Shown here: positions 1-64,000 of the stretch, piece after piece | Numbering within the stretch: position 1 is the first letter of the stretch | How the letters are laid out: each line of letters starts with the position of its first letter | Origin: Cohnella laeviribosi DSM 21336 | Lineage (GTDB): Bacteria > Bacillota > Bacilli > Paenibacillales > Paenibacillaceae | DNA: 64,000 bases | Assembly (NCBI RefSeq): GCF_000378425.1 | Contig: NZ_KB899821.1 | Span: 1-64,000 of the forward strand | Direction of reading: 5' to 3' | Notes under the pieces: generated by a model | Told to the model about the DNA's origin: nothing | The model's input: the letters and a program-made list of their open reading frames with translations, nothing else | Databases searched by the model: none | Translations under genes and position numbers: made by a program

Positions 1-265
1 TAAGAACGTCATCTGTCTGCCCGCGACCACCCAAGTCTACAGGACTAGCCCTTGGCGGCTTTGGATTTCGTTGTGTTTTGGCAACTCATCCGACTAACCC
101 TGCCTCCAATTGGGTTCGTGTACCTTGGCCCGTGCATTTGCCTCCGGCTTCCTTCAGATTCCGCCTCACGACGGACACCCTTGCCCTTGGCTACGGTAGG
201 CGCTCGCCAGCCCCCGCTCGGGACTTTCACCCTAAAGATGACGTCCATGCTGGGCGTACAAATAA
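1..265. other. Gene-free stretch at the window edge
   Basis: I see no credible gene here. Reading frames open in several directions, but none has a convincing ribosome binding site or a recognisable protein. The stretch lies beyond the terminator of the small minus-strand gene that follows, and any gene entering from the left would be cut by the window edge. Confidence 0.4.
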
Positions 266-295
266 GCGAAGCCGGCCCGTGAGAGCCGGCTTCGC
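266..295 (-). terminator. Rho-independent terminator of the Gly/Phe-rich small gene
   Basis: A perfect 11-bp stem (GCGAAGCCGGC paired with GCCGGCTTCGC) encloses an 8-nt loop. Read on the minus strand it is followed by the T-rich TTATTTG. It lies about 25 bp past the stop codon at 319. Confidence 0.7.
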
Positions 296-318
296 AAACG
301 CATTGACCTAGTCGGCGA

Positions 319-588
319 TTACCAAAACCCGTCAAAGCCGAAACCGCCAAAGCCGAATGGGCCGAACCCGCCGAAGCCGAACGGCTGAGTTCCGATGGCC
401 AGCAGGTCGAACAGCACAAGCGGAATAAACGCCTTCGTATGCACCGCTTTCCCTTTCGGTTTTTCAAGCACCAACTTGTTGCCGCTGACGCGTACGAGCT
501 TGCCGCTGACGACGGAGCCGTCCTTCCGCATAGCATAAACGTACCGACCCACCAATTTAAGGGCTTGCTCTCGGGTGACGCGGGACAT
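319..588 (-). CDS. Small protein with Sm/SH3-like N-terminus and Gly/Phe-rich tail
   Basis: An 89-residue protein of unknown function. I chose the ATG at 588 because GGAGG sits 6 nt upstream; a longer in-frame start at 648 lacks such a site. Residues 1-55 look like a small beta-barrel: a strand pattern around GRYVYAMRKDGSVVSGKLV is followed by a basic stretch. The last 20 or so residues are almost only Gly, Phe and Pro in GFGGFG-type repeats. Such tails occur in small spore- or envelope-associated proteins of spore formers, but I do not recognise the family. It has its own terminator at 266-295 and no operon partner. Confidence 0.75.
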   Translation of the reverse strand: MSRVTREQALKLVGRYVYAMRKDGSVVSGKLVRVSGNKLVLEKPKGKAVHTKAFIPLVLFDLLAIGTQPFGFGGFGPFGFGGFGFDGFW

Positions 589-858
589 GGAAAACCTCCT
601 TTCCGCGATAAAAAGCCTTAGGGAAGTCTCTTCGTTGCCTATGCCCATGGCTTTATCGCTTTCCTACAACGTATGTAAACGACCCCTGGCCGACTTGTAC
701 CCTTGCCCTGCCCGGCCAAAAAGGGCTAAGGGATTACCGTTTTGCGCGAATGTGTAATGGATAAGCGTGAAACAGCCCTCACCTGGACAACAAGGCGGGG
801 GTTGTTGACGTTGGCATTACCGCCGTTATCCCCGTAGAGAGATGGGCGGGTAAACATT
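589..858. other. Intergenic stretch upstream of the small gene
   Basis: No gene is supported here. It holds the leader of the small gene and an imperfect inverted repeat at about 699-735 (CCCTTGCCCT pairing with AGGGCTAAGGG with a bulge) without a T-run on either side. It runs directly into the 52-bp repeat array. Confidence 0.4.
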
Positions 859-1274
859 GCGGCTGGCGGCGATGTAGGGTACTGGGCGGACTTCTTGACG
901 GTTGAGCACCGCGGCTGGCGGCGATGTAGGGTACTGGGCGGACTTCTTGATGGTTAAGCACCGCGGCTGGCGGCGATGTAGGGTACTGGGCGGGCTTCTT
1001 GACGGTTGAGCACCGTGACTAGAGGCGATGTAGGGTACTGGGCGGACTACTTGATGGCTAAGCACCGCGACGGGCGGCGATGTAGGGTACTGGGCGGACT
1101 TCTTGACGGTTGAGCACCGCGGCTGGCGGCGATGTAGGGTACTGGGCGGACTTCTTGACGGTTGAGCACCGCGGCTGGCGGCGATGTAGGGTACTGGGCG
1201 GACTTCTTGATGGTTAAGCACCGCGGCTGGCGGCGATGTAGGGTACTGGGTGGGCTTCTTGACAGTTCTCCACC
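859..1274 (+). repeat. Eight-copy 52-bp tandem repeat array (locus 1)
   Basis: Units start at 869, 921, 973, 1025, 1077, 1129, 1181 and 1233, an exact 52-bp period. The constant core begins GCGATGTAGGGTACTGGGCG, followed by a more variable part ending GAGCACCGCGGCTGG. Because 52 is not a multiple of three, reading frame rotates from unit to unit, which argues against a coding repeat. There are no unique spacers, so it is not a CRISPR array. The same unit recurs inverted at 47718-47918 and in decayed form at 30204-30276. Confidence 0.95.
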
Positions 1275-1684
1275 AGTTCAAGCTGTATTCTCGATCACCC
1301 GTCCAACCAGAGGAATCCCCGTTTTTATAGTCCTGCACTCATCTTTCCGCAGCTTCCGGGCATGATGAAAGCGTATTGGGTTTGACGCTTACTTTAACGG
1401 AGTGCGAATGCCAAGCGCGCATGAACTTCCCGGGAGATTCGCACCCCTTGCCGCGGCTGGGTTTTCCGCATTTTGGATATAAATATCCGTCTATTCCTTT
1501 TATAATAAAATCAGGGTTCGCGAAAACGAGCCCTTAAGCCCTTGCCGCATAAAGGATTTGAAGCTAGGCTGTCGCTCCTCACGCGCGCGTGTGGATAACG
1601 CCCTTGCGGTCCATCAGCAGATGGCGCGCCAGCGGCTCGGGTCGCTCCTCACGCGCGAGCGTGGCCAACGCCCGTGTCCAACAC
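1275..1684. other. Gene-free stretch between repeat array and rplT terminator
   Basis: No gene is supported. It contains a palindrome GGATATAAATATCC at 1475-1488, a spaced inverted repeat GTGCGAAT/ATTCGCAC around 1404-1437, and two imperfect direct copies of GTCGCTCCTCACGCGCG near 1569 and 1648. None explains itself. Confidence 0.5.
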
Positions 1685-1728
1685 AAAAAGCCACCGCCCC
1701 CAGCCGAAACCGGCCGGAGACGATGGCT
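1685..1728 (-). terminator. Terminator of the infC-rpmI-rplT operon
   Basis: On the minus strand an imperfect GC-rich hairpin (outer arms AGCCATCG and CGGTGGCT, inner CCGG/CCGG type pairs) is followed by TTTTTGTG. It sits about 30 bp past the rplT stop codon. Confidence 0.6.
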
Positions 1729-1755
1729 CTCCAAGCGAAAAAGAATCGCGCGCGA

Positions 1756-2115
1756 TTACGCGTTGATTTTCGATTTTGCGACGCCTGCAAGCGAGTTGAA
1801 CGCGTTGATGTCGTTGACGGCCAGATCGGCCAGCATCTTGCGGTTCACTTCGATGCCCGCGAGCTTCAGGCCGTGCATCAGCTTGCTGTAGGACAAGCCG
1901 TTTTGACGGGCTGCCGCGTTGATCCGCACGATCCACAACTTGCGGAAGTTGCGTTTCGTTTGACGGCGGTCGCGGTATGCGTACAGGAGCGACTTCATAA
2001 CCTGTTCGTTAGCTTTCTTGAACAGGCGATGCTTCGCGCCCCAGTAACCTTTTGCCAGTTTCAACACTCTATTGCGACGGCGGCGCGTTACGAATCCGCC
2101 TTTGACTCTTGCCAT
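1756..2115 (-). CDS. rplT: 50S ribosomal protein L20
   Basis: A complete 119-residue L20, the usual length. The N-terminus [26 protein letters not shown]-type basic arm and the C-terminal [15 protein letters not shown] segment are family hallmarks. L20 binds 23S rRNA early in large-subunit assembly and in Firmicutes also represses its own operon by binding the infC leader. It is the last gene of infC-rpmI-rplT, 54 bp after rpmI, and is followed by a terminator at 1685-1728. Confidence 0.98.
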
Positions 2116-2169
2116 TTGCCATTACCTCCCGGTAAGAATGAATAATGCGTTTGAAGCCCAATCGCAGGC

Positions 2170-2370
2170 TTACTTCAGATTGGCCAGTTGTTGCTGCATG
2201 CGGCGAATGTCGCCTTGGGCAACGAGCGGCTGGGTGGACAGCACGCGTTTTTGACGGCCGGACTTGTGGGCGAGCAGATGGTTTTTGTACGCCTTGAAGC
2301 GTTTTACTTTGCCCGTACCGGTAATTTTGAAGCGGTCTTTCAGACTGCTGTGGGTTTTCATCTTAGGCAT
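2170..2370 (-). CDS. rpmI: 50S ribosomal protein L35
   Basis: A complete 66-residue L35. It opens MPKMKTHSSLKDRFKITGTG and continues with the basic AYKNHLLAHKSGRQKR segment typical of the family. It is a small structural protein of the large ribosomal subunit. It is 18 bp downstream of infC with GGAGG just before its ATG, and is co-transcribed with infC and rplT. Confidence 0.98.
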   Translation of the reverse strand: MPKMKTHSSLKDRFKITGTGKVKRFKAYKNHLLAHKSGRQKRVLSTQPLVAQGDIRRMQQQLANLK

Positions 2371-2388
2371 CGGTTGTTCCTCCTGTCA

Positions 2389-2901
2389 TCAGTGGCTCTT
2401 CGGAGCCAAGATCATAATCATGCTGCGGCCCTCGAGCTTCGGCACGCGTTCGACGACGCAGATGTCGCCCGCTTCGTTCGCTACGCGCTCCAGAATTTTC
2501 TGGCCGATATTGGCATGGGCGATTTCGCGGCCGCGGAAGCGCACGGAGCACTTCACTTTGTCGCCTTCCTTCAAAAACTTCACGACATTGCGGAATTTGG
2601 TCTGGAAATCGTGCTCCTCGATATTCGAGCGGAACCAAACCTCTTTCAGGTCGACAATCTTTTGATTCTTCCGAGCTTCCTTCTCTTTCTTCTGCTGCTC
2701 GTAGCGGAATTTGCCGTAGTCCATGATGCGGCAAACCGGCGGCTTTGCCTGCGGAGCGATGTTCACAAGATCGAGATTGGCGTCGTAAGCGATTTGCAAA
2801 GCTTCGCGGAGCGGCTTGATGCCGATCTGCTCGCCGTCCGGGCCGATAAGCCGGACTTCCTTCGCCCGGATTTCCTCATTGATTTGATGATCCCTGCTGA
2901 T
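2389..2901 (-). CDS. infC: Translation initiation factor IF-3 with probable ATC start
   Basis: IF-3 binds the 30S subunit, prevents premature 50S joining and checks start-codon pairing. The body shows EIRAKEVRLIGPDGEQIGI, AKPPVCRIMDYGKFRYEQQ and KGDKVKCSVRFRGREI, covering both IF-3 domains. An in-frame ATG at 2970 lies inside the attenuator hairpin and is not a plausible start. The only strong Shine-Dalgarno, GGAGG at 2910-2914, is 8 nt before an ATC at 2899-2901, giving about 170 residues, the normal length. A non-canonical start is expected because many infC genes use AUU or similar and are controlled by IF-3 itself. The GTG at 2908-2910 overlaps the Shine-Dalgarno and is unlikely. Confidence 0.93.
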   Translation of the reverse strand: MSRDHQINEEIRAKEVRLIGPDGEQIGIKPLREALQIAYDANLDLVNIAPQAKPPVCRIMDYGKFRYEQQKKEKEARKNQKIVDLKEVWFRSNIEEHDFQTKFRNVVKFLKEGDKVKCSVRFRGREIAHANIGQKILERVANEAGDICVVERVPKLEGRSMIMILAPKSH

Positions 2902-2935
2902 ATGTTCCACCTCCAGATTCGACTGGTTGTCATGA

Positions 2936-3112
2936 GCAAAACAAAAAATGCGGGCCCAGAAGACCCACATTCCGTTGCAAACGTTATGCCGGCAAAAAGC
3001 GGATGTAAAATCCGTTATCGTTCCGGACGTTGGCTACGCGTACCAGCCGATCGAAATCGGTCAGGTGAGAAGCGGGCGCTTCTGCTTGAGCGAGCATCAT
3101 GATCATTTGTCG
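2936..3112 (-). ncRNA. L20-type leader with attenuator upstream of infC
   Basis: About 170 nt separate the promoter from infC. The leader contains several GC-rich inverted repeats and ends in a 10-bp stem with two G-U pairs (2947-2956 with 2962-2971) followed on the minus strand by TTTTTTGTTTTG, a textbook intrinsic terminator placed before the gene. In Bacilli the infC-rpmI-rplT leader is an L20-responsive attenuator; position and layout match that family. I have not modelled the anti-terminator. Confidence 0.8.
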
Positions 3113-3119
3113 CTTAGAT

Positions 3120-3148
3120 AATATACCACCTTGACTAGATGTTGTCAA
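3120..3148 (-). promoter_or_regulatory. Sigma-A promoter of infC-rpmI-rplT
   Basis: On the minus strand there is TTGACA (3143-3148), a 17-bp spacer, then TATATT (3120-3125): a near-consensus housekeeping promoter. It lies 10 bp beyond the stop codon of the upstream glycosyltransferase gene. Confidence 0.88.
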
Positions 3149-3157
3149 TGGCTGGCT

Positions 3158-4396
3158 TTACATTTGCTTGCCCTGCACCTCGTCGAGCCGGAGAACGCGC
3201 GTATGCTCGGTATGGCTCCACGTCTTGTTGTTTTGCGTGAAGAAGGCGTACACGGTAATCGGCCACCACGACAGGGAGAAGATCGGGAACGTGATCAGCC
3301 GGAAGTACAGCTTCCACGGCACTTTCTCCAGCATCATCGCAATCGGGGCCTGAAGATACATGTACAGGGCGACCGGAATCGACAGCCACGCCGGAGCGAC
3401 GGCATAGATCGAATCGAAATGCGGTTCGCCCGGAAGCAGCTGGTCGAACCACAGGATGCCGGTCAGCGTAAACCCGAACAGGAAGTTGTAGGCATTAAAA
3501 ACATAAATCGCCGCGTCGATCTTCGTCCAACTGCGCTCCTTGATGCCCTGCCACAGCGTCGGCAGCATGTAATGGCGCGCCACGTCGAAGTGCCCCTGCA
3601 TCCAGCGCAGCCGCTGGCGGGCCGAAGCGCGGAAGGTGATCGGCTTCTCGTCGTATACTCTCGCGTCGAAGTTGAACTTCGGATAAATATTGCGCTGAAT
3701 GCAGCGAATCGTAAACTCCAGGTCTTCGACCAGACTCGTCGCGCCCCAGCCCATCTCTTTGAGCAGTTTCGTCTCGAAGCACATGCCGGTGCCGCCGAGG
3801 AAGTTCGCCAGCCCCAGATTAAAGCGCGGCAGCTGCCAAAGGCGGTTGCAGAACCAGTAGTTGATGCCGTTGGCCGCGCTAACCCAGGAATCGTGCGGAT
3901 TCTTGGTATCGAGGTAGCCTTGGATCACGCGGTAGCCGTTGATCAGGTCCTCGTTCATGTACTTCAGGAAGTCCGTCGCCACGAGATTGTCGGCGTCGAA
4001 CATGACGACTCCGTCATACTGCCGCGGATGCTTCCAGAGCTTCTTCAGCATCCACTCGATGGCGTAGCCTTTGCCTCGCTCGTTCGGATTGACCCGTTCG
4101 CAGGCGTAAACGCCGGGATAGCTGCGGACAATATCCGCCGTGCTGTCCGTACAGTTGTCGCAAATGACGAAAATATCGTACAGTTCCCGCGGATAGTCCA
4201 TCTTGAGCAGGTTTTCCAGAAGCGCTCCGATGACTTTTTCCTCGTTATGGGCGGCGACCAGAACCGCAAAGGACTTGACGGGCGGGTGCTCGATTTTTTC
4301 CCTTTTCCGTTTCCAGGCAAACAAGGACAGAAAAATCTGGTACGTGCCAAGCACGAAAAACAACCCTTGAGCGATCAAAAGCAAAGTGTTCCACAT
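3158..4396 (-). CDS. Family 2 processive-type membrane glycosyltransferase
   Basis: A 412-residue membrane glycosyltransferase. One membrane segment is at residues 5-27 and about three more lie between 285 and 395. The GT-A domain carries VAAHNEE near 48-53, the nucleotide and metal site DADN (134-137), a catalytic ED (224-225) and QRLRW (261-265), the QxxRW signature of processive enzymes such as hyaluronan, cellulose and poly-N-acetylglucosamine synthases. It probably polymerises or transfers a sugar at the inner membrane face. The product cannot be deduced. It is transcribed alone from the promoter at 4534-4562. Confidence 0.9.
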   Translation of the reverse strand: MWNTLLLIAQGLFFVLGTYQIFLSLFAWKRKREKIEHPPVKSFAVLVAAHNEEKVIGALLENLLKMDYPRELYDIFVICDNCTDSTADIVRSYPGVYACERVNPNERGKGYAIEWMLKKLWKHPRQYDGVVMFDADNLVATDFLKYMNEDLINGYRVIQGYLDTKNPHDSWVSAANGINYWFCNRLWQLPRFNLGLANFLGGTGMCFETKLLKEMGWGATSLVEDLEFTIRCIQRNIYPKFNFDARVYDEKPITFRASARQRLRWMQGHFDVARHYMLPTLWQGIKERSWTKIDAAIYVFNAYNFLFGFTLTGILWFDQLLPGEPHFDSIYAVAPAWLSIPVALYMYLQAPIAMMLEKVPWKLYFRLITFPIFSLSWWPITVYAFFTQNNKTWSHTEHTRVLRLDEVQGKQM

Positions 4397-4731
4397 ATTC
4401 GGTTGGACCCCCTAAGACCCCATTTTTCTTCGCGTTTTCCTTTTTCGCGTCTTTCTTTGTTTTACGCGCGACGCGCTCTTGGTGGGCCATGATGCCGCCG
4501 CTTTTTGTTCTCTCTCTAAAAAACACAAAACTGATTGTCGTCGGTTCCTAAACTTTAGTCAAAAAGCAATAACCGCCATTCTCGGTCCCCTGCCGCGCCT
4601 TGCGGCTCTCTGGCGAGCTCAGTAAACCGTTACGCCAGATTTCCTCCGTTAATCAGCCGAATCCGGCTTCTTCCGCGCGTTTTGTTTCCGCAGTCCCGCT
4701 TCGGCGACACCGTTCTACCCCAAACCGGCGC
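4397..4731. other. Intergenic stretch between two glycosyltransferase genes
   Basis: Both flanking genes point left. The stretch holds the promoter at 4534-4562 and the leader of the family 2 glycosyltransferase. I see no clear terminator for the gene on the right and no further credible gene; a lysine-rich frame starting near 4490 overlaps the downstream gene and was rejected. Confidence 0.5.
4534..4562 (-). promoter_or_regulatory. Promoter of the family 2 glycosyltransferase gene
   Basis: On the minus strand TTGACT (4557-4562) is followed after 17 bp by GACAAT (4534-4539), about 140 bp before the start codon. Confidence 0.55.
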
Positions 4732-5907
4732 TTAGGAACGAACTTTCGCCGTCGCGCCGGGCGTGTGCCGGCAGGCGTCCGTTACGCTGGCCAACAGCCG
4801 GTCGAACACCTCGTCCCACGACCTTCCGGACGCTTCCGCAAGCGCGGCGTCGCCGAGCTTCGCCCGCAGCTCGCGGCTTTCGTGCAGCCGGCCCAGCGCG
4901 GCGGCAAATGCGTCCGCATCCCCCGCCCCGCACAGCAAACCGGTCTCGCCGTCCCGGAGCAGATCCGGAACCGCGCCCGCGCGCGCTCCGATCACGGGGA
5001 GCCCGCAGGCCATCGCCTCCAGCACGACATTGCCGAACGTCTCCGTCGGGGAGGGAAACAGCATGGCGTCGGCCGCCGACATCCATCTTCGCAGTTCCGC
5101 CTGAGGCACCGCGCCGAGCATCCGCGCACGCACGCCCCGGCTTGCGGCGAGCTGACCGATTTCGGCGGCGGACGGCCCGTCTCCGGCCAGCACCAGTTCG
5201 GCATCGGCTCCGGAACGCAAGGCGAAACGGGCGGCCGCCTCGACCGCAACGTCCGGCTGTTTCTCCGGCGCGATTCTTCCCGCATACAATATGACGAAAC
5301 GGGAAGGCGGAAAGTTTCTTTTTTTTCTTAATTTTTCGCGATCCGCGTCCCGGAAAAAGACCGACGTATCGACGCCCCGGCTCCAAATCTCCAGCCGTTT
5401 CCATCCGTATCCGCGGCACTCCTCCAGTACCGACCGGGACGGAACGTAGATTTTCCGGCATGGCCGATGGAACCAGTGCAAATATCTCCATAAAAGCTTA
5501 CCCATCCATTGCAGATTGTAAAACGGCAAATACCGAACGAAATGCGTATGATGCGAAGCGACAAGGGGGATGCCGTGCTTGAGGGCAAGATGCCTTCCGG
5601 CCCATCCGACGCCGAACGGCGTCGCCACGTGGACGACGGTCGGCCGGAATTCGAGGAGCTTGCGCTCCGCCGCCGGGGACATCGGCACGCTCACGCGGCA
5701 TTCGGGATACAGAAAAAAAGGGATGCTCGCCAGCCGTTCCGCCGTTCCCGCCGCGCTTTCCGCCCGCCTCGGCGGCGATGGGGCAAACACCCGGACCGGT
5801 ACGCCCCGCTTCCGCAAATAATCGACCCAACGCGCCAGCGTTTTGGCCACGCCGTTCACGTCCGGCGCATAGGTATCCGTGAACAAGGCCAATCGGATTT
5901 CCGCCAT
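4732..5907 (-). CDS. Family 4 (GT-B) glycosyltransferase
   Basis: A 391-residue retaining glycosyltransferase of group 1. The N-terminal half starts with FTDTYAPDVNGVAKTL, typical of enzymes that glycosylate lipid or polyprenol acceptors. The C-terminal nucleotide-sugar domain shows YAGRIAPEK (208-216) and the EX7E motif with E289 and E297 in the ETFGNVVLEA segment. The family includes diacylglycerol glucosyl- and mannosyltransferases, and a glycolipid or envelope role is the best guess. It is a single gene on the minus strand, divergent from the PAP2 phosphatase gene, which also acts on lipid-linked substrates. Confidence 0.9.
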   Translation of the reverse strand: MAEIRLALFTDTYAPDVNGVAKTLARWVDYLRKRGVPVRVFAPSPPRRAESAAGTAERLASIPFFLYPECRVSVPMSPAAERKLLEFRPTVVHVATPFGVGWAGRHLALKHGIPLVASHHTHFVRYLPFYNLQWMGKLLWRYLHWFHRPCRKIYVPSRSVLEECRGYGWKRLEIWSRGVDTSVFFRDADREKLRKKRNFPPSRFVILYAGRIAPEKQPDVAVEAAARFALRSGADAELVLAGDGPSAAEIGQLAASRGVRARMLGAVPQAELRRWMSAADAMLFPSPTETFGNVVLEAMACGLPVIGARAGAVPDLLRDGETGLLCGAGDADAFAAALGRLHESRELRAKLGDAALAEASGRSWDEVFDRLLASVTDACRHTPGATAKVRS

Positions 5908-5974
5908 AACCGCTTCGCCTCCTCTTTTTCCGTATCGTACCCTGCGAACGTTAGCGGGGAATCAGCGGAACGTA

Positions 5975-6002
5975 AAACCCGGCAGGATTTCCCGCCGGGT
6001 TT
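5975..6002. repeat. Inverted repeat between divergent genes
   Basis: A perfect 9-bp stem (AAACCCGGC with GCCGGGTTT) with a 10-nt loop lies between the divergent glycosyltransferase and PAP2 genes. It looks like a terminator, but no gene ends here, so it may instead be an operator or leader hairpin. A TTTACA/TTTATA pair spaced 16 bp directly follows on the plus strand and could be the PAP2 promoter. Confidence 0.5.
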
Positions 6003-6124
6003 ACAGAAAGGTTATAGCGGCTTTATACGACCGTAACGTTTCTGAATTATGATGGGGGTACAACGTTCGGGCGCTTGCCGCAAGCCGGCGGCATCCGGAA
6101 CGCGATTACGGGAGGGACGAATGC

Positions 6125-6652
6125 ATGATGCGTTTTTACGACAGGCTCCATGAGTGGGAAGGTCCCCTTTTCCTGTACGTCAATATCCGTTGGAACCGCA
6201 GAGTGTGCAATTTGCTGTTTACCTTTCTCTCGTTGCTCGGAGGCGCGACGTTCAGCCTGGGCATATCGCTGATCGCGGGCCTGTTCATGCCGCAGCCATG
6301 GAGCGCGGCCGGCTGGCAGGCGCTGGCCGCCGTCGCGTTAAGCCATCTTCCGGTTGCCGTCGCCAAGCGCAGCATGCCCCGTCTTCGGCCGTACCAGGTG
6401 TATCCGCAGGCCAAAACGGGAAGACGGCCTCTTCAGGACCCCTCGTTCCCTTCCGGCCATACGACCGCGGCGTTTGCGATGCTGACCCCGTGGATGATCG
6501 CCTTGCCGTCCGCGTTTCCGCTGCTGCTGCTCGTCGGCATCGGCGTCGCGCTGTCCCGTATTTACTTCGGCCTTCACTATCCAAGCGACACCGCCGCGGG
6601 AGCGCTGCTCGGCTCTTCGACCGCGCTGCTCATGTGCAAACTGATCGGCTGA
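6125..6652 (+). CDS. PAP2-family membrane phosphatase
   Basis: A 175-residue integral membrane phosphatase with about five membrane segments. The three family motifs are present: KRSMPRLRP, PSGHTTA and SRIYFGLHYPSD, supplying the catalytic histidines. Members dephosphorylate undecaprenyl diphosphate, phosphatidylglycerol phosphate or similar lipids on the outer membrane face. The start at 6125 has GGAGGG 8 nt upstream. It is a stand-alone gene between a divergent glycosyltransferase and the convergent UbiB-like gene. The exact lipid substrate is not clear. Confidence 0.9.
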   Translation: MMRFYDRLHEWEGPLFLYVNIRWNRRVCNLLFTFLSLLGGATFSLGISLIAGLFMPQPWSAAGWQALAAVALSHLPVAVAKRSMPRLRPYQVYPQAKTGRRPLQDPSFPSGHTTAAFAMLTPWMIALPSAFPLLLLVGIGVALSRIYFGLHYPSDTAAGALLGSSTALLMCKLIG

Positions 6653-6731
6653 CCGGCTCGGGCGGCCGTTCGGGCAACCGTACTTTCCCGATCCGCGGCC
6701 ATGGCGTTCGCGCAAAGACGCCCTCCCCGCG

Positions 6732-8417
6732 CTAAAACCGCCCCGAGCGGAAAATCGAATAAATAAGCCACATAAACATGAGCGCCGCGACGGTAAAACC
6801 GATTTCCACGGCCGGGATTTTCCACAGCAGCGTGTACTCGTGCCCCATGGACGAGCCGATGATCAGCCCGGCCATCATAATGCTGAACGACAGCAGCACG
6901 ATGCTGAACGACAGCCGGTTGCCGACGCGGTCCAGCTTCCTGAGCAGCCGTTCCAATTCCCCTTCCGGCAACGACAGCTCGAGCTTGATCTTCCCTTGGC
7001 GCGCAAGCGTCAGCAGTTCCCTGAGCCTGCCGGGAACATCCGACAGCAGGTCGGCGTATTCGGGCAGATTGCGGGCCCATTGCCTGACGAGGATCCAAGG
7101 ATTGAGCCGCTCCGCAACCAGCTTGCGGCCGAACGGTTCGGCGGCGTCCATAATGCTGAAGTCGGAATCCAGCGCTGACACGACGCCTTCCGTCGTCATC
7201 AGAGCCTTGCCCAGCAGCGTCAAATCGGCCGGAATGCGGATGCGGTGGCGGTACGCCAGCGCCATCAGCTTTTTGACCGCGTCGGCGATGCTGATCTGGC
7301 TGAACGGCACCCGGTAGTACTCCTCCCGCAGCTCTTCAACGTCCGAGCGAAGGGAAGCCCGATCCGCATCTTCGGGGATGAGGCCAAGCCGCTCGATCGC
7401 CCGGATAATGCCGTCCGTGCTCTGGTTGCGCAAAGCGATTACGAAGGAGGCAAAGTGCGTCTTCGCCTCCGGCGCCAGCCTGCCGACCATCCCGAAATCC
7501 AAAAAGGCCAGTTCCCCTCCCGGCAGCACGAGCGCGTTGCCGGGGTGAGGATCGGCGTGGAAAAAGCCGTCCACCAAGATCTGATGCAGCATGGCCGTTG
7601 TGAAACGCTCGGCGACCTGCTTTCGCGAAATGCCGTTCCGGTCGAGTTTGTCCCGCTCGTTCAAGCGGATGCCCTCCAGAAATTCCATCGTCAGCACTTT
7701 GCCGGAGGACAAATTCCGGTAGACGCGCGGAATGCGGATGTACGGCAAGCTGGAGCTGAGCAGCGCGAATTTTTCCGCGTTGCTCGCTTCGCGGCCGTAA
7801 TTGAGCTCGGCACGCAGCGCGGAGCCGAGTTCTTCCATCATTTCGCTTACCCGGTATCTTCGGGCCCAGTCCAGCCGTTTTTCCGCCAACGCGCAAAGTC
7901 CGTTCAATATTTCCAGATCGGTTTCGATGCGCGCGCGGATATGCGGACGCTGAATTTTGACGGCTACGGCCGTCCCGTCCTTCAGCACGGCATAGTGAAC
8001 TTGCCCGATCGAAGCGGCGGCGATCGGCGTCGCGCTCATCTCCGCAAACAAGTCTTCCACGGACGCCCCGAATTCCTGTTCGATAATGCTCCTGACTTCC
8101 GAGAACGAAAAAGCCGGCACGTCGTCCTGCAGCCGGGAAAGCTCCGCGATGATTTCGGCCGGCAGAAGATCGGCCCGCGTGCTGGCAAGCTGCCCCAGCT
8201 TGACGAAGGTCGGTCCCAGCTCTTCGAGAAAAAGCCGTATCCTGAGCCCTATCGAGTGTTTTTGCGCGTCCCGGCCTTCTCCGCTCCAGACCTCCTGGTA
8301 AGGCAGCCCTTGCGCAAGCCCCAGGTCTTTGACGATGTAGCCGAAGCCGTAGCGCACAAATGCCGACACAATTTCGCGGTAGCGCTTGAGATGACGGATT
8401 TTTCTGCCTACGTTCAT
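6732..8417 (-). CDS. UbiB/ABC1/AarF-family atypical kinase
   Basis: A 561-residue membrane-anchored protein of the ABC1/UbiB family. It has the KxGQ motif (FVKLGQ, residues 72-76), the nucleotide lysine in VAVKIQRP, HADPHPGN and LDFG, plus two C-terminal membrane segments at about 495-555. Family members are ATPases linked to isoprenoid-lipid (quinone) metabolism; in Gram-positives the role is poorly known. A phasin-like coiled-coil gene starts the pair 57 bp upstream. This UbiB plus small coiled-coil layout suggests a functional partnership. Confidence 0.92.
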   Translation of the reverse strand: MNVGRKIRHLKRYREIVSAFVRYGFGYIVKDLGLAQGLPYQEVWSGEGRDAQKHSIGLRIRLFLEELGPTFVKLGQLASTRADLLPAEIIAELSRLQDDVPAFSFSEVRSIIEQEFGASVEDLFAEMSATPIAAASIGQVHYAVLKDGTAVAVKIQRPHIRARIETDLEILNGLCALAEKRLDWARRYRVSEMMEELGSALRAELNYGREASNAEKFALLSSSLPYIRIPRVYRNLSSGKVLTMEFLEGIRLNERDKLDRNGISRKQVAERFTTAMLHQILVDGFFHADPHPGNALVLPGGELAFLDFGMVGRLAPEAKTHFASFVIALRNQSTDGIIRAIERLGLIPEDADRASLRSDVEELREEYYRVPFSQISIADAVKKLMALAYRHRIRIPADLTLLGKALMTTEGVVSALDSDFSIMDAAEPFGRKLVAERLNPWILVRQWARNLPEYADLLSDVPGRLRELLTLARQGKIKLELSLPEGELERLLRKLDRVGNRLSFSIVLLSFSIMMAGLIIGSSMGHEYTLLWKIPAVEIGFTVAALMFMWLIYSIFRSGRF

Positions 8418-8474
8418 ACCCTTCCTCCCCCAAGGCGCGTTTCCGCCGTTCCGCCGGTCGAGGTTTGCGCGTGG

Positions 8475-8801
8475 TTATCCGTTTTCGTTCTTATCGCGGT
8501 TTTCGTTCTGTTCGCGGCTTGCAAGCAGTTCGTCCAAGCGGCGCTCCAGCCGCTCGATATCCTCCTTCGTCGCCCAGTTCCGCTCGCCAAGCGCCGCCTG
8601 GACGCGTTCCTGAATGAACGCTTCGATTTTTTGCCGGGACTCTTCGCCCTTTTTCAACCATTCATCGACGAAAGCAAGCGATTCCGGCCGACTCATTTCT
8701 CCTTTTTTGACCAGTTCGTCGACGATCTTTTCCACCTGTTCCTTGCTGGCCACGGCCAGCCCTATTCCCAATGATACGGCCTTGTTCAAAACGTCTCTCA
8801 T
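8475..8801 (-). CDS. Phasin-like coiled-coil protein
   Basis: A 108-residue protein. The start at 8801 is set by GGAGG 8 nt upstream; a longer frame has no such site. It begins MRDVLNKAVSLGIGLAVASK, a hydrophobic helix, then the helical EQVEKIVDELVKKGEMS region and a charged coiled coil ending in NENRDKNENG. This resembles small phasin/PhaF-type proteins that coat polyhydroxyalkanoate granules. Its position just before the UbiB-like gene suggests co-transcription. No PHA synthase is in the window, so the granule role is not established. Confidence 0.75.
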   Translation of the reverse strand: MRDVLNKAVSLGIGLAVASKEQVEKIVDELVKKGEMSRPESLAFVDEWLKKGEESRQKIEAFIQERVQAALGERNWATKEDIERLERRLDELLASREQNENRDKNENG

Positions 8802-9060
8802 TGCGCAGCCTCCTTTTCTATAGAAAAAAATGTATTGCCGCTGGTTGACGTTAGTGTGGATTATCGGTCGTTCTTTATACTTGTGCGTCCGTTTCAATAT
8901 TTCGATTATTCTTTTACCTTAATGGTACGTCATGGCGGACGAAAGTCAACAAGCGTTTCTCCCGAAAGGGCTTCCGTGCGTAAGGCGTGCTTTGCGAAAA
9001 AAAGGCCGCCCTCGGGACAGTCGGCATAAAGCCGCGCCCGGAGCAGCCTGTATCGGCATG

Positions 9061-9828
9061 TCAATCGTTCGCTTCTTGTTCCCCGGAAGCCGTTTGCCTG
9101 GGCTTCGGTTTGCGCTCGGCGGCACGTTCGGCGGCGACGCGGGCCGCGTTGTCCGCGATCGCTTGCTCGCCGATCAGCGCTTCCAGCCGGTAGATCGGCT
9201 GCCCGAGCCCGACGAACTTCTCTTCGTATTCGGTCAGCACCAAGTCTTCGCGGAGACCTTCCCTGTGCAAATGCAGCGAAATGTTGCGCATCTGGATCCC
9301 GCAATCCGAAAAGCTGTTGAGCGAGTATTCGAACAGCGTCAGCGAGTCGGTCTTGAAATGGATCTCGCCGCGTTCGTTCAGGACGGCCTTGTATTTTTCC
9401 AGCATCCGCGGATGCGTCAACCGGCGCCGCGCATGCTTTTTTTTCGGCCACGGATCGCTGAAATTCAAATAGATCCGCTCCAGCTCGCCGGGCGCGAACA
9501 TTTCCTCCAAATATTCCACGTTGCCGCGGACAAGCGCCAGATTCGGCACGCGGTCCGAACCCTTTTCCCGCCAGGCCGCCCTCGCCTTTTCGCTCCCGCG
9601 CCGGAGCAGTTCGTCGTACATGTCCATTCCGATGTAGTTGATTTCGGGATGGTTCGTGCTCATCGTGCTGATAAAACGGCCTTTGCCCATGCCGAGTTCG
9701 GCGTGAATCGGACGGTCGTTGCCGAAAAACTCGCGCCATTTTCCTCTCAGCGCCCGCGGCTCCAGCACGACCAAATCCGGCTGCGCCTCCAGACTCTCTC
9801 TTATATTTTTCCTGCCACGCAGTCTCAT
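9061..9828 (-). CDS. trmB: tRNA (guanine-N7)-methyltransferase
   Basis: A 255-residue class I methyltransferase that makes m7G46 in tRNA with S-adenosylmethionine. Signatures are the AELGMGKGRF SAM loop (residues 43-52), the IGMDMYDE acidic strand end, and the SDPWPKKKHARRRL motif that places the catalytic Asp and the tRNA-binding residues. The last 35 or so residues are an Ala/Glu/Lys-rich extension (NAARVAAERAAERKPKPR) beyond the usual 215-220 residue length. GGAGG precedes the ATG. It is a single gene. Confidence 0.96.
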   Translation of the reverse strand: MRLRGRKNIRESLEAQPDLVVLEPRALRGKWREFFGNDRPIHAELGMGKGRFISTMSTNHPEINYIGMDMYDELLRRGSEKARAAWREKGSDRVPNLALVRGNVEYLEEMFAPGELERIYLNFSDPWPKKKHARRRLTHPRMLEKYKAVLNERGEIHFKTDSLTLFEYSLNSFSDCGIQMRNISLHLHREGLREDLVLTEYEEKFVGLGQPIYRLEALIGEQAIADNAARVAAERAAERKPKPRQTASGEQEAND

Positions 9829-10201
9829 ACCTTGTCCTCCCGCTATCCCTTCGTCCGGGTCTCCGGCGGCTTCCGCCGCATTCCTTGTCCGGCCTCAAGC
9901 ATCGTCACCTATTTTGCCCAATCCGCACTCAATTGTAAAGAGAATCGTAAGGAGCCGGCGCGGGCTTGAACCTATCGCCGATCCCGCAACATAATCCGGT
10001 TGCTTTTTAGGCGCTTCGACCGCAAATTCCCGCAGATTTGTCCCGGCGAATCTGGTAAACAAAAAAAAGCCGCGCCCGTTGCCGGACTCGGCGGTCTTTC
10101 CTCTCATGCGGCCGGATTGCGCCCGTCGGCAGCCTGACGGGTACGGTTGCGCTTCCGTCGGCGCCGGATTTGACGGCAAGCTCAACGGACGAACCGGCGG
10201 C
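9829..10201. other. Intergenic stretch between trmB and a small gene
   Basis: No gene is supported. It holds a 6-bp stem CAGATT/AATCTG at 10033-10054 and a terminator-like hairpin at 10061-10096. Codon-like structure is absent. Confidence 0.5.
10061..10096 (-). terminator. Terminator of the 62-residue protein gene
   Basis: On the minus strand an imperfect GC-rich hairpin (CCGCCGAGTCCGG with CGGGCGCGGC) is followed by an eight-T run. It lies about 105 bp past the stop codon at 10202. Confidence 0.55.
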
Positions 10202-10390
10202 TCAATTCAGCGGTTTCGCTTCTTCGATTTCGTACTGAATGTCGAGCGCCTCTTGAAGCTTTCTCTTGGCGGACACTTCCACGGAGTGGTTGTTGTGGAA
10301 CTTGATGCCCGTAAGCGCCATCACTTCCTTGACGGTCAGCTCAACCTTTACCGTATCGTCCCCTTGCGGGATCTTCACGTTGGAAGTCAT
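10202..10390 (-). CDS. Conserved-looking small acidic/basic protein, unknown
   Basis: A 62-residue protein that I do not recognise. The start at 10390 follows GAGGTGAGG with proper spacing. It reads MTSNVKIPQGDDTVKVELTV and continues KEVMALTGIKFHNN, with a conserved-looking amphipathic C-terminus rich in Lys and Glu. It has no signal peptide and no membrane segment. It has its own strong promoter (10513-10541), a leader of about 115 nt with a GGGGCgaatGCCCC hairpin, and a terminator, so it is probably a real, well-expressed gene. Confidence 0.72.
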   Translation of the reverse strand: MTSNVKIPQGDDTVKVELTVKEVMALTGIKFHNNHSVEVSAKRKLQEALDIQYEIEEAKPLN

Positions 10391-10821
10391 GATCCTCACC
10401 TCTCGCTTTCTCCAAATTGCATTGCGGGGCGAATGCCCCTTGTGACGGAGCAGCATGCAGTACTGGAATTAGAGGGCGATGTCAGCTATTTTTGTTGATT
10501 TGGCGCACTTTTAATATAACACATCATGTAAGGTATATCAAGATGAAATCGCTTTATTTTGCAAAATATCCGCATCTGCATTTTCGGAGCCCGACATCAG
10601 TATTTCCTAAAAAAGATAAATCAAACCAGTACGGAAACGAAGCAATCCTGCAGCCGCCGCAACGCAGCCCGCGGTCCGTTGCCGAACTTCGGCGGCGGAA
10701 CCGGAACCGGCCGGCCTTAAACGGGAGCCGTCCCGGCCGCCCTGTCCTCCCCGTTCTCGCCACGAGACCGATTTTCCGGTACAATGGAGAAAGCGAATGG
10801 AGGCAAGGAGAAGCAAAGCCT
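10391..10821. other. Divergent intergenic stretch before mnmL
   Basis: It holds the promoter and leader of the small minus-strand gene. The plus-strand part (10542-10821) must contain the mnmL promoter; a TACAAT at 10779-10784 could be its -10, but no clear -35 fits. No gene is supported. Confidence 0.4.
10513..10541 (-). promoter_or_regulatory. Sigma-A promoter of the 62-residue protein gene
   Basis: On the minus strand TTGATA (10536-10541), a 17-bp spacer and TATATT (10513-10518). Confidence 0.8.
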
Positions 10822-11784
10822 ATGCAAACGATCGAAACGGAATCTTACGGCTTGCCGCTTGAATGGGCCGGGAAAAGGTTTCACACCTGGAATTACGAAA
10901 TGCGGCAGACGTTCGGAACGAAAGTATTCAAGGTTATGCTGGATGCGGGATTTACATGCCCGAACCGGGACGGCACGATCGCCGCGGGCGGCTGCACGTT
11001 CTGCAGCGCGCGCGGCTCCGGCGATTTTGCGGGCAGCCGCCGCGACGATCTCGTCACGCAGTTTAATACGGTGCGGGACCGCCAGCATCGGAAATGGCCG
11101 GAAGCGAAGTACATCGGCTACTTTCAGGCATATACGAACACGTACGCTCCGCTTGCTACGCTCAAGGAATATTACGAAGTCATTTTGCAGCAGCCGGGCG
11201 TCGTCGGCTTGTCGATCGCCACGCGTCCTGATTGTCTGCCGGATGATGTGGTTAATTATTTGGCGGAGCTGAACGAAAGAACTTATTTGTGGCTCGAGAT
11301 GGGGCTCCAGACGGTGCACGAATCGACTTCCAAACTCATTAACCGCGCCCACGACACCGCCTGTTACCTGGATGCGGTCCGGCGGCTGCGCGAGAGGGGC
11401 ATTCGCGTCTGCGCCCATATCATTTACGGGCTGCCCGGCGAGACGCGCGAGATGATGCTCGAAACGGGGCGGCAGGTGGCGGAAATGGACGTGCAGGGCA
11501 TCAAAATCCACCTGCTTCATCTCATGCGCAAGACGCCGATGGTTCGGCAGTGGCGCGAAGGCCTTGTGCGGTTTCTGGAACAGGACGAATACGTCAATTT
11601 GGTCGTCGACACGCTGGAAATGCTGCCGCCGGACATGATCGTTCACCGGCTCACGGGAGACGCTCCGCGCGAGCTGCTGATCGGCCCGATGTGGAGCTTG
11701 CGGAAATGGGAAGTGCTGAACGCGATCGACGCCGAGCTGGCCCGCCGCAACAGCTGGCAGGGCAAGCGCTGGAAGGGGCGCTGA
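10822..11784 (+). CDS. mnmL: TIGR01212-type radical SAM protein (YtqA/MnmL)
   Basis: A 320-residue radical SAM enzyme. The start at 10822 follows AAGGAG; the frame is open upstream but without other signals. The cluster-binding motif is atypical, CPNRDGTIAAGGCTFC (three Cys as C-X10-C-X2-C), as in the YtqA family. The barrel continues with VGLSIATRPDCLP and LWLEMGLQT. In Bacillus subtilis ytqA and ytqB lie side by side and, from memory, have been assigned to the last steps of mnm5s2U34 synthesis in tRNA wobble uridines as MnmL and MnmM. The downstream neighbour here is the YtqB homologue, 3 bp away, which supports this role. Confidence 0.88.
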   Translation: MQTIETESYGLPLEWAGKRFHTWNYEMRQTFGTKVFKVMLDAGFTCPNRDGTIAAGGCTFCSARGSGDFAGSRRDDLVTQFNTVRDRQHRKWPEAKYIGYFQAYTNTYAPLATLKEYYEVILQQPGVVGLSIATRPDCLPDDVVNYLAELNERTYLWLEMGLQTVHESTSKLINRAHDTACYLDAVRRLRERGIRVCAHIIYGLPGETREMMLETGRQVAEMDVQGIKIHLLHLMRKTPMVRQWREGLVRFLEQDEYVNLVVDTLEMLPPDMIVHRLTGDAPRELLIGPMWSLRKWEVLNAIDAELARRNSWQGKRWKGR

Positions 11785-11787
11785 GCG

Positions 11788-12549
11788 ATGGGCTTCCTGT
11801 CCGTGCTCGGCATGGCTCAGCGCTGGGTCGCGGAACGCGCGGGACCGGGCGCCGTCGCCGTCGACGCGACGGCGGGCGGAGGCGTCGACACGCTGTTTCT
11901 CGCCCGAACCGTCGGCCCGCGCGGGTTCGTGTACGCCTTCGACATCCAGGAAGCCGCGCTTACGCGCACGCGGAACAGACTCGCGGCCGAAGGCGCGGTC
12001 GTGCTGACGCGGGCGCCTGACGGCGGCTGCAGGGATGCCGTGCGGGCGGAAGCCGCCTCCGGCGGCGGCCAAATGCCGGCGGCGCGCCGGGAGCCCGCCC
12101 GCTTAACGGCCAAGGAGAACGGTCTGGCCCCGGTGCTGTTGCTGCGCGCCGGGCACGAGCGAATGGGCGAACTGGTCGCAAGCCGCCACCGGGGCCATGT
12201 CCGCGCCGTTATGTTTAACCTCGGTTTTCTGCCCGGAGCGGATACGGACCGCTCCATCATCACGCGGCCGGACACGACGATCCCGGCGATGGAAACGGCG
12301 CTCGAGCTTCTGGCGCCCGGCGGCGTGCTTACGGCCGTCGTGTATCCCGGGCATGAAGGCGGCGACGAGGAAGCGCGGGAGGTTGAGCGCTGGATGACGG
12401 CGCTGCCGGCCTCCCGGGCCCAGCTTGCCCTCTACCGCATGCCTCAGAAACCGGCTGCGCCGTATTTGCTTGCGCTGGAAAAACGCGGCGCCGTTGCGGC
12501 CGTTTCCGGATTTTTTCACACAAAGGAGGACAACCAACATGACGATTAA
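11788..12549 (+). CDS. mnmM: tRNA wobble-uridine methyltransferase (YtqB/MnmM) with an inserted loop
   Basis: A class I SAM methyltransferase of the YtqB family: VDATAGGGVDTLFLA (SAM loop), MFNLGFLPGAD and VYPGHEGG are its signatures. YtqB/MnmM methylates 5-aminomethyl-2-thiouridine in tRNA. At 253 residues it is about 60 longer than usual. The excess is a low-complexity, Ala/Arg/Gly-rich stretch at about 72-115, between SAM strand 2 and the YtqB core, which looks like an in-frame insertion. The gene follows mnmL after 3 bp and overlaps the start of manA by 11 bp, so the three are coupled. Confidence 0.88.
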   Translation: MGFLSVLGMAQRWVAERAGPGAVAVDATAGGGVDTLFLARTVGPRGFVYAFDIQEAALTRTRNRLAAEGAVVLTRAPDGGCRDAVRAEAASGGGQMPAARREPARLTAKENGLAPVLLLRAGHERMGELVASRHRGHVRAVMFNLGFLPGADTDRSIITRPDTTIPAMETALELLAPGGVLTAVVYPGHEGGDEEAREVERWMTALPASRAQLALYRMPQKPAAPYLLALEKRGAVAAVSGFFHTKEDNQHDD

Positions 12550-13510
12550 ACCGTATCCCTTGCAATTTAAGCCCGAATTCAAAGAACGCGTCTGGGGCGG
12601 ACGGGCGCTGGAGCGCTTCGGCTTCGACGTGCCGGAAGGCCATATCGGCGAAGGCTGGATGATCGCCGATCATCCGAACGGCGTGTCGCACGTGCTCAAC
12701 GGCGAGCTGGCCGGGAAGGGGCTGGACGAAGTCCGCGAAACCGTAGGGCCCGAATGGTTCGGCAAGCAAGGCGCTTTGTCCGCCAACGGCCGCTTCCCCC
12801 TGCTGATCAAGCTGCTGGACTGCAACGACGATTTGTCCGTTCAGGTGCACCCGAACGACAGTTATGAACGGCTGCCGAAAGGGGAGCTGGGCAAAACGGA
12901 AATGTGGTACGTGCTGGACGCAAAGCCGGGCGCGAAGATCATCTACGGCCTGAAGCCCGGCGTCGACCGCAAGGCGCTCGAGCAAGCCATCGCGGAAAAC
13001 CGCATCATGGACACGCTCCAGGAGGTGCCGGTCAAAGCGGGCGACACGTTCTACATCCCCGCAGGGACCGTGCATGCGCTGTGCTCCGGCGTGCTGGTGG
13101 CCGAAATCCAGCAAAACTCCGACACGACTTACCGTCTGTACGACTACAACCGGCCGGGACTCGACGGGAAGCCGCGGGAGCTTCATATCGAGGATTCGCT
13201 CAACGTCATCGCCTATGAGGGCGCCGGCGCGACAAGAATGGACACCAGCGGGGCGAAACCGGGAGAATGGCTGAATCTGGCGACTTCTCCGTATTTTACG
13301 ACGGACAAGGGCGTCGTGGACGGCCCCTGGGCGCTTTCCACCGATCCGTCCAGCTTCGTCGTCCTGATTGTGGCCGAAGGCGCCGGCTCGATCCGCTGGT
13401 CCGGCGAGTCGCTGGCCGCCAAAGCGGGCGACTGCTTCCTGCTTCCGGCCAACCTGGGATCGTACACGCTCGACGGAAAAATGACCGTGCTGCGCAGCCG
13501 TCTTCCTTAA
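12539..13510 (+). CDS. manA: Mannose-6-phosphate isomerase, class I type
   Basis: A 323-residue cupin enzyme that interconverts mannose 6-phosphate and fructose 6-phosphate. The zinc-site segments are LSVQVHPND (residues 97-105), GKTEMWYVL and the second-cupin PAGTVHAL. KERVWGGRAL near the N-terminus is typical of the Bacillus ManA group. The ATG at 12539 has AAAGGAGG 9 nt upstream and lies inside the end of mnmM. The product feeds mannose into glycolysis or supplies mannose phosphate for envelope sugars. Confidence 0.95.
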   Translation: MTIKPYPLQFKPEFKERVWGGRALERFGFDVPEGHIGEGWMIADHPNGVSHVLNGELAGKGLDEVRETVGPEWFGKQGALSANGRFPLLIKLLDCNDDLSVQVHPNDSYERLPKGELGKTEMWYVLDAKPGAKIIYGLKPGVDRKALEQAIAENRIMDTLQEVPVKAGDTFYIPAGTVHALCSGVLVAEIQQNSDTTYRLYDYNRPGLDGKPRELHIEDSLNVIAYEGAGATRMDTSGAKPGEWLNLATSPYFTTDKGVVDGPWALSTDPSSFVVLIVAEGAGSIRWSGESLAAKAGDCFLLPANLGSYTLDGKMTVLRSRLP

Positions 13511-13587
13511 TCCGGAAAAACGATGGCGACCGCAACGCCTGCAGGGGATGGTTTCGCTCGATTGCGCGGGAAGGGAGTCGATAAAGG

Positions 13588-14052
13588 ATGCTTAAGGCGT
13601 TGGTGTTGCCGGGAATCGGCCTCGCCATGTGGGTCGTCGTCACGCTGTTTTTCATGCTTTTCGGGGATTGGGTGCTGGTCGGAACGGACGATCCTCATTT
13701 CGGCGCCTCCCTGTTTCTGCTCGAGGCGCTGACGCTGTTTGTGCTCGTCGGCCTTTCGCTGATCGTGCGGCTGCGGCTGTTCCCCCAAAAGGGCTCGGCC
13801 ACCCGGCTCGGCTATTGGGCCGCCGCGATCGGCCTGCCGCTGAATGCCGCCGCCATCTGGAATCGCGGCCTCGTCTTTTCCGATCTAGACGACGGACAGC
13901 TCATCGCGTACACGATCTGGATGACGGTGGCCTACGCGCTGACTTTGCTTGTTCCGGCCGCGACCGACCGCCTGATCCGAACGCGCGCCCGGGATGGGAA
14001 AGAGCCCTCCCCGAATGGCCAAGCGGAAGAAGAACCGGCAGCGTTGCGATAA
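13588..14052 (+). CDS. Four-helix membrane protein, unknown
   Basis: A 154-residue protein with four hydrophobic segments at roughly 5-27, 38-60, 73-92 and 105-128, and a charged C-terminal tail (RARDGKEPSPNGQAEEE). It resembles small DUF5367-type membrane proteins of Bacilli in length and layout, but that assignment is tentative. GGGAGTCG-type sequence before the ATG gives a weak ribosome binding site. It lies between manA and moaB in the same direction and could be part of either transcript. No function can be given. Confidence 0.75.
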   Translation: MLKALVLPGIGLAMWVVVTLFFMLFGDWVLVGTDDPHFGASLFLLEALTLFVLVGLSLIVRLRLFPQKGSATRLGYWAAAIGLPLNAAAIWNRGLVFSDLDDGQLIAYTIWMTVAYALTLLVPAATDRLIRTRARDGKEPSPNGQAEEEPAALR

Positions 14053-14179
14053 AGCGATAAAGTGAAAAAGCGAGAGACCAAAACCGGGGAAGTCCGCAGC
14101 TAGCCGGCCCCGTCCGCCAAGCCGTCCTGACATGGCGAAGGCTTGTCGGCATTCTTTTGGATCCAAAGGAGTCCGTCCC

Positions 14180-14698
14180 ATGTCCACGTCTACCGAACAA
14201 CATCGCAGCGAAGCGCCCGCCACCGTCTCCTGTCTCATCATTACCGTATCCGACACGCGCACCCTGGAAACGGACAAAAGCGGGGCGCTGATTCGCGACC
14301 TGCTCGAAAGCGGCGGCCATCGGGTCGCCGGCCGAATCATCGTGCCCGACGAGTTCGACCGCATCGCAAGCGCGATCCGCCAAGCGGCGGACGATCCGGA
14401 GGTCGAGGCGATTTTGCTGAACGGCGGCACGGGAATCGCTGCGCGCGACACGACCTACGAAGCGGTTCAAAGCCTGCTGGATAAGGAGATGCCGGGATTC
14501 GGCGAAATTTTCCGCTTCCTCAGCTTCACCGAAGACATCGGTCCGGCGGCCATTCTGTCGCGCGCCATCGCCGGCACGATCGGGCGGAAGGCCGTCTTCT
14601 CGATGCCCGGCTCGACCGGAGCGGTAAAGCTCGCCATGACCCGGCTGATCGTGCCGGAACTCGGGCACGTGATGCGGGAAATCTACAAGGACCGGTAG
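14180..14698 (+). CDS. moaB: Molybdenum cofactor biosynthesis protein B family
   Basis: A 172-residue MoaB/Mog-fold protein. The ATG at 14180 follows AAAGGAG with 8-nt spacing. The fold is shown by LIITVSDTRTLETDKSG, the molybdopterin-binding LLNGGTGIAARDTTYEAV loop, and EIFRFLSFTEDIGPAAILSRA. MoaB and MogA proteins bind molybdopterin and adenylylate it before molybdenum insertion. No other molybdenum cofactor gene is in the window. It is followed by a terminator at 14840-14872. Confidence 0.93.
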   Translation: MSTSTEQHRSEAPATVSCLIITVSDTRTLETDKSGALIRDLLESGGHRVAGRIIVPDEFDRIASAIRQAADDPEVEAILLNGGTGIAARDTTYEAVQSLLDKEMPGFGEIFRFLSFTEDIGPAAILSRAIAGTIGRKAVFSMPGSTGAVKLAMTRLIVPELGHVMREIYKDR

Positions 14699-14839
14699 CA
14701 TATCCGGTCCCGTCCGGCGCTGGACGAAACCGAAGCCGGGCTTAAGAACGAATGGCAAGAAAGAGGCTGTCTTAAAGGAAGGAATTCTGCTTTAGAGGCA
14801 GCACGGTCAACCGGATGAAGCCGTTAAACAAACCAAAAA

Positions 14840-14872
14840 GGGATCGTGCAGAGGTTATTTCTGCACAATCCC
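14840..14872. terminator. Bidirectional terminator between moaB and the aldo/keto reductase gene
   Basis: A 13-bp stem with one mismatch (GGGATCGTGCAG with CTGCACAATCCC) encloses an 8-nt loop. Plus-strand reading continues ATTTCGGTTTTGTT and minus-strand reading CTTTTTGGTTT, so it can serve both converging genes. Confidence 0.7.
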
Positions 14873-14915
14873 ATTTCGGTTTTGTTCGATACCGCAATAC
14901 ATCGAAATCACAGTT

Positions 14916-15175
14916 CCGCTCATCCGGTCCGGCGGCCCGGATGCCTAATTTTATTGCTTTTTCGGCAATTAAATCGGGGAGACGCACGAAAACGGGCTTT
15001 GCAGTTGCTTTTATAGCAACTGCAGCCCCGCTCATCCGGTCTGGCGGGCCGTCTCCCCGATTTTATTGCTTTTTCGGCAATTAAATCGGGGAGACGGGCG
15101 AAAACGGGCTTTGCAGTTGCTTTTATAGCAGCTGCAGCCCCGCTCATCCGGTCCGGCGGCCCGGATGCTTCTAAG
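14916..15175. repeat. 112-bp direct repeats with long internal hairpins
   Basis: Copies start at 14916 and 15028, with a partial third at 15140, an exact 112-bp period. Each contains an 8-bp hairpin GCAGTTGC/GCAACTGC and half of a 21-bp near-perfect inverted repeat (15049-15069 with 15077-15097, CCGTCTCCCCG...CGGGGAGACGG). The repeats lie between the converging moaB and aldo/keto reductase genes. They have no coding potential and may be a multiplied terminator or the remnant of a small mobile element. Confidence 0.9.
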
Positions 15176-15216
15176 CTCCCGCATTTGATGGAATATTGTG
15201 CGAGCTATCCGCTTCT

Positions 15217-16209
15217 TTATCCGCGCAAAATCTCTTCGATCCGCTGCAGTTCCTCTTCCGTAAAATCGAGGCGGTTGACCGTCGCGACGTTGTCGTCGAT
15301 CTGCTCTACGCGGCTTGCGCCGATCAGCACCGTCGTGACGCGGCCCCCGCGCAGCACCCAGGCCAGCGCCATCTGCGCCAGCGACTGGCCTCTTTCCGCC
15401 GCCAGATCGTTCAGCCGTCTGACCTTGTCCAGCTTGTCCGGCGTAATGCTGTCCTTGCTCAGGAACACGGAAGCGCCCGCCGCACGGGAATCTTCCGGAA
15501 TGCCCTTCAGGTATTTGTTCGTCAGCAGACCTTGCTCCAACGGCGAAAACGCGATGGAGCCGACGCCGTTTTCCTCCAGCACGTCGAGCAGCCCGTTCTC
15601 GACCCACCGGTCGAACATGCTGTAGCGCGGCTGGTGGATCAGCAGCGGCGTGCCCAGATCCTTCAGAATCCGAATCGCTTTTGCCGTATCTTCGGCGTTG
15701 TAGTTGGAGATGCCGACGTACAGCGCTTTGCCGGAACGCACGATATGATCGAGGGCAGCCATCGTCTCCTCAAGCGGCGTTTCCGGATCGGGGCGGTGAT
15801 GGTAGAAGATATCCACGTAATCCAGCCCCAACCGCTTCAGGCTTTGGTCGAGACTGGACACGAGATATTTGCGGGAACCCCAATCTCCGTACGGTCCGGG
15901 CCACATGTAGTAGCCGGCCTTCGTCGAGATGACGAGCTCGTCGCGATACGGCTTCAGGTCGGTGGCCAGCAGGCGGCCGAAATTTTCTTCCGCCGATCCC
16001 GGAGGCGGCCCGTAGTTGTTCGCCAGGTCGAAATGCGTGATGCCCAGATCGAACGCCCGTCTGACAATGGCGCGCCCGTTCTCGAATTTGTCCGTTCCGC
16101 CGAAGTTGTGCCACAGGCCAAGCGAAATGGCCGGCAGCTTCAACCCGGAGCGTCCGCAGCGGTTGTATTTCATGCCTTCGTAGCGATTCTCGTTCGCCAA
16201 GTATACCAT
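15217..16209 (-). CDS. Aldo/keto reductase, L-glyceraldehyde-3-phosphate reductase type
   Basis: A 330-residue NADPH-dependent reductase. The start at 16209 follows AGGAGAGGGG. The N-terminal YNRCGRSGLKLPAISLGLWHNF matches the YghZ/Gpr subgroup. The catalytic tetrad fits: FDLANNYG (Asp and Tyr), ISTKAGY (Lys) and DIFYHHRPD (His). YghZ enzymes reduce L-glyceraldehyde 3-phosphate and methylglyoxal-like aldehydes. The C-terminal ASRVEQIDDN loop is the usual cofactor-binding end. It is a single gene, 91 bp downstream of a radical SAM gene on the same strand. Confidence 0.92.
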   Translation of the reverse strand: MVYLANENRYEGMKYNRCGRSGLKLPAISLGLWHNFGGTDKFENGRAIVRRAFDLGITHFDLANNYGPPPGSAEENFGRLLATDLKPYRDELVISTKAGYYMWPGPYGDWGSRKYLVSSLDQSLKRLGLDYVDIFYHHRPDPETPLEETMAALDHIVRSGKALYVGISNYNAEDTAKAIRILKDLGTPLLIHQPRYSMFDRWVENGLLDVLEENGVGSIAFSPLEQGLLTNKYLKGIPEDSRAAGASVFLSKDSITPDKLDKVRRLNDLAAERGQSLAQMALAWVLRGGRVTTVLIGASRVEQIDDNVATVNRLDFTEEELQRIEEILRG

Positions 16210-16300
16210 GCGTCGTTGCCCCTCTCCTATTTCCATATAAATGATGAATGCTCCGCGCTCTCGCTCCGCTGCAAGGGTGCCGCGCCCGAAAAACAGCCGG

Positions 16301-18058
16301 TTACACCGCTCCGGATTTCGCCGGAAGACTCTTCTCCGCGCGCTCAGGCAGCGCAAACAGCTGCGGCGGACCGTCCTCCCCGCCGTACAGGACCACGAGC
16401 AGCGTGCCGTTCCTCCGGTCGATCCGCTTCTCCTCCGACCAGACCGCATAATCGAACGGAAGATGCTCCAAAACCGCTTTTTTGGCCAGTTCCCGTTGAT
16501 CCATGCCCAAAAGCTCCGCCGCCTTCTTCAGCGCTGAGGACCATGCTTCCTTGTCCAACCGGTTCTCCCACCAGATTTTGCGGGGTTTGTATTTGTGCTG
16601 GAGGAAATAATCGATTTTGAGCAATCCCAGCGTCGCTTCGCGGTCCAAAGCGGGATTGTCGTCGTCCTTCAGAAACGACCACAGGCGCAGGAACAGGTCC
16701 TCCAGCTGATGGCCGATCCGCTGCCAGCCGCGCGCCTCCCAATAATCCCCAAACCGCTGAAAAAAGTCAAAAGGAGACGGGTAGGTCTGTCCGATCAAAT
16801 ACTCGATCGTGCGGTCCATCCGGTGCGCATTCCAGTATTTCTCCAGCACGTCCTCCACCCGTTTGATCCGGACGATGTCGGAGAACGGCAGGATGTCGTT
16901 GCCCAATATCTCGTACGGCGCGCGATCCATGTAGACGTAACCGTATTTTTCCGCGTCGATCCTTAGCCCGGTGCCGCGCAGCATTTTCAAGAATCCGAGC
17001 TGCAGTTCCTCCGGCCGGAGCGCGAATACGTCGTTAAACGTTTTGCGGAACGTGTCATAGTCCTCGTGCGGAAGTCCGGCGATCAGGTCGAGGTGCTGGG
17101 CGATTTTGCCGCTTTCCTTCACCTTCGTCACCGTGCGCACGAGCTTGGACCAGTTTTGCCGGCGCTTGACGGCCAGATTGGTCGGATCGTTCGTCGACTG
17201 CACCCCGATCTCGAAGCGGAAGATGCCGGGCGGGGCATGCTCCGCAAGAAAATCGAGCACCTCCGGACGCATGATGTCGGCGGTAATCTCGAATTGGAAC
17301 ACGCATCCGTTGTGGTGGTCGATCAGAAACCGGAATATCTCCATCGCATAGTCGCGCTTGATGTTGAATGTTCGGTCCACGAACTTGATCAGCTTCGCCC
17401 CGTTCTCGATCAGGTACAGCAAATCGGACTTGACTTTTTCGATATCGAAATAGCGTACGCCCACCTCAATGCTGGAAAGACAAAATTGGCAGCTGAACGG
17501 ACAGCCGCGGCTCGTCTCGAAATACACGATGCGGTTGCCGAGCGAAGGCAAATCCTCGGGAAAACGGTGCGGCGAAGGCAGCGCGTTCAAATCGAGCTTC
17601 GGACGGCCCGGGTTGATGACCACCTCGCCGTCTTTGCGGTACGCGAGCCCGAACACGAAGTGAAACTTCCGGTCGCCCGACAGCTCCCGCAGCAGATCGC
17701 GCAGCGTCTCCTCGCCCTCTCCCATGACGATAAAATCGACGGCCGGAAGCCTCCGCATCCAGTAATCGGTGTCGTAAGAGACTTCCGGACCGCCGAGCAC
17801 GATCGCGACATCGGGCAGCACTTTGCGAAGCATGTCGATAACCGTGATCGTCTCTTCGATATTCCAAATATAGCAGGAGAAGCCGATCACGTCGGGCTTC
17901 CGGCTGTACAGATCGGAGACGATCGCCATCGGCGGGTCTTTGATCGTATATTCGGCGAGCCCGATATCGAATTCGTCCTGGCAGTAGGCTTTGAGCACCC
18001 GCAGGGCCAGGGAAGTATGAATATATTTGGCGTTCAGCGTCGCCAGCACGACGTTCAT
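16301..18058 (-). CDS. B12-binding domain radical SAM protein with DUF4080-type tail
   Basis: A 585-residue protein. Residues 1-125 form a cobalamin-binding-like Rossmann domain (VIGFSCYIWNIEET, IVLGGPEVS, VMGEGEETL). Residues 175-400 are the radical SAM barrel with C186, C190 and C193 in CPFSCQFC. The remaining 180 residues match the extension often called DUF4080. Such proteins are widespread and mostly uncharacterised; methylation or rearrangement chemistry is possible. The N-terminal domain has no visible DxHxxG, so base-off B12 binding is not assured. It is transcribed alone or with the aldo/keto reductase gene. Confidence 0.9.
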   Translation of the reverse strand: MNVVLATLNAKYIHTSLALRVLKAYCQDEFDIGLAEYTIKDPPMAIVSDLYSRKPDVIGFSCYIWNIEETITVIDMLRKVLPDVAIVLGGPEVSYDTDYWMRRLPAVDFIVMGEGEETLRDLLRELSGDRKFHFVFGLAYRKDGEVVINPGRPKLDLNALPSPHRFPEDLPSLGNRIVYFETSRGCPFSCQFCLSSIEVGVRYFDIEKVKSDLLYLIENGAKLIKFVDRTFNIKRDYAMEIFRFLIDHHNGCVFQFEITADIMRPEVLDFLAEHAPPGIFRFEIGVQSTNDPTNLAVKRRQNWSKLVRTVTKVKESGKIAQHLDLIAGLPHEDYDTFRKTFNDVFALRPEELQLGFLKMLRGTGLRIDAEKYGYVYMDRAPYEILGNDILPFSDIVRIKRVEDVLEKYWNAHRMDRTIEYLIGQTYPSPFDFFQRFGDYWEARGWQRIGHQLEDLFLRLWSFLKDDDNPALDREATLGLLKIDYFLQHKYKPRKIWWENRLDKEAWSSALKKAAELLGMDQRELAKKAVLEHLPFDYAVWSEEKRIDRRNGTLLVVLYGGEDGPPQLFALPERAEKSLPAKSGAV

Positions 18059-18160
18059 ATCACGTTACCCTCTTTTCAAGAGATGCGTTTTCTCTATTGT
18101 AACGGATAACGGGGCGGATAACCAAGAAACGCCGCCGGCCGCCCTTCTCCTGCGCCGAAA

Positions 18161-19507
18161 TCAAACCTCCAAACCGCCGCTTGCGATCACGTCCCGGATG
18201 AAATAATAGCTGTCTTTCGGATGGCGCTCCAGCGTGTTGTAATCGGTGTAAACGATGCCGAAACGCTTGCGGTACCCTTCCGCCCATTCGAAGTTGTCGA
18301 GCAGGGACCAGGCAAAATAGCCTTTGAGCGGCACGCCGGATTCGATCAGACGATGGCACTGGATGAAGTGCTTGCGGAAATAATCGATACGCTTCGCGTC
18401 GTGCACCCGTTTGTCTTCGGTGAGCTCGTCCTCGTAGCAGGCGCCGTTCTCGGTAATGTAGATCGGCGTGTCCCCGTACTCCTCCCGCACCCAGGACAGC
18501 ACCTTGTACAGCCCGTCCGGATAGACGTTCCAATCCATAAACGTCTTGTCGAAGCCGATCTGCACCTCTTCCCCGTCGAACAAGCCTGCGCCCTGCTTGT
18601 AGCGGCCGAAACCTCCGCTGTAGTAGTTCACGCCGATGAAATCGATCGGCTGGGCAATCGTCTCCATATCGCCCGCCCGAATCGGAATTTCGGCGCCTTT
18701 GGCCCGGAACCAGTCGACCATAAACGCGGGATACGTGCCTTTGAACGTCGGCTCCATAAACCATTCGTTGTTCCATGCCCGCATCCGCCGCGCCGCTTCC
18801 ACGTCTTCCTTGCGCGTCGAATAGGGCTCGATCCAGTTCAGGTTGTGCGTCGTGCCGATTTCGCCCCGGATGCCGAGGGCGCGGAACTTCTTCACCGCCT
18901 CGCCGTGCGCGACCAGGCAGTGATGGGCGACCTTGACGGCAAGTCCGAGATCCGTATAGCCGGGAGCGTGCACGCCCAAATAGTTCGAGAGGAACGAGAC
19001 GCACCACGTTTCGTTGAACGTGATCCACTGTTTCACTTTCCCGTCGAACGCTTTGAACACCGTCTCCGCATAGTTTACGAACGCGTCGATCGTTTCCCGG
19101 TTCGCCCAGCCTCCCTTGTCCTGAAGCGCCTGCGGCAAATCCCAGTGGTACAGCGTCACGCACGGCTCAATGCCGGACGCGATCAGCGCGTCGAGGACCC
19201 GATGGTAATAATCGAGCCCTTCCGGGTTGACTTGGCCCGTCCCTTTCGGAAAAATGCGGGGCCAGGCGATCGAGAACCGGTACGCATTAACGCCCAGCTT
19301 CTTAAGCAGCGCGACATCCTCCTCGTAGCGGTGGTAGCTGTCGCAAGCCACATCGCCGTTGTCGTTGTTCGCCACTTTGCCCGGCGTATGCGAAAAGGTG
19401 TCCCAGATCGAAGGTCCTCTTCCCCCTTCGCGTACCGCCCCTTCGATTTGGTAGGACGCCGTCGCAGTCCCCCATACGAAATCGCTTGGAAAAACCAGTT
19501 TTGCCAC
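18161..19507 (-). CDS. GH1 beta-glucosidase
   Basis: A 448-residue family 1 glycoside hydrolase, the usual length. The acid/base Glu166 is in WITFNETW, with Thr where most members have Pro. The nucleophile Glu353 is in IYITENGA. Sugar-contact residues Q20, H121 and W122 (TLYHWDLPQ) are present. It lacks a signal peptide, so it acts in the cytoplasm on imported cellobiose-like beta-glucosides. A catabolite-response-like element overlaps its upstream region at 19525-19539. No transporter is adjacent. Confidence 0.95.
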   Translation of the reverse strand: MAKLVFPSDFVWGTATASYQIEGAVREGGRGPSIWDTFSHTPGKVANNDNGDVACDSYHRYEEDVALLKKLGVNAYRFSIAWPRIFPKGTGQVNPEGLDYYHRVLDALIASGIEPCVTLYHWDLPQALQDKGGWANRETIDAFVNYAETVFKAFDGKVKQWITFNETWCVSFLSNYLGVHAPGYTDLGLAVKVAHHCLVAHGEAVKKFRALGIRGEIGTTHNLNWIEPYSTRKEDVEAARRMRAWNNEWFMEPTFKGTYPAFMVDWFRAKGAEIPIRAGDMETIAQPIDFIGVNYYSGGFGRYKQGAGLFDGEEVQIGFDKTFMDWNVYPDGLYKVLSWVREEYGDTPIYITENGACYEDELTEDKRVHDAKRIDYFRKHFIQCHRLIESGVPLKGYFAWSLLDNFEWAEGYRKRFGIVYTDYNTLERHPKDSYYFIRDVIASGGLEV

Positions 19508-19524
19508 TCGAATCCCTCCGCAGC

Positions 19525-19539
19525 GGAAGCGTTTACTAA
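19525..19539 (-). promoter_or_regulatory. Candidate cre (CcpA) site upstream of the beta-glucosidase gene
   Basis: On the minus strand TAGTAAACGCTTCCG matches the cre consensus WTGNAANCGNWNNCW at most fixed positions (the T of TG and the last base differ). It lies 18-32 bp before the start codon, in a place where CcpA would block expression. Confidence 0.4.
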
Positions 19540-19750
19540 CCGTTTATGATCCATTTTACCATGATTGCAGGGGCTTTCCGGCGCATCATTTTGGCATCTC
19601 CTTATACGGATTGGCTGTTTTTGTAAAGGATCTCCGGGAGGACGAGCGCAACCGCTTGCCAATTGCAAAAAACGGAAAAGTAAGCTACAACGGAAAGAGA
19701 CCCGTCGGAAGCCGCAGGCAAAAGAAACGGATCGGGAGGAGGAACAGCCG

Positions 19751-20584
19751 ATGAATTACCGTACATTCGAGTGGCGCCTAAGCGACGGAGTCCGCTTGTT
19801 CGCCTGCGAGTGGACGCCGGACGGCGCCGCGCGCGGCGTTGTCGCCATCGTTCACGGCATGGGCGAGCACACGGGGCGCTACTCGCATGTCGCCGGCATG
19901 CTGACGGAGGCGGGGTATGCCGTTTATGGATTCGATCAGCGCGGACACGGCCGTTCGGACGGGCAACGCGGGCATACCCCCTCTTACGAAGCGCTGCTTG
20001 AAGGCGTGGATTTTATGCTTCGCGATGCCGAAGCGCAGTACCCGGGGCGTCCGTTGTTTCTGTACGGGCACAGCATGGGCGGAAACATCGTGCTGAACTA
20101 TCTGCTCCGCCGCAAGCCGAAGGTCGCGGGCGCGATCGTCACGAGCCCTTGGCTGACGCTTGCGTTCAATCCCCCGCCTTTGAACGTCGTCGTCGGCAGA
20201 ATGCTGGAACGGATCCGGCCTACCTTCACCAACAACCGTCCGCTGATTCCCGAGCGGCTCACCTCCGATCCGGACATGATCCGCCAACTGCGCGAGGATC
20301 CGCTCGGACACGGCCAGATCACCGCAAGCTTCTTCTTCGGCGTGCGCAGAGCCGGCTTGTGGGCGCTCGAGCACGCGGACGAATTGACGGTGCCGCTGCT
20401 GCTCATGCACGGCGGCGACGACAAGGTCACCTCCTTCGAATCCAGCGCCCGCTTTGCGCGCAAGGCCGGACCTCTGTGCACGTTCAAAGAGTGGCCCGGC
20501 TTCAAGCATGAGCTGCATAACGAGGCTGAACGCGAGCGGGTGTTTGAAACCATCCTCGCCTGGCTGAACAAGAGGACGGGCTGA
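19751..20584 (+). CDS. Alpha/beta hydrolase, monoacylglycerol lipase type
   Basis: A 277-residue serine hydrolase. The start at 19751 follows GGGAGGAGG. It has the HG oxyanion segment (IVHGMGEHTGRY), FDQRGHGRSDG, and the nucleophile elbow GHSMGG with Ser108. The catalytic Asp and His are in HGGDDKVT and GFKHEL. HGMGEH and RGHGRSDG are typical of monoacylglycerol lipases and lysophospholipases. It has no signal peptide. It is divergent from the beta-glucosidase gene and stands alone. Confidence 0.92.
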   Translation: MNYRTFEWRLSDGVRLFACEWTPDGAARGVVAIVHGMGEHTGRYSHVAGMLTEAGYAVYGFDQRGHGRSDGQRGHTPSYEALLEGVDFMLRDAEAQYPGRPLFLYGHSMGGNIVLNYLLRRKPKVAGAIVTSPWLTLAFNPPPLNVVVGRMLERIRPTFTNNRPLIPERLTSDPDMIRQLREDPLGHGQITASFFFGVRRAGLWALEHADELTVPLLLMHGGDDKVTSFESSARFARKAGPLCTFKEWPGFKHELHNEAERERVFETILAWLNKRTG

Positions 20585-20792
20585 GGGCGGACGGGCGAAC
20601 AAGGGGATTTTCAGCAACCCAATGGTGGGAAAGCCGGCTCGGTGCAGCCGTGATCGAAGTCATTTTTCGCGGCAAAACGGAGCATTTTCTGATTGCAAAA
20701 ACACTTATGGCGCTGCCGTAAGTATGCTATTATAGTGATAAGGCAAACGAAACTATGCTCCGGGGTTTAGCGGCTTCGAGCCGGAGGAGAGC

Positions 20793-21077
20793 ATACTCAT
20801 CGATACCGGGGTTCTCTATGCGTACTTCAACCCCTTTGACGCTTATCATGACACAGTTAAAAATTTGTTCGATACCTACGTTTTCAATGATGAAAACGTT
20901 CTTTTTTTGTTCGTTAATCCGACTATCGTCAATCTGGTCCAAGAGGATGTCTTGCTCGTTCTGGATGGCGACAAGGACAGCGTGCTTTGACAGATCGGCT
21001 TAACGAATCATTTGGGCGCGGCGGATGCGGTTAACGTATCCATGGCGAGTCTGTACGGGAGAACTTATTTTACATAG
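20793..21077 (+). pseudogene. Decayed PIN-domain-like gene
   Basis: GGAGGAG at 20782-20788 is followed by an ATA codon and a frame reading ILIDTGVLYAYFNPFDAYHD, which resembles the first strand and active-site Asp of VapC-type PIN ribonucleases. The frame stops at TGA (20988-20990) after 65 residues, then continues in frame as QIGLTNHLGAADAVNVSMAS to a TAG at 21075. An intact PIN protein has about 130 residues and an ATG where the ATA stands here. I read it as a toxin gene inactivated by a start-codon change and a nonsense mutation. No antitoxin is recognisable upstream. The assignment is tentative. Confidence 0.4.
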
Positions 21078-21183
21078 TTTTCGGATATTCTTCCGTTTTG
21101 TTGCAAAAGAGCCTTGTGCCGCAATCGGCCGTTTCGTTACAATCGGAGGACAGACGTACAAAGGAAAAGGAGAGAAACCGGAC

Positions 21184-21987
21184 ATGACGGAATACAAACT
21201 TGTGGCGATGGATTTGGACGACACGCTATTGAGAGACGATTTAAGCGTAAGCGAAGCGACGAAAGCGGCGATGGCGAAGGCGATCGCCCAGGGCGTCCAT
21301 CTTACGATCGCGACGGGACGCATGTTCGCATCCGCGAAGCAGGTGGCCGAGCAGGTGGGCATCAATGTCCCGATTATCACGTACCAAGGTTCGCTGATCC
21401 GCAATCTGCTCGATTCGCAGGTGCTCTACGAACGGTTCGTGCCGAAGGAGACGGCGCGTCTGCTGTATGAATATACCCGCGAACACGGCCTTTATCTGCA
21501 AACGTATATCAACGACCGGCTGTACGCCTTCGACGACGGGGAGAAGCTGGTCGCTTACGCCAAACAGTCGAACATTCCGTACAACGTTGAGCCGGAGTTC
21601 GACCGCTTGCCGGAAGGCCATCATACCAAACTGATGATCATTGACGCGCCGGAGCGGCTGCAAGAGCTCGCCCCCATCCTGCGGCCGCTCGTCGGCGAAG
21701 ACGTTCACGTCACGACGTCGAAGCCGAATTATTTGGAATTCATCCACCGCGAAGGCACCAAAGGCCATGCGCTCCGTTTTTTGGCAAGCCACTACGGCAT
21801 CCCGATGGAGCAGACCATCGCCATCGGCGACGCCTGGAACGACCGCGAGATGATCGAAGCCGCCGGACTCGGCGTAGCGATGGCCAATGCGGTGCCCGCT
21901 CTTCGGGAAATCGCCGACTACGTCACCCTCAGCAACAACGAAGACGGCGTCCGGCACGTGCTGGAGAAATTCGTGTTGAAGGCGTAA
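21184..21987 (+). CDS. Cof-type HAD-family sugar phosphatase
   Basis: A 267-residue HAD hydrolase of the Cof/IIB subgroup. The start at 21184 follows AAGGAGAG. Motif I is MDLDDTLL with Asp10 and Asp12; motif II is in TIATGR; motif III/IV is AIGDAWNDREMIEAAG. The cap domain lies at about residues 85-190. These enzymes remove phosphate from sugar phosphates, flavin or pyridoxal precursors; the substrate here is open. A strong bidirectional terminator follows at 21996-22043. Confidence 0.93.
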   Translation: MTEYKLVAMDLDDTLLRDDLSVSEATKAAMAKAIAQGVHLTIATGRMFASAKQVAEQVGINVPIITYQGSLIRNLLDSQVLYERFVPKETARLLYEYTREHGLYLQTYINDRLYAFDDGEKLVAYAKQSNIPYNVEPEFDRLPEGHHTKLMIIDAPERLQELAPILRPLVGEDVHVTTSKPNYLEFIHREGTKGHALRFLASHYGIPMEQTIAIGDAWNDREMIEAAGLGVAMANAVPALREIADYVTLSNNEDGVRHVLEKFVLKA

Positions 21988-21995
21988 TCGCCCGC

Positions 21996-22043
21996 AAAAA
22001 AGCCCCCGCGGCGCCGCTGTGCGGCACGCGCGAGGGCTTTTTT
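21996..22043. terminator. Bidirectional terminator between HAD and GNAT genes
   Basis: AAAAAAGCCC at one end and GGGCTTTTTT at the other flank a GC-rich stem-loop, so both converging transcripts end in a T-run after a strong hairpin. Confidence 0.88.
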
Positions 22044-22075
22044 GCAAATAAGGCGAAAAGCCGGCGAAGATCCGG

Positions 22076-23125
22076 TCATTTCGGCTCGAGATTTTTTTCC
22101 AGCGTAAAAAATTTGACGGTTCCCGCAGGACGTATGGCCAATTCCTGATCCGCGATCTCGTAGCCCATGTTTTCAAACAAAAACATCTTTTTATGTATCG
22201 ACTGTCGAACCTTGCATCGGCTGATCCTGACGCCCTTCGTTCTTCCCTTGAGCTCGACCCATTCGACCAGCTTGCGGGCATATCCGCGCTTGCGGCGGGA
22301 AGGGACGACGGCAAGCCGGAAAAAGACGATCGCATGGTCCTCAAAGCGGTACCGGACCGCGCCGACCGGATTTCCGTCCTCGTACAAGATGCCGGCGAAT
22401 TCCCGCTGTTCGGCCAGCGCTTCGCGAATTTGCGATTCCGTTTCCTCAAGCGCGCTCGAGGGCGGAACGGCAGCCCGGTATTCCTCAAACGCGGCCAGCG
22501 TGACGGCATGCAGCGCTTGCGCGTCCTCCGGACCGGCGTCGCGAATTTCGATCGCCGGGTCCGCCTTCGGCTTCCGCTCGGAATCGGCGGTCTGCCGAAT
22601 CTCCGGCAGCTCGTCCTGACTGCCGGCTTCCTCCGGCTCCCGGGTCTTGGCGTCCTCCGCGACCTCCTCAGCCCCGCCCGCGGTTTCAACCGGCGCGGCC
22701 GCTGCGGGCGAAGCCGATTGGCCGCCTTCGAAGTAAAGGCGGGACGAGCGCAACAGGAGCAATACGACGATGACCAGCGACAACAGCAGTTGGACCGGAT
22801 TGCTCGAGGAAAGCCAGAAAACGAGAAGGGCGAGCAAAATCGACAGCATCCGTTTTTTCTTGGCGATCGAAACGAGCGTCAGGACAAGCGCCAACAGCAA
22901 AGGCGCAAGGTTCACGGCCACAAGCCAGAAATGCTTCGCCTCGTACTCCTCCGGCGCAATCCCGAACATCGAGTGCAGCGTCCGGGTCTTGTAATCGGTC
23001 CAGCCGCTCCAGGCCCCGTCGGGGACGACGAGCAAAAGCAGGGAGACGGCCAGAATAAAGGCAAACATGGCCAGCTTGAAAACCAGCAGAAGCTGGGCGA
23101 CGCGGATCGAATTCGGCTTAGGCAA
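22076..23125 (-). CDS. Membrane protein fused to a C-terminal GNAT acetyltransferase
   Basis: A 349-residue two-part protein. Residues 1-125 contain about four hydrophobic helices (10-34, 65-86, 92-107, 110-125). Residues 135-190 are an Ala/Glu/Pro-rich linker. Residues 190-349 are a GNAT domain: IEIRDAGPEDAQALH, VGAVRYRFEDHAIVFF and the acetyl-CoA loop VVPSRRKRGYARKLVEW. The C-terminal EKNLEPK is cytoplasmic by this layout. Such a fusion ties an N-acetyltransferase to the membrane; the substrate is unknown. It may be transcribed after the XRE regulator gene, which ends about 100 bp upstream. Confidence 0.85.
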   Translation of the reverse strand: MPKPNSIRVAQLLLVFKLAMFAFILAVSLLLLVVPDGAWSGWTDYKTRTLHSMFGIAPEEYEAKHFWLVAVNLAPLLLALVLTLVSIAKKKRMLSILLALLVFWLSSSNPVQLLLSLVIVVLLLLRSSRLYFEGGQSASPAAAAPVETAGGAEEVAEDAKTREPEEAGSQDELPEIRQTADSERKPKADPAIEIRDAGPEDAQALHAVTLAAFEEYRAAVPPSSALEETESQIREALAEQREFAGILYEDGNPVGAVRYRFEDHAIVFFRLAVVPSRRKRGYARKLVEWVELKGRTKGVRISRCKVRQSIHKKMFLFENMGYEIADQELAIRPAGTVKFFTLEKNLEPK

Positions 23126-23231
23126 AGGACAACCTCCTGAAGATAGGAAATAAAGGTTAGGGTTAAGACCGATCTATCATGAATACGTCGAAGCATGCCT
23201 TACGTTTCAGTATCCGTGAAGCGCGGAAAGC

Positions 23232-23615
23232 TCATTCGTCCGCTTCGCCTTCGCTTTGCGAGTTGCGCTTCTCCTCGCGCTTGCGCTTCTCTTTCAGCAG
23301 CCGGAACATCTCCAGACTGTCGAGCAGATACCTCGCTTCCTCGTCGGTCAGATTTTCCTGAACGCCGTTCACATAAATGCGGTTGCCGGCTCCTTCGCCG
23401 CCTTTGCCGTTTTGTTCCCCCAGCAGCAGCCAGTCCAGCGAAACCTCGTACAGCGAAGCCATCTCCCGCAAAATATCGTTATCCGGTTGGGATTTGTTGT
23501 TCTCGTATTTCGAAATCGTCGTAAAATCGATTCCCAGCTTGTCCGCCACCTCGTTCTGGGTCAATCGTTTCTGATGCCGCGCCTGCTTCAAGCGCTTCCC
23601 GAACGTGTCGGCCAT
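23232..23615 (-). CDS. XRE-family helix-turn-helix regulator
   Basis: A 127-residue DNA-binding protein. Residues 6-60 form the HTH_3 domain: LKQARHQKRLTQNEVADKLG, then IDFTTISKYENNKSQPD. The tail has a YVNGVQENLTDEEARYLLDS helix and a highly charged C-terminus (KEKRKREEKRNSQ). It is divergent from two micro-protein genes, and the intergenic region carries palindromes it may bind (23673-23748). Comparable SinR-like regulators act as repressors. Confidence 0.92.
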   Translation of the reverse strand: MADTFGKRLKQARHQKRLTQNEVADKLGIDFTTISKYENNKSQPDNDILREMASLYEVSLDWLLLGEQNGKGGEGAGNRIYVNGVQENLTDEEARYLLDSLEMFRLLKEKRKREEKRNSQSEGEADE

Positions 23616-23672
23616 CGGTATCCCCCCTTATAAAACACAGTATAAAAGATTTGATTTCCGGTCCATATAATG

Positions 23673-23748
23673 TTGAAGAATTTTCAAAATAGAAGTTGTT
23701 TTATGATATATTTTCAAGTTAAAATAGGGTATATTGAAATATTTTCAA
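23673..23748. promoter_or_regulatory. Repeated TTGAA-N5-TTCAA palindromes, candidate XRE operators
   Basis: TTGAAGAATTTTCAA (23673-23687) and TTGAAATATTTTCAA (23734-23748) are near-perfect palindromes. A third TTTTCAA half-site is at 23711-23717. The three TTTTCAA copies start at 23681, 23711 and 23742, a 30-31 bp spacing that places them on one face of the helix. They fill the gap between the divergent XRE gene and the micro-protein pair. Confidence 0.6.
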
Positions 23749-23766
23749 TAAGGAGAGATTTTCTCC

Positions 23767-23883
23767 ATGTTAGACGCTCCCTATTGGTTTTGGATCATTA
23801 TCGCCCCGTGTCCCTTGGTGACGCTGTATTTGGAAATGCGCCACCGGCGCAGGCAATCCCGCGAAAAGGAGCCGAGAACATGA
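23767..23883 (+). CDS. 38-residue membrane micro-protein
   Basis: A short gene starting at ATG 23767 after AAGGAGAG. It encodes 38 residues: a hydrophobic helix (YWFWIIIAPCPLVTLYL) followed by a very basic tail (RHRRRQSREKE). Its TGA overlaps the ATG of the next small gene. The good ribosome binding site, coupling and palindromic upstream region support it. A single-helix membrane peptide of this type could be a regulator or a toxin-like peptide, but no family is recognised. Confidence 0.6.
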   Translation: MLDAPYWFWIIIAPCPLVTLYLEMRHRRRQSREKEPRT

Positions 23884-24104
23884 AGGTCGTTTGGCATTTG
23901 CCGGAAGGCGCGGTTTACGAGAGCCGGTATTCGGACGTCGAGCAATTGCTGTTCTTGCTCCGGATGGTCAGCTCCGTTCAGGTAAAAGAGACGGCATATG
24001 CCATCGGCGAAACGGTATTGGCGGTCGGGGGAGAGGACGAGCTGTCGCTCAGCGTGCGGTTAAAAACAAAAGGCCTCCCCCATGAAGAGGTTCGGCCGAA
24101 TTAG
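23880..24104 (+). CDS. 74-residue small protein coupled to the micro-protein gene
   Basis: The ATG at 23880 overlaps the previous stop codon (ATGA) and follows AAAGGAG. The 74 residues begin MKVVWHLPEGAVYESRYSDV and continue EQLLFLLRMVSSVQVKETAY. It is soluble with a mixed alpha/beta pattern. I do not recognise it. It is likely co-expressed with the 38-residue peptide under the divergent XRE regulator. Confidence 0.65.
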   Translation: MKVVWHLPEGAVYESRYSDVEQLLFLLRMVSSVQVKETAYAIGETVLAVGGEDELSLSVRLKTKGLPHEEVRPN

Positions 24105-24163
24105 GCGTCCGGGAAACCAAGAAAGGAGCGGCCGTCTTCGGCAGCTCCTCGTCCGTTCCGTAT

Positions 24164-25252
24164 TCAAATTCCCGCCAGCACCTGGTACCAGACGCCGCGG
24201 CTGGAGTAGAGCGTCTTGCGCACCTCTTCCCATCCGCCCAGGTAATGGATGTCGAACAAGTCCTTCGGCTGCGGAAAGCGTTCCCGCCACTTCGCCTCCA
24301 CCTCGGGCCGAACCGGGCGGAAACCGTGCCGGGCGAACACTTCCTGCGCCTTCTCGCCGTGCAGAAAGGCGACAAACGCGTCGGCGGCTTCCCGGACGCC
24401 GTGGCGGTCGGCATTGACGTCGACGACAGCCGCCGGATTCTCGATGAGAATCGTCCGGCTCGGCGTCACGACGTCGTAATCGACGCCCTGCGCGATCCGG
24501 GCGAGCAGCTCGTTCTCATAGGTGACGATGACGTCGCCGACGCCGTATTCGAAGGCCGCCATCGATGCGCGGCCGCTCTTGTCCATCGATTCGATATTTC
24601 GATGCACAGCCTTAAGAAACCGCTTCGCGTATTCGGGGTCTTTGACGCCCGTCTTCGCCTCCGATTCCTTCAGCCCGTAGCCGTACAAGGCGTTAATGTC
24701 CCATTGCGCCCCCCCGGACGTTTTCGGATTCGGGTACAGCACTTTGACGCCCGGGCGGGCCAAATCGTCGAAATCGTCGATGCCGAGCGGATTGCCGGGC
24801 CGCGTCCCCATCACCACGATCGATCGCGTAATCATGCCGCCGTCCGTATCGTTTTTCCAATCGGAGCGCAGAAATCCCGCCTTTACGATTTTGTCCATAT
24901 CGCCTTCCATGGACAGAACGGCCACATCGGCCTCGAAGCCCCCTGCGATCGAGCGGGCCTGCGTGCCGGACGCTTCGTACGACTCCTGGAACTTGACGTC
25001 CTGGCCGGTTTTCGCTTTCCACTCTTCCCGGAAAAGGGGCATAATTTCCTGCAGCGCATCCTTCGCTACGGAATAGGCGCCCACCACAAGCGTCACGCTT
25101 GTCCCGGAGCCCTTGGCGGACGATGAATGGTCCGCGGAAGGCTGCGCATTTCCGCCGCATCCGGCGACCGTACCCGCCAGCAGCAGCAAAATGCCCCAAC
25201 CCGCAAGTCCGGTGATCCGGTATCGTAAAGGTTTGCGGCTTCCCGGTTTCAT
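24164..25252 (-). CDS. sbp: Sulfate ABC transporter substrate-binding lipoprotein
   Basis: A 362-residue periplasmic-type binding protein. The lipobox LLLAGTVAGCGG places the lipid Cys at 32. The mature part begins VTLVVGAYSVAKDALQEIMP, and PNPKTSGGAQWDINALYGYGL is the sulfate/thiosulfate-binding signature of the CysP/Sbp family. It captures sulfate or thiosulfate outside the membrane and hands it to CysTW. It is the last gene of cysT-cysW-cysA-sbp, 51 bp after cysA. Confidence 0.94.
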   Translation of the reverse strand: MKPGSRKPLRYRITGLAGWGILLLLAGTVAGCGGNAQPSADHSSSAKGSGTSVTLVVGAYSVAKDALQEIMPLFREEWKAKTGQDVKFQESYEASGTQARSIAGGFEADVAVLSMEGDMDKIVKAGFLRSDWKNDTDGGMITRSIVVMGTRPGNPLGIDDFDDLARPGVKVLYPNPKTSGGAQWDINALYGYGLKESEAKTGVKDPEYAKRFLKAVHRNIESMDKSGRASMAAFEYGVGDVIVTYENELLARIAQGVDYDVVTPSRTILIENPAAVVDVNADRHGVREAADAFVAFLHGEKAQEVFARHGFRPVRPEVEAKWRERFPQPKDLFDIHYLGGWEEVRKTLYSSRGVWYQVLAGI

Positions 25253-25303
25253 TCCTTTTCCTCCCTGCGATGCCTGCGTAGGCTCCCGCTGCCGATCCGC
25301 CGG

Positions 25304-26371
25304 TCAAATTTCGAACGCGATCGGGCCTGCCTTCAGTTTGTTTTCCATGACCCAGCTGTCGTTATCGTTAAACAAGTAGGCTCTGTGCACGAGCACCAGC
25401 ACCTCGTCCCCCTCGCGAAGCACGTCTTTCTCCAGAGAGCGGTAGGTGACCAGCTTGTTCTCGCCGACCTCCACTTCGACCAGCCACTCGCTCCCGCGAA
25501 AATGGACATGGCTGACGCGGCCTTTTTCGGTCGCGGACAGCAGTTGGGTGAAATCCTCTTTAAAGCCGACTTCGATGTATTCCGGGCGAATAAGCGCCCG
25601 CGTTCCCGGCCAGGCGGAGACGTCCTCGAAACCGCGAAGCGAGGCGATGTTCTCGATGACGGTGGATTCCCCGATAAAGCTCGCCACAAACGGCGTCTTC
25701 GGGTCCTTGTAAATTTCCCAGGGCGTGCCCTTCTGTTCGAGACGGCCTTTGTTGATGATCATGATCTCGTCCGCGACCTCGATCGCCTCGTCCTGGTCGT
25801 GCGTGACGAAGATGGACGTGATGCCGAGCCGGTCGATCATTTCCCGCAGCCAGGAGCGCAGCTCGTGGCGGATTTTGGCGTCGATCGCCGCAAACGGCTC
25901 GTCAAGCAGCAGCAGCTGCGGCTCCGGGGCGAGCGCGCGCGCGAACGCCACCCGCTGCCGCTGGCCGCCCGAAAGCTGGTGCGGATACCGCTTTTCGAAC
26001 CCGGCCAGGCCGGTCAGTTCAACCAGTTCGTCCACGCGGGCTTTGATTTTCGCTTTGGGCCATTTCTTGACCTGCAGGCCGAACGCGATGTTTTCCGCGA
26101 CCGTCATATGTTTGAACAGGGCATAGTTCTGAAACACGAAGCCGATGCCGCGCTCCTGCGGAGGCAAATCGTTGACCCGTTGCCCGTGAAACAAAATATC
26201 GCCCGAGTCCGGCTGTTCCAGACCGGCCAGCATGCGAAGGATGGACGTTTTGCCGCCGCCCGAAGGTCCCAGCAAGCCGATCAGCTGCCCTTTTTCAATC
26301 GTAAAGTGGACATCGGTAACTGCCTGAAACTCGCCGAACTTTTTGTTTAACCCGCGAACCTCCACATGCAT
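25304..26371 (-). CDS. cysA: Sulfate ABC transporter ATP-binding protein
   Basis: A 355-residue ATPase. The start at 26371 gives MHVEVRGLNKKFGEFQAV; a longer frame is only spurious extension. Walker A is GPSGGGKTS, the signature is LSGGQRQRV and Walker B is LLLLDEPFAAID. A TOBE-like regulatory domain occupies about 240-355. It energises sulfate/thiosulfate import through CysTW. It starts 67 bp downstream of cysW. Confidence 0.96.
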   Translation of the reverse strand: MHVEVRGLNKKFGEFQAVTDVHFTIEKGQLIGLLGPSGGGKTSILRMLAGLEQPDSGDILFHGQRVNDLPPQERGIGFVFQNYALFKHMTVAENIAFGLQVKKWPKAKIKARVDELVELTGLAGFEKRYPHQLSGGQRQRVAFARALAPEPQLLLLDEPFAAIDAKIRHELRSWLREMIDRLGITSIFVTHDQDEAIEVADEIMIINKGRLEQKGTPWEIYKDPKTPFVASFIGESTVIENIASLRGFEDVSAWPGTRALIRPEYIEVGFKEDFTQLLSATEKGRVSHVHFRGSEWLVEVEVGENKLVTYRSLEKDVLREGDEVLVLVHRAYLFNDNDSWVMENKLKAGPIAFEI

Positions 26372-26438
26372 GGCCCTTGCACCCTTTCGATGATCTTCTC
26401 GTCGGTATTTTGATCCGTTGCCGGCTGCTCCCTTGCGC

Positions 26439-27245
26439 TCATCCGTGCCTGCCGGCGGAATTTCGCGACTTGGCCCACTCCATAAACAGCAGCAGGCCGA
26501 TCGAGGCCGCCGCGAGCACAAGCGCAACCGAATTGGCTTCCGTCAAATTGAAGTTTTCGACATCCTGGTAAACGAGCGTCGTCGCCGTCTGGGTTTTGAA
26601 CAAAATATTGCCCGACACGACGAGCACGGCGCCGAATTCGCCCAAACAGCGCGAGACGGTCAGCACGACGCCGTAGACGACGCTCCAGCGGATCGACGGC
26701 CACGTGACCCGCCAAAACGTGGTCCACGGATAAGCGCCGAGCATATGAGCCGCCTCCTCCTGCTGCGTTCCGATCTCCTGCAGCACCGGCATAACCTCCC
26801 GGATGACGAGCGGGAAGGTGACAAACAGCGTCGCGATGAGCATGCCGGGCAGCGCGTAGACGATGTCGACGCCCATTCGGCCGAGCAGCGCGCCAAGCGT
26901 CGTCTCGGGCCCGAGCAGCAGGACGATCATGAGGCCGCCGATAATCGGCGATACGGCAAACGGAAGGTCGACAATGCTGTTGAGCAGCCGTTTGAGCTGC
27001 GGCCGCAGCCACTTCGCGCGAACGAGATAGACCGCAAGCATGACGCCGAACAGCGTATTGATCAGCGTAACGGCGACGGCGATAATGCCGGTCATCATCA
27101 GCGCGTGAAGCGCTTCGGGCCGGGTCAATCCCGCCGCGAAGCCGCGCCAGCCTTCTTCCCAGGCGCCCGCGGCGATCCGGACGACCGGCACGATCAGCAG
27201 CAAACCGAACACGATATAGGTTAATCCGATCCAAAGCCGCCTCAT
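26439..27245 (-). CDS. cysW: Sulfate ABC transporter permease CysW
   Basis: A 268-residue permease with six hydrophobic segments. The start at 27245 overlaps the stop codon of cysT (ATGA). The EAA loop that contacts CysA is EEAAHMLGAYPWTTFWRVTWP. It pairs with CysT to form the membrane channel. A much longer reading frame runs upstream through cysT in another phase but has no coding support there. Confidence 0.95.
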   Translation of the reverse strand: MRRLWIGLTYIVFGLLLIVPVVRIAAGAWEEGWRGFAAGLTRPEALHALMMTGIIAVAVTLINTLFGVMLAVYLVRAKWLRPQLKRLLNSIVDLPFAVSPIIGGLMIVLLLGPETTLGALLGRMGVDIVYALPGMLIATLFVTFPLVIREVMPVLQEIGTQQEEAAHMLGAYPWTTFWRVTWPSIRWSVVYGVVLTVSRCLGEFGAVLVVSGNILFKTQTATTLVYQDVENFNLTEANSVALVLAAASIGLLLFMEWAKSRNSAGRHG

Positions 27246-28057
27246 CCGTTTGTCCTCCGGGTCTGCATGTAGTTTACGATCCATAGAATGACAAAGGAAA
27301 AGGTAAGCAGCAGCACGGAGACGGCGGCGGCTCCCGCCGGATTGTCGCTTTCGATTTCTCCGAAAATATAGACCGACGCCACAAGCGTCTTGGCGGGAAT
27401 ATTGCCCGCCACAAGGACGACGGCGCCGAATTCGGCCAGCGAGCGGGAGAAGACCAGCATCGCGCCGCTGACGATGCCCGGCACCATAGACGGGAGAATC
27501 ACCCGAAAAAACGTCTTGGCCTTCGACGCGCCAAGCGTATAGGAAGCCTCCTCCTCGGAGGGGTCCAGCTCCTCGAGCAGCGGCTGGATCGCGCGAATCA
27601 CGAACGGAAACGTGACAAATACCATCGCAACGACGATGGCCGGCTCGTGAAACAAAATCGTAAAGCCGAGCTGCTCCGCGCCTTGGCCGACCCAGCTTCT
27701 CGGACCGAGCAGCAGCAGGATCATCAGCCCGACGACGGCGGTCGGAAGCGCGAACGGCAGATCGACCAGGCTGTTGAGGAAACTTCTGCCGGGGAACCGG
27801 TAACGGATCAGCACCCAGGCCGCCATCGTCCCGATCAGCACATTGACGGCGGTGGCGATCAGGGCGAGCTTGACCGTCAGCATCACGGCCTTCCAGGCGA
27901 TCGGTTCGGTCAGGTTGTGAACGAACGCGTTCCAGCCATCGGACAACGATTGTCCGTAAATGCCCAAAATCGGAAAAACGATAAGCAGGACAAAATAGAG
28001 CATGACGGCGCTGCGGAAACCCCAGCTCCACCATCGGCTGCGCAGCATGTTAGTCAC
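27242..28057 (-). CDS. cysT: Sulfate ABC transporter permease CysT
   Basis: A 271-residue permease, first gene of the sulfate operon. It has six membrane segments and the EAA loop EEEASYTLGASKAKTFFRVILP. LVDLPFALPTAVVGLMI is the family hallmark. An alternative start at the second Met (MLRSRWW) is possible. A palindrome resembling CymR-type sulfur-control sites lies 36 bp upstream (28093-28116), so expression probably rises when cysteine is scarce. Confidence 0.95.
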   Translation of the reverse strand: MTNMLRSRWWSWGFRSAVMLYFVLLIVFPILGIYGQSLSDGWNAFVHNLTEPIAWKAVMLTVKLALIATAVNVLIGTMAAWVLIRYRFPGRSFLNSLVDLPFALPTAVVGLMILLLLGPRSWVGQGAEQLGFTILFHEPAIVVAMVFVTFPFVIRAIQPLLEELDPSEEEASYTLGASKAKTFFRVILPSMVPGIVSGAMLVFSRSLAEFGAVVLVAGNIPAKTLVASVYIFGEIESDNPAGAAAVSVLLLTFSFVILWIVNYMQTRRTNG

Positions 28058-28092
28058 GTATGCGAAACCTCCCGGGATATGAGCCGAACATA

Positions 28093-28116
28093 ATTCCTAT
28101 GAAAATAGTAGGTATT
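28093..28116 (-). promoter_or_regulatory. Candidate CymR-type operator of the sulfate operon
   Basis: ATTCCTATGAAAATAGTAGG and the following TAT form an interrupted palindrome (CCTAT/ATAGTAGG). Sulfur operons of Bacilli controlled by CymR carry AT-rich elements with TACC...GGAAT half-sites, and the minus strand reads ATACCTAC...ATAGGAATT here. The match is by eye. Confidence 0.5.
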
Positions 28117-28200
28117 GTTAATGTAGCAGATGAGCGCTTCTCCCGTCAATGTCATTTGGCGAAAAATCCGTAAAATATGAGCGAAATTGATTTATTTCAT

Positions 28201-28240
28201 AAGTACCGTTTATGAGCAAAAAGTACCGTTTATGGGACAA
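28201..28240 (+). repeat. Two-copy 20-bp direct repeat upstream of yjbQ
   Basis: AAGTACCGTTTATGAGCAAA at 28201-28220 is followed directly by AAGTACCGTTTATGGGACAA at 28221-28240. It lies between the divergent cysT and yjbQ genes, before a TATAAT at 28291-28296. It could be a tandem regulator site or a small intergenic repeat. Confidence 0.7.
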
Positions 28241-28329
28241 AAGGGGCGCCGATCGAACGGAAAGGGCTATGCCGAGCCGAAACGATCCGTTATAATCGTG
28301 GGTAAAATGTCGAAGGAGAGATTGTCCGA

Positions 28330-28731
28330 ATGCTGCACCGCGAACAACTGCGCACATCCCGGCGCGACGAGATGATCGACATCACCAGAACGGTTGCCGC
28401 CGCCGTCAGCCGCTTCGGCCTCAGCGACGGGATCGTGATCGTCTATTGCCCGCACACCACCGCCGGCATCGCCATCAACGAAAATGCCGATCCCGACGTA
28501 AAGCGGGACGTGCTGATGCGGCTCGACGAAGTTTTTCCGTGGGAACATCCGAAGTACCGGCACGCCGAAGGCAACACCGCTTCGCATTTGAAGGCGATCA
28601 CAACGGGCACGTCCCAGACCGTTATCGTGTCCGAAGGCAGGCTGCTGCTCGGCCGCTGGCAAGGGATTTACTTTTGCGAGTTCGACGGGCCGCGGGAACG
28701 GCATTATTTTATAAAGGGGATCAAAGGCTGA
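28330..28731 (+). CDS. YjbQ-family (UPF0047) protein
   Basis: A 133-residue protein of the YjbQ family. The signature [21 protein letters not shown] carries the conserved His-Thr-Thr; [10 protein letters not shown] and [18 protein letters not shown] complete the fold. Members form trimers and have a weak thiamine-phosphate synthase activity; the true role is uncertain. GGAGAG precedes the ATG. A short hairpin (AGCCGG/CCGGCT at 28740-28760) follows and separates it from the convergent YigZ-family gene. Confidence 0.92.
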
Positions 28732-28764
28732 TTGGCCAAAGCCGGATTTTCGAAGCCGGCTCCT

Positions 28765-29397
28765 TTATTCCCCTTCGATGAAGTATCGGTCCTCCCCGGT
28801 CGAAATCTGCGCCCGGCCCTGCGTCAAGTCGGTCATCCAGGCCACGAAGCGCTCCGCTTCGGGAACTTCCGGCCAACAAACGATGCGTACCCGATCGGTA
28901 AAGGAAATGTCGCCGAGCCGGGTGCCTCTTTGGCGCAGTTCGTTTTCCAGCTTGCCGTACCACGTGTAATCGACATCGACGACCACTTCCCGGTGGAGCA
29001 CCTTCACGATCGGCCCCGCCGCGTCGATGCCGGCCACCGCGCCGTCCGTGTACGCCCGCACCAGTCCGCCCGCGCCCAGCAGGATGCCGCCGAAGTAGCG
29101 GGTGACGACGACCGCCGTATTTTTCAACCCCCGGTTCTTGATCACTTCCAGGATCGGCTTGCCGGCCGTCCCGCTCGGCTCCCCGTCGTCCAGCGCCTTC
29201 TGAAATTCGTCCCGCTCTCCGACCACATAGGCGGAGCAGTTGTGCGTGGCATTCCAATGCTGCTTCTTGATCGATTCGATGAACGCCACCGCTTCCTCCT
29301 CGCTCTCCACCGGCCGCGCATGGCCGATAAAACGCGATTTTTTGATCACGATTTCGGAGCTGCCGTAATCTCGTACCGTTGCGTATTTGAGAAGCAT
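28765..29397 (-). CDS. YigZ/IMPACT-family protein
   Basis: A 210-residue protein. The start at 29397 follows AAAGGAAG. The N-terminal IMPACT domain shows KKSRFIGHARPVESEEEA, HNCSAYVVG, DDGEPSGTAGKPIL and VVVTRYFGGILLGAGGLVRAY, all family hallmarks. The C-terminal 75 residues are the DUF1949 ferredoxin-like domain. Members are linked to translation control and stress; the bacterial function is unclear. It is a single gene. Confidence 0.94.
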   Translation of the reverse strand: MLLKYATVRDYGSSEIVIKKSRFIGHARPVESEEEAVAFIESIKKQHWNATHNCSAYVVGERDEFQKALDDGEPSGTAGKPILEVIKNRGLKNTAVVVTRYFGGILLGAGGLVRAYTDGAVAGIDAAGPIVKVLHREVVVDVDYTWYGKLENELRQRGTRLGDISFTDRVRIVCWPEVPEAERFVAWMTDLTQGRAQISTGEDRYFIEGE

Positions 29398-29430
29398 GCG
29401 ATTCTTCCTTTCATCCTGCTGCCTGGCGTA

Positions 29431-29620
29431 GTCTATAAAGCATGTAAGATATGCATAAAAGTGTGCTAGTCTGCACAAAGCGCGTAGTTCCAAATCGTGC
29501 GCGCAGGTTTTAACTCAAAGTTTTGTCACACACAATTGTGCAGATGTCATATAGCGAGTTGGTCTACACAAAGCATGTAAGTCTACATCAAGCACGAAGT
29601 CTACATCAAGCTCGTGCGCG
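29431..29620 (+). repeat. Degenerate 18-19 bp repeats in a gene-free stretch
   Basis: Related copies of GTCTACATCAAGCACG occur at 29431, 29469, 29562, 29581 and 29599. The gaps 38, 93, 19 and 18 are close to multiples of 18.6, as expected of an old tandem array that has partly decayed. The array covers the upstream region of the YigZ-family gene. Confidence 0.6.
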
Positions 29621-29881
29621 CGCAAGTTCTATTATACAGGAAAAACGCCGAATGGCGTTCATGCAGGCAGACTTCTCTTCAGGCGGAAAGGTTCGATGAT
29701 TTCATTCGCCTGTTCGAGTGATTGGCCGATCCAGTGCGGGTGCACGGGACGTTAGCATGGGCAGGGAATGCGGAGCACAGGTATGTTAGAAATACGGTTC
29801 ATGAGGCGTGCAGGAACGCAAGTATATGGGGCAGGGGCGGTTGCACGGGAGGGTGCAGGCGCAGGGAAGATGGCAGGTAAT

Positions 29882-30059
29882 GGACAGACAATCCGTTATG
29901 AAGGCCATTTAGCAGGAAAAACGAATGGTTGCGGACAGGAGATCCGTTAAACCCCCGGAAAACCGTAAAAAGGCGCAAGTTTTGCGTGATTAGCGGAACC
30001 TGTGTCCGAAGTTTCTCGATTTCAGCGGTCTTTGGGCCGTATAACGGAACGGTGGTCCG
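29882..30059. repeat. Alternating GGACAG/ATCCGTTA repeat units
   Basis: GGACAG-N3-ATCCGTTA occurs at 29882-29898 and 29933-29949. The opposite orientation, TTAGCGGAACCTGTGTCCG and TATAACGGAACGGTGGTCCG, occurs at 29990-30008 and 30040-30059. Units are about 50-58 bp apart. This looks like a small family of dispersed intergenic palindrome-like repeats. Confidence 0.6.
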
Positions 30060-30203
30060 ATGTTCCCGGACGAACGAGGTTGTGGACGGGGTTGCGGACG
30101 GCCGAACCCCAATCGCAAAACGGCCCCGGCCGATACCCGCTCACGTTGGAGCGTCAAGGGATCGGCAAGAGCCGTATCCATCAAGAGCCGCACTCCAGAT
30201 TTA

Positions 30204-30276
30204 AGGGGCTGTACCGCTGGGCGGACTACATGGCGGTGGAGCACCAAGCCTGGGAGCAATGCAGTGTACTGGCACA
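30204..30276 (+). repeat. Degenerate 52-bp repeat (locus 3)
   Basis: About 1.4 units aligning without gaps to the 52-bp family. Best match is CTGGGCGGACTACATGGCGG at 30217-30236 followed by TGGAGCACC, as in locus 2. The next unit begins at 30256 (GCAATGCAGTGTACTGGC), exactly 52 bp after the first. Confidence 0.75.
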
Positions 30277-30366
30277 GCCGCTCGGCCGCCTGCAGTAGTC
30301 CCGACACTGCAGCGCATGACTGACGCGGGCCCGCCGCTGCAGGGCAAGCTTGCCCCAGACCCGCCA

Positions 30367-30407
30367 CTGCGGCGCAAGCCCGCCGCTGCGGCGGGCTTGC
30401 GCCGCAG
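30367..30407. terminator. Very strong hairpin at the end of the amidase gene
   Basis: A perfect 18-bp stem (30367-30384 with 30390-30407) with a 5-nt loop lies 5 bp past the amidase stop codon. Its arms read CTGCGGCGCAAGCCCGCC and the complement. No T-run follows, so it may act as an RNA 3' stabiliser or weak terminator. The same motif CCCGCCGCTGC is repeated directly at 30331-30390. Confidence 0.6.
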
Positions 30408-30412
30408 AGCCG

Positions 30413-31600
30413 TCAGGCGCCTGGACGCGCTGCGCCAAGCCGCTCCGCAAGCTCCAGCAGCGCCAGATCGCGCCCGCTTCCCGCGATCAGGGAAAGCCCG
30501 ACGGGCGCGCCGTCCGCGGAGCCGAACGGAAGCGTCACCTGCGGCAGTCCGGCAAGGCCGGCGATGCAGCACAGCAGAAGCGTCTTAAACCGGAACGCTT
30601 CAAGCTGCTCGCGCGCCAGTTCCAGCCGCGGCGCCGGTCCCGGAGCGGTGGGGATGACGAGCAGGCCGTCCCGCCCCAGCAGCTCGATCATCTGTTCCCG
30701 AACCCGGTCCCGAACGGCGGCGGCGGGCCTACGGTCGTCTTCCGTCAGCGTGGCGGTCCAGCGGAACCGTTCGGCGATGCCGCCGCCGAATTCCGGCTTC
30801 GTCCGCTCGATCCATTCCCCGTGCGTACGCCAGATTTCCCGGCCTTGCAAAATGCGGAACGCGTCCATCCAGCGCTCCGGCCCGCCTTCGCCGGCCAGCA
30901 TCACGCGTTCCGCCGGGCCGACCGCCCGCTCGACCGCCGGAACGAACGGACGCAGCGCTTCGGCGGAGACGCCGGCGGCCGCCCAGACGTCTTCGGGCAC
31001 AAGCAGCCGGCCGAAAGGCGGCTCCGACGGCTGCCGCGGCAACAGCGCCCGGCCGACGGCCAGCAGCGTGCCCGGGTACCTCGCCATCCAGCCCACGGTG
31101 TCAAAGCTCGGCGCCAATGGAATGACGCCTTCCGCGGAGACGGCCCCGTGGGACGGACGAAAGCCGTAAATGCCGCAGTACGACGACGGAATGCGGACCG
31201 AGCCCCCGGTATCGGTGCCGAGCGCGAAGTCGGCTTCGCCGGCGGCGACGGCGACGGCCGAACCGCTGGAGGAGCCGCCGGGTATGCGGTCCGGAGCCTT
31301 CGGATTGACCGGCGTTCCGTAATGGGCGTTGACTCCGTTCAGGTCGTACATCAGCTCGTCCGTATGCGTAACGCCGGACAACCGCGCGCCTTGCTCCAGC
31401 AGCCGGTCGATCGCGTGCGCATTCGCCGCCGCGGGTTCGTGGGTGCGGAGCCAGTCCGGATTCCCTGCGGCATTGCGGTGTCCCTTGACGGCAAAAACGT
31501 CTTTGACCGCGAAGGTAAGGCCGCTTAACGCTCCTTCTCCCTTCGGCGGCACCGTCACATGCCGGTCATAATAAGCTCCGAAACGATCGGCCACAAGCAT
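30413..31600 (-). CDS. Amidase-signature enzyme in the allantoin cluster
   Basis: A 395-residue member of the amidase signature family. The catalytic triad is visible: Lys33 in FAVKDVFAV, the cis-Ser in PGGSSSGSA (about 111), and the nucleophile Ser134 in DTGGSVRIPSS. It is the last gene of a purine-degradation operon, 90 bp after pucG. By context it could release ammonia from a ureide-derived amide such as oxamate, ureidoglycine or allophanate. It is shorter than AtzF-type allophanate hydrolases (about 600) and close to AtzE-like amidases. The substrate is inferred only. Confidence 0.9.
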   Translation of the reverse strand: MLVADRFGAYYDRHVTVPPKGEGALSGLTFAVKDVFAVKGHRNAAGNPDWLRTHEPAAANAHAIDRLLEQGARLSGVTHTDELMYDLNGVNAHYGTPVNPKAPDRIPGGSSSGSAVAVAAGEADFALGTDTGGSVRIPSSYCGIYGFRPSHGAVSAEGVIPLAPSFDTVGWMARYPGTLLAVGRALLPRQPSEPPFGRLLVPEDVWAAAGVSAEALRPFVPAVERAVGPAERVMLAGEGGPERWMDAFRILQGREIWRTHGEWIERTKPEFGGGIAERFRWTATLTEDDRRPAAAVRDRVREQMIELLGRDGLLVIPTAPGPAPRLELAREQLEAFRFKTLLLCCIAGLAGLPQVTLPFGSADGAPVGLSLIAGSGRDLALLELAERLGAARPGA

Positions 31601-31690
31601 CCCCCTTTTGAATCCTGATGGGATTTTTCATTTAGGTCCCGCCTAAGCTTCCATCCTAAAATTCCATCTAAACTTCCCCAAACTTCCATC

Positions 31691-32920
31691 CTAAGCTTCC
31701 ATATAGACGTCCAGAGCGGCCTGCACGGCTTTGCCGGCGTCGATCTTGGCGTTGTGGCGGATCAGCGCCGCTTCCAGCGCGCCCAGCGTATGGAGCACGT
31801 TGTTTTTTCGGCAGCTGTAGCCCATCGTGCCGATGCGCCATATTTTGCCGGCGAGCGGACCGAAGGAGCTGGCGATTTCGACGCTGAACTGCCTGAGCAG
31901 CATGTCCCGGACCGATTCGCCGTCAATCCCCTCGGGGATGTTCACGCAGGTAACGACGGGCAGCTTGCAGGCGGGATCCCCGAACAGCGTAAGGCCCATC
32001 GCCCGAAGGCCGGCGACAAGCGCCCGCTCGTGAAGCCGGTGGCGCGCGAACCGCTCTTCAAGCCCTTCCTCCAATACGATGCGCAGGCCTTCCCTGAGCG
32101 CGTACAGCATCGAGGTCGCTTCGGTATGATGGTTGAGCCGCCGCGGCCCCCAATAGTCGATCAGTTGGCTCAGGTCGAAATAGTTGCTTTGAATCGTCCG
32201 TCCCGGCCGCTCGGCGTCCATCGCCGGATTGCGGATGCCGCGCTCGACCCGCTTGCGGGAATTGATCTTTTGCTCCGCCCGCGCATTGAAGGTGATCGGA
32301 GCCATGCCGGACGGGACGGACAAATTTTTCTGCGTTCCGCCGATGGCGGCGTCGATGTACCATTCGTCCGTCTTCACGTCCACGCCCCCGATCGTGGCCA
32401 CGACGTCCACGACGAACAAGGCGTCGTGCTCCCGGCACGCCTTGCCGATGTCCCTAAGCGGCTGCATCCGGCCCGTCGACGTTTCGCCGTGAACGATCGC
32501 GACGACGTGCGGGCGCACCTGCCGGATTTTGGCGATGACCTCTTCCGGATCGAAGACGGTGCCCCATTCCCGGTCCATCGTAATCACTTCCGCGCCGCAC
32601 CGCTCCGCGATTTCCACAAGCAGATGGCCGAACCGGCCGAAAATCGGCACCAGCACCTTATCGCCGGGCGCGATGAGGCTGACCATTACCGCCTCGATCC
32701 CGGAGCGCGACGTTCCGTCCACCGGAAAAGCCTGCGCGTTCGCCGTTTGGAACACCTCCCGGAGCATCTCCATCGTCTCGTTCATCAGCCCGGTGAACTC
32801 GGGATCGAACTGGCCGAGAATCGGCGTCGCCATCGCCCGCAGCACGCGCGGGTCCGCTTCGACCGGGCCCGGCGTCATGATGGTGCGCTGAGAAGGAGCG
32901 AGGTCTTGATATTTTTTCAT
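31691..32920 (-). CDS. pucG: (S)-ureidoglycine-glyoxylate aminotransferase
   Basis: A 409-residue class V PLP aminotransferase. The start at 32920 follows GGAGGGATT. The PLP lysine is Lys198 in IGGTQKNLSVPSG. PGPVEADPRVLRAM and GQFDPEFTGLMNETMEMLR are shared with PucG and alanine-glyoxylate transaminases. PucG transfers the amino group of ureidoglycine to glyoxylate. It overlaps the end of the allantoate amidohydrolase gene by 4 bp, and its product would be the next substrate-handling step. Confidence 0.93.
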   Translation of the reverse strand: MKKYQDLAPSQRTIMTPGPVEADPRVLRAMATPILGQFDPEFTGLMNETMEMLREVFQTANAQAFPVDGTSRSGIEAVMVSLIAPGDKVLVPIFGRFGHLLVEIAERCGAEVITMDREWGTVFDPEEVIAKIRQVRPHVVAIVHGETSTGRMQPLRDIGKACREHDALFVVDVVATIGGVDVKTDEWYIDAAIGGTQKNLSVPSGMAPITFNARAEQKINSRKRVERGIRNPAMDAERPGRTIQSNYFDLSQLIDYWGPRRLNHHTEATSMLYALREGLRIVLEEGLEERFARHRLHERALVAGLRAMGLTLFGDPACKLPVVTCVNIPEGIDGESVRDMLLRQFSVEIASSFGPLAGKIWRIGTMGYSCRKNNVLHTLGALEAALIRHNAKIDAGKAVQAALDVYMEA

Positions 32921-34203
32921 CGGAATCCCTCCTTGTACCCGTACAGAAACAACCATTCCGCAAGCGCCGCGATGCCGTCCGCCAGATGCTCGGGCTCGCT
33001 GTACTCGGCCGGGGAATGGCTGACGCCCGCCCGGCTCGGCACGAACAGCATCGTCGTCGGGCAGACCGCCTGAAACACCTGCGCATCGTGGCCCGCCCCG
33101 CTGTACATCGTGCGGTAGGCATACGCATGCGCGTCGCAGATGGACGCCATCGTCCTGTTCATGTCCGCGTCCATCCGGATCGGAGCCGCGTTCATCCATT
33201 CGTCGAAGCCGACGGTGAGCTTCCTCCTCGCTGCAATCTCCGCAAACGCCCGCCGGAAAAGGCCGCAGAACCGGTCAAGCTCTTCCTCGTCCTTGTCGCG
33301 GACGTCAACGGTAAACGTCACCTCGCCCGCGATGACATTCGCCACATTGGGAAGCACCTCCAGCTTTCCGGTCGTGGCGACCAGGCCGCCGCCGCCGAGC
33401 AGCGCTCCCTTCTCCAGCCACGAGATCATTTCGGCCGCTCCGGCCATGGCGTCTTGGCGTCCGGCCATCGGCGTCGTCCCGGCGTGGTTGGCGACGCCCC
33501 CGACGCGGACCGTGAACCGCCGCTGCCCGACGATGCCCTCCACGATCCCCAGCGAGAGCTTCTCCCGCTCCAGGACGGAGCCCTGCTCGATATGCAATTC
33601 GATAAACCCCGCCAGCTTCTCCCTGCGCGGTGGGCGGTATGCGCCCTTTCCGAATCCGGCGGCTTCCATCGCTTCCTTTAGCGAAACGCCGTCCTTATCG
33701 CAAACGGGCGGCACGGCCGCAATATCGTATTTGCCGCAAATGTTGCCCGATCCCCAGTAGGTTAACGGGAACCGGCTGCCTTCTTCTTCGCACAGCGACA
33801 CGACTTCAATCGTTCGCAGCGGCGGCCCGAACTTGTCACGCAAGAACTCGAGCGCAATCATGCCCGCCAAAATGCCGTACGCCCCGTCCAGCTTGCCGCC
33901 GCAAACCACGGTGTCCACATGGGAGCCCGTCAGAAGCGGCGCCGCGTCCGGGTCCCGTCCCTGCAAACGGCCGAACAAATTGCCGCAATCGTCATAATAC
34001 GGACTTAGGCCGCCGGCGGCCATCCTGTCGGCCAACGCCTTCTGGGCGGCGCACCATGCCTTGCCGTACAGAAGCCGCGTAACCCCTCCCGATTCGTCCG
34101 CGCCGAACCCGGCCAGCCATTCGACCGCATCCGCGATGTCCGCCGCAAAACGGGAGCGGTCCGAATCGGAAATGGGCACTGCCGGCAATCGTTTTTCGGA
34201 CAT
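32917..34203 (-). CDS. pucF: Allantoate amidohydrolase
   Basis: A 428-residue M20-family metallohydrolase. The start at 34203 follows GGGGGAGATT. Metal ligands are in GSHVDTVVCGGKLDG (His, Asp), LCEEEGSRF (Glu) and ELHIEQG (His); the dimer domain shows GVANHAGTTPM. PucF/AllC cleaves allantoate to ureidoglycine, CO2 and ammonia. It is translationally coupled to pucG and lies 50 bp after pucH. Confidence 0.94.
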   Translation of the reverse strand: MSEKRLPAVPISDSDRSRFAADIADAVEWLAGFGADESGGVTRLLYGKAWCAAQKALADRMAAGGLSPYYDDCGNLFGRLQGRDPDAAPLLTGSHVDTVVCGGKLDGAYGILAGMIALEFLRDKFGPPLRTIEVVSLCEEEGSRFPLTYWGSGNICGKYDIAAVPPVCDKDGVSLKEAMEAAGFGKGAYRPPRREKLAGFIELHIEQGSVLEREKLSLGIVEGIVGQRRFTVRVGGVANHAGTTPMAGRQDAMAGAAEMISWLEKGALLGGGGLVATTGKLEVLPNVANVIAGEVTFTVDVRDKDEEELDRFCGLFRRAFAEIAARRKLTVGFDEWMNAAPIRMDADMNRTMASICDAHAYAYRTMYSGAGHDAQVFQAVCPTTMLFVPSRAGVSHSPAEYSEPEHLADGIAALAEWLFLYGYKEGFR

Positions 34204-34253
34204 TCCAATCTCCCCCTTTCGCGTTCCCTTTCGCGTTGCATCGGCCGCCGGCC

Positions 34254-35630
34254 TTAACCGCCCTTCGGCAGGGGCGCAAGCAGCCTGCCTTCCGCCGGCC
34301 GGACAATGCCCTTCCGCAGGTCGTACACGACGGTTCCGCGCAGAACGGTTTGCCGTACGCGGCAGTGCATCGTTTTTCCGATATAAACGTTTTGCTTGTG
34401 CCGGTCGTACAGATGCTCCCTTCGCAGAACGTACGGGGCAAATTCGACGACCGCCACGTCGGCGTCCGCGCCGACGGCGATTTCCCCTTTGCAGGGAGCG
34501 AGCCCGAACCGTCGCGCGGGGTTGGCGGACAGCAGCCTGCAAAGCAGCGGCAGCTCGAGCCCGCGAACCCTATGTCCTTCTCCGAGCACCAGCTCCAGCG
34601 AGTTTTGCGCCGCGGCGATGCCGCCCCAAATTTCAAACCAGTCGTCCGACGCTTTCCAATCCGGCGGACAGGGAGAGTGATCGGAACTGATCATGTCGAT
34701 CTCGCCTTGCGCGATTGCCTGCCACAAGCCTTCCAGCTCCTTGCGGGTACGCAGGGGCGGAGCGCATTTGGCAACCGGTCCGATCTCCTCCAGCGCCTCT
34801 TCCGTCAGCGTCAGATAGTGGGGGCACGTTTCCAGCGTAACGTCAAGGCCGGCCCGCTTGGCCGCGCCGATCTCCCTTACCGCCTCCGGACTGCTGATGT
34901 GGACGAAGTGAAGCGCGCATCCGGTTTGCTCCGCAAAGAACAGCGCGCGCCGCACCGCTTCCAGCTCGGCATACACCGGCCGGGTCCGCGCATAATCGGC
35001 CGGACCGGAAAGCCCGCGCCGCGCCTTATCCGCGGCAAGCGCCCGGATCACCGCTTCGCTTTCGGCATGCAGCGCAAGGATTTTGCCGAGCCGGGCGATC
35101 TCCTGCATGCCGCGGTACAGCTCCGTATCGTCCACTTCGCGGAAAGCCCCTTCCTGCTTGCCGCCGGCAGCCGACATGAACGCCTTGAACCCGATCACGC
35201 CGGCTTCCGCCATCGGGGCCAGCTCCTCCAGGTTGCCGGGAACAAGGCCGCCCCACAGCGCGTAGTCCGCGTTGGACCGCCCGGCCAACAGCCGTTTCTT
35301 CTGCTCGACCGCCGCCAACGTCGTCGTCGGAGGCAGGCCGTTGAGCGGCATGTCGAAATAAGCGGTGCATCCCCCCGCCGCCAAAGCGGCCGAACCGGTC
35401 GGGATGCCTTCCCAATCCTCCAATCCCGGCTCGTTAAAGTGAACGTGGACATCGATCATGCCGGGAACGACGACATGCCCGTCCGCCCGAAGCACCGACT
35501 CCGCTTCTTCGGCCGGCAGCTTCCCGATCGCCGCGATGACCCCTTCCCTGATGCCGATGTCCGCCTGTTCGACGCGGTCGCCGAATACGACCCGTCCGCC
35601 TTGGATCAGCAGCTCGAATGTGGCTCCCAT
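34254..35630 (-). CDS. pucH: Allantoinase
   Basis: A 458-residue cyclic amidohydrolase. Zinc ligands H62 and H64 are in DVHVHFNEPG, the carbamylated Lys149 in GFKAFMS, and further ligands in ALHAESE and FVHISSPEA; SSDHSPCPP holds the catalytic Asp. NEPG and DHSPCPPD separate allantoinases from dihydroorotases and hydantoinases. It opens the allantoin ring to allantoate. It starts the catabolic half of the operon, downstream of the transporter genes. Confidence 0.95.
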   Translation of the reverse strand: MGATFELLIQGGRVVFGDRVEQADIGIREGVIAAIGKLPAEEAESVLRADGHVVVPGMIDVHVHFNEPGLEDWEGIPTGSAALAAGGCTAYFDMPLNGLPPTTTLAAVEQKKRLLAGRSNADYALWGGLVPGNLEELAPMAEAGVIGFKAFMSAAGGKQEGAFREVDDTELYRGMQEIARLGKILALHAESEAVIRALAADKARRGLSGPADYARTRPVYAELEAVRRALFFAEQTGCALHFVHISSPEAVREIGAAKRAGLDVTLETCPHYLTLTEEALEEIGPVAKCAPPLRTRKELEGLWQAIAQGEIDMISSDHSPCPPDWKASDDWFEIWGGIAAAQNSLELVLGEGHRVRGLELPLLCRLLSANPARRFGLAPCKGEIAVGADADVAVVEFAPYVLRREHLYDRHKQNVYIGKTMHCRVRQTVLRGTVVYDLRKGIVRPAEGRLLAPLPKGG

Positions 35631-35678
35631 TCCGAATTCCTCCCCCGTGCGGTCCGTCCGCGCCCCGGTAAACAGCGA

Positions 35679-35701
35679 TCCCGGGGTCCTGCGCCCCGGG
35701 A
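35679..35701 (-). terminator. Intercistronic hairpin after the binding-protein gene
   Basis: A perfect 8-bp stem TCCCGGGG/CCCCGGGA lies 17 bp past the binding-protein stop and 49 bp before pucH. There is no T-run on the minus strand, so it may reduce read-through or protect the upstream mRNA and raise binding-protein levels. Confidence 0.5.
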
Positions 35702-35717
35702 CCGGACAGCCGCTCGA

Positions 35718-36845
35718 TTAAAATTCCGCCTTGACAAGCTCCGGCGCGACCTCTTTCAGCAGGCTCAAATCGTGATAGCTTTTCGGATCGACCAGCGCCT
35801 TGATGTTGCCGACGCTCTTCATGTAATTGCCGACCGCCTCGCCGTTGCTGTCGTTCACGTAGTTGTCGTTCACTTCCATGCTGTACACGTTGCGGTTCAT
35901 GATCTCCGTCAGCTCCGCTTCCGTCAGATGAAGCTCGGGCGCGAGAATTTTGATCGCTTCCTCGCGGTTTTCGTTGATGTAGTCGGTCGCCCGTTTCAGC
36001 GCGCGAAGCACGGCTTTGATCGTATTCGGGTTTTTCTCCAGAAAATCGTCGGTCACTTGCAGCGTCGTATGCACGCTCATCCAGTTCACGTCGCCCTTTT
36101 TGTCCGGCAGCTCGGATTTCGTGCCGCTGAACAGGAACTTGCCTCCGCCTTGAATCGCCTTCGTGATGAACGGTTCCCAAGCCGCCATCGCGTCGATGTC
36201 GCCTTTTTCCAGCGCGGTTACCGCGTCGCTCGGCGCGAGATTGACGTACTTGATCTTGCTCGCGTCAACGCCAAGCTCCTTGGCCATATTGTTGATGGCA
36301 ATGACCACGTCCGCGCCGCTCGGCACGCCGATCGTTTTGCCTTCCAGATCTTTGGCGCGGGTCAGGTTCAGGTCTTTCGCGCCGACGACCGCCTGCGTCC
36401 CGGCAATTTGCGCCAGCGGCGCGACGATCTTGACGCCCACGTTGTTGGACGTGAGGATGATGTCCATAAAGTTCGTTTGAATGCTGATCGGCGCGCTGCC
36501 TCCCGCCACCATCGGCCCGATGTCCGGCCCGCTTTCGATCAATTGGTTCGTGACGTCGAGCCCTTCGTCTTTGAAGTAGCCCAATTTGTCCGCGATGATT
36601 TGCTGCGAGGAAATTTGGGCGTCGCGAACGCCGACCAGCGTAAAGCTCTTCAGTTCGATCCCGCCGTCTCCGGCCGCTTCGCCGCCCGATGCCGGCGCCG
36701 TCGCGGAAGAGGAAGGCGCGCTGTCCGACCCGCCGCTTGCCCCGCCGCTTTCCGCATTTTGATTCGATCCGCACGCCGACACTAATGCCATCGACAGTGC
36801 AAGCAGCATCGTTCCCGTCCACTTCGTCCACGTTCTCTTTTTCAT
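35718..36845 (-). CDS. SsuA/TauA-like ABC transporter binding lipoprotein
   Basis: A 375-residue lipoprotein. Signal peptide with lipobox ALVSAC places Cys at about 25, followed by a Ser/Gly-rich linker. The mature NMT1/SsuA-like domain shows FTLVGVRDAQISSQQIIADKLGYFKDEGLDV and ISIQTNFMDIIL. Such proteins bind sulfonates, nitrate, or pyrimidine and purine derivatives. Its place between the permease gene and pucH suggests that it binds allantoin, allantoate or another ureide. Confidence 0.9.
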   Translation of the reverse strand: MKKRTWTKWTGTMLLALSMALVSACGSNQNAESGGASGGSDSAPSSSATAPASGGEAAGDGGIELKSFTLVGVRDAQISSQQIIADKLGYFKDEGLDVTNQLIESGPDIGPMVAGGSAPISIQTNFMDIILTSNNVGVKIVAPLAQIAGTQAVVGAKDLNLTRAKDLEGKTIGVPSGADVVIAINNMAKELGVDASKIKYVNLAPSDAVTALEKGDIDAMAAWEPFITKAIQGGGKFLFSGTKSELPDKKGDVNWMSVHTTLQVTDDFLEKNPNTIKAVLRALKRATDYINENREEAIKILAPELHLTEAELTEIMNRNVYSMEVNDNYVNDSNGEAVGNYMKSVGNIKALVDPKSYHDLSLLKEVAPELVKAEF

Positions 36846-36899
36846 CTGGATGACCTCCGCTTGAACATGTTGTGTTATCCCATTCGTCCGTTTATCCTG

Positions 36900-37763
36900 T
36901 TACTTCTCGACCGCACTTCGAACTCCGTTTTGGCGCCAGTTCACCAGCCTCCTTTCAAGCAGCTTCAGCAGATAGGAGAAGAGGCTGAATTCCAGGCCGA
37001 TCAGCACGATCGCAACAAACATGTTGCTCATCTTGAAGTAGTTGCGGGCGTCCACGATGATATAGCCCAGCCCGGATTTGGCCCCCATCATCTCGGAAAC
37101 GATCAGCGACGAAAAGCCCAATCCCAGGCTGACTTGCGCGCCGACGAAAATACTGGGGATCGCGGAAGGGAAAACGACTTTGAAGAAAATGTGCCGCTCC
37201 TTGGCCCCCAGGCTGAGCGCCGAGCGAATGAGCGTCGGATTGACCGACTTGAGCCCGTCAAGCGTGTTGGTCAGCACCGGCACGAACGTCGTCCAGGCGA
37301 TCAGCAGCACTTTGGGCACTTCACCGATGCCGAACCAGATAATGAAAATCGGCAGCAAAGCCAGCGCGGGAATCGGTCCGAGCAGGTTCAGAATCGGGCT
37401 CAGCCAGTATTCGACCCGGGCATATTTGTTCATGAGGACGCCGACGGCGATGGCCGAAACCAAGCCGATCAAAAAGCCCAGCAAAATCCGGACCGTGCTG
37501 GCCGCGATGCTTTCCGTAATGAGGCCCGTCTGCCCCAAGTACCACATTTCCTTCACCACGTCGGACGGGGCCGGCAGAAAAATCGGATTGAAATATTCGT
37601 ACGACTCGTTCAAGGTGCTGACGATTTCCCAAACGAGCAGAAACACGGCGATCGGAACGAGTCCCATCCGGTCCTTCCAGCGAAACGGCCTGCGGACCGC
37701 CGCTTTCCCGCCCTCGGCGATCGCCGCGCCCTGCGGCGCTGCGGATGATGCCGGTCTAGTCAT
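36900..37763 (-). CDS. SsuC-like ABC transporter permease
   Basis: A 287-residue permease with six membrane segments. The EAA loop is RSALSLGAKERHIFFKVVFPSAIPSIFVG. LLGPIPALALLPIFIIWFGIG is typical of the SsuC/TauC group. It forms the channel with the binding protein (54 bp downstream) and the ATPase (8-bp overlap upstream). Confidence 0.93.
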   Translation of the reverse strand: MTRPASSAAPQGAAIAEGGKAAVRRPFRWKDRMGLVPIAVFLLVWEIVSTLNESYEYFNPIFLPAPSDVVKEMWYLGQTGLITESIAASTVRILLGFLIGLVSAIAVGVLMNKYARVEYWLSPILNLLGPIPALALLPIFIIWFGIGEVPKVLLIAWTTFVPVLTNTLDGLKSVNPTLIRSALSLGAKERHIFFKVVFPSAIPSIFVGAQVSLGLGFSSLIVSEMMGAKSGLGYIIVDARNYFKMSNMFVAIVLIGLEFSLFSYLLKLLERRLVNWRQNGVRSAVEK

Positions 37764-38502
37764 GAATCCCCTCTCCTTGATCGTCCGTCAACATTTTTTG
37801 GATGCGCCGAACGAGCTCGGCGTACTCGGGATGAGCGATGTCGCGCGGACGGTCCATCGTCACCCGGAACGTTTCCGCCACGTACCCGTCCTTCATCACC
37901 AGGATGCGGTCGGCCAGGTACACCGCTTCGCTGACGCTGTGCGTGATGAACAGGATGGAAATCTTTAATTCCAGCCAAATGCGCAGCAGCTCTTTCTGCA
38001 TCATTTCCCGGGTCAGAATGTCCAGCGCGCCGAACGGCTCATCCATCAGCAGCAGATCGGGCTCGCTGGCCAGCGCCCTCGCGATGCCCACCCGCTGCTT
38101 CATGCCTCCGGAGAGCTGGTCCGGGTAGCTGTCCGCGTATTCCTCCAATCCGACCAGCTTCAAATATTTGCGCGCGATCTCCCGCGCCTCCGCTTTGCTT
38201 TTGCCCTGCACGGAGGGGCCGAAGGCGATATTGTCGAGCACGTTATACCAAGGAAACAGGGCGTGGTCCTGAAAAACGACTCCCCGCGACTTGGAAGGTC
38301 CCTTGACCGGAATTCCGTTCACCGTTACGGACCCTCTGTCCGGCTGCAAAAATCCGGCGACCAGGTTGAGCAATGTGGATTTGCCGCAGCCGCTGTGGCC
38401 GAGTATGCAAATGAATTCATGAGCGTCGACGCCGAAGCTGACGTTTTTCAAAACCCGTTTATCGGCGTAGCCTTTCTCGACGTTCTCCACGGCCAAATGC
38501 AT
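37756..38502 (-). CDS. SsuB-like ABC transporter ATPase
   Basis: A 248-residue ATPase. I chose the ATG giving MHLAVENVEKGYADKR, because GGGGGTGGGAG lies just before it; a TTG 15 bp further upstream would give five more residues but would sit within that site. Walker A is GHSGCGKST, the signature LSGGMKQRV, Walker B LLLMDEPFGALD, and THSVSEAV is the switch. It heads the transporter-pucHFG-amidase operon and overlaps the permease gene by 8 bp. Confidence 0.93.
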   Translation of the reverse strand: MHLAVENVEKGYADKRVLKNVSFGVDAHEFICILGHSGCGKSTLLNLVAGFLQPDRGSVTVNGIPVKGPSKSRGVVFQDHALFPWYNVLDNIAFGPSVQGKSKAEAREIARKYLKLVGLEEYADSYPDQLSGGMKQRVGIARALASEPDLLLMDEPFGALDILTREMMQKELLRIWLELKISILFITHSVSEAVYLADRILVMKDGYVAETFRVTMDRPRDIAHPEYAELVRRIQKMLTDDQGEGIHD

Positions 38503-38550
38503 GTCTCCCACCCCCAATGGAATTTTGTCAATTTATTTAACATCATTAGA

Positions 38551-38563
38551 TACCGTTGGTTAC
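38551..38563. promoter_or_regulatory. Candidate PucR box
   Basis: TACCGTTGGTTAC fits the PucR box consensus known from Bacillus subtilis (WWWCNTTGGTTAA) at nearly all positions. It is about 50 bp before the transporter operon and 150 bp before pucR, in the divergent region, so it could control both. Confidence 0.6.
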
Positions 38564-38631
38564 ATATTATCACATACCGCGTTCATTACAATATAAACAT
38601 CGCACAAAATTGCCATATTGTATTGTGTTTA

Positions 38632-38660
38632 TTGCACAACGTCACGTTTTCGGGCATAAT
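38632..38660 (+). promoter_or_regulatory. Promoter of pucR
   Basis: TTGCAC (38632-38637), a 17-bp spacer and CATAAT (38655-38660), 57 bp before the pucR start codon. Confidence 0.65.
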
Positions 38661-38716
38661 TTTATTGTAAAAGTTTATTTCGTGTAATTTTTTATTACAT
38701 AAAAAGGGGTGGGCTT

Positions 38717-40339
38717 ATGCAGTTGGTTGAACTGCTGCGGCTGCCGGCATACCGGAACGTTCGCGTCCTGGCCGGCAAGAGAGGATTGTCTCGTCAGGTT
38801 AAATCGGTCAATATGATGGACGCCCCCGATATCATTCACTTTTTGAAACCGAACGAGCTGCTGCTGACGACGGCTTACGCGATTCGCGAGAAACCGGAAG
38901 AGCTGCTGAAGCTGGTCCGGCAAATGGCCGACAGCGGGTGCGCGGGACTCGGCATCAAAACCAAGCGGTTTTTGCAAAAAATCCCGGACAGCGTATTCGA
39001 GCTCGCCGACGCGCTCGACTTTCCGCTTATCGAGCTTGCGCTTGAGCCCTCCCTTGGCGAGCTGCTGCAAGCTTCGCTCAGCTGCATTATGGAAAAGCAC
39101 AACGAGGAGCTGAATTACGCGATCGCCCTGCACCGCGATTTTTCCCGCATGATTATGCAGGGCAAAGGAATCGCTTCCGTCATCGACTCGCTGTCCCGGG
39201 TCGTCGAGGGAACGGTTCTGCTCATGAACCACCGCTACGAAGCGATCTTCTCCTCCAAGCCGCTGGCGGAGCCCGTCTGCGAGCAGCTTCGGAAACAGAC
39301 GCAGGCCATGATGTCCGGGCTTCACGGCGCGGACGACCAGACGGTCAGCTCCTGCTTTTTTTCCGCCAACGAGGACGAACGCGCCGAAGTGTTTTTTTAC
39401 CGTATCCAACTGCCTAGGATGACGTTTTTTCTGATTTTGGTGGACGCGCGGATCGACGGGTCGCCTCTGCCGCGGTTGGCCATCGAGCAAGCCGCCAACG
39501 TCATCGGGTTCGAGCTGATGAAGCAGCAGGCCGTCAAGGAGCGGTCGCGCCGGTTCAAGAACGAGTTTTTTGAAAATCTGGTGGAAGGGCGGTTTGCTTC
39601 GGCGGAGGAAATGCTGCATTTGGGGAAGCGCTACGGGCTGCACGAATTGTTTCCTTGCCATTTGATCGTGGGGAAAACGGACGACGCCGCCGGGGAAGCC
39701 GAAGACAGCCTGTTCAACAAGCGGGACGATATCTACGAATCGCTGAAATCGGCGCTGTCCGGGCACGGGCTGCAGTATGCGATTTTTAACAAAAAAGAGC
39801 TGTTCGTGCTGCTTGTGAAGCGGAAGAGCGGGCTGCATCCGGACGGCGTCCCGCTGCCGCGCCTGCTGGCCGATTTCCAGGAGAAGCTTTACCGGTCCGA
39901 ACAAATTTCGCTGTCATTCGGTATCGGCAACCCGGTGGAACAGCCGACGCACCTGCCGAATGCGTTTAAGGAGGCGCTGAACGCCCTGCGCCTGGGCTAC
40001 CAGTCGAAGCAAACGCGGTTTGTCCAGATCTATCGCGCGAAGGAAGTGATCGAGCTGCTTCAGATGATTCCCGGGGAAGCGCGCCGCGACTTTTACAAGG
40101 AAACGTTCCGGGGGCTTGCGGACATCGACGCCGGGGAACGGGAAGAGCTGCTGAATACGGCCCGGGTGTTTCTGGAAACGCAATGCCAGATCGCGGAAAC
40201 CGCCAAGCAAATGTTTATTCACCGCAACACGGTCGCTTACCGCATGGCCAAATTTGAAAAGCTCACCGGCCGCAGCCTCCGCGATCCGAACGATTCCCTT
40301 CGGTTCCGGCTCGCTTTCCTGCTGGAAGAGCTGCAATGA
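38717..40339 (+). CDS. pucR: PucR-family transcriptional regulator of purine catabolism
   Basis: A 540-residue regulator, the usual PucR size. Residues 1-125 are the PucR N-terminal domain (LLRLPAYRNVRVLAGKRGL, LLLTTAYAIRE). A GGDEF-like middle domain lies around 320-430. The C-terminal HTH_30 domain reads CQIAETAKQMFIHRNTVAYR and ends in LLEELQ. PucR senses ureides such as allantoin and activates their degradation. It is divergent from the transporter-puc operon and linked to it by the candidate PucR box. Its stop overlaps the start of the next frame. Confidence 0.95.
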   Translation: MQLVELLRLPAYRNVRVLAGKRGLSRQVKSVNMMDAPDIIHFLKPNELLLTTAYAIREKPEELLKLVRQMADSGCAGLGIKTKRFLQKIPDSVFELADALDFPLIELALEPSLGELLQASLSCIMEKHNEELNYAIALHRDFSRMIMQGKGIASVIDSLSRVVEGTVLLMNHRYEAIFSSKPLAEPVCEQLRKQTQAMMSGLHGADDQTVSSCFFSANEDERAEVFFYRIQLPRMTFFLILVDARIDGSPLPRLAIEQAANVIGFELMKQQAVKERSRRFKNEFFENLVEGRFASAEEMLHLGKRYGLHELFPCHLIVGKTDDAAGEAEDSLFNKRDDIYESLKSALSGHGLQYAIFNKKELFVLLVKRKSGLHPDGVPLPRLLADFQEKLYRSEQISLSFGIGNPVEQPTHLPNAFKEALNALRLGYQSKQTRFVQIYRAKEVIELLQMIPGEARRDFYKETFRGLADIDAGEREELLNTARVFLETQCQIAETAKQMFIHRNTVAYRMAKFEKLTGRSLRDPNDSLRFRLAFLLEELQ

Positions 40340-40770
40340 TTCGGTGCCGGGCCGCAACGAGCCGGATTCGCGTGCAGCGCCGAACGTTTCATCGGATCAA
40401 CGGCTATGTCTATCTGATTTCCGTCCTGATCGTCGTCATCACATCCGGATATATGGCGCCTTACGCAACGGGAGGAAAAGCGGTCGGCATAGCGTTTAAC
40501 GCGCTGAATATCATTTGGCCGTGTATGACCGTTGCCGCGTTGGTCAAAATCAAGAAGAAGCAAGCGGACCGGCACCGGAAATGGATGATCCGAAGCTACA
40601 CTTTTTGCTTCACGAATCTTTTCATCCATCTCATCGCTTCCGTTTTCCATCGCGGGCTCGGGCTCGGGTATCCGGCCGGCTACACGGTCGGCGTCTACGG
40701 CGCCATCCCGCTTCTGTTCGTTTTGGCGGAAGCCGTCATCCGAATGGCTTCATCCAAATCGAAGGCCTAA
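40336..40770 (+). CDS. DUF2306-like membrane protein, apparently N-terminally truncated
   Basis: A 144-residue membrane protein. From residue 19 it reads HRINGYVYLISVLIVVITSGYMAPYA, then HRKWMIRSYTFCFTNLFIHL, patterns of DUF2306 family proteins. Full members usually carry one or two further membrane helices before the HR..G.vY motif; here the first 18 residues (MIRCRAATSRIRVQRRTF) look like random sequence. The ATG overlaps the pucR stop codon. I read it as the remainder of a gene whose 5' end was lost when it joined pucR, possibly still translated by coupling. Confidence 0.65.
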   Translation: MIRCRAATSRIRVQRRTFHRINGYVYLISVLIVVITSGYMAPYATGGKAVGIAFNALNIIWPCMTVAALVKIKKKQADRHRKWMIRSYTFCFTNLFIHLIASVFHRGLGLGYPAGYTVGVYGAIPLLFVLAEAVIRMASSKSKA

Positions 40771-42687
40771 CGCTTTTTCGGCAAAGTCCCGAATCAGCAT
40801 GTATGTGTCGCCGTTCGTCAGGCTGCTGCGGTCGGCGATGGTGTCCAGCGACGGCCGGGTCAACCAGCCGCGGCGAAGCAGCTCGCCTAGCGCGTCGCCG
40901 CAGGCGACGGCACCGGCGCCATCCGCCGCCCGGAGGAGGATGCAGGCGGCATCGTCAAGCGTCAGCGGCTGCTTCGCCGGCTCGGCGATGCCGCTAAGCG
41001 GGACGGGCATGCCGCCGCGGAAGCGTTCCGGGTGCAGATGCCGGATGCGGCGGATGGCGTAGCAGAAGCGCCGGACGTTCGTTTTGCTATCCAGCTTCCA
41101 GCCGTCGTTGCGCACGCCCCCGTACGCGAGGTTCATGCTGGCCGCGGCCAACAGCCCCCTGTACTGCTGATGCCGCATATAGTCCGGAACGGGGAGCTTC
41201 GGGACCGTTAAGTCCACGCCCTGCTCGACGAGCAGCCTCCGCAGTTCGGCGACTAGCGCGGGCGATCGGGACAGTTCCCGGAAGGTGACGCCGCGGTCAA
41301 GCGCCACCTTCGCCGCCGCGCCCGCGGCTTGTCCGGTCGCCATGCCGAGGGGAACGACTCTGGCGCTGCCGTGCGGGATCGTATCGTAGCTGGCCGAGCG
41401 GCCGACGACTAGCAGACCGTCGATTCCTTGCGGAACGAGGCAGCGGAAAGGTACGCCGTACTGGCCCGGCTTCATCAGCACCGTTCCCTGCGAATCCCGT
41501 CCCGTACTCTGAATATCGATCGGGTAAGAACCGTACGCGATATCGTCTTCATGGCTGCGGTTTTCCATCACGTCCGCCAGCGTCAACCGGTATTCGCCGA
41601 TCAGGTGGCGGGACTCGCGGATATAAAGCTCGGACGCCGTTCCGGCGTACTTCAGATCCTTGAACTCCGGAAACGTCGTCTTCAGAAATTCGGCGATGCG
41701 CGGAGCCTCGCGCCGCCCGACGGCAAGCCCGCGCCGGACGGAACCGGGATCGAGCGGATTGACGCCGAACAGCTGCATCGCATTGATCAGAATCGTGCCG
41801 TCGTTCTGCCGTCCGATGTTCAGGCCGCGCAGCCGCACCTTGGAGGGGTCGCTCGGGTTGTAGCGGGCGGCGTCTTTGTAGCCCCATATGCTCATCCGAT
41901 CCATGCCCGCATCGGGGTGGCTGCCCAGCTTCTCCCATCTTTCCTGCGTGACGCCGCTCATGTTGAACACGAGCGTCGACGCCATCATCCCGTTTTTCTC
42001 GCCGATATCCTCCCGTCCGAACGTGAAGGCGGCTCCTGCGGCGGCGGCAATGTCGCCGTCCTGGGTCGCGTCGATCACGGCGCCGGCGCGCACCCTAAGC
42101 ACCGAACCGTCCTCGCGGACCAGTTCCATGCCCGTTACCTGAATCCGCCCGCCGGCGCGCCGGGTCAACGGCTTCCAATTCTTCACCCGCATCAGCAAGT
42201 CGATGCCGGGCTCGTCCCGGACCAGCTTGTAGAAGGCGTTGGCCGCCGTCGTCGTGTCGAACGAGCTTCCTTCCACCATGCCGTACCACTCCTGAAAAAT
42301 CCCTTTGTTCAGAAACCGGGGACCGACGACGGTTTTGAGAAAACGCGGCTGCTCCGGAGCGTAATTCAAGTCCAGCATGTTCAGCCCGCCGCAGGTCAAG
42401 AGCCCGCCCAGCATCGTGCGTCCCCGTCCGTCCGCCAGCAGCACGCGCAATCCGCTTCGGGCGGCGGACAGCGCCGCGGCGATGCCTTCGGGATCGGTGC
42501 CCGCGACGATCAGGTCGTATTCGCTTGCGATAGGGGCCGACGGCTCCACCCTCGCGAGCGGTCTGCTTTTGCGGGCATTCGCGAATCGGTTGTCGAAAAG
42601 GTCATGCCACCAGGCGGCGGACAGGCCGGCCAGAACCATGAGGGCGAGCGTAAGCAGCGAAATCCGGTACAAAAGCGTTCTGCGCAT
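40750..42687 (-). CDS. Membrane-anchored FAD-dependent oxidoreductase
   Basis: A 645-residue flavoprotein. Residues 8-28 form a signal anchor. The FAD Rossmann fold reads YDLIVAGTDPEGIAAALSAARSGLRVLLAD (57-86), and GGLLTCGGLNMLDLN with IDATQDGDIAAAAGA matches the FAD_oxidored (PF12831) family. The end (from about 560) contains an extra domain with DDAACILLRAADGAG repeats. The family oxidises or rearranges sugar-like substrates; function here is unknown. It lies just downstream of the GH105 gene and may serve the same polysaccharide locus, though 151 bp and no shared signal separate them. Its 3' end overlaps the convergent membrane-protein gene. Confidence 0.88.
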   Translation of the reverse strand: MRRTLLYRISLLTLALMVLAGLSAAWWHDLFDNRFANARKSRPLARVEPSAPIASEYDLIVAGTDPEGIAAALSAARSGLRVLLADGRGRTMLGGLLTCGGLNMLDLNYAPEQPRFLKTVVGPRFLNKGIFQEWYGMVEGSSFDTTTAANAFYKLVRDEPGIDLLMRVKNWKPLTRRAGGRIQVTGMELVREDGSVLRVRAGAVIDATQDGDIAAAAGAAFTFGREDIGEKNGMMASTLVFNMSGVTQERWEKLGSHPDAGMDRMSIWGYKDAARYNPSDPSKVRLRGLNIGRQNDGTILINAMQLFGVNPLDPGSVRRGLAVGRREAPRIAEFLKTTFPEFKDLKYAGTASELYIRESRHLIGEYRLTLADVMENRSHEDDIAYGSYPIDIQSTGRDSQGTVLMKPGQYGVPFRCLVPQGIDGLLVVGRSASYDTIPHGSARVVPLGMATGQAAGAAAKVALDRGVTFRELSRSPALVAELRRLLVEQGVDLTVPKLPVPDYMRHQQYRGLLAAASMNLAYGGVRNDGWKLDSKTNVRRFCYAIRRIRHLHPERFRGGMPVPLSGIAEPAKQPLTLDDAACILLRAADGAGAVACGDALGELLRRGWLTRPSLDTIADRSSLTNGDTYMLIRDFAEKALGLRFG

Positions 42688-42838
42688 GACGGGTTCCTTT
42701 CATTTGTCTGGCTGCGTCTCTCTCCTTATCTTGGACTGCGTTTCGGCCTGCGATTCGCCTATTTCCAAGCAAAGGAGGGATCGATCCCGTCCGTTCGCCG
42801 CATGCGCCGCACGTCCGTCCGCCCCCCGCACGCCTAGT

Positions 42839-43951
42839 TTATTCGGCTCTGCGCATGCCGAGTTTATGCAGCTCCACGCACGCCATGACGAACGCGCCCA
42901 CGCCGTGCAGATCGTTGCTGCTCGTCGGCCGGGTCACGTAGTTCTCATAGTCCCCCGCCGAAGTGCCGATGCAGATGCCGGGGAGCACGAACCGCCCTTT
43001 CGCATCCTCGCGCACCCTTGCGAGCAGTCCGCGGTAGGCCCGGAGCGCCGCTTCCGTATGTTCTGCGCCCAGCACGCCTTGGCGAACGGCGCTGGCCAGC
43101 GCGTAGACGAACAGGCAGGTGCAGGAGGTTTCCAGCCAATTGTCCGGCCTGCCCCCTTTGTCCACGACCTGGTACCATAATCCGCTCTCGTCCTGATAGC
43201 GAAGCAGCGCCAGCAGGAAATCCCGCTGCGCCTCCATAAGCTCATTCCGCTCCGGCATATGCGCAGGGAGCAAGTCGATAAACTGGGACAGCGCCAGGCC
43301 ATACCAGCCGAGCGACCTTCCCCACAGCTCCGGCGAGCAACCGGTGGCGGCGTCGGCCCAAGGCATGCGCCGTCTCTCGTCCCAGGCATGAAACAGAAGT
43401 CCCGTCGCCTCGTCCCGCATATGCCTCCGCATCAGCCGTTCCTGCAGCAGCACCATGCCGCGCAGCCCTTCGTCCCCATAGGCGTTCGCGTACTTGAGCG
43501 CGAACACGCCGCCCATGTACAGCCCGTCCAGCCACATCTGATAAGGATACTTGTCCTTATGCCAGAAGCCGCCTTCGCTCGTCCGGTTCAGCGTGTCGAA
43601 CAGGCTGCGCAGCTTGCCCGCGGCAATCCGGTACTTGTCGAGGCCCGTCCGCCTGTGCAGCCGGAACAGCAGCAGTCCGGCCTGAATCGCGTCCAGCTCG
43701 TCCCGGGCGAAAACCAGATTCCCGAATTCGTCGATCAAGTCGTCCGCATAACCGCGGATATACGCTTCGTACCGTTCGTCTCCGGTCTCCTCCAGCAGCA
43801 TTTCCATCCCGCAGAGGAAGACGCCCTGATGGTAGTGCCAGCGGTGCGCCGGAGGCAGCTCGCCAGGCGCGTATTCGCTCATGATCGCCTCGCAGGCCGC
43901 CTCGGCCCACCCGATCGGCGTCCGCTCTTCTCCGCCGTTTTTCGCCGTCAT
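42839..43951 (-). CDS. GH105 unsaturated glucuronyl/galacturonyl hydrolase
   Basis: A 370-residue (alpha/alpha)6-barrel enzyme of family GH105 (YteR-like). The catalytic Asp142 is in MWLDGLYMGG, equivalent to Asp143 of YteR. HWHYHQGVFLCGMEML-type and DLHGVGAFVMAC segments are conserved in the family. It has no signal peptide, so it removes the unsaturated uronic acid from oligosaccharides made by pectate or rhamnogalacturonan lyases after import. It is last in the operon SBP-permease-permease-GH105. Confidence 0.93.
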   Translation of the reverse strand: MTAKNGGEERTPIGWAEAACEAIMSEYAPGELPPAHRWHYHQGVFLCGMEMLLEETGDERYEAYIRGYADDLIDEFGNLVFARDELDAIQAGLLLFRLHRRTGLDKYRIAAGKLRSLFDTLNRTSEGGFWHKDKYPYQMWLDGLYMGGVFALKYANAYGDEGLRGMVLLQERLMRRHMRDEATGLLFHAWDERRRMPWADAATGCSPELWGRSLGWYGLALSQFIDLLPAHMPERNELMEAQRDFLLALLRYQDESGLWYQVVDKGGRPDNWLETSCTCLFVYALASAVRQGVLGAEHTEAALRAYRGLLARVREDAKGRFVLPGICIGTSAGDYENYVTRPTSSNDLHGVGAFVMACVELHKLGMRRAE

Positions 43952-43965
43952 TCTTCATCCCCCCG

Positions 43966-44841
43966 CTATCCTTTGATCGAACCCAGCATGGCGCCTTTGG
44001 CAAAATGTTTTTGCAAAAACGGATACACGAGTAATATCGGCAACGTCGCCACGACGATCACCGCCATTTTGACGGATTGTTCCGGAGGCGGCACCTCGGA
44101 GTCCAGGCTCGAGCTGTAATCCATGCCGCTGGCGAGCACGACGATTTGGCGCAGCAGCACCTGGATCGGCCACATCTCGCTTTTGTTCAAATAAAGGATG
44201 GCGCTCATGTAGGTGTTCCAGTACGTCACCGCGTAAAACAGCGAAATGGTGGCGATGGCCGGCATCGAAAGCGGCAGCACGATGCGGAACAGAATGCCGA
44301 AATCGCTGCAGCCGTCGATTTTCGCCGACTCTTCGAGGCCGTCGGGAATGTTTTGAAAAAAGTTTTTCAAAATAATCAGGTTAAACGCGGCGATCGCCGA
44401 CGGCAAAATGAGCGCCGCATAGGTGTCGATCAATCCGAGCTCCTTGACGACCAGAAACGTCGGAATCATGCCGCCGTTGAACAGCATCGTGAACACGACC
44501 AGAAACATAAGGACGCGGCGTCCGTCCAAATCCCGGCGCGAGAGCCCGTACGCCATGAGGGATGTCAAGAGCATGCTGAGCAGCGTTCCAACCAGCGTGG
44601 TGCCGATGGAGACCGTCATGGCGCGGAAAAGGGTGCTGGTCGAAAAAATAAACCGATACGCGTCCAAGCTCCACACGGTCGGGATGAGAATGAATTTTTT
44701 GGCGGCAAGCTCCGCGTTCGTCGTAAACGAGCCCGCCACGACATGGATGAACGGGAGCACGGTGACGAGCGCGACAAGGGCCAGCAGCGCAAAATTGACC
44801 ATCGAAAACAATCGGCCGGCAAACGAACGGTCCTCTACCAT
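43966..44841 (-). CDS. Carbohydrate ABC transporter permease (YtcP/LplC type)
   Basis: A 291-residue permease with six membrane segments and the EAA loop ESAKIDGCSDFGILFRIVLPLSMPAIATI. The C-terminal KHFAKGAMLGSIKG is typical of YtcP/LplC permeases for complex oligosaccharides. It pairs with the permease 22 bp upstream and lies 15 bp before the GH105 gene. Confidence 0.94.
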   Translation of the reverse strand: MVEDRSFAGRLFSMVNFALLALVALVTVLPFIHVVAGSFTTNAELAAKKFILIPTVWSLDAYRFIFSTSTLFRAMTVSIGTTLVGTLLSMLLTSLMAYGLSRRDLDGRRVLMFLVVFTMLFNGGMIPTFLVVKELGLIDTYAALILPSAIAAFNLIILKNFFQNIPDGLEESAKIDGCSDFGILFRIVLPLSMPAIATISLFYAVTYWNTYMSAILYLNKSEMWPIQVLLRQIVVLASGMDYSSSLDSEVPPPEQSVKMAVIVVATLPILLVYPFLQKHFAKGAMLGSIKG

Positions 44842-44862
44842 CGGTTTCCCCTCCCTTTGGCT

Positions 44863-45816
44863 TTAATAGATGCCTTCCTCGCCGAATTTTTTGGCCAGCC
44901 TGTTGGCGAGCATGACAAGCACCAGCCCGACCGCCGATTTGAAGAAGCCGACGGCGGCGCTGTAGCTGAATTGCATTTGGCGAAGCCCGGTCGTGTAGAC
45001 GTACGTATCGATAATTTCAGCGACGTTGCGGTTCATAGAATTGAGCAGCAGGTACACATGCTCGAAGCCAAGCTCCAGCACATCGCCAATTTTCAGAATC
45101 AGGAGGACGATAATGACGCTTCGGATCGCGGGCAGCGTGATGTGCCAGATTTGCCGCAAGCGTCCGGCCCCGTCCATCCGCGCCGCTTCGTACAATCCGG
45201 GATCGATCGAGGCGATGGCCGCCAGATAAATGATCGTTCCCCATCCCGCTTCGCGCCAGATCACCTGAAGGATATAAGTGGGTCTGAACCATTCGGGGGA
45301 GAGCAGGAAATTGATTTTGGAAAAGCCCAATTTGACCAGCAGCTCGTTGATGATGCCGCCGTCCATCGTCAGCATGACATAGCTGATCGAGACGATGATC
45401 ACCCACGACATGAAGTGGGGAAGGTAAACGAGCGTCTGGAACAGCCGCTTGAAGAAGGCGCTTCTGACCTCGTTCAGCATGAGCGCGAGCACGATCGGCA
45501 CGGGAAAATAGAACAGCAGGTTCAGGCCGAACAGTATCAGCGTATTCGAAAGGATTTTCCAGAAATCCGGATGGGTAAAAAGGCGCTCGAAATGCGCGAA
45601 CCCCACCCATTCGCTTCCGGTGATGCCCTTGAACGGCTTGTAGTCCTGAAAGGAGATGACAAGCCCGAACATCGGAATATATTTGAAAATGAGAAAATAC
45701 AAAATGCCGGGAAGAAGCATGACGTATATCCATCGGTTCCTCCACAAGCGCTTCCGCAGCTCGCTCGTCGAGTGCACGGAAACCTCTTGCGGACGGACCG
45801 CAGCCGTTTCCTCCAT
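44863..45816 (-). CDS. Carbohydrate ABC transporter permease (LplB/YteP type)
   Basis: A 317-residue permease. I chose the ATG at 45816 (MEETAAVRPQE), preceded by GGATGTGGAG; a longer start at 45873 would add 19 residues in the leader. It has six membrane segments and the EAA loop EAARMDGAGRLRQIWHITLPAIR. LplB/YteP permeases import pectin- or rhamnogalacturonan-derived oligosaccharides. No ATPase is encoded here; a shared MsmX-like ATPase elsewhere is the rule for this class. Confidence 0.93.
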   Translation of the reverse strand: MEETAAVRPQEVSVHSTSELRKRLWRNRWIYVMLLPGILYFLIFKYIPMFGLVISFQDYKPFKGITGSEWVGFAHFERLFTHPDFWKILSNTLILFGLNLLFYFPVPIVLALMLNEVRSAFFKRLFQTLVYLPHFMSWVIIVSISYVMLTMDGGIINELLVKLGFSKINFLLSPEWFRPTYILQVIWREAGWGTIIYLAAIASIDPGLYEAARMDGAGRLRQIWHITLPAIRSVIIVLLILKIGDVLELGFEHVYLLLNSMNRNVAEIIDTYVYTTGLRQMQFSYSAAVGFFKSAVGLVLVMLANRLAKKFGEEGIY

Positions 45817-45887
45817 AGCTCCACATCCTTCCGTGTCGTTCAGGTTAACGCGAACCGCTGCGAAGCTTCGCAACCGGCGTTAAGGAA

Positions 45888-45939
45888 AAGCATCTCCTTG
45901 CGGGCGGCGTTTCGGCGTGCCCGAAGCAAGGAGATGCTT
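45888..45939 (-). terminator. Intercistronic hairpin between binding-protein and permease genes
   Basis: A perfect 14-bp stem (AAGCATCTCCTTGC with GCAAGGAGATGCTT) encloses a 24-nt loop with a smaller GGGC/GCCC hairpin. It is 20 bp after the binding-protein stop. Minus-strand reading lacks a long T-run (TTTTCCTTAA), so partial termination or mRNA protection is likely, favouring binding-protein excess. Confidence 0.65.
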
Positions 45940-45958
45940 CGCGGGGCGTTTGCGTCGA

Positions 45959-47527
45959 TCAGGAGCCCTGCTGCTGCTTATACGCCGCGTTGAATTCTTC
46001 GATGATCTTATCGCCGCCTTCTTTTTTCCACCTCTCGATCGCTTTCTCGAAGCCGGCTTTATCGATTTGCCCGTAAATATATTGGTAGGTCGCGTCCGTC
46101 ACGATTTGCTGAAGCTCGACGCCTTTCTCCGCGTAGGTCGGCGAATCGAGCGCGGCCGTCGGGTCCTTGACGCCGACCTTCTCGTTCTCGATGATCAGCT
46201 CCTCGGCGTGAATCCGGCCGGGCAGCTCGTTCAGGCTGTTGTACATGCCGTTCGTTTCGGCTTCGCCGATGACGCTGTCTTTGTAGCCTTTGACCTCGCG
46301 TTCCACCAGTTCCTTGTCGTCCGCGACTTTCGCTTTACCGTCGACCACCGTATAGTGAACGCCTTCGATGCCCCAGAACATGAGATTGGCGACTTCCGGC
46401 GTCATCATCTTGTCGAAGAAGGCCAGAATCTTCTTCAGCTCGGCTTCGTCCTTGATGGCCGATTTCGGGAACAGGACCACGTTGTTGTAGCCCGGAATCA
46501 TCCATTGGCGGTACTGGCCGTCGGGTCCGGCAACCATGCTGTGCGCGTCGAGAACGGCGTCCGGCACGTTCTTGATCAAATCCTTGTTCAGCGAGTCGAT
46601 ATCCTGCATCGAACCGCCGATGTAGATGCCCGCCTTGCCGCTCGTAAACAGCTTGACCGCGTCGGTTTTGCTTGTCGCCGCGAAGTCCTGGTTGATGTAG
46701 CCGTTGTCGCGCAGCTTTTTGAAGAAATCCATCGTATCGATATATTGCGGGAACATAAACTCCGGCTGAAGCCGGCCGTCTTTTTCGCCCCAATTGTTCG
46801 GCGTCCCGAACCAGGACGAGACGGTTTTGAACGCGCCGTATACCAGCTCGTTGCGGTCGACGATGCCGATGGTGTCCTTTTGATGGTTTCCGTCCGGGTC
46901 TTTCTCCGTAAACGCTTTCGCCATTTCAAATAGCTCATCCGTGTTTTTCGGCGGCTGAAGGTTCAACTTGTCCGCCCAGTCCTTGCGGTAGATGATGCCT
47001 TGCCGTGCGAGCGGACGGCCGACGTAGAGCGAATACAGCTTGCCTTCCACCTTCGTGTTGTCCAAGATTTCCGGCTTCAGCTTGCTCAGGTTCGGAAACT
47101 CGCTGAGATAAGGCCCGATCTCCCAAAACTGTCCGTCCTTGATCGCCTCCCTCATCTGCAGGAAAGTCGTGGCGTTCTTCAAATAGGTAACCTGCGGCAG
47201 CGATCCGGTCGCAAAGGCCGAGTTCAGCTTTTCTTCGTAGGTGTCCGCGGGGAAAAACTGGTACGTCAGCTTCGTATTGGTCAGCTTTTCGACTTCGTTC
47301 TTGATGCGGTCGGGCGGCGTCTCCGCGATGTTCAGCGGCAGCATGATCGTAATTTCCGTCGGCTTCTCGTCCTTGGGCGCTTCCGCGCTGGCGCCGGGAC
47401 TGCCCGGTTGCGGCGAAGCGTTCGGCTCCTGCGACGAAGCGTTGTTGCCGCCGCCGGAACAAGCCGACAGCAGCAAGGCAAGGGCGGTCAAGGCGCTTAG
47501 TGCCGTGGGGAAAGACTTCCTTTTCAT
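45959..47527 (-). CDS. LplA-type extracellular solute-binding lipoprotein (first copy)
   Basis: A 522-residue family 1 binding protein. The lipobox ALLLSACSG sets Cys at 23; a Pro/Ser/Gly linker follows. The fold begins TEITIMLPLNIAETPPDRIKN and holds KDTIGIVDRNELVYGAFKTV with the calcium-binding-like DPDGNHQKD loop. It delivers oligosaccharide to the two permeases encoded downstream. Two cre-like sites precede it. It shares about the same length and many segments with the second binding protein at 49675-51171. Confidence 0.94.
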   Translation of the reverse strand: MKRKSFPTALSALTALALLLSACSGGGNNASSQEPNASPQPGSPGASAEAPKDEKPTEITIMLPLNIAETPPDRIKNEVEKLTNTKLTYQFFPADTYEEKLNSAFATGSLPQVTYLKNATTFLQMREAIKDGQFWEIGPYLSEFPNLSKLKPEILDNTKVEGKLYSLYVGRPLARQGIIYRKDWADKLNLQPPKNTDELFEMAKAFTEKDPDGNHQKDTIGIVDRNELVYGAFKTVSSWFGTPNNWGEKDGRLQPEFMFPQYIDTMDFFKKLRDNGYINQDFAATSKTDAVKLFTSGKAGIYIGGSMQDIDSLNKDLIKNVPDAVLDAHSMVAGPDGQYRQWMIPGYNNVVLFPKSAIKDEAELKKILAFFDKMMTPEVANLMFWGIEGVHYTVVDGKAKVADDKELVEREVKGYKDSVIGEAETNGMYNSLNELPGRIHAEELIIENEKVGVKDPTAALDSPTYAEKGVELQQIVTDATYQYIYGQIDKAGFEKAIERWKKEGGDKIIEEFNAAYKQQQGS

Positions 47528-47569
47528 TTTCCTCTCTGACCTCCAATTTGGATATTGAATTTCTGACGC

Positions 47570-47584
47570 TTACAGCGCTTGCAA
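47570..47584 (-). promoter_or_regulatory. Candidate cre site 1 of the oligosaccharide operon
   Basis: On the minus strand TTGCAAGCGCTGTAA matches the cre consensus WTGNAANCGNWNNCW at all fixed positions but one. It lies about 45 bp before the start codon of the binding-protein gene. Confidence 0.55.
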
Positions 47585-47601
47585 TTTGAACACTACACCG
47601 C

Positions 47602-47615
47602 TGAAAGCGATTTCG
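47602..47615 (+). promoter_or_regulatory. Candidate cre site 2 of the oligosaccharide operon
   Basis: TGAAAGCGATTTCG matches the cre core TGAAAGCGNTTNCA closely. With site 1 it brackets the likely promoter region, an arrangement suited to glucose repression. Confidence 0.5.
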
Positions 47616-47717
47616 TATACAATCCGAGGCTCAGATTGCGCCTTTGACTGGTCGGTTGTGAGAAAAGGATTATTCCCGGTTTGGATGACACCTTGCGGCA
47701 AGCCGCCCCGTCGGCCG

Positions 47718-47918
47718 ACTCCGCCAAACGCGGGATGTAATCCGCCCAGTACCCTACATCGCCTACAGTCGCAATCCTCCACCGCCATGTAGTCCGCCCA
47801 GTACCCTACATCGCTCACAGCCTCGGTGCTCCACCGCCATGTAGTCCGCCCAGTACCCTACATCGCCTACAGCCGCGATGCTCCGCCGCCATGTAGTCCG
47901 CCTAGTACCCTACATCGC
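47718..47918 (-). repeat. Four-copy 52-bp tandem repeat array (locus 2)
   Basis: Units end at 47762, 47814, 47866 and 47918, an exact 52-bp period. Reverse-complemented they read GCGATGTAGGGTACTGGGCG followed by GACTACATGGCGGTGGAGCA, the same core as locus 1 with a variant second half. The array lies between the GH43 terminator and the leader of the binding-protein operon, in an otherwise gene-free 500 bp. Confidence 0.93.
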
Positions 47919-47981
47919 TCCGAGCGGCCCCACGGGCCAGCTTGTTTGAACGAGGGTGAGTTGTTGGCCGCGGCCGCGCAG

Positions 47982-48014
47982 AAAAAAACGACCGCCCGGG
48001 ATGTTCCCCCGGAC
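47982..48014 (-). terminator. Terminator of the GH43 gene
   Basis: On the minus strand GTCCGGGGGAACATCCCGGG folds into a short CCGGG/CCCGG hairpin followed by CGGTCGTTTTTTT, 13 bp past the stop codon. Confidence 0.65.
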
Positions 48015-48026
48015 AGCCGCCTGCGC

Positions 48027-49469
48027 TTAGTTGGCGGTCACGAACGAATACTGTTGGCTCGTCGCGCCGGTATCCGTCCGCTGGATCGAATCGGCGCCGT
48101 TGTCGGTTGAAGCGTCGACGATATCCAGCACCTTCCGGCTCTTGACGTTCATGATCTTGAAGTAGCCGCCTCCGGCGCTTAGAATGCGGAACTGCTGGTT
48201 GTATCCGCCGTTGTCGGCATACTGGATGTTGTTCGCCCCGTCGGCCGTGGAACCGCCGGAGATGTCCATCAATTTGCCGCTGTTGCGGTTTTTGATTTTG
48301 TAATAACGGCCGCCCGCGTCGATAAACTGCCAATGCTGGCTTGTCCAGGACCCGTCGGTCCACTGCTCGATCTGGGCGCCGTCGTCCGTCGAGCCGCCGG
48401 CGACGCCGAGCAGCTTCGAACTGTTGCGGTTGATGATCTTGTACCAGGAAGACGAATTGACGGGAGGGCTTTCGATGCCGGTCAGCGTTCCGGTTGCGGT
48501 ATCGACGGTAAGCCGGTCCGCCCAGTTCATCGATAGGGACGTGGCGGTCGGAAACGACAGCGGCAGCCAGACGTATTCGGACGTGTTCACCGCCCCGCCC
48601 CACGCTCCGGCCCACCGGTCGCCCATGTACAGATAAGAGGTCGTAGAGGAGCCCTCGATCGGGAGCACAAATGTGGATTGAGAGTTGAACGTATTGGCGT
48701 TCCCCAGATTGCTCAGGCCGCTCCACGCGCCCTCGATGCTCGTTGCGACGGCGTATTTGGCCTGGTTGGGCGTCCAGCCGGTAGCGCCGGACGTGATCAG
48801 GAAGTAGGTGCCGCCGCGCTTGAACAGCGCCGGCGCTTCGCGGTACTGGCCGGTCCACAGCGTCTGGACGAGCGAGTCGACGCCGAGAAAATCGGAGGTC
48901 AGCCGGTAAATGTTGAGATCCGCATTGACCCTGGTGGCCGAGACCAGATAAGCCGTTCCGCCGTCGTTGTAAACCGTCATGTCCCGCGAATCGTAGCCCA
49001 GCGGACGGAAGCTGCCGTGATACGTGTACGGCCCCTCCACGTTGCTGGCCGAGGCGACGGCGACTCTCGCCTCGGAATAGTCGGAGCCGTTTTCCTTGTG
49101 CATCCACATGACGTATTTGCCGGTCGCGGCATTGTAAAGCACTTTGGGCCGTTCGATATTGGCGGTCGCCAGCTCCGGAGCCGACGATTTGCTCAGCACG
49201 TGCGCGCGGAATTCCCAGTTTTTCAAGTCGGCCGAGCGATAGACGGACACGTAGTTGACGCCGTCCCTATTTTCCCCGAACCAGTAGTAATAGCCGCCGA
49301 CCTTGATGATGCCGCCGCCGTGGGCCTGCACGGGGTTGCCGCTCGTGTCCTTGAACTGAATGCCGTTGTCGATCGTGACCGCCGAGGCGCCGGCGGGGAC
49401 GGCTCCCGCACCTGCGGTCAAAACAACGGCCAGGACAAGCAAAAGCACGTTCCTTGTCAAGCGTTTCAT
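48027..49469 (-). CDS. Secreted GH43-type glycosidase with ricin-type lectin domain
   Basis: A 480-residue secreted enzyme. A Sec signal peptide ends near ASA (residue 29). Residues 32-340 form a five-bladed propeller of the GH43 type (GGGIIKVGGYYYWFGENRDG, NIERPKVLYN, QYREAPALFKRGGTYFL). From about 345 three beta-trefoil repeats follow (WYKIINRNSSKLLGVAGGST, YYKIKNRNSGKLMDISGGST and a third) with QQF/QHW motifs, a carbohydrate-binding ricin fold. The group with this N-terminus includes exo-galactanases; arabinogalactan or pectin side chains are likely targets. Confidence 0.9.
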   Translation of the reverse strand: MKRLTRNVLLLVLAVVLTAGAGAVPAGASAVTIDNGIQFKDTSGNPVQAHGGGIIKVGGYYYWFGENRDGVNYVSVYRSADLKNWEFRAHVLSKSSAPELATANIERPKVLYNAATGKYVMWMHKENGSDYSEARVAVASASNVEGPYTYHGSFRPLGYDSRDMTVYNDGGTAYLVSATRVNADLNIYRLTSDFLGVDSLVQTLWTGQYREAPALFKRGGTYFLITSGATGWTPNQAKYAVATSIEGAWSGLSNLGNANTFNSQSTFVLPIEGSSTTSYLYMGDRWAGAWGGAVNTSEYVWLPLSFPTATSLSMNWADRLTVDTATGTLTGIESPPVNSSSWYKIINRNSSKLLGVAGGSTDDGAQIEQWTDGSWTSQHWQFIDAGGRYYKIKNRNSGKLMDISGGSTADGANNIQYADNGGYNQQFRILSAGGGYFKIMNVKSRKVLDIVDASTDNGADSIQRTDTGATSQQYSFVTAN

Positions 49470-49674
49470 TCGTCATGAACCTCCTCTCGTTATGGGACAA
49501 ACAGGTTCCGCGACTTTCTCCGAACAACGCCGCAAAAAAGCGAGCCCGCCATCAGTAAGCGCTTTCACTTCCTTTCCTAAAAAAGTGGAAGGGCAGCCTT
49601 CCCATTTTGACCGTAACACATCCGGGAGAAGGCCGCGTAATGTTATTTCTACCTTTTTTGCCATTATTTTGACT

Positions 49675-51171
49675 TTATGACGCCGGTCCGAAATAGGCTT
49701 GCGTAAATTCCTCGATGATCCGGTTGCCGCCGCTCTGCTTCCAGCGCTCGATCTCGCGCTTAAAGCCCGCCACGTCGAGTTTGCCCAATATATAATGGTA
49801 GGTAGCGTCGGAGATGATTTTGTTCAGCTCGGCATTCCGCTCGTCGTAGGTGACGGATTCGAGATTGACCGTCGGGTCCTTCACGATGAATTTCTCGTTG
49901 TCGGCGCTGAGCCGTTCCGCCTTTTCCGTCAGCGGCTCCTGCTCCGCGATCTTCATCAGGTTCGGATTGCTCAAATCGGCGATCATCAGCGTATACAGCG
50001 CGTTCACTTCCATGACCCTAAGCCGCGTGCTTTCCTTCGGCAGCACCACCTGCTGCCCTTTGCGAATATAATGGCGGCCTTCCAGGCCGTATTTCATCAG
50101 GTTGGCGATATCCGCATCCATCGTCCGGTCGAAAAAGCCCAAAATCCGCTTTAATTCCTCCTCGGTTTTGATCGCTTTCTTGGAGAACAGGTACAGCCCG
50201 TTATAATTGGGAATGGACCATATGCGGTATCCGTACGGGCCCTCGATCCGGTTGACGACCGTAAACCGCGCCGACGGATCGATCGCCGCCGCTTCGTCCG
50301 ACAGCCGCTGCACGTCGGTCATGCTGCCGATGTAGACGCCCGCTTTGCCGCGGATGAGCATATCGCGCTGTACCTCCTTGCTGGTCACGGCGAAATCGGG
50401 ATTCACGATTTTCTCGTCGTACAACCGTTTCATAAAATTCATCGTGTCGATGTACGCCTGCGTCTCGAACTCCGGAACAAGCCGGTGCCCCTCGACGCCC
50501 CAGTTGTTGGGCGTGCCGAAGTAGGAGCCGAGCGTCTTGAAAGCGCCGAACACGAGATCGTTGCGGTCGGTAAGGCCGTACGTATCGTCGATCCCGTTGC
50601 CGTCCGGATCGTCCTTCGCGAACCTGCGCATCACTTCGTACAGCTCGTCGATCGTGCGCGGTTCCTTCAGGCCGAGGTTTTCCAGCCAATCTTCGCGGAG
50701 GATCACCCCTTGTCTGGAAGACGGGCGTTCGGTGTACAGGCCGTAGATTTTGCCGTCCAGCGCCGTCTGCTTCAAAATGTTCGCATTCAGCCGCCTCAGA
50801 TTCGGATACCCGTCCAGATAAGGACCGATTTCCCAGAACGCGCCCGAACGGATCGCGCTCTTCATAAACATGTAGTCCGTATATTTGACAAACGTCGCCT
50901 TCTTCAGGGTTCCCGTCGTCAGCGCGGTGTTCATCTTGTCGGTATAGATGCCGTCCGGCACCCACTCGATATCCAGCTCCGTTCCGGTGCCTTCTTCGAT
51001 CGCCTTGATCAGGGTCTCGGACGGCTTTTGCGGAAAATGCAGCGGCGCCATCACCGTCAGCGCCGTCCGGTCCTCCGGCGCCGAACCGGCGCCGGTCGTC
51101 GTCGCAAGGCTGCAGGAGACAAGCAGCAAGCCGATCAGCGGCATCACCGCCAGGTGCCGAAATTTGATCAT
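49675..51171 (-). CDS. LplA-type extracellular solute-binding lipoprotein (second copy)
   Basis: A 498-residue binding lipoprotein, lipid Cys at 20 (LLLVSCSL). It is clearly related to the protein at 45959-47527: both share FWEIGPYL, RQGVI, DPDGN, FGTPNNWG and IIEEF segments. No permease gene lies next to it; GH43 follows 206 bp downstream. It may use the permeases at 43966-45816 or act with the divergent sensor-regulator in inducer uptake. Confidence 0.93.
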   Translation of the reverse strand: MIKFRHLAVMPLIGLLLVSCSLATTTGAGSAPEDRTALTVMAPLHFPQKPSETLIKAIEEGTGTELDIEWVPDGIYTDKMNTALTTGTLKKATFVKYTDYMFMKSAIRSGAFWEIGPYLDGYPNLRRLNANILKQTALDGKIYGLYTERPSSRQGVILREDWLENLGLKEPRTIDELYEVMRRFAKDDPDGNGIDDTYGLTDRNDLVFGAFKTLGSYFGTPNNWGVEGHRLVPEFETQAYIDTMNFMKRLYDEKIVNPDFAVTSKEVQRDMLIRGKAGVYIGSMTDVQRLSDEAAAIDPSARFTVVNRIEGPYGYRIWSIPNYNGLYLFSKKAIKTEEELKRILGFFDRTMDADIANLMKYGLEGRHYIRKGQQVVLPKESTRLRVMEVNALYTLMIADLSNPNLMKIAEQEPLTEKAERLSADNEKFIVKDPTVNLESVTYDERNAELNKIISDATYHYILGKLDVAGFKREIERWKQSGGNRIIEEFTQAYFGPAS

Positions 51172-51244
51172 CCGAAATCCTCTCCCGATTCGTTGTGTAA
51201 GGCCGTCATGTGACGTAATGATTATGAGCTTACGAGATGATTAT

Positions 51245-51274
51245 TGTTCAAGGGGAATCGCTTGGCGTACAATC
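51245..51274 (+). promoter_or_regulatory. Promoter of the AraC-type regulator gene
   Basis: TTGTTC (51245-51250), an 18-bp spacer and TACAAT (51269-51274), about 35 bp before the start codon. Confidence 0.55.
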
Positions 51275-51310
51275 AGATTATCATCTATCCGAGGCAAGGT
51301 GTGGCTGCTG

Positions 51311-53623
51311 ATGCGCTCCTACAGCTTTTTGACCAGGCTGACCGTTTTCGGTTTTCTGCTGAGCACGCTTCCGGTGCTGTTCATCGGCATCTTCTCTTAC
51401 GCGACATCGTCCGGAGAGATCCAAAGCCACGTCAACAAAGGGAAAATGCAGTTATTGGTTCAAATTAATGCCAATGTAGAGCAAATCCTGGTCACTGTCA
51501 ACCACACGCTGAATCAGGTGCTGAACTCGACCGTTCTGAAACGGGCCATGAGCAACCCGCTTTCTGAAACCGATTTCATTTTATATGACAACCTGAGAAA
51601 CGAACTTCGTCATATGCAATCGTTCGATACGCGGCTGGAAGATGTGATTCTGATCAACCGCAATCATAACTGGATGGTCAAAAATTCGGGGCTTTACCGG
51701 TTCGACGAATACGCTCATCACGACGCATTGGCGAAACTGATCGACGCTCCCGGCGACAGCGCCTGGATGCTGAACCCTTCGGACTGGTTCTACAGCGAAG
51801 AAAACGCCGGCAGCCCGCCTTGCCGATACAGCATCAGCCTGCTCAAAAAGCTGCCGGTCAGCGGCCTGGAGAAAAGCGGCCTCGCCCTCGCCAATATTCC
51901 GGCCTGCAGCCTTCAGGACTTCCTGCAAAGCGACGGGGAGCAGGACGACCGGCTGATGGTCGTCGGAGACGACGGACGGCTGCTGCTGCACCCGGACCCC
52001 GGAATGATCGGGCAGACGCTGGAAGCGGCAGGGCTGAAGCAAACGGACAAATTGACCGGCGACAGCGGGCAGTTCCGGACGAAAATGGAACAGCAGGCGT
52101 ATACGGTCACTTACTTCCGTTCGCCCTACAACAACTGGACCTACCTGTCGTTCACGTCGATCCGCAGCTTGACCAAGGAATCGGACAAAATCGGCATGTA
52201 CACGCTGTTTGTCTGCCTGTTTATGCTGCTCCTGATGCTGGCGATTGCCTGGACCGGTTCCCGGCGGATGTATACGCCCGTTCAGCAGCTGCTGCGGCAG
52301 CTCGACACCGGCATGACAGCCGGAAAAAAAGGGCGCAGCGACGAATTCCAGGTTATCGGCGAACAGGTGCGGAACTTGTTTCAGTCCAAGTCCCGGCTCG
52401 AACAGGAAGTTCACCGGCATCTGAATCAGGTGTCCGGTTTTTATTTGATGAAGGCCTATCAGGGCGGCGTCAAGCTTAGCGAGCTCGGCGAGCAGCTGGA
52501 GCGGTTCGGCTACGGCGAACGCATCCGGAGCTGGGAACTGAAGGCGGTGCTGACGCTGCAGATCGACTCGCTGGAGCAGACCGGTTACGAGAAACGCGAC
52601 TTGGAGCTTCTGCTGTTCGCCGTTCAAAACATGACCGAAGAAATCATCCCGGCCGAGCGGCGTCTGGCGCCGGTTACCATCGAGCATACCGTTGTGCTGA
52701 CGGTCGGCGGCGCGCCCGGTCCGACGAACGATTTCAAAGCCGATACGTACGCGCTCACGGAAGAGCTCCAGCGGAAAATCCACGATGTGCTGAAGCTGAC
52801 CGTCAGCATCGGCATCAGCCTGCCGTTTCGCCGGCTCGCAGGTCTGTCCGACGCCTACCGTGAAGGATTGGAAGCGCTTCGCCAGCGGCTCAAGCTGGGC
52901 GGCGGCATCATCGTTCAATACGAGCACCTGAACGCGGGCAAGCATGTCCTTCATCTGCACTACCCGTATCAGAGCGAAAACGAGCTGATCGAAGCGATGA
53001 AGCTGGCGGACAAGGACAAGGCGAAAGAGCTGCTGCATCAATTTCTCGCGCAGGTGTTCGCGGCCGAAACCTCGCCCCGCGAGTGCCAAATTCCGCTCAC
53101 GCGGCTGCTGAACAACCTGCTTGTCGTCATGCAGGAATCGGGCATTTCCGTCAACCTGATCCACCCGGAGCGAGGCTCGCTTTTCGAAGACCTGCTGGAG
53201 TTGAACACGCCGACGGAAATCGAGGACTGGTTCTGGACCTCCGTCGTTCACCCGGTGCTCCGCATCTTCCGCGACCGGCAGGACGCGCAATACGCCAATA
53301 TTTCCGAGAAAATCATCGACCTGGTCCACCGGTACTACGATACCGACCTGACGCTGGAGGAATGCGCCGCCAAGCTGCACTACAATCCCAATTACCTGAG
53401 CAGCGTTTTCCGCAAGGAGACGGGGCGTTCGTTCAGCGAATACCTGACCGCCTACCGGTTTCAGATGGCCAAAAAATGGCTCGCCGAAACCGAGATGCCG
53501 ATCAAGGACATCGCGGCGCGGCTGCGCTACAACAATTCGCAAAATTTTATCCGCTCGTTCCGCAAGCAGGAAGGCGTCACCCCCGGACAATTCCGGGAGA
53601 CTCGGGGCAGGACGGCGACATAG
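51311..53623 (+). CDS. Membrane-bound AraC-family regulator (YesS type)
   Basis: A 770-residue sensor-regulator. Start taken as ATG 51311 (MRSYSFLTRLTVFGF); a GTG at 51299 is possible. Membrane helices are at about 8-30 and 295-318, bracketing an extracellular sensing domain; a HAMP-like stretch follows. The C-terminal 100 residues hold two HTH motifs (LTLEECAAKLHYNPNYLSSV, and IKDIAARLRYNNSQNFIRSF). YesS-like regulators respond to extracellular oligosaccharides and activate neighbouring uptake and hydrolase genes. It is divergent from the second binding-protein gene, the likely target. Confidence 0.93.
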   Translation: MRSYSFLTRLTVFGFLLSTLPVLFIGIFSYATSSGEIQSHVNKGKMQLLVQINANVEQILVTVNHTLNQVLNSTVLKRAMSNPLSETDFILYDNLRNELRHMQSFDTRLEDVILINRNHNWMVKNSGLYRFDEYAHHDALAKLIDAPGDSAWMLNPSDWFYSEENAGSPPCRYSISLLKKLPVSGLEKSGLALANIPACSLQDFLQSDGEQDDRLMVVGDDGRLLLHPDPGMIGQTLEAAGLKQTDKLTGDSGQFRTKMEQQAYTVTYFRSPYNNWTYLSFTSIRSLTKESDKIGMYTLFVCLFMLLLMLAIAWTGSRRMYTPVQQLLRQLDTGMTAGKKGRSDEFQVIGEQVRNLFQSKSRLEQEVHRHLNQVSGFYLMKAYQGGVKLSELGEQLERFGYGERIRSWELKAVLTLQIDSLEQTGYEKRDLELLLFAVQNMTEEIIPAERRLAPVTIEHTVVLTVGGAPGPTNDFKADTYALTEELQRKIHDVLKLTVSIGISLPFRRLAGLSDAYREGLEALRQRLKLGGGIIVQYEHLNAGKHVLHLHYPYQSENELIEAMKLADKDKAKELLHQFLAQVFAAETSPRECQIPLTRLLNNLLVVMQESGISVNLIHPERGSLFEDLLELNTPTEIEDWFWTSVVHPVLRIFRDRQDAQYANISEKIIDLVHRYYDTDLTLEECAAKLHYNPNYLSSVFRKETGRSFSEYLTAYRFQMAKKWLAETEMPIKDIAARLRYNNSQNFIRSFRKQEGVTPGQFRETRGRTAT

Positions 53624-53709
53624 CGCCGGGCAAGAAGCTTCCGCCAGCGTTGGCGGAGCGGACGGCTTCCCGTTGACGGAGCGATGCCGGGGGCGTCGGG
53701 CGAACCGTT

Positions 53710-53757
53710 AAAAAAGGAACCCGCGGCCGTCGGAACGGCGCTTCGGGCTCCTTTTTC
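53710..53757. terminator. Bidirectional terminator between regulator and epimerase genes
   Basis: AAAAAAGGAACCCG and CGGGCTCCTTTTT form the outer stem around GGCCGT/ACGGC, with T-runs on both strands. It separates the converging AraC-type and UxaE-like genes. Confidence 0.82.
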
Positions 53758-53760
53758 TGA

Positions 53761-55230
53761 TTATTTCACGCCGAGCAGGTCCAGATGCTTGCCGATATGG
53801 CTTCGCAGCGCGGCCTCGTAATCTTCCTCGCGCTCGCTGAGCGTCCGGAAAAACTCGTCGCGGAACAGGCTCGAACCGTCGTCCTTTTTCGCCTGCAGCA
53901 ACAGGCCGTAGGTGATATGGAGAAGCTGGCGCGCGTCGTTCTCGTTCATGTACGAAGGCAGCTCCTCGTCGGACACGTCGGCAAGCGGGCGGATGTTGTT
54001 CAGATTGGTCGTGACATGGTAATAAGCGGTCGCCTCTTCAAAATGCTCGAGCGCATACTGATGCATGCGGCGGTACAGGCCCGGATTCGTCTTGGCGACG
54101 ATCCGCACCGCCTCCAGCCAGTTCGTGCCCGCCGTCTTGACGTGGAACCGCCCGTTCGTATAGCGGCCGACAAGCGCGAACACGCTGAATTTGTCGCTGC
54201 CCGAATGGATGCTCAGCTTATAGCCGAAACGATCCGCAATCGCGGCGTGAACGGCCAGTTCGCGCTCGAATTGGGCGATATCGCCGATATAGTCGATCCC
54301 CTTCTGGAATTCGCCGATAAACCGCGGGGCCATGCTGAAGATATCGACGTTTTTGCCGATGAGCTCCGAAGCGACCAGAAAATGCGAGCCCGGCGCGGTC
54401 GGCGTCAGCGTCTCGTCGATCGAAATTTCGAAGTCGACGGCGCGGCCTGCGGTTTGAATATATTTTTCGTAAATATAAATCATGAACTGAATCGCTTCGC
54501 GATAGACGAGCACATCCCGCATCAGCGTTGCGGCGTCGAAATGAATGGCGTGCGGACCGACCTGGAACGTTTTGTCCAAATATTTCGCTTCATAGTGGCT
54601 GCGCACGGATTCCGGCAACTCTTCGTATTTCCGCTTCACTTCCGATTCGCCGGCCTGGGCGGCTTCGTTGTCGATCTGCTCGGAGCAGTCCAGCGTCAGC
54701 ATCGTAAACCCGAGATCGAGGGCCATGCGGATGTCTTCTTCCTTTTTCAGATGGTCGCCGTCCGCCCCATAGCCTTCGGTATACCCTTCCTGGAAAACGG
54801 CATAGGCCGCCGCGTCGATCACCTGCTTGTAGTCGCGTCCGGTAAGCGCAAGTTCGCGTATGCTTTGCTGAGCCAAAATGGGATGGATGGCGCGTCCTCT
54901 CACCGTTTGCACATGGCCGGGACCTGCGATGCCGAGGCGATCCCCGAGCCCGATGGTCGCGCTCTGCTTGCCGAAAGCCTGCGGTACGGTAAACGGAAAA
55001 TGGCGGTTGAGCACAAGCCGGTTCTCGTGCGAAAGCTCGCACAGCTTGACGCCGTCCGCCTCTTCGCCGCGCAGCTCGTCGTACAGCTTGCCGCTTCCCT
55101 CCGCGACGAGATATTTGCGTCCCTCCGCCTTGATCATCTGCACGCGGGTTCCTTCGGATTCGTGCCTGGAACGGGGATAAACGTGTACCTGGCCTGCGGC
55201 CAGCCGTTCGATGATGGATTGCGCTTTCAT
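53761..55230 (-). CDS. uxaE: UxaE-family tagaturonate epimerase
   Basis: A 489-residue protein matching the UxaE family in length and in segments such as HIHFDAATLMRDVLVYREAI-like HAIHFDAATL, DFEISIDETLTPTAP, and YKLSIHSGSDKFSVF, with conserved His and Glu suitable for a metal site. UxaE of Thermotoga maritima interconverts D-tagaturonate and D-fructuronate. The gene has its own palindromic operator (55253-55268) identical to that of the adjacent lar operon, with AAAGGAGC before its ATG. By context it feeds a 2-ketouronate into that operon's pathway. Substrate is inferred from family and neighbours. Confidence 0.85.
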   Translation of the reverse strand: MKAQSIIERLAAGQVHVYPRSRHESEGTRVQMIKAEGRKYLVAEGSGKLYDELRGEEADGVKLCELSHENRLVLNRHFPFTVPQAFGKQSATIGLGDRLGIAGPGHVQTVRGRAIHPILAQQSIRELALTGRDYKQVIDAAAYAVFQEGYTEGYGADGDHLKKEEDIRMALDLGFTMLTLDCSEQIDNEAAQAGESEVKRKYEELPESVRSHYEAKYLDKTFQVGPHAIHFDAATLMRDVLVYREAIQFMIYIYEKYIQTAGRAVDFEISIDETLTPTAPGSHFLVASELIGKNVDIFSMAPRFIGEFQKGIDYIGDIAQFERELAVHAAIADRFGYKLSIHSGSDKFSVFALVGRYTNGRFHVKTAGTNWLEAVRIVAKTNPGLYRRMHQYALEHFEEATAYYHVTTNLNNIRPLADVSDEELPSYMNENDARQLLHITYGLLLQAKKDDGSSLFRDEFFRTLSEREEDYEAALRSHIGKHLDLLGVK

Positions 55231-55252
55231 TTTTCTTTACGCTCCTTTCATG

Positions 55253-55268
55253 ATAACAACGTTGTTAT
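55253..55268. promoter_or_regulatory. LacI-type operator upstream of uxaE
   Basis: A perfect 16-bp palindrome ATAACAACGTTGTTAT, 22 bp before the uxaE start codon. The identical sequence is at 61933-61948 and a one-base variant at 62043-62058. Confidence 0.85.
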
Positions 55269-55347
55269 ATTGATGCGGCAAAAGCGGCCGATCGAAGGAT
55301 TTCCCCTATCGATCTCTCGGCCGCCTTGCGCCCGTCATCCTTAATAT

Positions 55348-56826
55348 TTAATCCCGGTTAAAAGACTCGCCGATTCGCCTCAAAGCCTCCCGGTAGACGG
55401 TTTGAAGCGGCACGCCGTGAAGCCTTGCGGCTTGGGCGGCATCTTCGAATTCCGGCGAAGCCTGGACCAGCTCTCCGTTCTCGTAGCCCAGCTTGACGCG
55501 GACCCGGCCGTAGGGCGTCTCGACCGTCTGCCATTTGCGGTCCAGCATGCGGCGCGTTCGTTCGCTTCTGCGGACGCCGAAGGTGGATGTCTCGGCAAGC
55601 AGCGTCGCTTCGCAGGCCGCCGCGTCCTCAGGCAGGCAAACGACGGTCGCAAGCACGCCCGGACGGTTTTTCTTCATATATACCGGCGTGTAATATACGT
55701 CGAGCGCGCCGGATGCAAGCAGGCGCTCCATCGCATAGCCCATCGTTTCGCCGCTCGAATCGTCGATTTGCGCTTCCAGCACGACGACCCGCTCTCCCGG
55801 CGCGGACGGAAGCTCGCGATGGAGCAGAATCGCCCGGAGCACATTCGGGAATTCGAAGTCCTTGTTCCCGGCTCCATAGCCGATGCGGTCGATCGTCCCT
55901 TCGGGAATCGGTCCGAAGCCGGAAGCGAGCGCCTTCGCGATGCCCGCGCCGGTCGGCGTCGTCAGCTCGGCGTTGGCCGGCATCGACGCCAGCGGAATGC
56001 CGCGCAGAAGCTCGGCCGTAGCCGGAGCCGGAACCGGGTACAGCCCGTGCGCGATCCGCACCTTGCCCATGCCGGTCGGAATCGGGGAGACGACGATGTC
56101 GTCGACGCCCAGATTCTCGAGCGCCAGGCAAACGCCGATGATGTCGATAATCGAGTCCATCGCTCCGACTTCATGGAAATGGACCTCCGACGGCGCGATG
56201 CCGTGGATTTTCCCCTCCGCCTCGGCAATCCGTTCGAACACCTTCGCGCTGCGCTCCTTCACGCGGGCCGGCAGGTCGGAGGCCTCGATCATGGCGAGAA
56301 TATCCGCCGCTTTGCGATGCTCGTGGTGATGATCATGCTCGTGGCCGTGCGAATGCGGGTGGCCATGCGTATGTGCGTGCCCATGGCCGTGCTCGTGATC
56401 GTGCTGGTGCGCGCGAGCGTGGTCATGCGCGTGAGGGTGTTCATGCGCGTGAGGGTGTTCATGCGCGTGAGGGTGTTCATGCGTATGCGCGTGATCGTGC
56501 ACATGAAGATGATCGTGGCTCGGATGCGCATGACCGCGCTCGTGCCGGCCTTGTTCGGACTCGCGCCGATGGACGTGCCCTTCCGCGTGCCCTTGGGGGG
56601 TATCGCGTTCCGGGAACGTCAGCTTGAGCAGTTTGGCGGAAATTCCCCGGCGGACGGTCGGCACGAACGCCATCCGGAACGGGTCGAGCGGCAGCCGCCG
56701 CAGCTCCGACTCGATATAGGCCGGATCGGCGCCCAAATCGACGAGCGCCGCCAGCGTCATGTCCCCGGCGATGCCGGAGAAGCAGTCCAGATACAAGGTT
56801 TTGCGTATTTTCTTCGCTTCGGTCAT
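55348..56826 (-). CDS. larC: Nickel-pincer cofactor nickel insertase LarC (single frame)
   Basis: A 492-residue LarC, which inserts nickel into the pyridinium dithiocarboxylate cofactor in a CTP-dependent way. Start at 56826 after GGAGG; it overlaps larB by 4 bp. YLDCFSGIAGDM opens the protein; HFHEVGAMDSIIDIIG, TPTGAGIAKALA and DDSSGETMGYAMERLL are family motifs. In Lactobacillus plantarum larC is split by a frameshift; here it is one frame. Residues about 80-172 form a very large His-rich loop (HEHPHAHEHPHAHEHPHAHD type), likely a nickel store. Confidence 0.95.
   Translation of the reverse strand: MTEAKKIRKTLYLDCFSGIAGDMTLAALVDLGADPAYIESELRRLPLDPFRMAFVPTVRRGISAKLLKLTFPERDTPQGHAEGHVHRRESEQGRHERGHAHPSHDHLHVHDHAHTHEHPHAHEHPHAHEHPHAHDHARAHQHDHEHGHGHAHTHGHPHSHGHEHDHHHEHRKAADILAMIEASDLPARVKERSAKVFERIAEAEGKIHGIAPSEVHFHEVGAMDSIIDIIGVCLALENLGVDDIVVSPIPTGMGKVRIAHGLYPVPAPATAELLRGIPLASMPANAELTTPTGAGIAKALASGFGPIPEGTIDRIGYGAGNKDFEFPNVLRAILLHRELPSAPGERVVVLEAQIDDSSGETMGYAMERLLASGALDVYYTPVYMKKNRPGVLATVVCLPEDAAACEATLLAETSTFGVRRSERTRRMLDRKWQTVETPYGRVRVKLGYENGELVQASPEFEDAAQAARLHGVPLQTVYREALRRIGESFNRD
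56424..56477. repeat. 18-bp tandem repeat inside the larC His-rich loop
   Basis: Three exact copies of CATGCGCGTGAGGGTGTT lie head to tail. On the coding strand each adds a six-residue unit of the form EHPHAH, so the loop can grow or shrink in frame by slippage. Confidence 0.9.
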
Positions 56827-57503
56827 GTTGCCGCCTCCGCCGCCAGTTGTTGAATCATCGCCGCGTTGTAGCCCGCGCCGAAGCCGTTGTCGATGTTGAC
56901 GACCGACACCCCCGCCGCGCAGGAAGTCAGCATCGACAGCAGCGGCGTCAGCCCCTGAAAATGCGCCCCGTAGCCGACCGAAGTCGGCACGGCGATGACG
57001 GGCCGGCGCACCATGCCGCCGACTACGCTGGCGAGCGCGCCTTCCATCCCGGCCACGACGATGACGACGTTCGCGGCCCGGACGCGGTCGCGATGCGCGA
57101 GCAGCCGGTCGATGCCCGCAACGCCGACATCGTAGATGCGGTCCACCTCGCAGCCCATCCACTCGGCCGTGCCCGCCGCTTCCTCCGCGACGGGAATGTC
57201 CGCGGTGCCTCCGGTCAGCACGGCCACCTTCCCGGGCAGCCGCCGGTCCGCCGCGCCGTACACGATGAGCCCCGAACGCGGATCATGCTTCGCTTCGGGC
57301 ACGGCCGCAAGAACCGCTTCCGCCATCTCCGCCGACGCGCGCGTCAGCAGCGCGCGGCCGTGCTTCTGCACAAGCCGCTTGAAGATCGCGGCGGCCTGCT
57401 CCGCCGTTTTGCCCGGTCCAAACACGACCTCGGGATGCCCGGTTCGCTGCTCTCTTGCCACATCCAGCTTGCAGAACTCCATGTCTTCGAATCCGCCGTT
57501 CAC
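56823..57503 (-). CDS. larB: Pyridinium-3,5-biscarboxylate synthase LarB
   Basis: A 226-residue enzyme. The C-terminal AIR-carboxylase-like domain shows VAVLTGGTADIPVAEEA, DVGVAGIDRLL, VVAGMEGALASVVGG and PTSVGYGAHFQGL. LarB carboxylates and hydrolyses nicotinic acid adenine dinucleotide, the first step of nickel-pincer nucleotide synthesis. It overlaps larE by 4 bp and larC by 4 bp, so the three maturation genes are coupled. Confidence 0.95.
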   Translation of the reverse strand: MNGGFEDMEFCKLDVAREQRTGHPEVVFGPGKTAEQAAAIFKRLVQKHGRALLTRASAEMAEAVLAAVPEAKHDPRSGLIVYGAADRRLPGKVAVLTGGTADIPVAEEAAGTAEWMGCEVDRIYDVGVAGIDRLLAHRDRVRAANVVIVVAGMEGALASVVGGMVRRPVIAVPTSVGYGAHFQGLTPLLSMLTSCAAGVSVVNIDNGFGAGYNAAMIQQLAAEAAT

Positions 57504-58318
57504 GCTTTCGCACGCTCCAATGCCCGGTTCATGCTGCCGCTGGCATAGCCCTCCAAATCCATCGCCACATGCGTATAGCCGATCTCCCGGAGCTCTCGGG
57601 CGATGTCGGCTCCGCGCTCGACAAGAAGCGCCATATCCTTGGGCTCGACCTCGATGCGCGCGACGTCGCCGTGCGATCGTACCCGCACCTGCCGGATGCC
57701 CAGCGACCGGATGTAACGCTCCGCCCGGCCGACGCGGGTCAGCTTCTCGAGCGTAATCGTTTCCCCGTAGGCAATCCGGGAGGACAGGCAGGCAAACGAC
57801 GGCTTATCCCAGGTCGGCAAGCCCATTTGCCGGGACAGTTCGCGGATTTCCTCCTTATAAAGCCCCGCTTCCTGCAACGGTCCGCGCGCGCCGTACTCGC
57901 GAGCCGCCCGGATGCCGGGACGGTGCTCGTTCATGTCGTCGGCGATCAGCCCGTAAGCGATAAATCGGTAGCGTCCCCCGCGCACATACGGCTCCAGATG
58001 CTCGAACAGGCTTTTTTTGCAGAAATAGCAGCGGTTCCCGTTGTTCTCCTTGTACCCGGGAATGTCGAGTTCCGACGTTTCGATCACTTCGTGCGGAGCG
58101 TCGAGCAGCTTGGCAAGCCGGCGCGCTTCCGCGAGTTCCTCGGACGGATACGTTTCCGAATCCGCCGTGACCGCCAGCACCCGCTCGCGGCCAAGCGTAT
58201 CGATCGCCGCTTTGAGCAAAAAGGTGCTGTCCACCCCGCCGGAGAACGCCACCACCACCGATTCCATTTCGGTCAGAATGGCCTTAAGCTTTTCGTATTT
58301 TTCCACCGCTTGCGACAC
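57500..58318 (-). CDS. larE: Sulfur transferase LarE
   Basis: A 272-residue PP-loop enzyme. SGGVDS (residues 26-31) binds ATP. CYFCKKSLF (97-105) and PSFACLSSR with Cys177 are conserved; Cys177 corresponds to Cys176 of the L. plantarum enzyme, the sulfur donor. LarE adenylates the biscarboxylate and transfers sulfur to make the dithiocarboxylate. Only three Cys are present and the C-terminal cluster-binding set of some LarE proteins is not seen, so the self-sacrificing mode fits better. It starts 21 bp after gntK. Confidence 0.95.
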   Translation of the reverse strand: MSQAVEKYEKLKAILTEMESVVVAFSGGVDSTFLLKAAIDTLGRERVLAVTADSETYPSEELAEARRLAKLLDAPHEVIETSELDIPGYKENNGNRCYFCKKSLFEHLEPYVRGGRYRFIAYGLIADDMNEHRPGIRAAREYGARGPLQEAGLYKEEIRELSRQMGLPTWDKPSFACLSSRIAYGETITLEKLTRVGRAERYIRSLGIRQVRVRSHGDVARIEVEPKDMALLVERGADIARELREIGYTHVAMDLEGYASGSMNRALERAKA

Positions 58319-58339
58319 CGGACACCGCTCCCTTCTCCA

Positions 58340-59860
58340 TCAGCCACGGATCGCTTGCCGCCGTTCAAAGCCGGAAAGGTCCTTCATGCTGTCTTTGAGC
58401 TTGTCATACAATCCGAGATAAATCGGGAAAAGCTCGTTGTAAACCGCGGCCCGCTCCGGATTCGGTTCGAAGACTTGCGCCTTGGCGCTCTCCCACCGAA
58501 GCAGCGGACCTTTGGCGTCCTCCAGCGCATAATAGCCGAGCTGAGCCGCGCCAAGCCCCGAGCTTTCGATGATCTCGGGCACCGCAACGGGCGTCCCGAG
58601 CAGATCGGCCGCCATCTGGCACCAGGACGCCGACCGGGCAAAGCCCCCCGACGCGAGCAGACGGGTCGGCTTTCCGGCGCGCTCCTCGAGCAGCGACTGA
58701 ATGGCGCGGACTTGGAACAATACCCCTTCCAGCCCGGCCTTGAGCATGTGCTGCTCCCTGTGAGCCAGCTTCAGCCCGAACCACATGCCCCTGGCGTTCG
58801 CGTCCCAGAACGGCGCCCGCTCTCCGGACAGCAACGGCATCATCAGCAGGCCGTTCGCGCCGGGCGGCACCGATTCGGTCAGCGGAATGACCGCTTCCAT
58901 CGGCTTTCCGGGATACAGGCGCTCGGCCGCCCACTGCGCTACGATGCCGCCGTTGTTGGACGCGCCGCCGACGATCCAGCGGTTCTCCGTCAAGGCGTAG
59001 CAGAAGAGGCGTCCCTTCGGATCAAGCGACGGCGCGTCCACCATGGCGCGAACGGCGCTGCTCGTGCCGATCGTGACGCCGAACAGCCCCGGCGCGGCGG
59101 CGCCGATGCCGAGGTTGGCGAGCACGCCGTCCGATGCGCCGGTTACAAACGGCGTGTCGGGCGACAGCCCCATCCGTTCCGCGAAGTCCGTTTTCAAGCC
59201 GGTCAGCTTATACGTCGTCGGCACGGGCTCGGGCAGCCGGTCGGCGCCGATGCCGGCCAGCTTCAGCGCTCCCTCGTCCCAGTTCAGCTCCCGCAGGTTG
59301 AACAAGCCCGTGGCGCTTGCGATCGAATAATCGACGACGCAGCGGCCGAAAAGGCGGTACAGCACATATTCCTTGATGCCCAGCCATTTCTTCGCCTTCG
59401 CGAGCAGCTCCGGCTCCCGCTCCCGCATCCAGATCAGCTTGACGAGCGGAGACATCGGATGCACGGGCGTTCCGGTCCGCAGGTACACGTCCAGCCCCGT
59501 GCCGTCCGCATTCAGCCGTTCCGCCTGCTCCGCGCTCCGCTGATCCGCGAACGTGATGCTGGGCGTAAGCGGACGCCCGTCCTCATCGATCGCGATGAGG
59601 CTGTGCATCGCGGAGCTGAACGAAACGCACAGCACCTGCTCCGGCTTCAGCTCCGCGTCGTCGACCACCCCGCGGACCGTCCGCAGCACCGCCGCGAAGA
59701 TTTCCTCCGGGTCCTGCTCCGCGTATCCGGGCTTCGGCGTATGCAGCGGATATTCCGCCGAGCGGCCGGCCAGCACCCTTCCTTCGGGATCGATGGCCAG
59801 CGTCTTTGTGCTTGTCGTACCGATATCGACGGCTAATACGCATGATGTCCGATCGTTCAT
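58340..59860 (-). CDS. gntK: Gluconokinase (FGGY family)
   Basis: A 506-residue FGGY kinase. VDIGTTSTKTLAID, YPLHTPKPGYAEQDPEE, FSSAMHSLIAIDEDGRP, TGTPVHPMSPL and TGASDGVLANLGIG follow Bacillus subtilis GntK closely, more than xylulo- or glycerol kinases. It phosphorylates D-gluconate to 6-phosphogluconate in the cytoplasm. Its start overlaps the stop of the LarA-like gene by 4 bp, tying gluconate phosphorylation to the racemase homologue. Confidence 0.92.
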   Translation of the reverse strand: MNDRTSCVLAVDIGTTSTKTLAIDPEGRVLAGRSAEYPLHTPKPGYAEQDPEEIFAAVLRTVRGVVDDAELKPEQVLCVSFSSAMHSLIAIDEDGRPLTPSITFADQRSAEQAERLNADGTGLDVYLRTGTPVHPMSPLVKLIWMREREPELLAKAKKWLGIKEYVLYRLFGRCVVDYSIASATGLFNLRELNWDEGALKLAGIGADRLPEPVPTTYKLTGLKTDFAERMGLSPDTPFVTGASDGVLANLGIGAAAPGLFGVTIGTSSAVRAMVDAPSLDPKGRLFCYALTENRWIVGGASNNGGIVAQWAAERLYPGKPMEAVIPLTESVPPGANGLLMMPLLSGERAPFWDANARGMWFGLKLAHREQHMLKAGLEGVLFQVRAIQSLLEERAGKPTRLLASGGFARSASWCQMAADLLGTPVAVPEIIESSGLGAAQLGYYALEDAKGPLLRWESAKAQVFEPNPERAAVYNELFPIYLGLYDKLKDSMKDLSGFERRQAIRG

Positions 59861-61131
59861 TTCGGCAAATATCCTTCCTCGTCAAAGCTCCACTCGTACG
59901 GTCCTTCCAGCACTTCGATCTGCGGATGCTTCAGCGCCTCGGGCAGCAGCGCTTCCGATATCTCGATTTCGCCGAGGTGCAGCGTATCGCGGATCCGAAC
60001 GAGTTTGCACTGGGTGTAGTCGAGAATGTTGCACGTTTTGACCGCGGCCTTGATCGCCTCCCGGTCATTGGGCAGCGTCGTCGCCTGCTTCGTCGGGGCG
60101 CACACCGTCGAGGTCAGGCCGTTCGCGTACGTGCCCGGCCAGTCGGTTTTGTCCACGAGCCGCTGCGTCGTAAAGTCCGCGGTGCCGACGCCGTTCGCAT
60201 TGCCTTTCGATTCCGGCGTCAAATCGAGCACGACCATCTTGTTCACCTCGGGCCCGCCATAGGCGTAAGGCGTCGGATAGCGGCCGGTAATGTTCGGGTC
60301 GGCCCCGTCGCCGCTGATGTTTTTGCCGATATAATCGATCACCAGCACGTCGATCTGGGGAAACAGAATTTTCGGAAGCCGGGATTTCGCTTCCTCCAGC
60401 AGCGGAGGCTCCTTTTCCAGCATCTCCTCCGCGGCGATGACTTCGACCCGGCAGATTTGGTCGTACGCGTTCTCCACAACGGCGACGCCGTAGCGGATCG
60501 GCAGCTTTTCGATCATCACCTGGGCCATCGCGGGCACGTTTTCCGCCATATATTTGAACCCGAGCTGATGGCACGCTTCCGCGCCCTTTTGCTTGCCGAG
60601 CCCGATCGAGATCATCTTGAGCAGCCCGCTCTCGACTTTGCCCCGGAATGCCGTATGCGGCTTGATCCGGTTGATGACGACGATGACGTCCGCCTCCTTG
60701 GCGGCGATGGCATCGCAGTATACCGGCAGTCCGTTCGGCAGCCGGTCGAGCAGCACGACCTCCATCGAGGAGCGAACGGGAACGCCCATCCGCTGCTCGT
60801 CGATGCCGAGATGCGCAAGCACTTCCTTCTGCCCTTCGGCCGTCGCGCCCCCGTGGCTGCCCATGCACGGCACGATAAACGGCTCGGCGCCCTGCCGCTT
60901 CAAATCGTCGATGACCGCTTTCGTCAGCTCGTCAATCCGGTTGATGCCCCGGCTTCCGACGGCCACCGCCACCTTCTGTCCCGGCTTGACGGCGGCGCAC
61001 GGCGCGGCGCGCAGCTTCTCCGCCAATTCGCCGATCGGGTCCGCGAGCTTGTCGTCGGGAAATTTCTGGCGGATGCGCACCATGCGCGGAATCGGGATGC
61101 CTTCCAGCAATTTGGTCAAAATATCGCTCAT
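59857..61131 (-). CDS. LarA-family nickel-pincer racemase/epimerase homologue
   Basis: A 424-residue protein of the lactate racemase (LarA, DUF2088) family. Expected cofactor and catalytic residues can be placed: His93 in MGSHGGATAEG, His159 in RIKPHTAFRG, Lys172 in GLLKM, and His188 in ACHQLG. The Lys-His spacing of 16 equals K184-H200 of L. plantarum LarA. The loop between His159 and Lys172 is three residues longer than in LarA, so this is a distinct subgroup. In an operon with gluconokinase and a mannonate-dehydrogenase-like SDR it is best explained as a sugar-acid C2 epimerase (mannonate/gluconate) rather than a lactate racemase. Confidence 0.88.
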   Translation of the reverse strand: MSDILTKLLEGIPIPRMVRIRQKFPDDKLADPIGELAEKLRAAPCAAVKPGQKVAVAVGSRGINRIDELTKAVIDDLKRQGAEPFIVPCMGSHGGATAEGQKEVLAHLGIDEQRMGVPVRSSMEVVLLDRLPNGLPVYCDAIAAKEADVIVVINRIKPHTAFRGKVESGLLKMISIGLGKQKGAEACHQLGFKYMAENVPAMAQVMIEKLPIRYGVAVVENAYDQICRVEVIAAEEMLEKEPPLLEEAKSRLPKILFPQIDVLVIDYIGKNISGDGADPNITGRYPTPYAYGGPEVNKMVVLDLTPESKGNANGVGTADFTTQRLVDKTDWPGTYANGLTSTVCAPTKQATTLPNDREAIKAAVKTCNILDYTQCKLVRIRDTLHLGEIEISEALLPEALKHPQIEVLEGPYEWSFDEEGYLPK

Positions 61132-61901
61132 ATCGTCATCGCTCCAAATCCGCCGTCCACCCGCAGCGTCGTTCCCGTTACGAACGAGGACGCTTTGGCG
61201 GAAGCGAGATAAATGACCGCGCCTTGCAGCTCCTCCGGTTTGCCGAACCGGCCCATCGGCGTATGGTTCATAATCGACTGCACCCGTTCGGGAGACAGGA
61301 TTTTACGGTTTTGCTCGGCCGGAAAAAAGCCCGGAATAATCGCATTCACCCGAACGTTGTGCGGAGCGAACTCGCGCGCGAGAAATTTCGTGATGCTGTT
61401 GATGCCCGCCTTGGAAGCGGAATACGTAAACACCTTGGACAGAGGCGGGTCGGACGACACCGATGAAATGTTGATGATGGAGCCTCCCTCGCCCTGATCG
61501 ATCAGCCGTTTGCCGAATATTTGCGCGGTCAGGACCGCGCTTTTCAGGTTGACGTCCATAATCCGGTCCCATTCTTCCATCTTCAGTTCGAAAAACGGGG
61601 TCGAGCTGTTCATTCCCGCACAGTGAACGACCGTATCGACGCGGCCGCCCCACTCCAACACGCGGCGAAGCGTCTCGCGCAGGTCTTCCTCGCGCGTCGC
61701 GTCGGCGCGGATGCAGACCGCTTCCCCGCCGGCTTCGGCGATCCGGTTGCGGACCGCTTCGGCTTTGTCCATATCCCGTCCGACGACGGCGACTTTCGAA
61801 CCGGCTGCCGCAAGCGCTTCCGACATGGCGCCGCCAAGCACGCCGTTGCCGCCGATCACGACCGATACCGTACCTCGAAGATCAAATAAATTCATGTCCA
61901 T
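61128..61901 (-). CDS. SDR oxidoreductase, mannonate/fructuronate oxidoreductase type
   Basis: A 257-residue short-chain dehydrogenase. The cofactor loop is VIGGNGVLGGAM (residues 15-26) and the catalytic Tyr160-Lys164 are in TYSASK. The C-terminal IIPGFFPAEQNRKIL and HTPMGRFGKPEELQGAVIYLAS with SSFVTGTTLRVDGGF resemble the SDR-type D-mannonate oxidoreductase of Bacilli (UxuB/YjmF). A gluconate 5-dehydrogenase-like role is the main alternative. It is the first gene of the operon and starts 31 bp after the operator at 61933-61948. Confidence 0.9.
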   Translation of the reverse strand: MDMNLFDLRGTVSVVIGGNGVLGGAMSEALAAAGSKVAVVGRDMDKAEAVRNRIAEAGGEAVCIRADATREEDLRETLRRVLEWGGRVDTVVHCAGMNSSTPFFELKMEEWDRIMDVNLKSAVLTAQIFGKRLIDQGEGGSIINISSVSSDPPLSKVFTYSASKAGINSITKFLAREFAPHNVRVNAIIPGFFPAEQNRKILSPERVQSIMNHTPMGRFGKPEELQGAVIYLASAKASSFVTGTTLRVDGGFGAMTI

Positions 61902-61932
61902 CCCCCAATTGCCGCATGGTGAAAAGCACTAA

Positions 61933-61948
61933 ATAACAACGTTGTTAT
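61933..61948. promoter_or_regulatory. LacI-type operator of the lar operon
   Basis: Perfect palindrome ATAACAACGTTGTTAT directly downstream of the -10 of the operon promoter, where a bound repressor would block initiation. Confidence 0.88.
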
Positions 61949-61952
61949 TGCC

Positions 61953-61981
61953 ATCATAGCCGAAACCCTCTCCCGTGTCCA
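61953..61981 (-). promoter_or_regulatory. Promoter of the lar/gluconate operon
   Basis: On the minus strand TGGACA (61976-61981), a 17-bp spacer and TATGAT (61953-61958). The operator begins 5 bp past the -10. Confidence 0.72.
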
Positions 61982-62042
61982 TAGGATACGCAAAATGAAA
62001 ATCGACTTCCTTTTCATGATACGATCGTATAAGATAAGGATA

Positions 62043-62058
62043 ATAACAACGTTGTTAA
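62043..62058. promoter_or_regulatory. LacI-type operator upstream of the regulator gene
   Basis: ATAACAACGTTGTTAA differs from the other two operators only in the last base. It precedes the lacI-type gene by 115 bp and suggests autoregulation. Confidence 0.78.
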
Positions 62059-62173
62059 CCGCAGCGGCCGGCAGCCCGTTTGGAGATAGCCGGCTCCGTT
62101 TGGGCAAATCTTCCCGACGGATCGGTTCCCGTTTCGTTTATGTCGTTCAATTCGTTTGCGGAGGTGGCGGCCT

Positions 62174-63202
62174 TTGTCCGTTACGATCAAAGACATCGCC
62201 GAGCGCGCCGGCGTAAGTTTTTCCACCGTGTCCAAAGCGCTCCGGAACAGCCCGCTCGTGCATGAGAAGACCAAGGCGAAAATTCTCGCGATCGCCAAGG
62301 ACATGGGCTACCAGCCGAATATCGCGGCCCGGCGGCTCGTCTCCAAGCGCAGCGGCGTCATCGGCGTCGTCTGGCCTTCCGTCGAGCGCACGACGCTGTC
62401 CTCTCTCATCACGCTGATCAATGCGGAATTGGAGAAAAGCGGGTACGCCACGCTGTTGTCCATCAACCGGGCCGATTCGGCGATCGAGACGTTCCGCCGG
62501 TTCCAGGTCGACGCGATCCTGCTGTTTTCGGAGCGGGCCGAACCGCAGATCAATTCCGCCGTAGCGAGGGGCATCCCGGTGCTTTGCTACGGAAACGCAG
62601 TGCGGTCGGTTTTTCCCACGCTGGACATCAACCGCAAAAAAGCGGTGCGGCTTGGCGTCCGCCATTTGTTCGAACTGGGCCACCGCAGCATGGCGTATAT
62701 CGGGAGGCCGAATGTCCGCGACCCGCTCCAGGAGGAAAAGGCGTCCGCCTTTCTCGAAGAGCTGCGCAGCCTGATCGGCGAGGCCGCTTCGGAGCAAACG
62801 GTCGTGACGACATCCGGAATGGAGTTTCACGACGGCTATCTCGCGGCCAAAGCGCTGCTGCAGTCTCCGGATCGTCCGACCGCGCTGTTCGGAGGAAGCT
62901 ACGATCTGACGAGGGGAATTTTGCGCGCCGCCGCCGAGCTGCATATTCGCATCCCCGAAGAGGTGTCGCTTGTCGCCTTCGACCACATCCCGCAGATGGA
63001 CAATCTGGAAGTGCCGGTCACGGCGGTCGGCGTCGATATTTCGACCATGGCCGCGACGCTCGCCCGCAAGCTGCTCGACATGATCGAGGCGGGGCCGGGC
63101 GGACGGGAGGACGACGCGGGAAGCGCCGAAACGGTCGTGCTCGAGCCCGAGCTGGTCTTGCGGGCTTCGACCGCGCCGCCTGCTTCGGGTCGCGGGAGCT
63201 GA
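62174..63202 (+). CDS. LacI-family transcriptional regulator
   Basis: A 342-residue regulator starting at TTG 62174 (MSVTIKDIAERAG), which has GGAGG 9 nt upstream; an earlier TTG at 62156 lies before that site. The HTH reads VTIKDIAERAGVSFSTVSKALRN, the hinge NIAARRLVSKRSGVIG, and the rest is a periplasmic-binding fold (residues 60-325). It is divergent from the SDR-lar operon. The three ATAACAACGTTGTTAT palindromes are its probable binding sites; a sugar acid is the likely inducer. Confidence 0.92.
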   Translation: MSVTIKDIAERAGVSFSTVSKALRNSPLVHEKTKAKILAIAKDMGYQPNIAARRLVSKRSGVIGVVWPSVERTTLSSLITLINAELEKSGYATLLSINRADSAIETFRRFQVDAILLFSERAEPQINSAVARGIPVLCYGNAVRSVFPTLDINRKKAVRLGVRHLFELGHRSMAYIGRPNVRDPLQEEKASAFLEELRSLIGEAASEQTVVTTSGMEFHDGYLAAKALLQSPDRPTALFGGSYDLTRGILRAAAELHIRIPEEVSLVAFDHIPQMDNLEVPVTAVGVDISTMAATLARKLLDMIEAGPGGREDDAGSAETVVLEPELVLRASTAPPASGRGS

Positions 63203-63284
63203 GCGCTGCGCATCTTCAGCGCACGTATGCCGTACGGGCTGATCCCGTGAATACGGGGCGTTTCGGCCTAAATCCGCCGTTTTT

Positions 63285-64000
63285 TCAAAGAAGATGCGAT
63301 GCGCTTGAACGGTGCTGGGTTACGGGTTTGCTTTTCACCAGAAAAAAGCCGAATACCGCGGCAATAACAGCGATCAACAGGCCGGCTATCAAACCTAAAA
63401 AACGCGGAGACATCACTTCCAACAACAATCCGGAGAGGAACATGGTGGCGCCTAAGATGGAGTTTCGCAAAGTCGAAAATAGACCGAACATGCGTCCATG
63501 AAGGTTACGGTCGATGGTATGCATCACCAACGTATTGGTGCTCGCATTTCCCACGCTTGCGCCTACGGTGGCTATGAGGAGAAAAAGAGAAGCAAAAGTC
63601 AAATTGGGCGACTGGCTTACAAGCAGATGGGCAATCCCCTCGACGACAAACCCGACGGCTGCGGCAGGCAATATCCAGCGGGACAGGTACGGGGTCAATC
63701 CTCCTCCCAAAATGAAGCCCAATCCCAGTGAGGCGTATAAAATCCCGACTCCTTGATTGCCGGCATGAAAAATGTCAAAGGAATAGACGCTTAACAATAC
63801 GTTAACCGCCCCGCCTCCAATAGGCCATAGTGCGGAAAGAATGATCATCACCTTAACGAATGAAGAGGATCGAACGATCGCGTACGTTTCGCTCATTTGA
63901 CGCTTGATTTTCGTTTGGACGGCGCGCTTTTCCGAGACGGGGACTTGAATGTTTAGGGTCAACAGAGCGGAGAACAGAAAGGACAGCGCGTTTAGCCAAA
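63285..64000 (-). CDS. MFS transporter, 5' end outside the window
   Basis: The frame is open from the stop at 63285 to the window edge, so only the C-terminal 238 or so residues are visible. About six membrane segments occur after a basic cytoplasmic loop (KRAVQTKIKRQMSETY), as expected for the second half of a 12-helix MFS protein. LGLGFILGGGLTPYLSRW and HGRMFGLFSTLRNSILGA resemble macrolide- or siderophore-efflux MFS proteins. No link to the sugar-acid cluster is evident. Confidence 0.85.
   Translation of the reverse strand, partial: WLNALSFLFSALLTLNIQVPVSEKRAVQTKIKRQMSETYAIVRSSSFVKVMIILSALWPIGGGAVNVLLSVYSFDIFHAGNQGVGILYASLGLGFILGGGLTPYLSRWILPAAAVGFVVEGIAHLLVSQSPNLTFASLFLLIATVGASVGNASTNTLVMHTIDRNLHGRMFGLFSTLRNSILGATMFLSGLLLEVMSPRFLGLIAGLLIAVIAAVFGFFLVKSKPVTQHRSSASHLL

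Follow-up and report, generated by a model that had tools for sequence, protein, structure and literature searches.

An intergenic 52-bp tandem array behind rplT in Cohnella laeviribosi and its probable place among the constant-length satellites of Bacillota

What kind of element is the tandem array that lies behind rplT near the start of contig NZ_KB899821.1 of Cohnella laeviribosi DSM 21336, and does its unit length relate it to repeats already described? Within the 64,000-bp stretch analyzed here (the window), direct reading places eight 52-bp units without indels at positions 859–1274 (plus strand, which denotes repeat orientation and not transcription). The same array is recovered by a unit scan and by TRF (859–1267, period 52, 7.9 copies, 91% matches, 0% indels, score 692). 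Unit 1 has the same sequence as unit 6, and unit 2 the same as unit 7; a G at unit position 32 is common to units 3 and 8 only. Units 6–8 (1119–1274, plus strand) are therefore a copy of units 1–3 (859–1014, plus strand), shifted by 260 bp through a duplication of five units. The array otherwise differs by point changes, and the differences of the eighth unit are concentrated in its final part. This history replaces the shuffling of sub-variants proposed in an earlier interpretation made without database searches (the sequence-only reading). The core of the first unit (872–896, plus strand), with the half-sites ATGTAG (872–877) and CTTCTT (891–896), falls in the stretch that is best conserved by per-position information content across 166 units of the family.

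The array is intergenic. Gene calls made with the arrays masked put it 489 bp past rplT, with 211 bp between it and the following called gene. Its upstream neighbor on the minus strand is rplT, which encodes ribosomal protein L20 (1756–2115; Pfam PF00453 on 1759–2115), and the next feature downstream on that strand is a small ORF of 90 aa without a Pfam match (319–591; 319–648 by the gene caller). A hairpin resembling an intrinsic terminator (1687–1730, minus strand) follows infC-rpmI-rplT, and the array sits past it; the scan that detected this hairpin returned four such sites, versus 1.6 in shuffled sequence. At the left window edge, Rfam identifies a group II intron domain (RF02001, 5–175, minus strand, 123.8 bits).

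A 170-aa minus-strand frame (826–1338) spans the array. Frames are open throughout 7 of the 25 N-free TRF arrays of the same genome, below the 0.40 found for random tiled 52-mers, so the open frame is no sign of coding; 52 is also not a multiple of three. We accordingly rejected a coding function for the 52-bp family. The gene caller, a home-made hexamer program, cannot call arrays coding because they were masked. When the mask was lifted, 6 of the 35 arrays sampled from congeners (see below), all of period 51, lay under coding-like frames and may be coding. Earlier unmasked runs had placed frames over 2 of 25 arrays in the own genome, 5 of 19 in the congener G035 and 5 of 13 sampled arrays. 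The best of the six, L173 in G010, is a 51-bp array (17678–18146) under a coding-like frame at 17525–18376 (plus strand), possibly a 17-residue protein repeat. Elsewhere in the window, TRF reports an 18/36-bp tandem repeat at 56390–56483, a multiple of three and possibly coding.

Two further identities were rejected. The array is not a CRISPR, since the entire 52-bp unit repeats without unrelated spacers. For a phage, plasmid or viral origin, the window array was unmatched in phages and plasmids, and the exact core patterns had no match in viral contigs or in GTDB-220 genome contigs, a collection from which the own and very near genomes may be absent. The best IF-3 matches on plasmid records come from Anoxybacillus, Paenibacillus and Listeria, at 62.7–63.3%, and point to Bacillota.

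The whole-genome search for the core that had been suggested beforehand places the family at many loci. BLAST with the window array gives 45 matches in the 4.48 Mb of the own genome (G000), and the 19-bp core, with up to 3 mismatches, occurs there 106 times, against 0 occurrences for the pattern read backward; chance can therefore be set aside. A position-weight scan covering the window and 34 of the 36 fetched stretches (L017–L050; L051 and L052 repeat parts of the window and were excluded) finds 166 units at 36 places, and none with the reversed control. These numbers describe only the family retrieved by similarity to the window array, and units with indels at array edges fall beneath the detection of the scan. 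One of the places is a second array in the window (47735–47918, minus strand, 3.5 copies), found by TRF, BLAST and the unit scan. The arrays are dispersed and their period is exact: 125 of 130 spacings between neighboring scored units equal 52, and the other 5 cross runs of N. Conservation is highest at unit positions 14–43, with half-sites AWGWAG and CTWCWT. In individual units, ATGTAG or AAGAAG at positions 14–19 is combined with CTACAT, CTACTT or CTTCTT at positions 33–38. AAGAAG with CTACAT is the commonest combination, and AAGAAG with CTTCTT, which could pair, occurs in no single unit.

Many of these copies are included in a composite repeat of about 0.6 kb. By eye, a shared left flank is recognizable at roughly 16 of the 36 places, the two window arrays not being among them. 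When one complete element is used to search the genome, a left module (about 240 bp) turns up at 22 places; one is the query itself, the remaining 21 show 75–88% identity, and some lack a 52-bp array. A right module, which reaches 200 bp, is present at about 15 places and is short at several. The composite element has no match in 36 congeners. In the left module, TTGGA...TCCAA palindromes are spaced by 50–51 bp (once 66), then 61.5–63.5, then 86–95.5 bp; a meaning of this spacing is suggestive at most, because the copies duplicate one another.

Judged by sequence likeness, the family is common to G000, G035 and G015, that is, to two other species of the genus, and absence from all relatives was the outcome that the sequence-only reading had named as speaking against it. 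With up to 3 mismatches, a degenerate core is found 186 times in G000, 387 times in G035 (a few counted twice, as a contig end repeats its start and L108 equals L093) and 45 times in G015. The remaining 34 genomes in the genus yield 0–2 hits, like the backward control, and the two hits in G001 are 51-bp arrays of a different palindrome. At up to 1 mismatch, the core is present in 3 of 392 genomes drawn from the order (G000, G015 and, at a single site, G374), a draw that did not include G035. Palindromes, for example GTAGTGCACCGGGTGCACTAC or AGTCGACTAGATCGACT, make up many of the cores in G035, G015 and G001; the spacers there are specific to each array, and the period is 51 or 52. Half-sites are common to three species, whereas the spacers differ. 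Two loci of G035 show additional repeats: at L099 (1758–2380), CRISPR-like 65–67-bp repeats with GTTTCAATCCACGC follow a 52-bp array at a distance of a few hundred bp, and at L100 (841–1177), AATAACGGCC...GGCCGTTATT palindromes at 52-bp spacing with alternating spacers are followed by the adjoining GTAG family.

Unit length is conserved far more widely than sequence. Stretches totaling 1.6 Mb were sampled at preset coordinates from 16 congeneric species; of the 56 tandem arrays in them whose period is at least 20 bp, 35 have units of 50–52 bp, and their sequences are mostly unrelated to that of the window array. The first forty stretches (20 kb each), drawn from 15 other congeners, contain 20 arrays, 13 of them at 51–52 bp; the second forty, from nine species including G035, contain 36, 22 of them at 50–52 bp. 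Arrays occur in 8 of the 15 and 8 of the 9 species, respectively. In fragmented genomes the sampled contigs are those known from earlier matches, though the coordinates were preset, and 5 of the second forty stretches come from the array-rich G035, contributing 2 of the 22 arrays. Between palindrome centers of the first sample, 31 neighbors are 51 bp apart, and no other distance between 30 and 80 bp occurs more than 3 times. Since length is kept across arrays and species and sequence is not, length is the shared property. Beyond the genus, 20 stretches from other families of the order (364 kb) hold one palindromic 52-bp array (L201) and a single weak repeat of 53 bp, the two of them in G042, and 20 from other genera of the family (361 kb) hold a 103-bp array, twice 51.5, in G162 (L217). 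Several species have 51-bp arrays (L150, L244, L256, L257 and L265) in which dyads resembling ATAACGGC...GCCGTTAT are found again, so the array families are not wholly unrelated.

Subirana and Messeguer reportedly described 52-nt satellites in a J Bacteriol paper of 2020. A later paper (Subirana and Messeguer 2021, IJMS, PMC8161180) presents repeats of constant 52-nt size in Bacillus and other Firmicutes, with variable, species-specific sequence and several families per genome, and states that they are particularly abundant in Paenibacillus. Their units contain short signals, often with the reverse in one repeat, and nucleoid proteins or small RNAs are the suggested roles (PMC8161180). The window array very probably belongs to this constant-length (51–52 bp), non-coding satellite class of Bacillota: for a class of 51–53-bp units in at least four copies, it has 52 bp and 7.9 copies, it is non-coding, units of its family carry short signals and their reverse (positions 14–19 and 33–38), and the sampled arrays keep their length as their sequences differ. 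The published satellites also agree with ours in being mostly present in 4–10 copies, dispersed, and represented by unrelated families within a genome (PMC8161180). The cases differ in that here one family spans three species (G000, G035 and G015), is partly embedded in the composite element of G000, and has had its placement relative to genes measured. The array is an added member of the published class and not a new class. The sequence-only reading was thus right about the tandem 52-bp units with point differences, their intergenic position downstream of the rplT terminator, and their being neither CRISPR nor coding, and wrong in regarding the repeat class as unrecognized, as it did in proposing shuffling.

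In congeners, the arrays prefer the 3′ ends of genes and convergent gaps. The 33 sampled arrays that are flanked by called genes at either end (two of them share a gap) occupy 12 convergent and 20 tandem gaps and no divergent one, versus 52, 239 and 105 among background gaps of at least 150 bp in the same stretches (Fisher p = 1.4e-4 for divergent and 9e-4 for convergent). When the six arrays under coding-like frames are left out, the counts are 9, 17 and 0. Eighteen of 21 sampled tandem arrays are closer to the 3′ end of the upstream gene, and 17 of the 21 start 13–120 bp after a stop codon. Among 17 arrays of G035, which were chosen by similarity, 11 are convergent, 5 tandem and 1 divergent, or 10, 4 and 1 once the L093/L108 duplicate and the shared L100 gap are removed. 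In the own genome, the preference is not significant against background (of 20 arrays, 4 are convergent, 12 tandem and 4 divergent, and a single gap, L033, accounts for two of the last). The gene-end placement may be new relative to the published class, because the words "intergenic", "palindrom" and "Cohnella" are absent from PMC8161180.

The half-sites form dyads, to a degree that varies between arrays. For 17 of 35 sampled arrays, the dyad score was matched by at most 2 of 40 shuffles, and the other 18 have no clear dyad. Own-genome units show little dyad with loops of up to 8; the score of the window array was matched by 45 of 60 shuffles, and among the own arrays tested only L017 and the second window array were matched by at most 3 of 60. 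Among 92 distinct cores from 16 arrays of G035, G015 and G001, and with relatedness uncontrolled, 3 of 11 arm pairs (7, 8 and 9) covary: their Watson–Crick fractions of.68,.97 and.88, versus.50,.79 and.72 in shuffles, were reached by 0 of 500. Arm pair 2, conversely, pairs below chance (0.30 vs 0.50). A TARY foot, a motif picked post hoc after the sequences had been inspected, is found in 10 of 35 arrays versus 18 of 700 shuffles, and the TARY...RYTA foot recurs in the genus.

That a length should be fixed to about one base in repeats of free sequence is difficult to account for unless some ruler acts, be it a DNA-bound protein or a duplication enzyme. The best explanation as a whole, to which we assign a probability of roughly 0.45, combines membership in the satellite class with phased, protein-bound half-sites at the ends of transcription units. 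Its mechanistic part, the binding of these half-sites by an oligomerizing protein, is a tentative proposal that we hold at somewhat less than even odds. The 52-bp period would correspond to five turns of B-DNA and place successive sites on one face of the helix, where the array could be coated by a dimeric DNA-binding protein that associates with itself, or alternatively by a topoisomerase or a nucleoid protein; the coated array might then mark or insulate the end of a transcription unit. Gyrase or IHF are said to act likewise on BIMEs. Selection would maintain the half-sites and their spacing, while slippage and unequal crossing-over would homogenize the units and let spacer sequences drift between arrays and species. 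The five turns may be a coincidence, because other periods (41, 43, 45, 46 and 62) show no clustering at whole turns of the helix and do not support these as a general rule. It is conceivable, if unlikely, that the arrays are transcription-unit boundary elements read by a polymerizing DNA-binding protein that needs dyads exactly five helical turns apart, with a sequence preference that drifts by lineage and a spacing rule that stays; if true, this would account for satellites in Bacillota whose length is constant and whose sequence varies. The 52-nt satellites are already in print, and gene-end placement in congeners together with the dyads makes their function experimentally addressable.

An action at the RNA level is somewhat unlikely. 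The arrays would here be transcribed within 3′ UTRs as strings of hairpins protecting mRNA ends, or serve as small RNAs or protein sponges, an idea put forward by Subirana and Messeguer (PMC8161180). The starts shortly after stop codons fit this explanation, as do the strong hairpins in arrays of several species and the transcription of 52-nt satellites reported for B. coagulans in PMC8625621 and PMC8161180. Arm mismatches give a mixed signal. In nine tandem arrays read on the sense strand, G.T exceeds A.C by 51 to 28 when counted by unit, as expected of an RNA stem and mainly through L095, L101 and L161, but by position the two are nearly even (15 versus 13), and the ratio depends on the array (12:1 in L095, 12:0 in L101, 1:11 in L100). 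Furthermore, no Rfam match at gathering score was obtained for the window array and the arrays of 10 loci, which argues against a known structured RNA; a base-exact period is unexpected for a string of RNA hairpins; and the window array lies past a terminator-like site. Because AAGAAG and CTTCTT never co-occur in own-genome units, and 16 sequences of the left module show no covariation backing an RNA fold, we lean tentatively toward DNA half-sites and away from an RNA stem.

It is quite unlikely that the arrays have no function and arise from a duplication process with a built-in ruler, such as fixed-length slippage or repair at palindromes, which makes 51–52-bp arrays in harmless places. The mostly unrelated sequences and the multi-unit duplications agree with such a process, and the absence from divergent gaps could reflect purging from promoters. 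On the other hand, half-sites are common to three species and spacers are not, and we know of no enzyme with such a length ruler.

REP/BIME elements of enterobacteria are palindromic units with a GTAG foot, in small clusters behind gene ends. The arrays share these four features and differ in their head-to-tail 52-bp period. Mobilization of such elements by a Y1 (RAYT-type) transposase is highly improbable here and was rejected: GTAG...CTAC feet, dispersal, gene-end position in congeners and the copies of the composite element speak for it, but the units are direct and head-to-tail, and Y1_Tnp, found in 12 of 37 genomes across the genus, does not correlate with the arrays and was not found in array-bearing G015 and G001. 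BOX elements of Streptococcus pneumoniae consist of a left module, a variable number of middle units and a right module. The composite element resembles them in layout only; its middle unit is 52 bp, and some arrays, those in the window among them, lack outer modules. MIRU-VNTR loci are likewise dispersed intergenic minisatellites of about 50 bp, from which the present arrays differ in their fixed length across unrelated sequences. Finally, the window contains a 112-bp direct repeat of 2.2 copies at 14916–15166 (TRF) that includes the palindrome GCAGTTGC...GCAACTGC and may represent a further family of interspersed palindromes; by eye, sequence resembling it also flanks the 52-bp array of L022.
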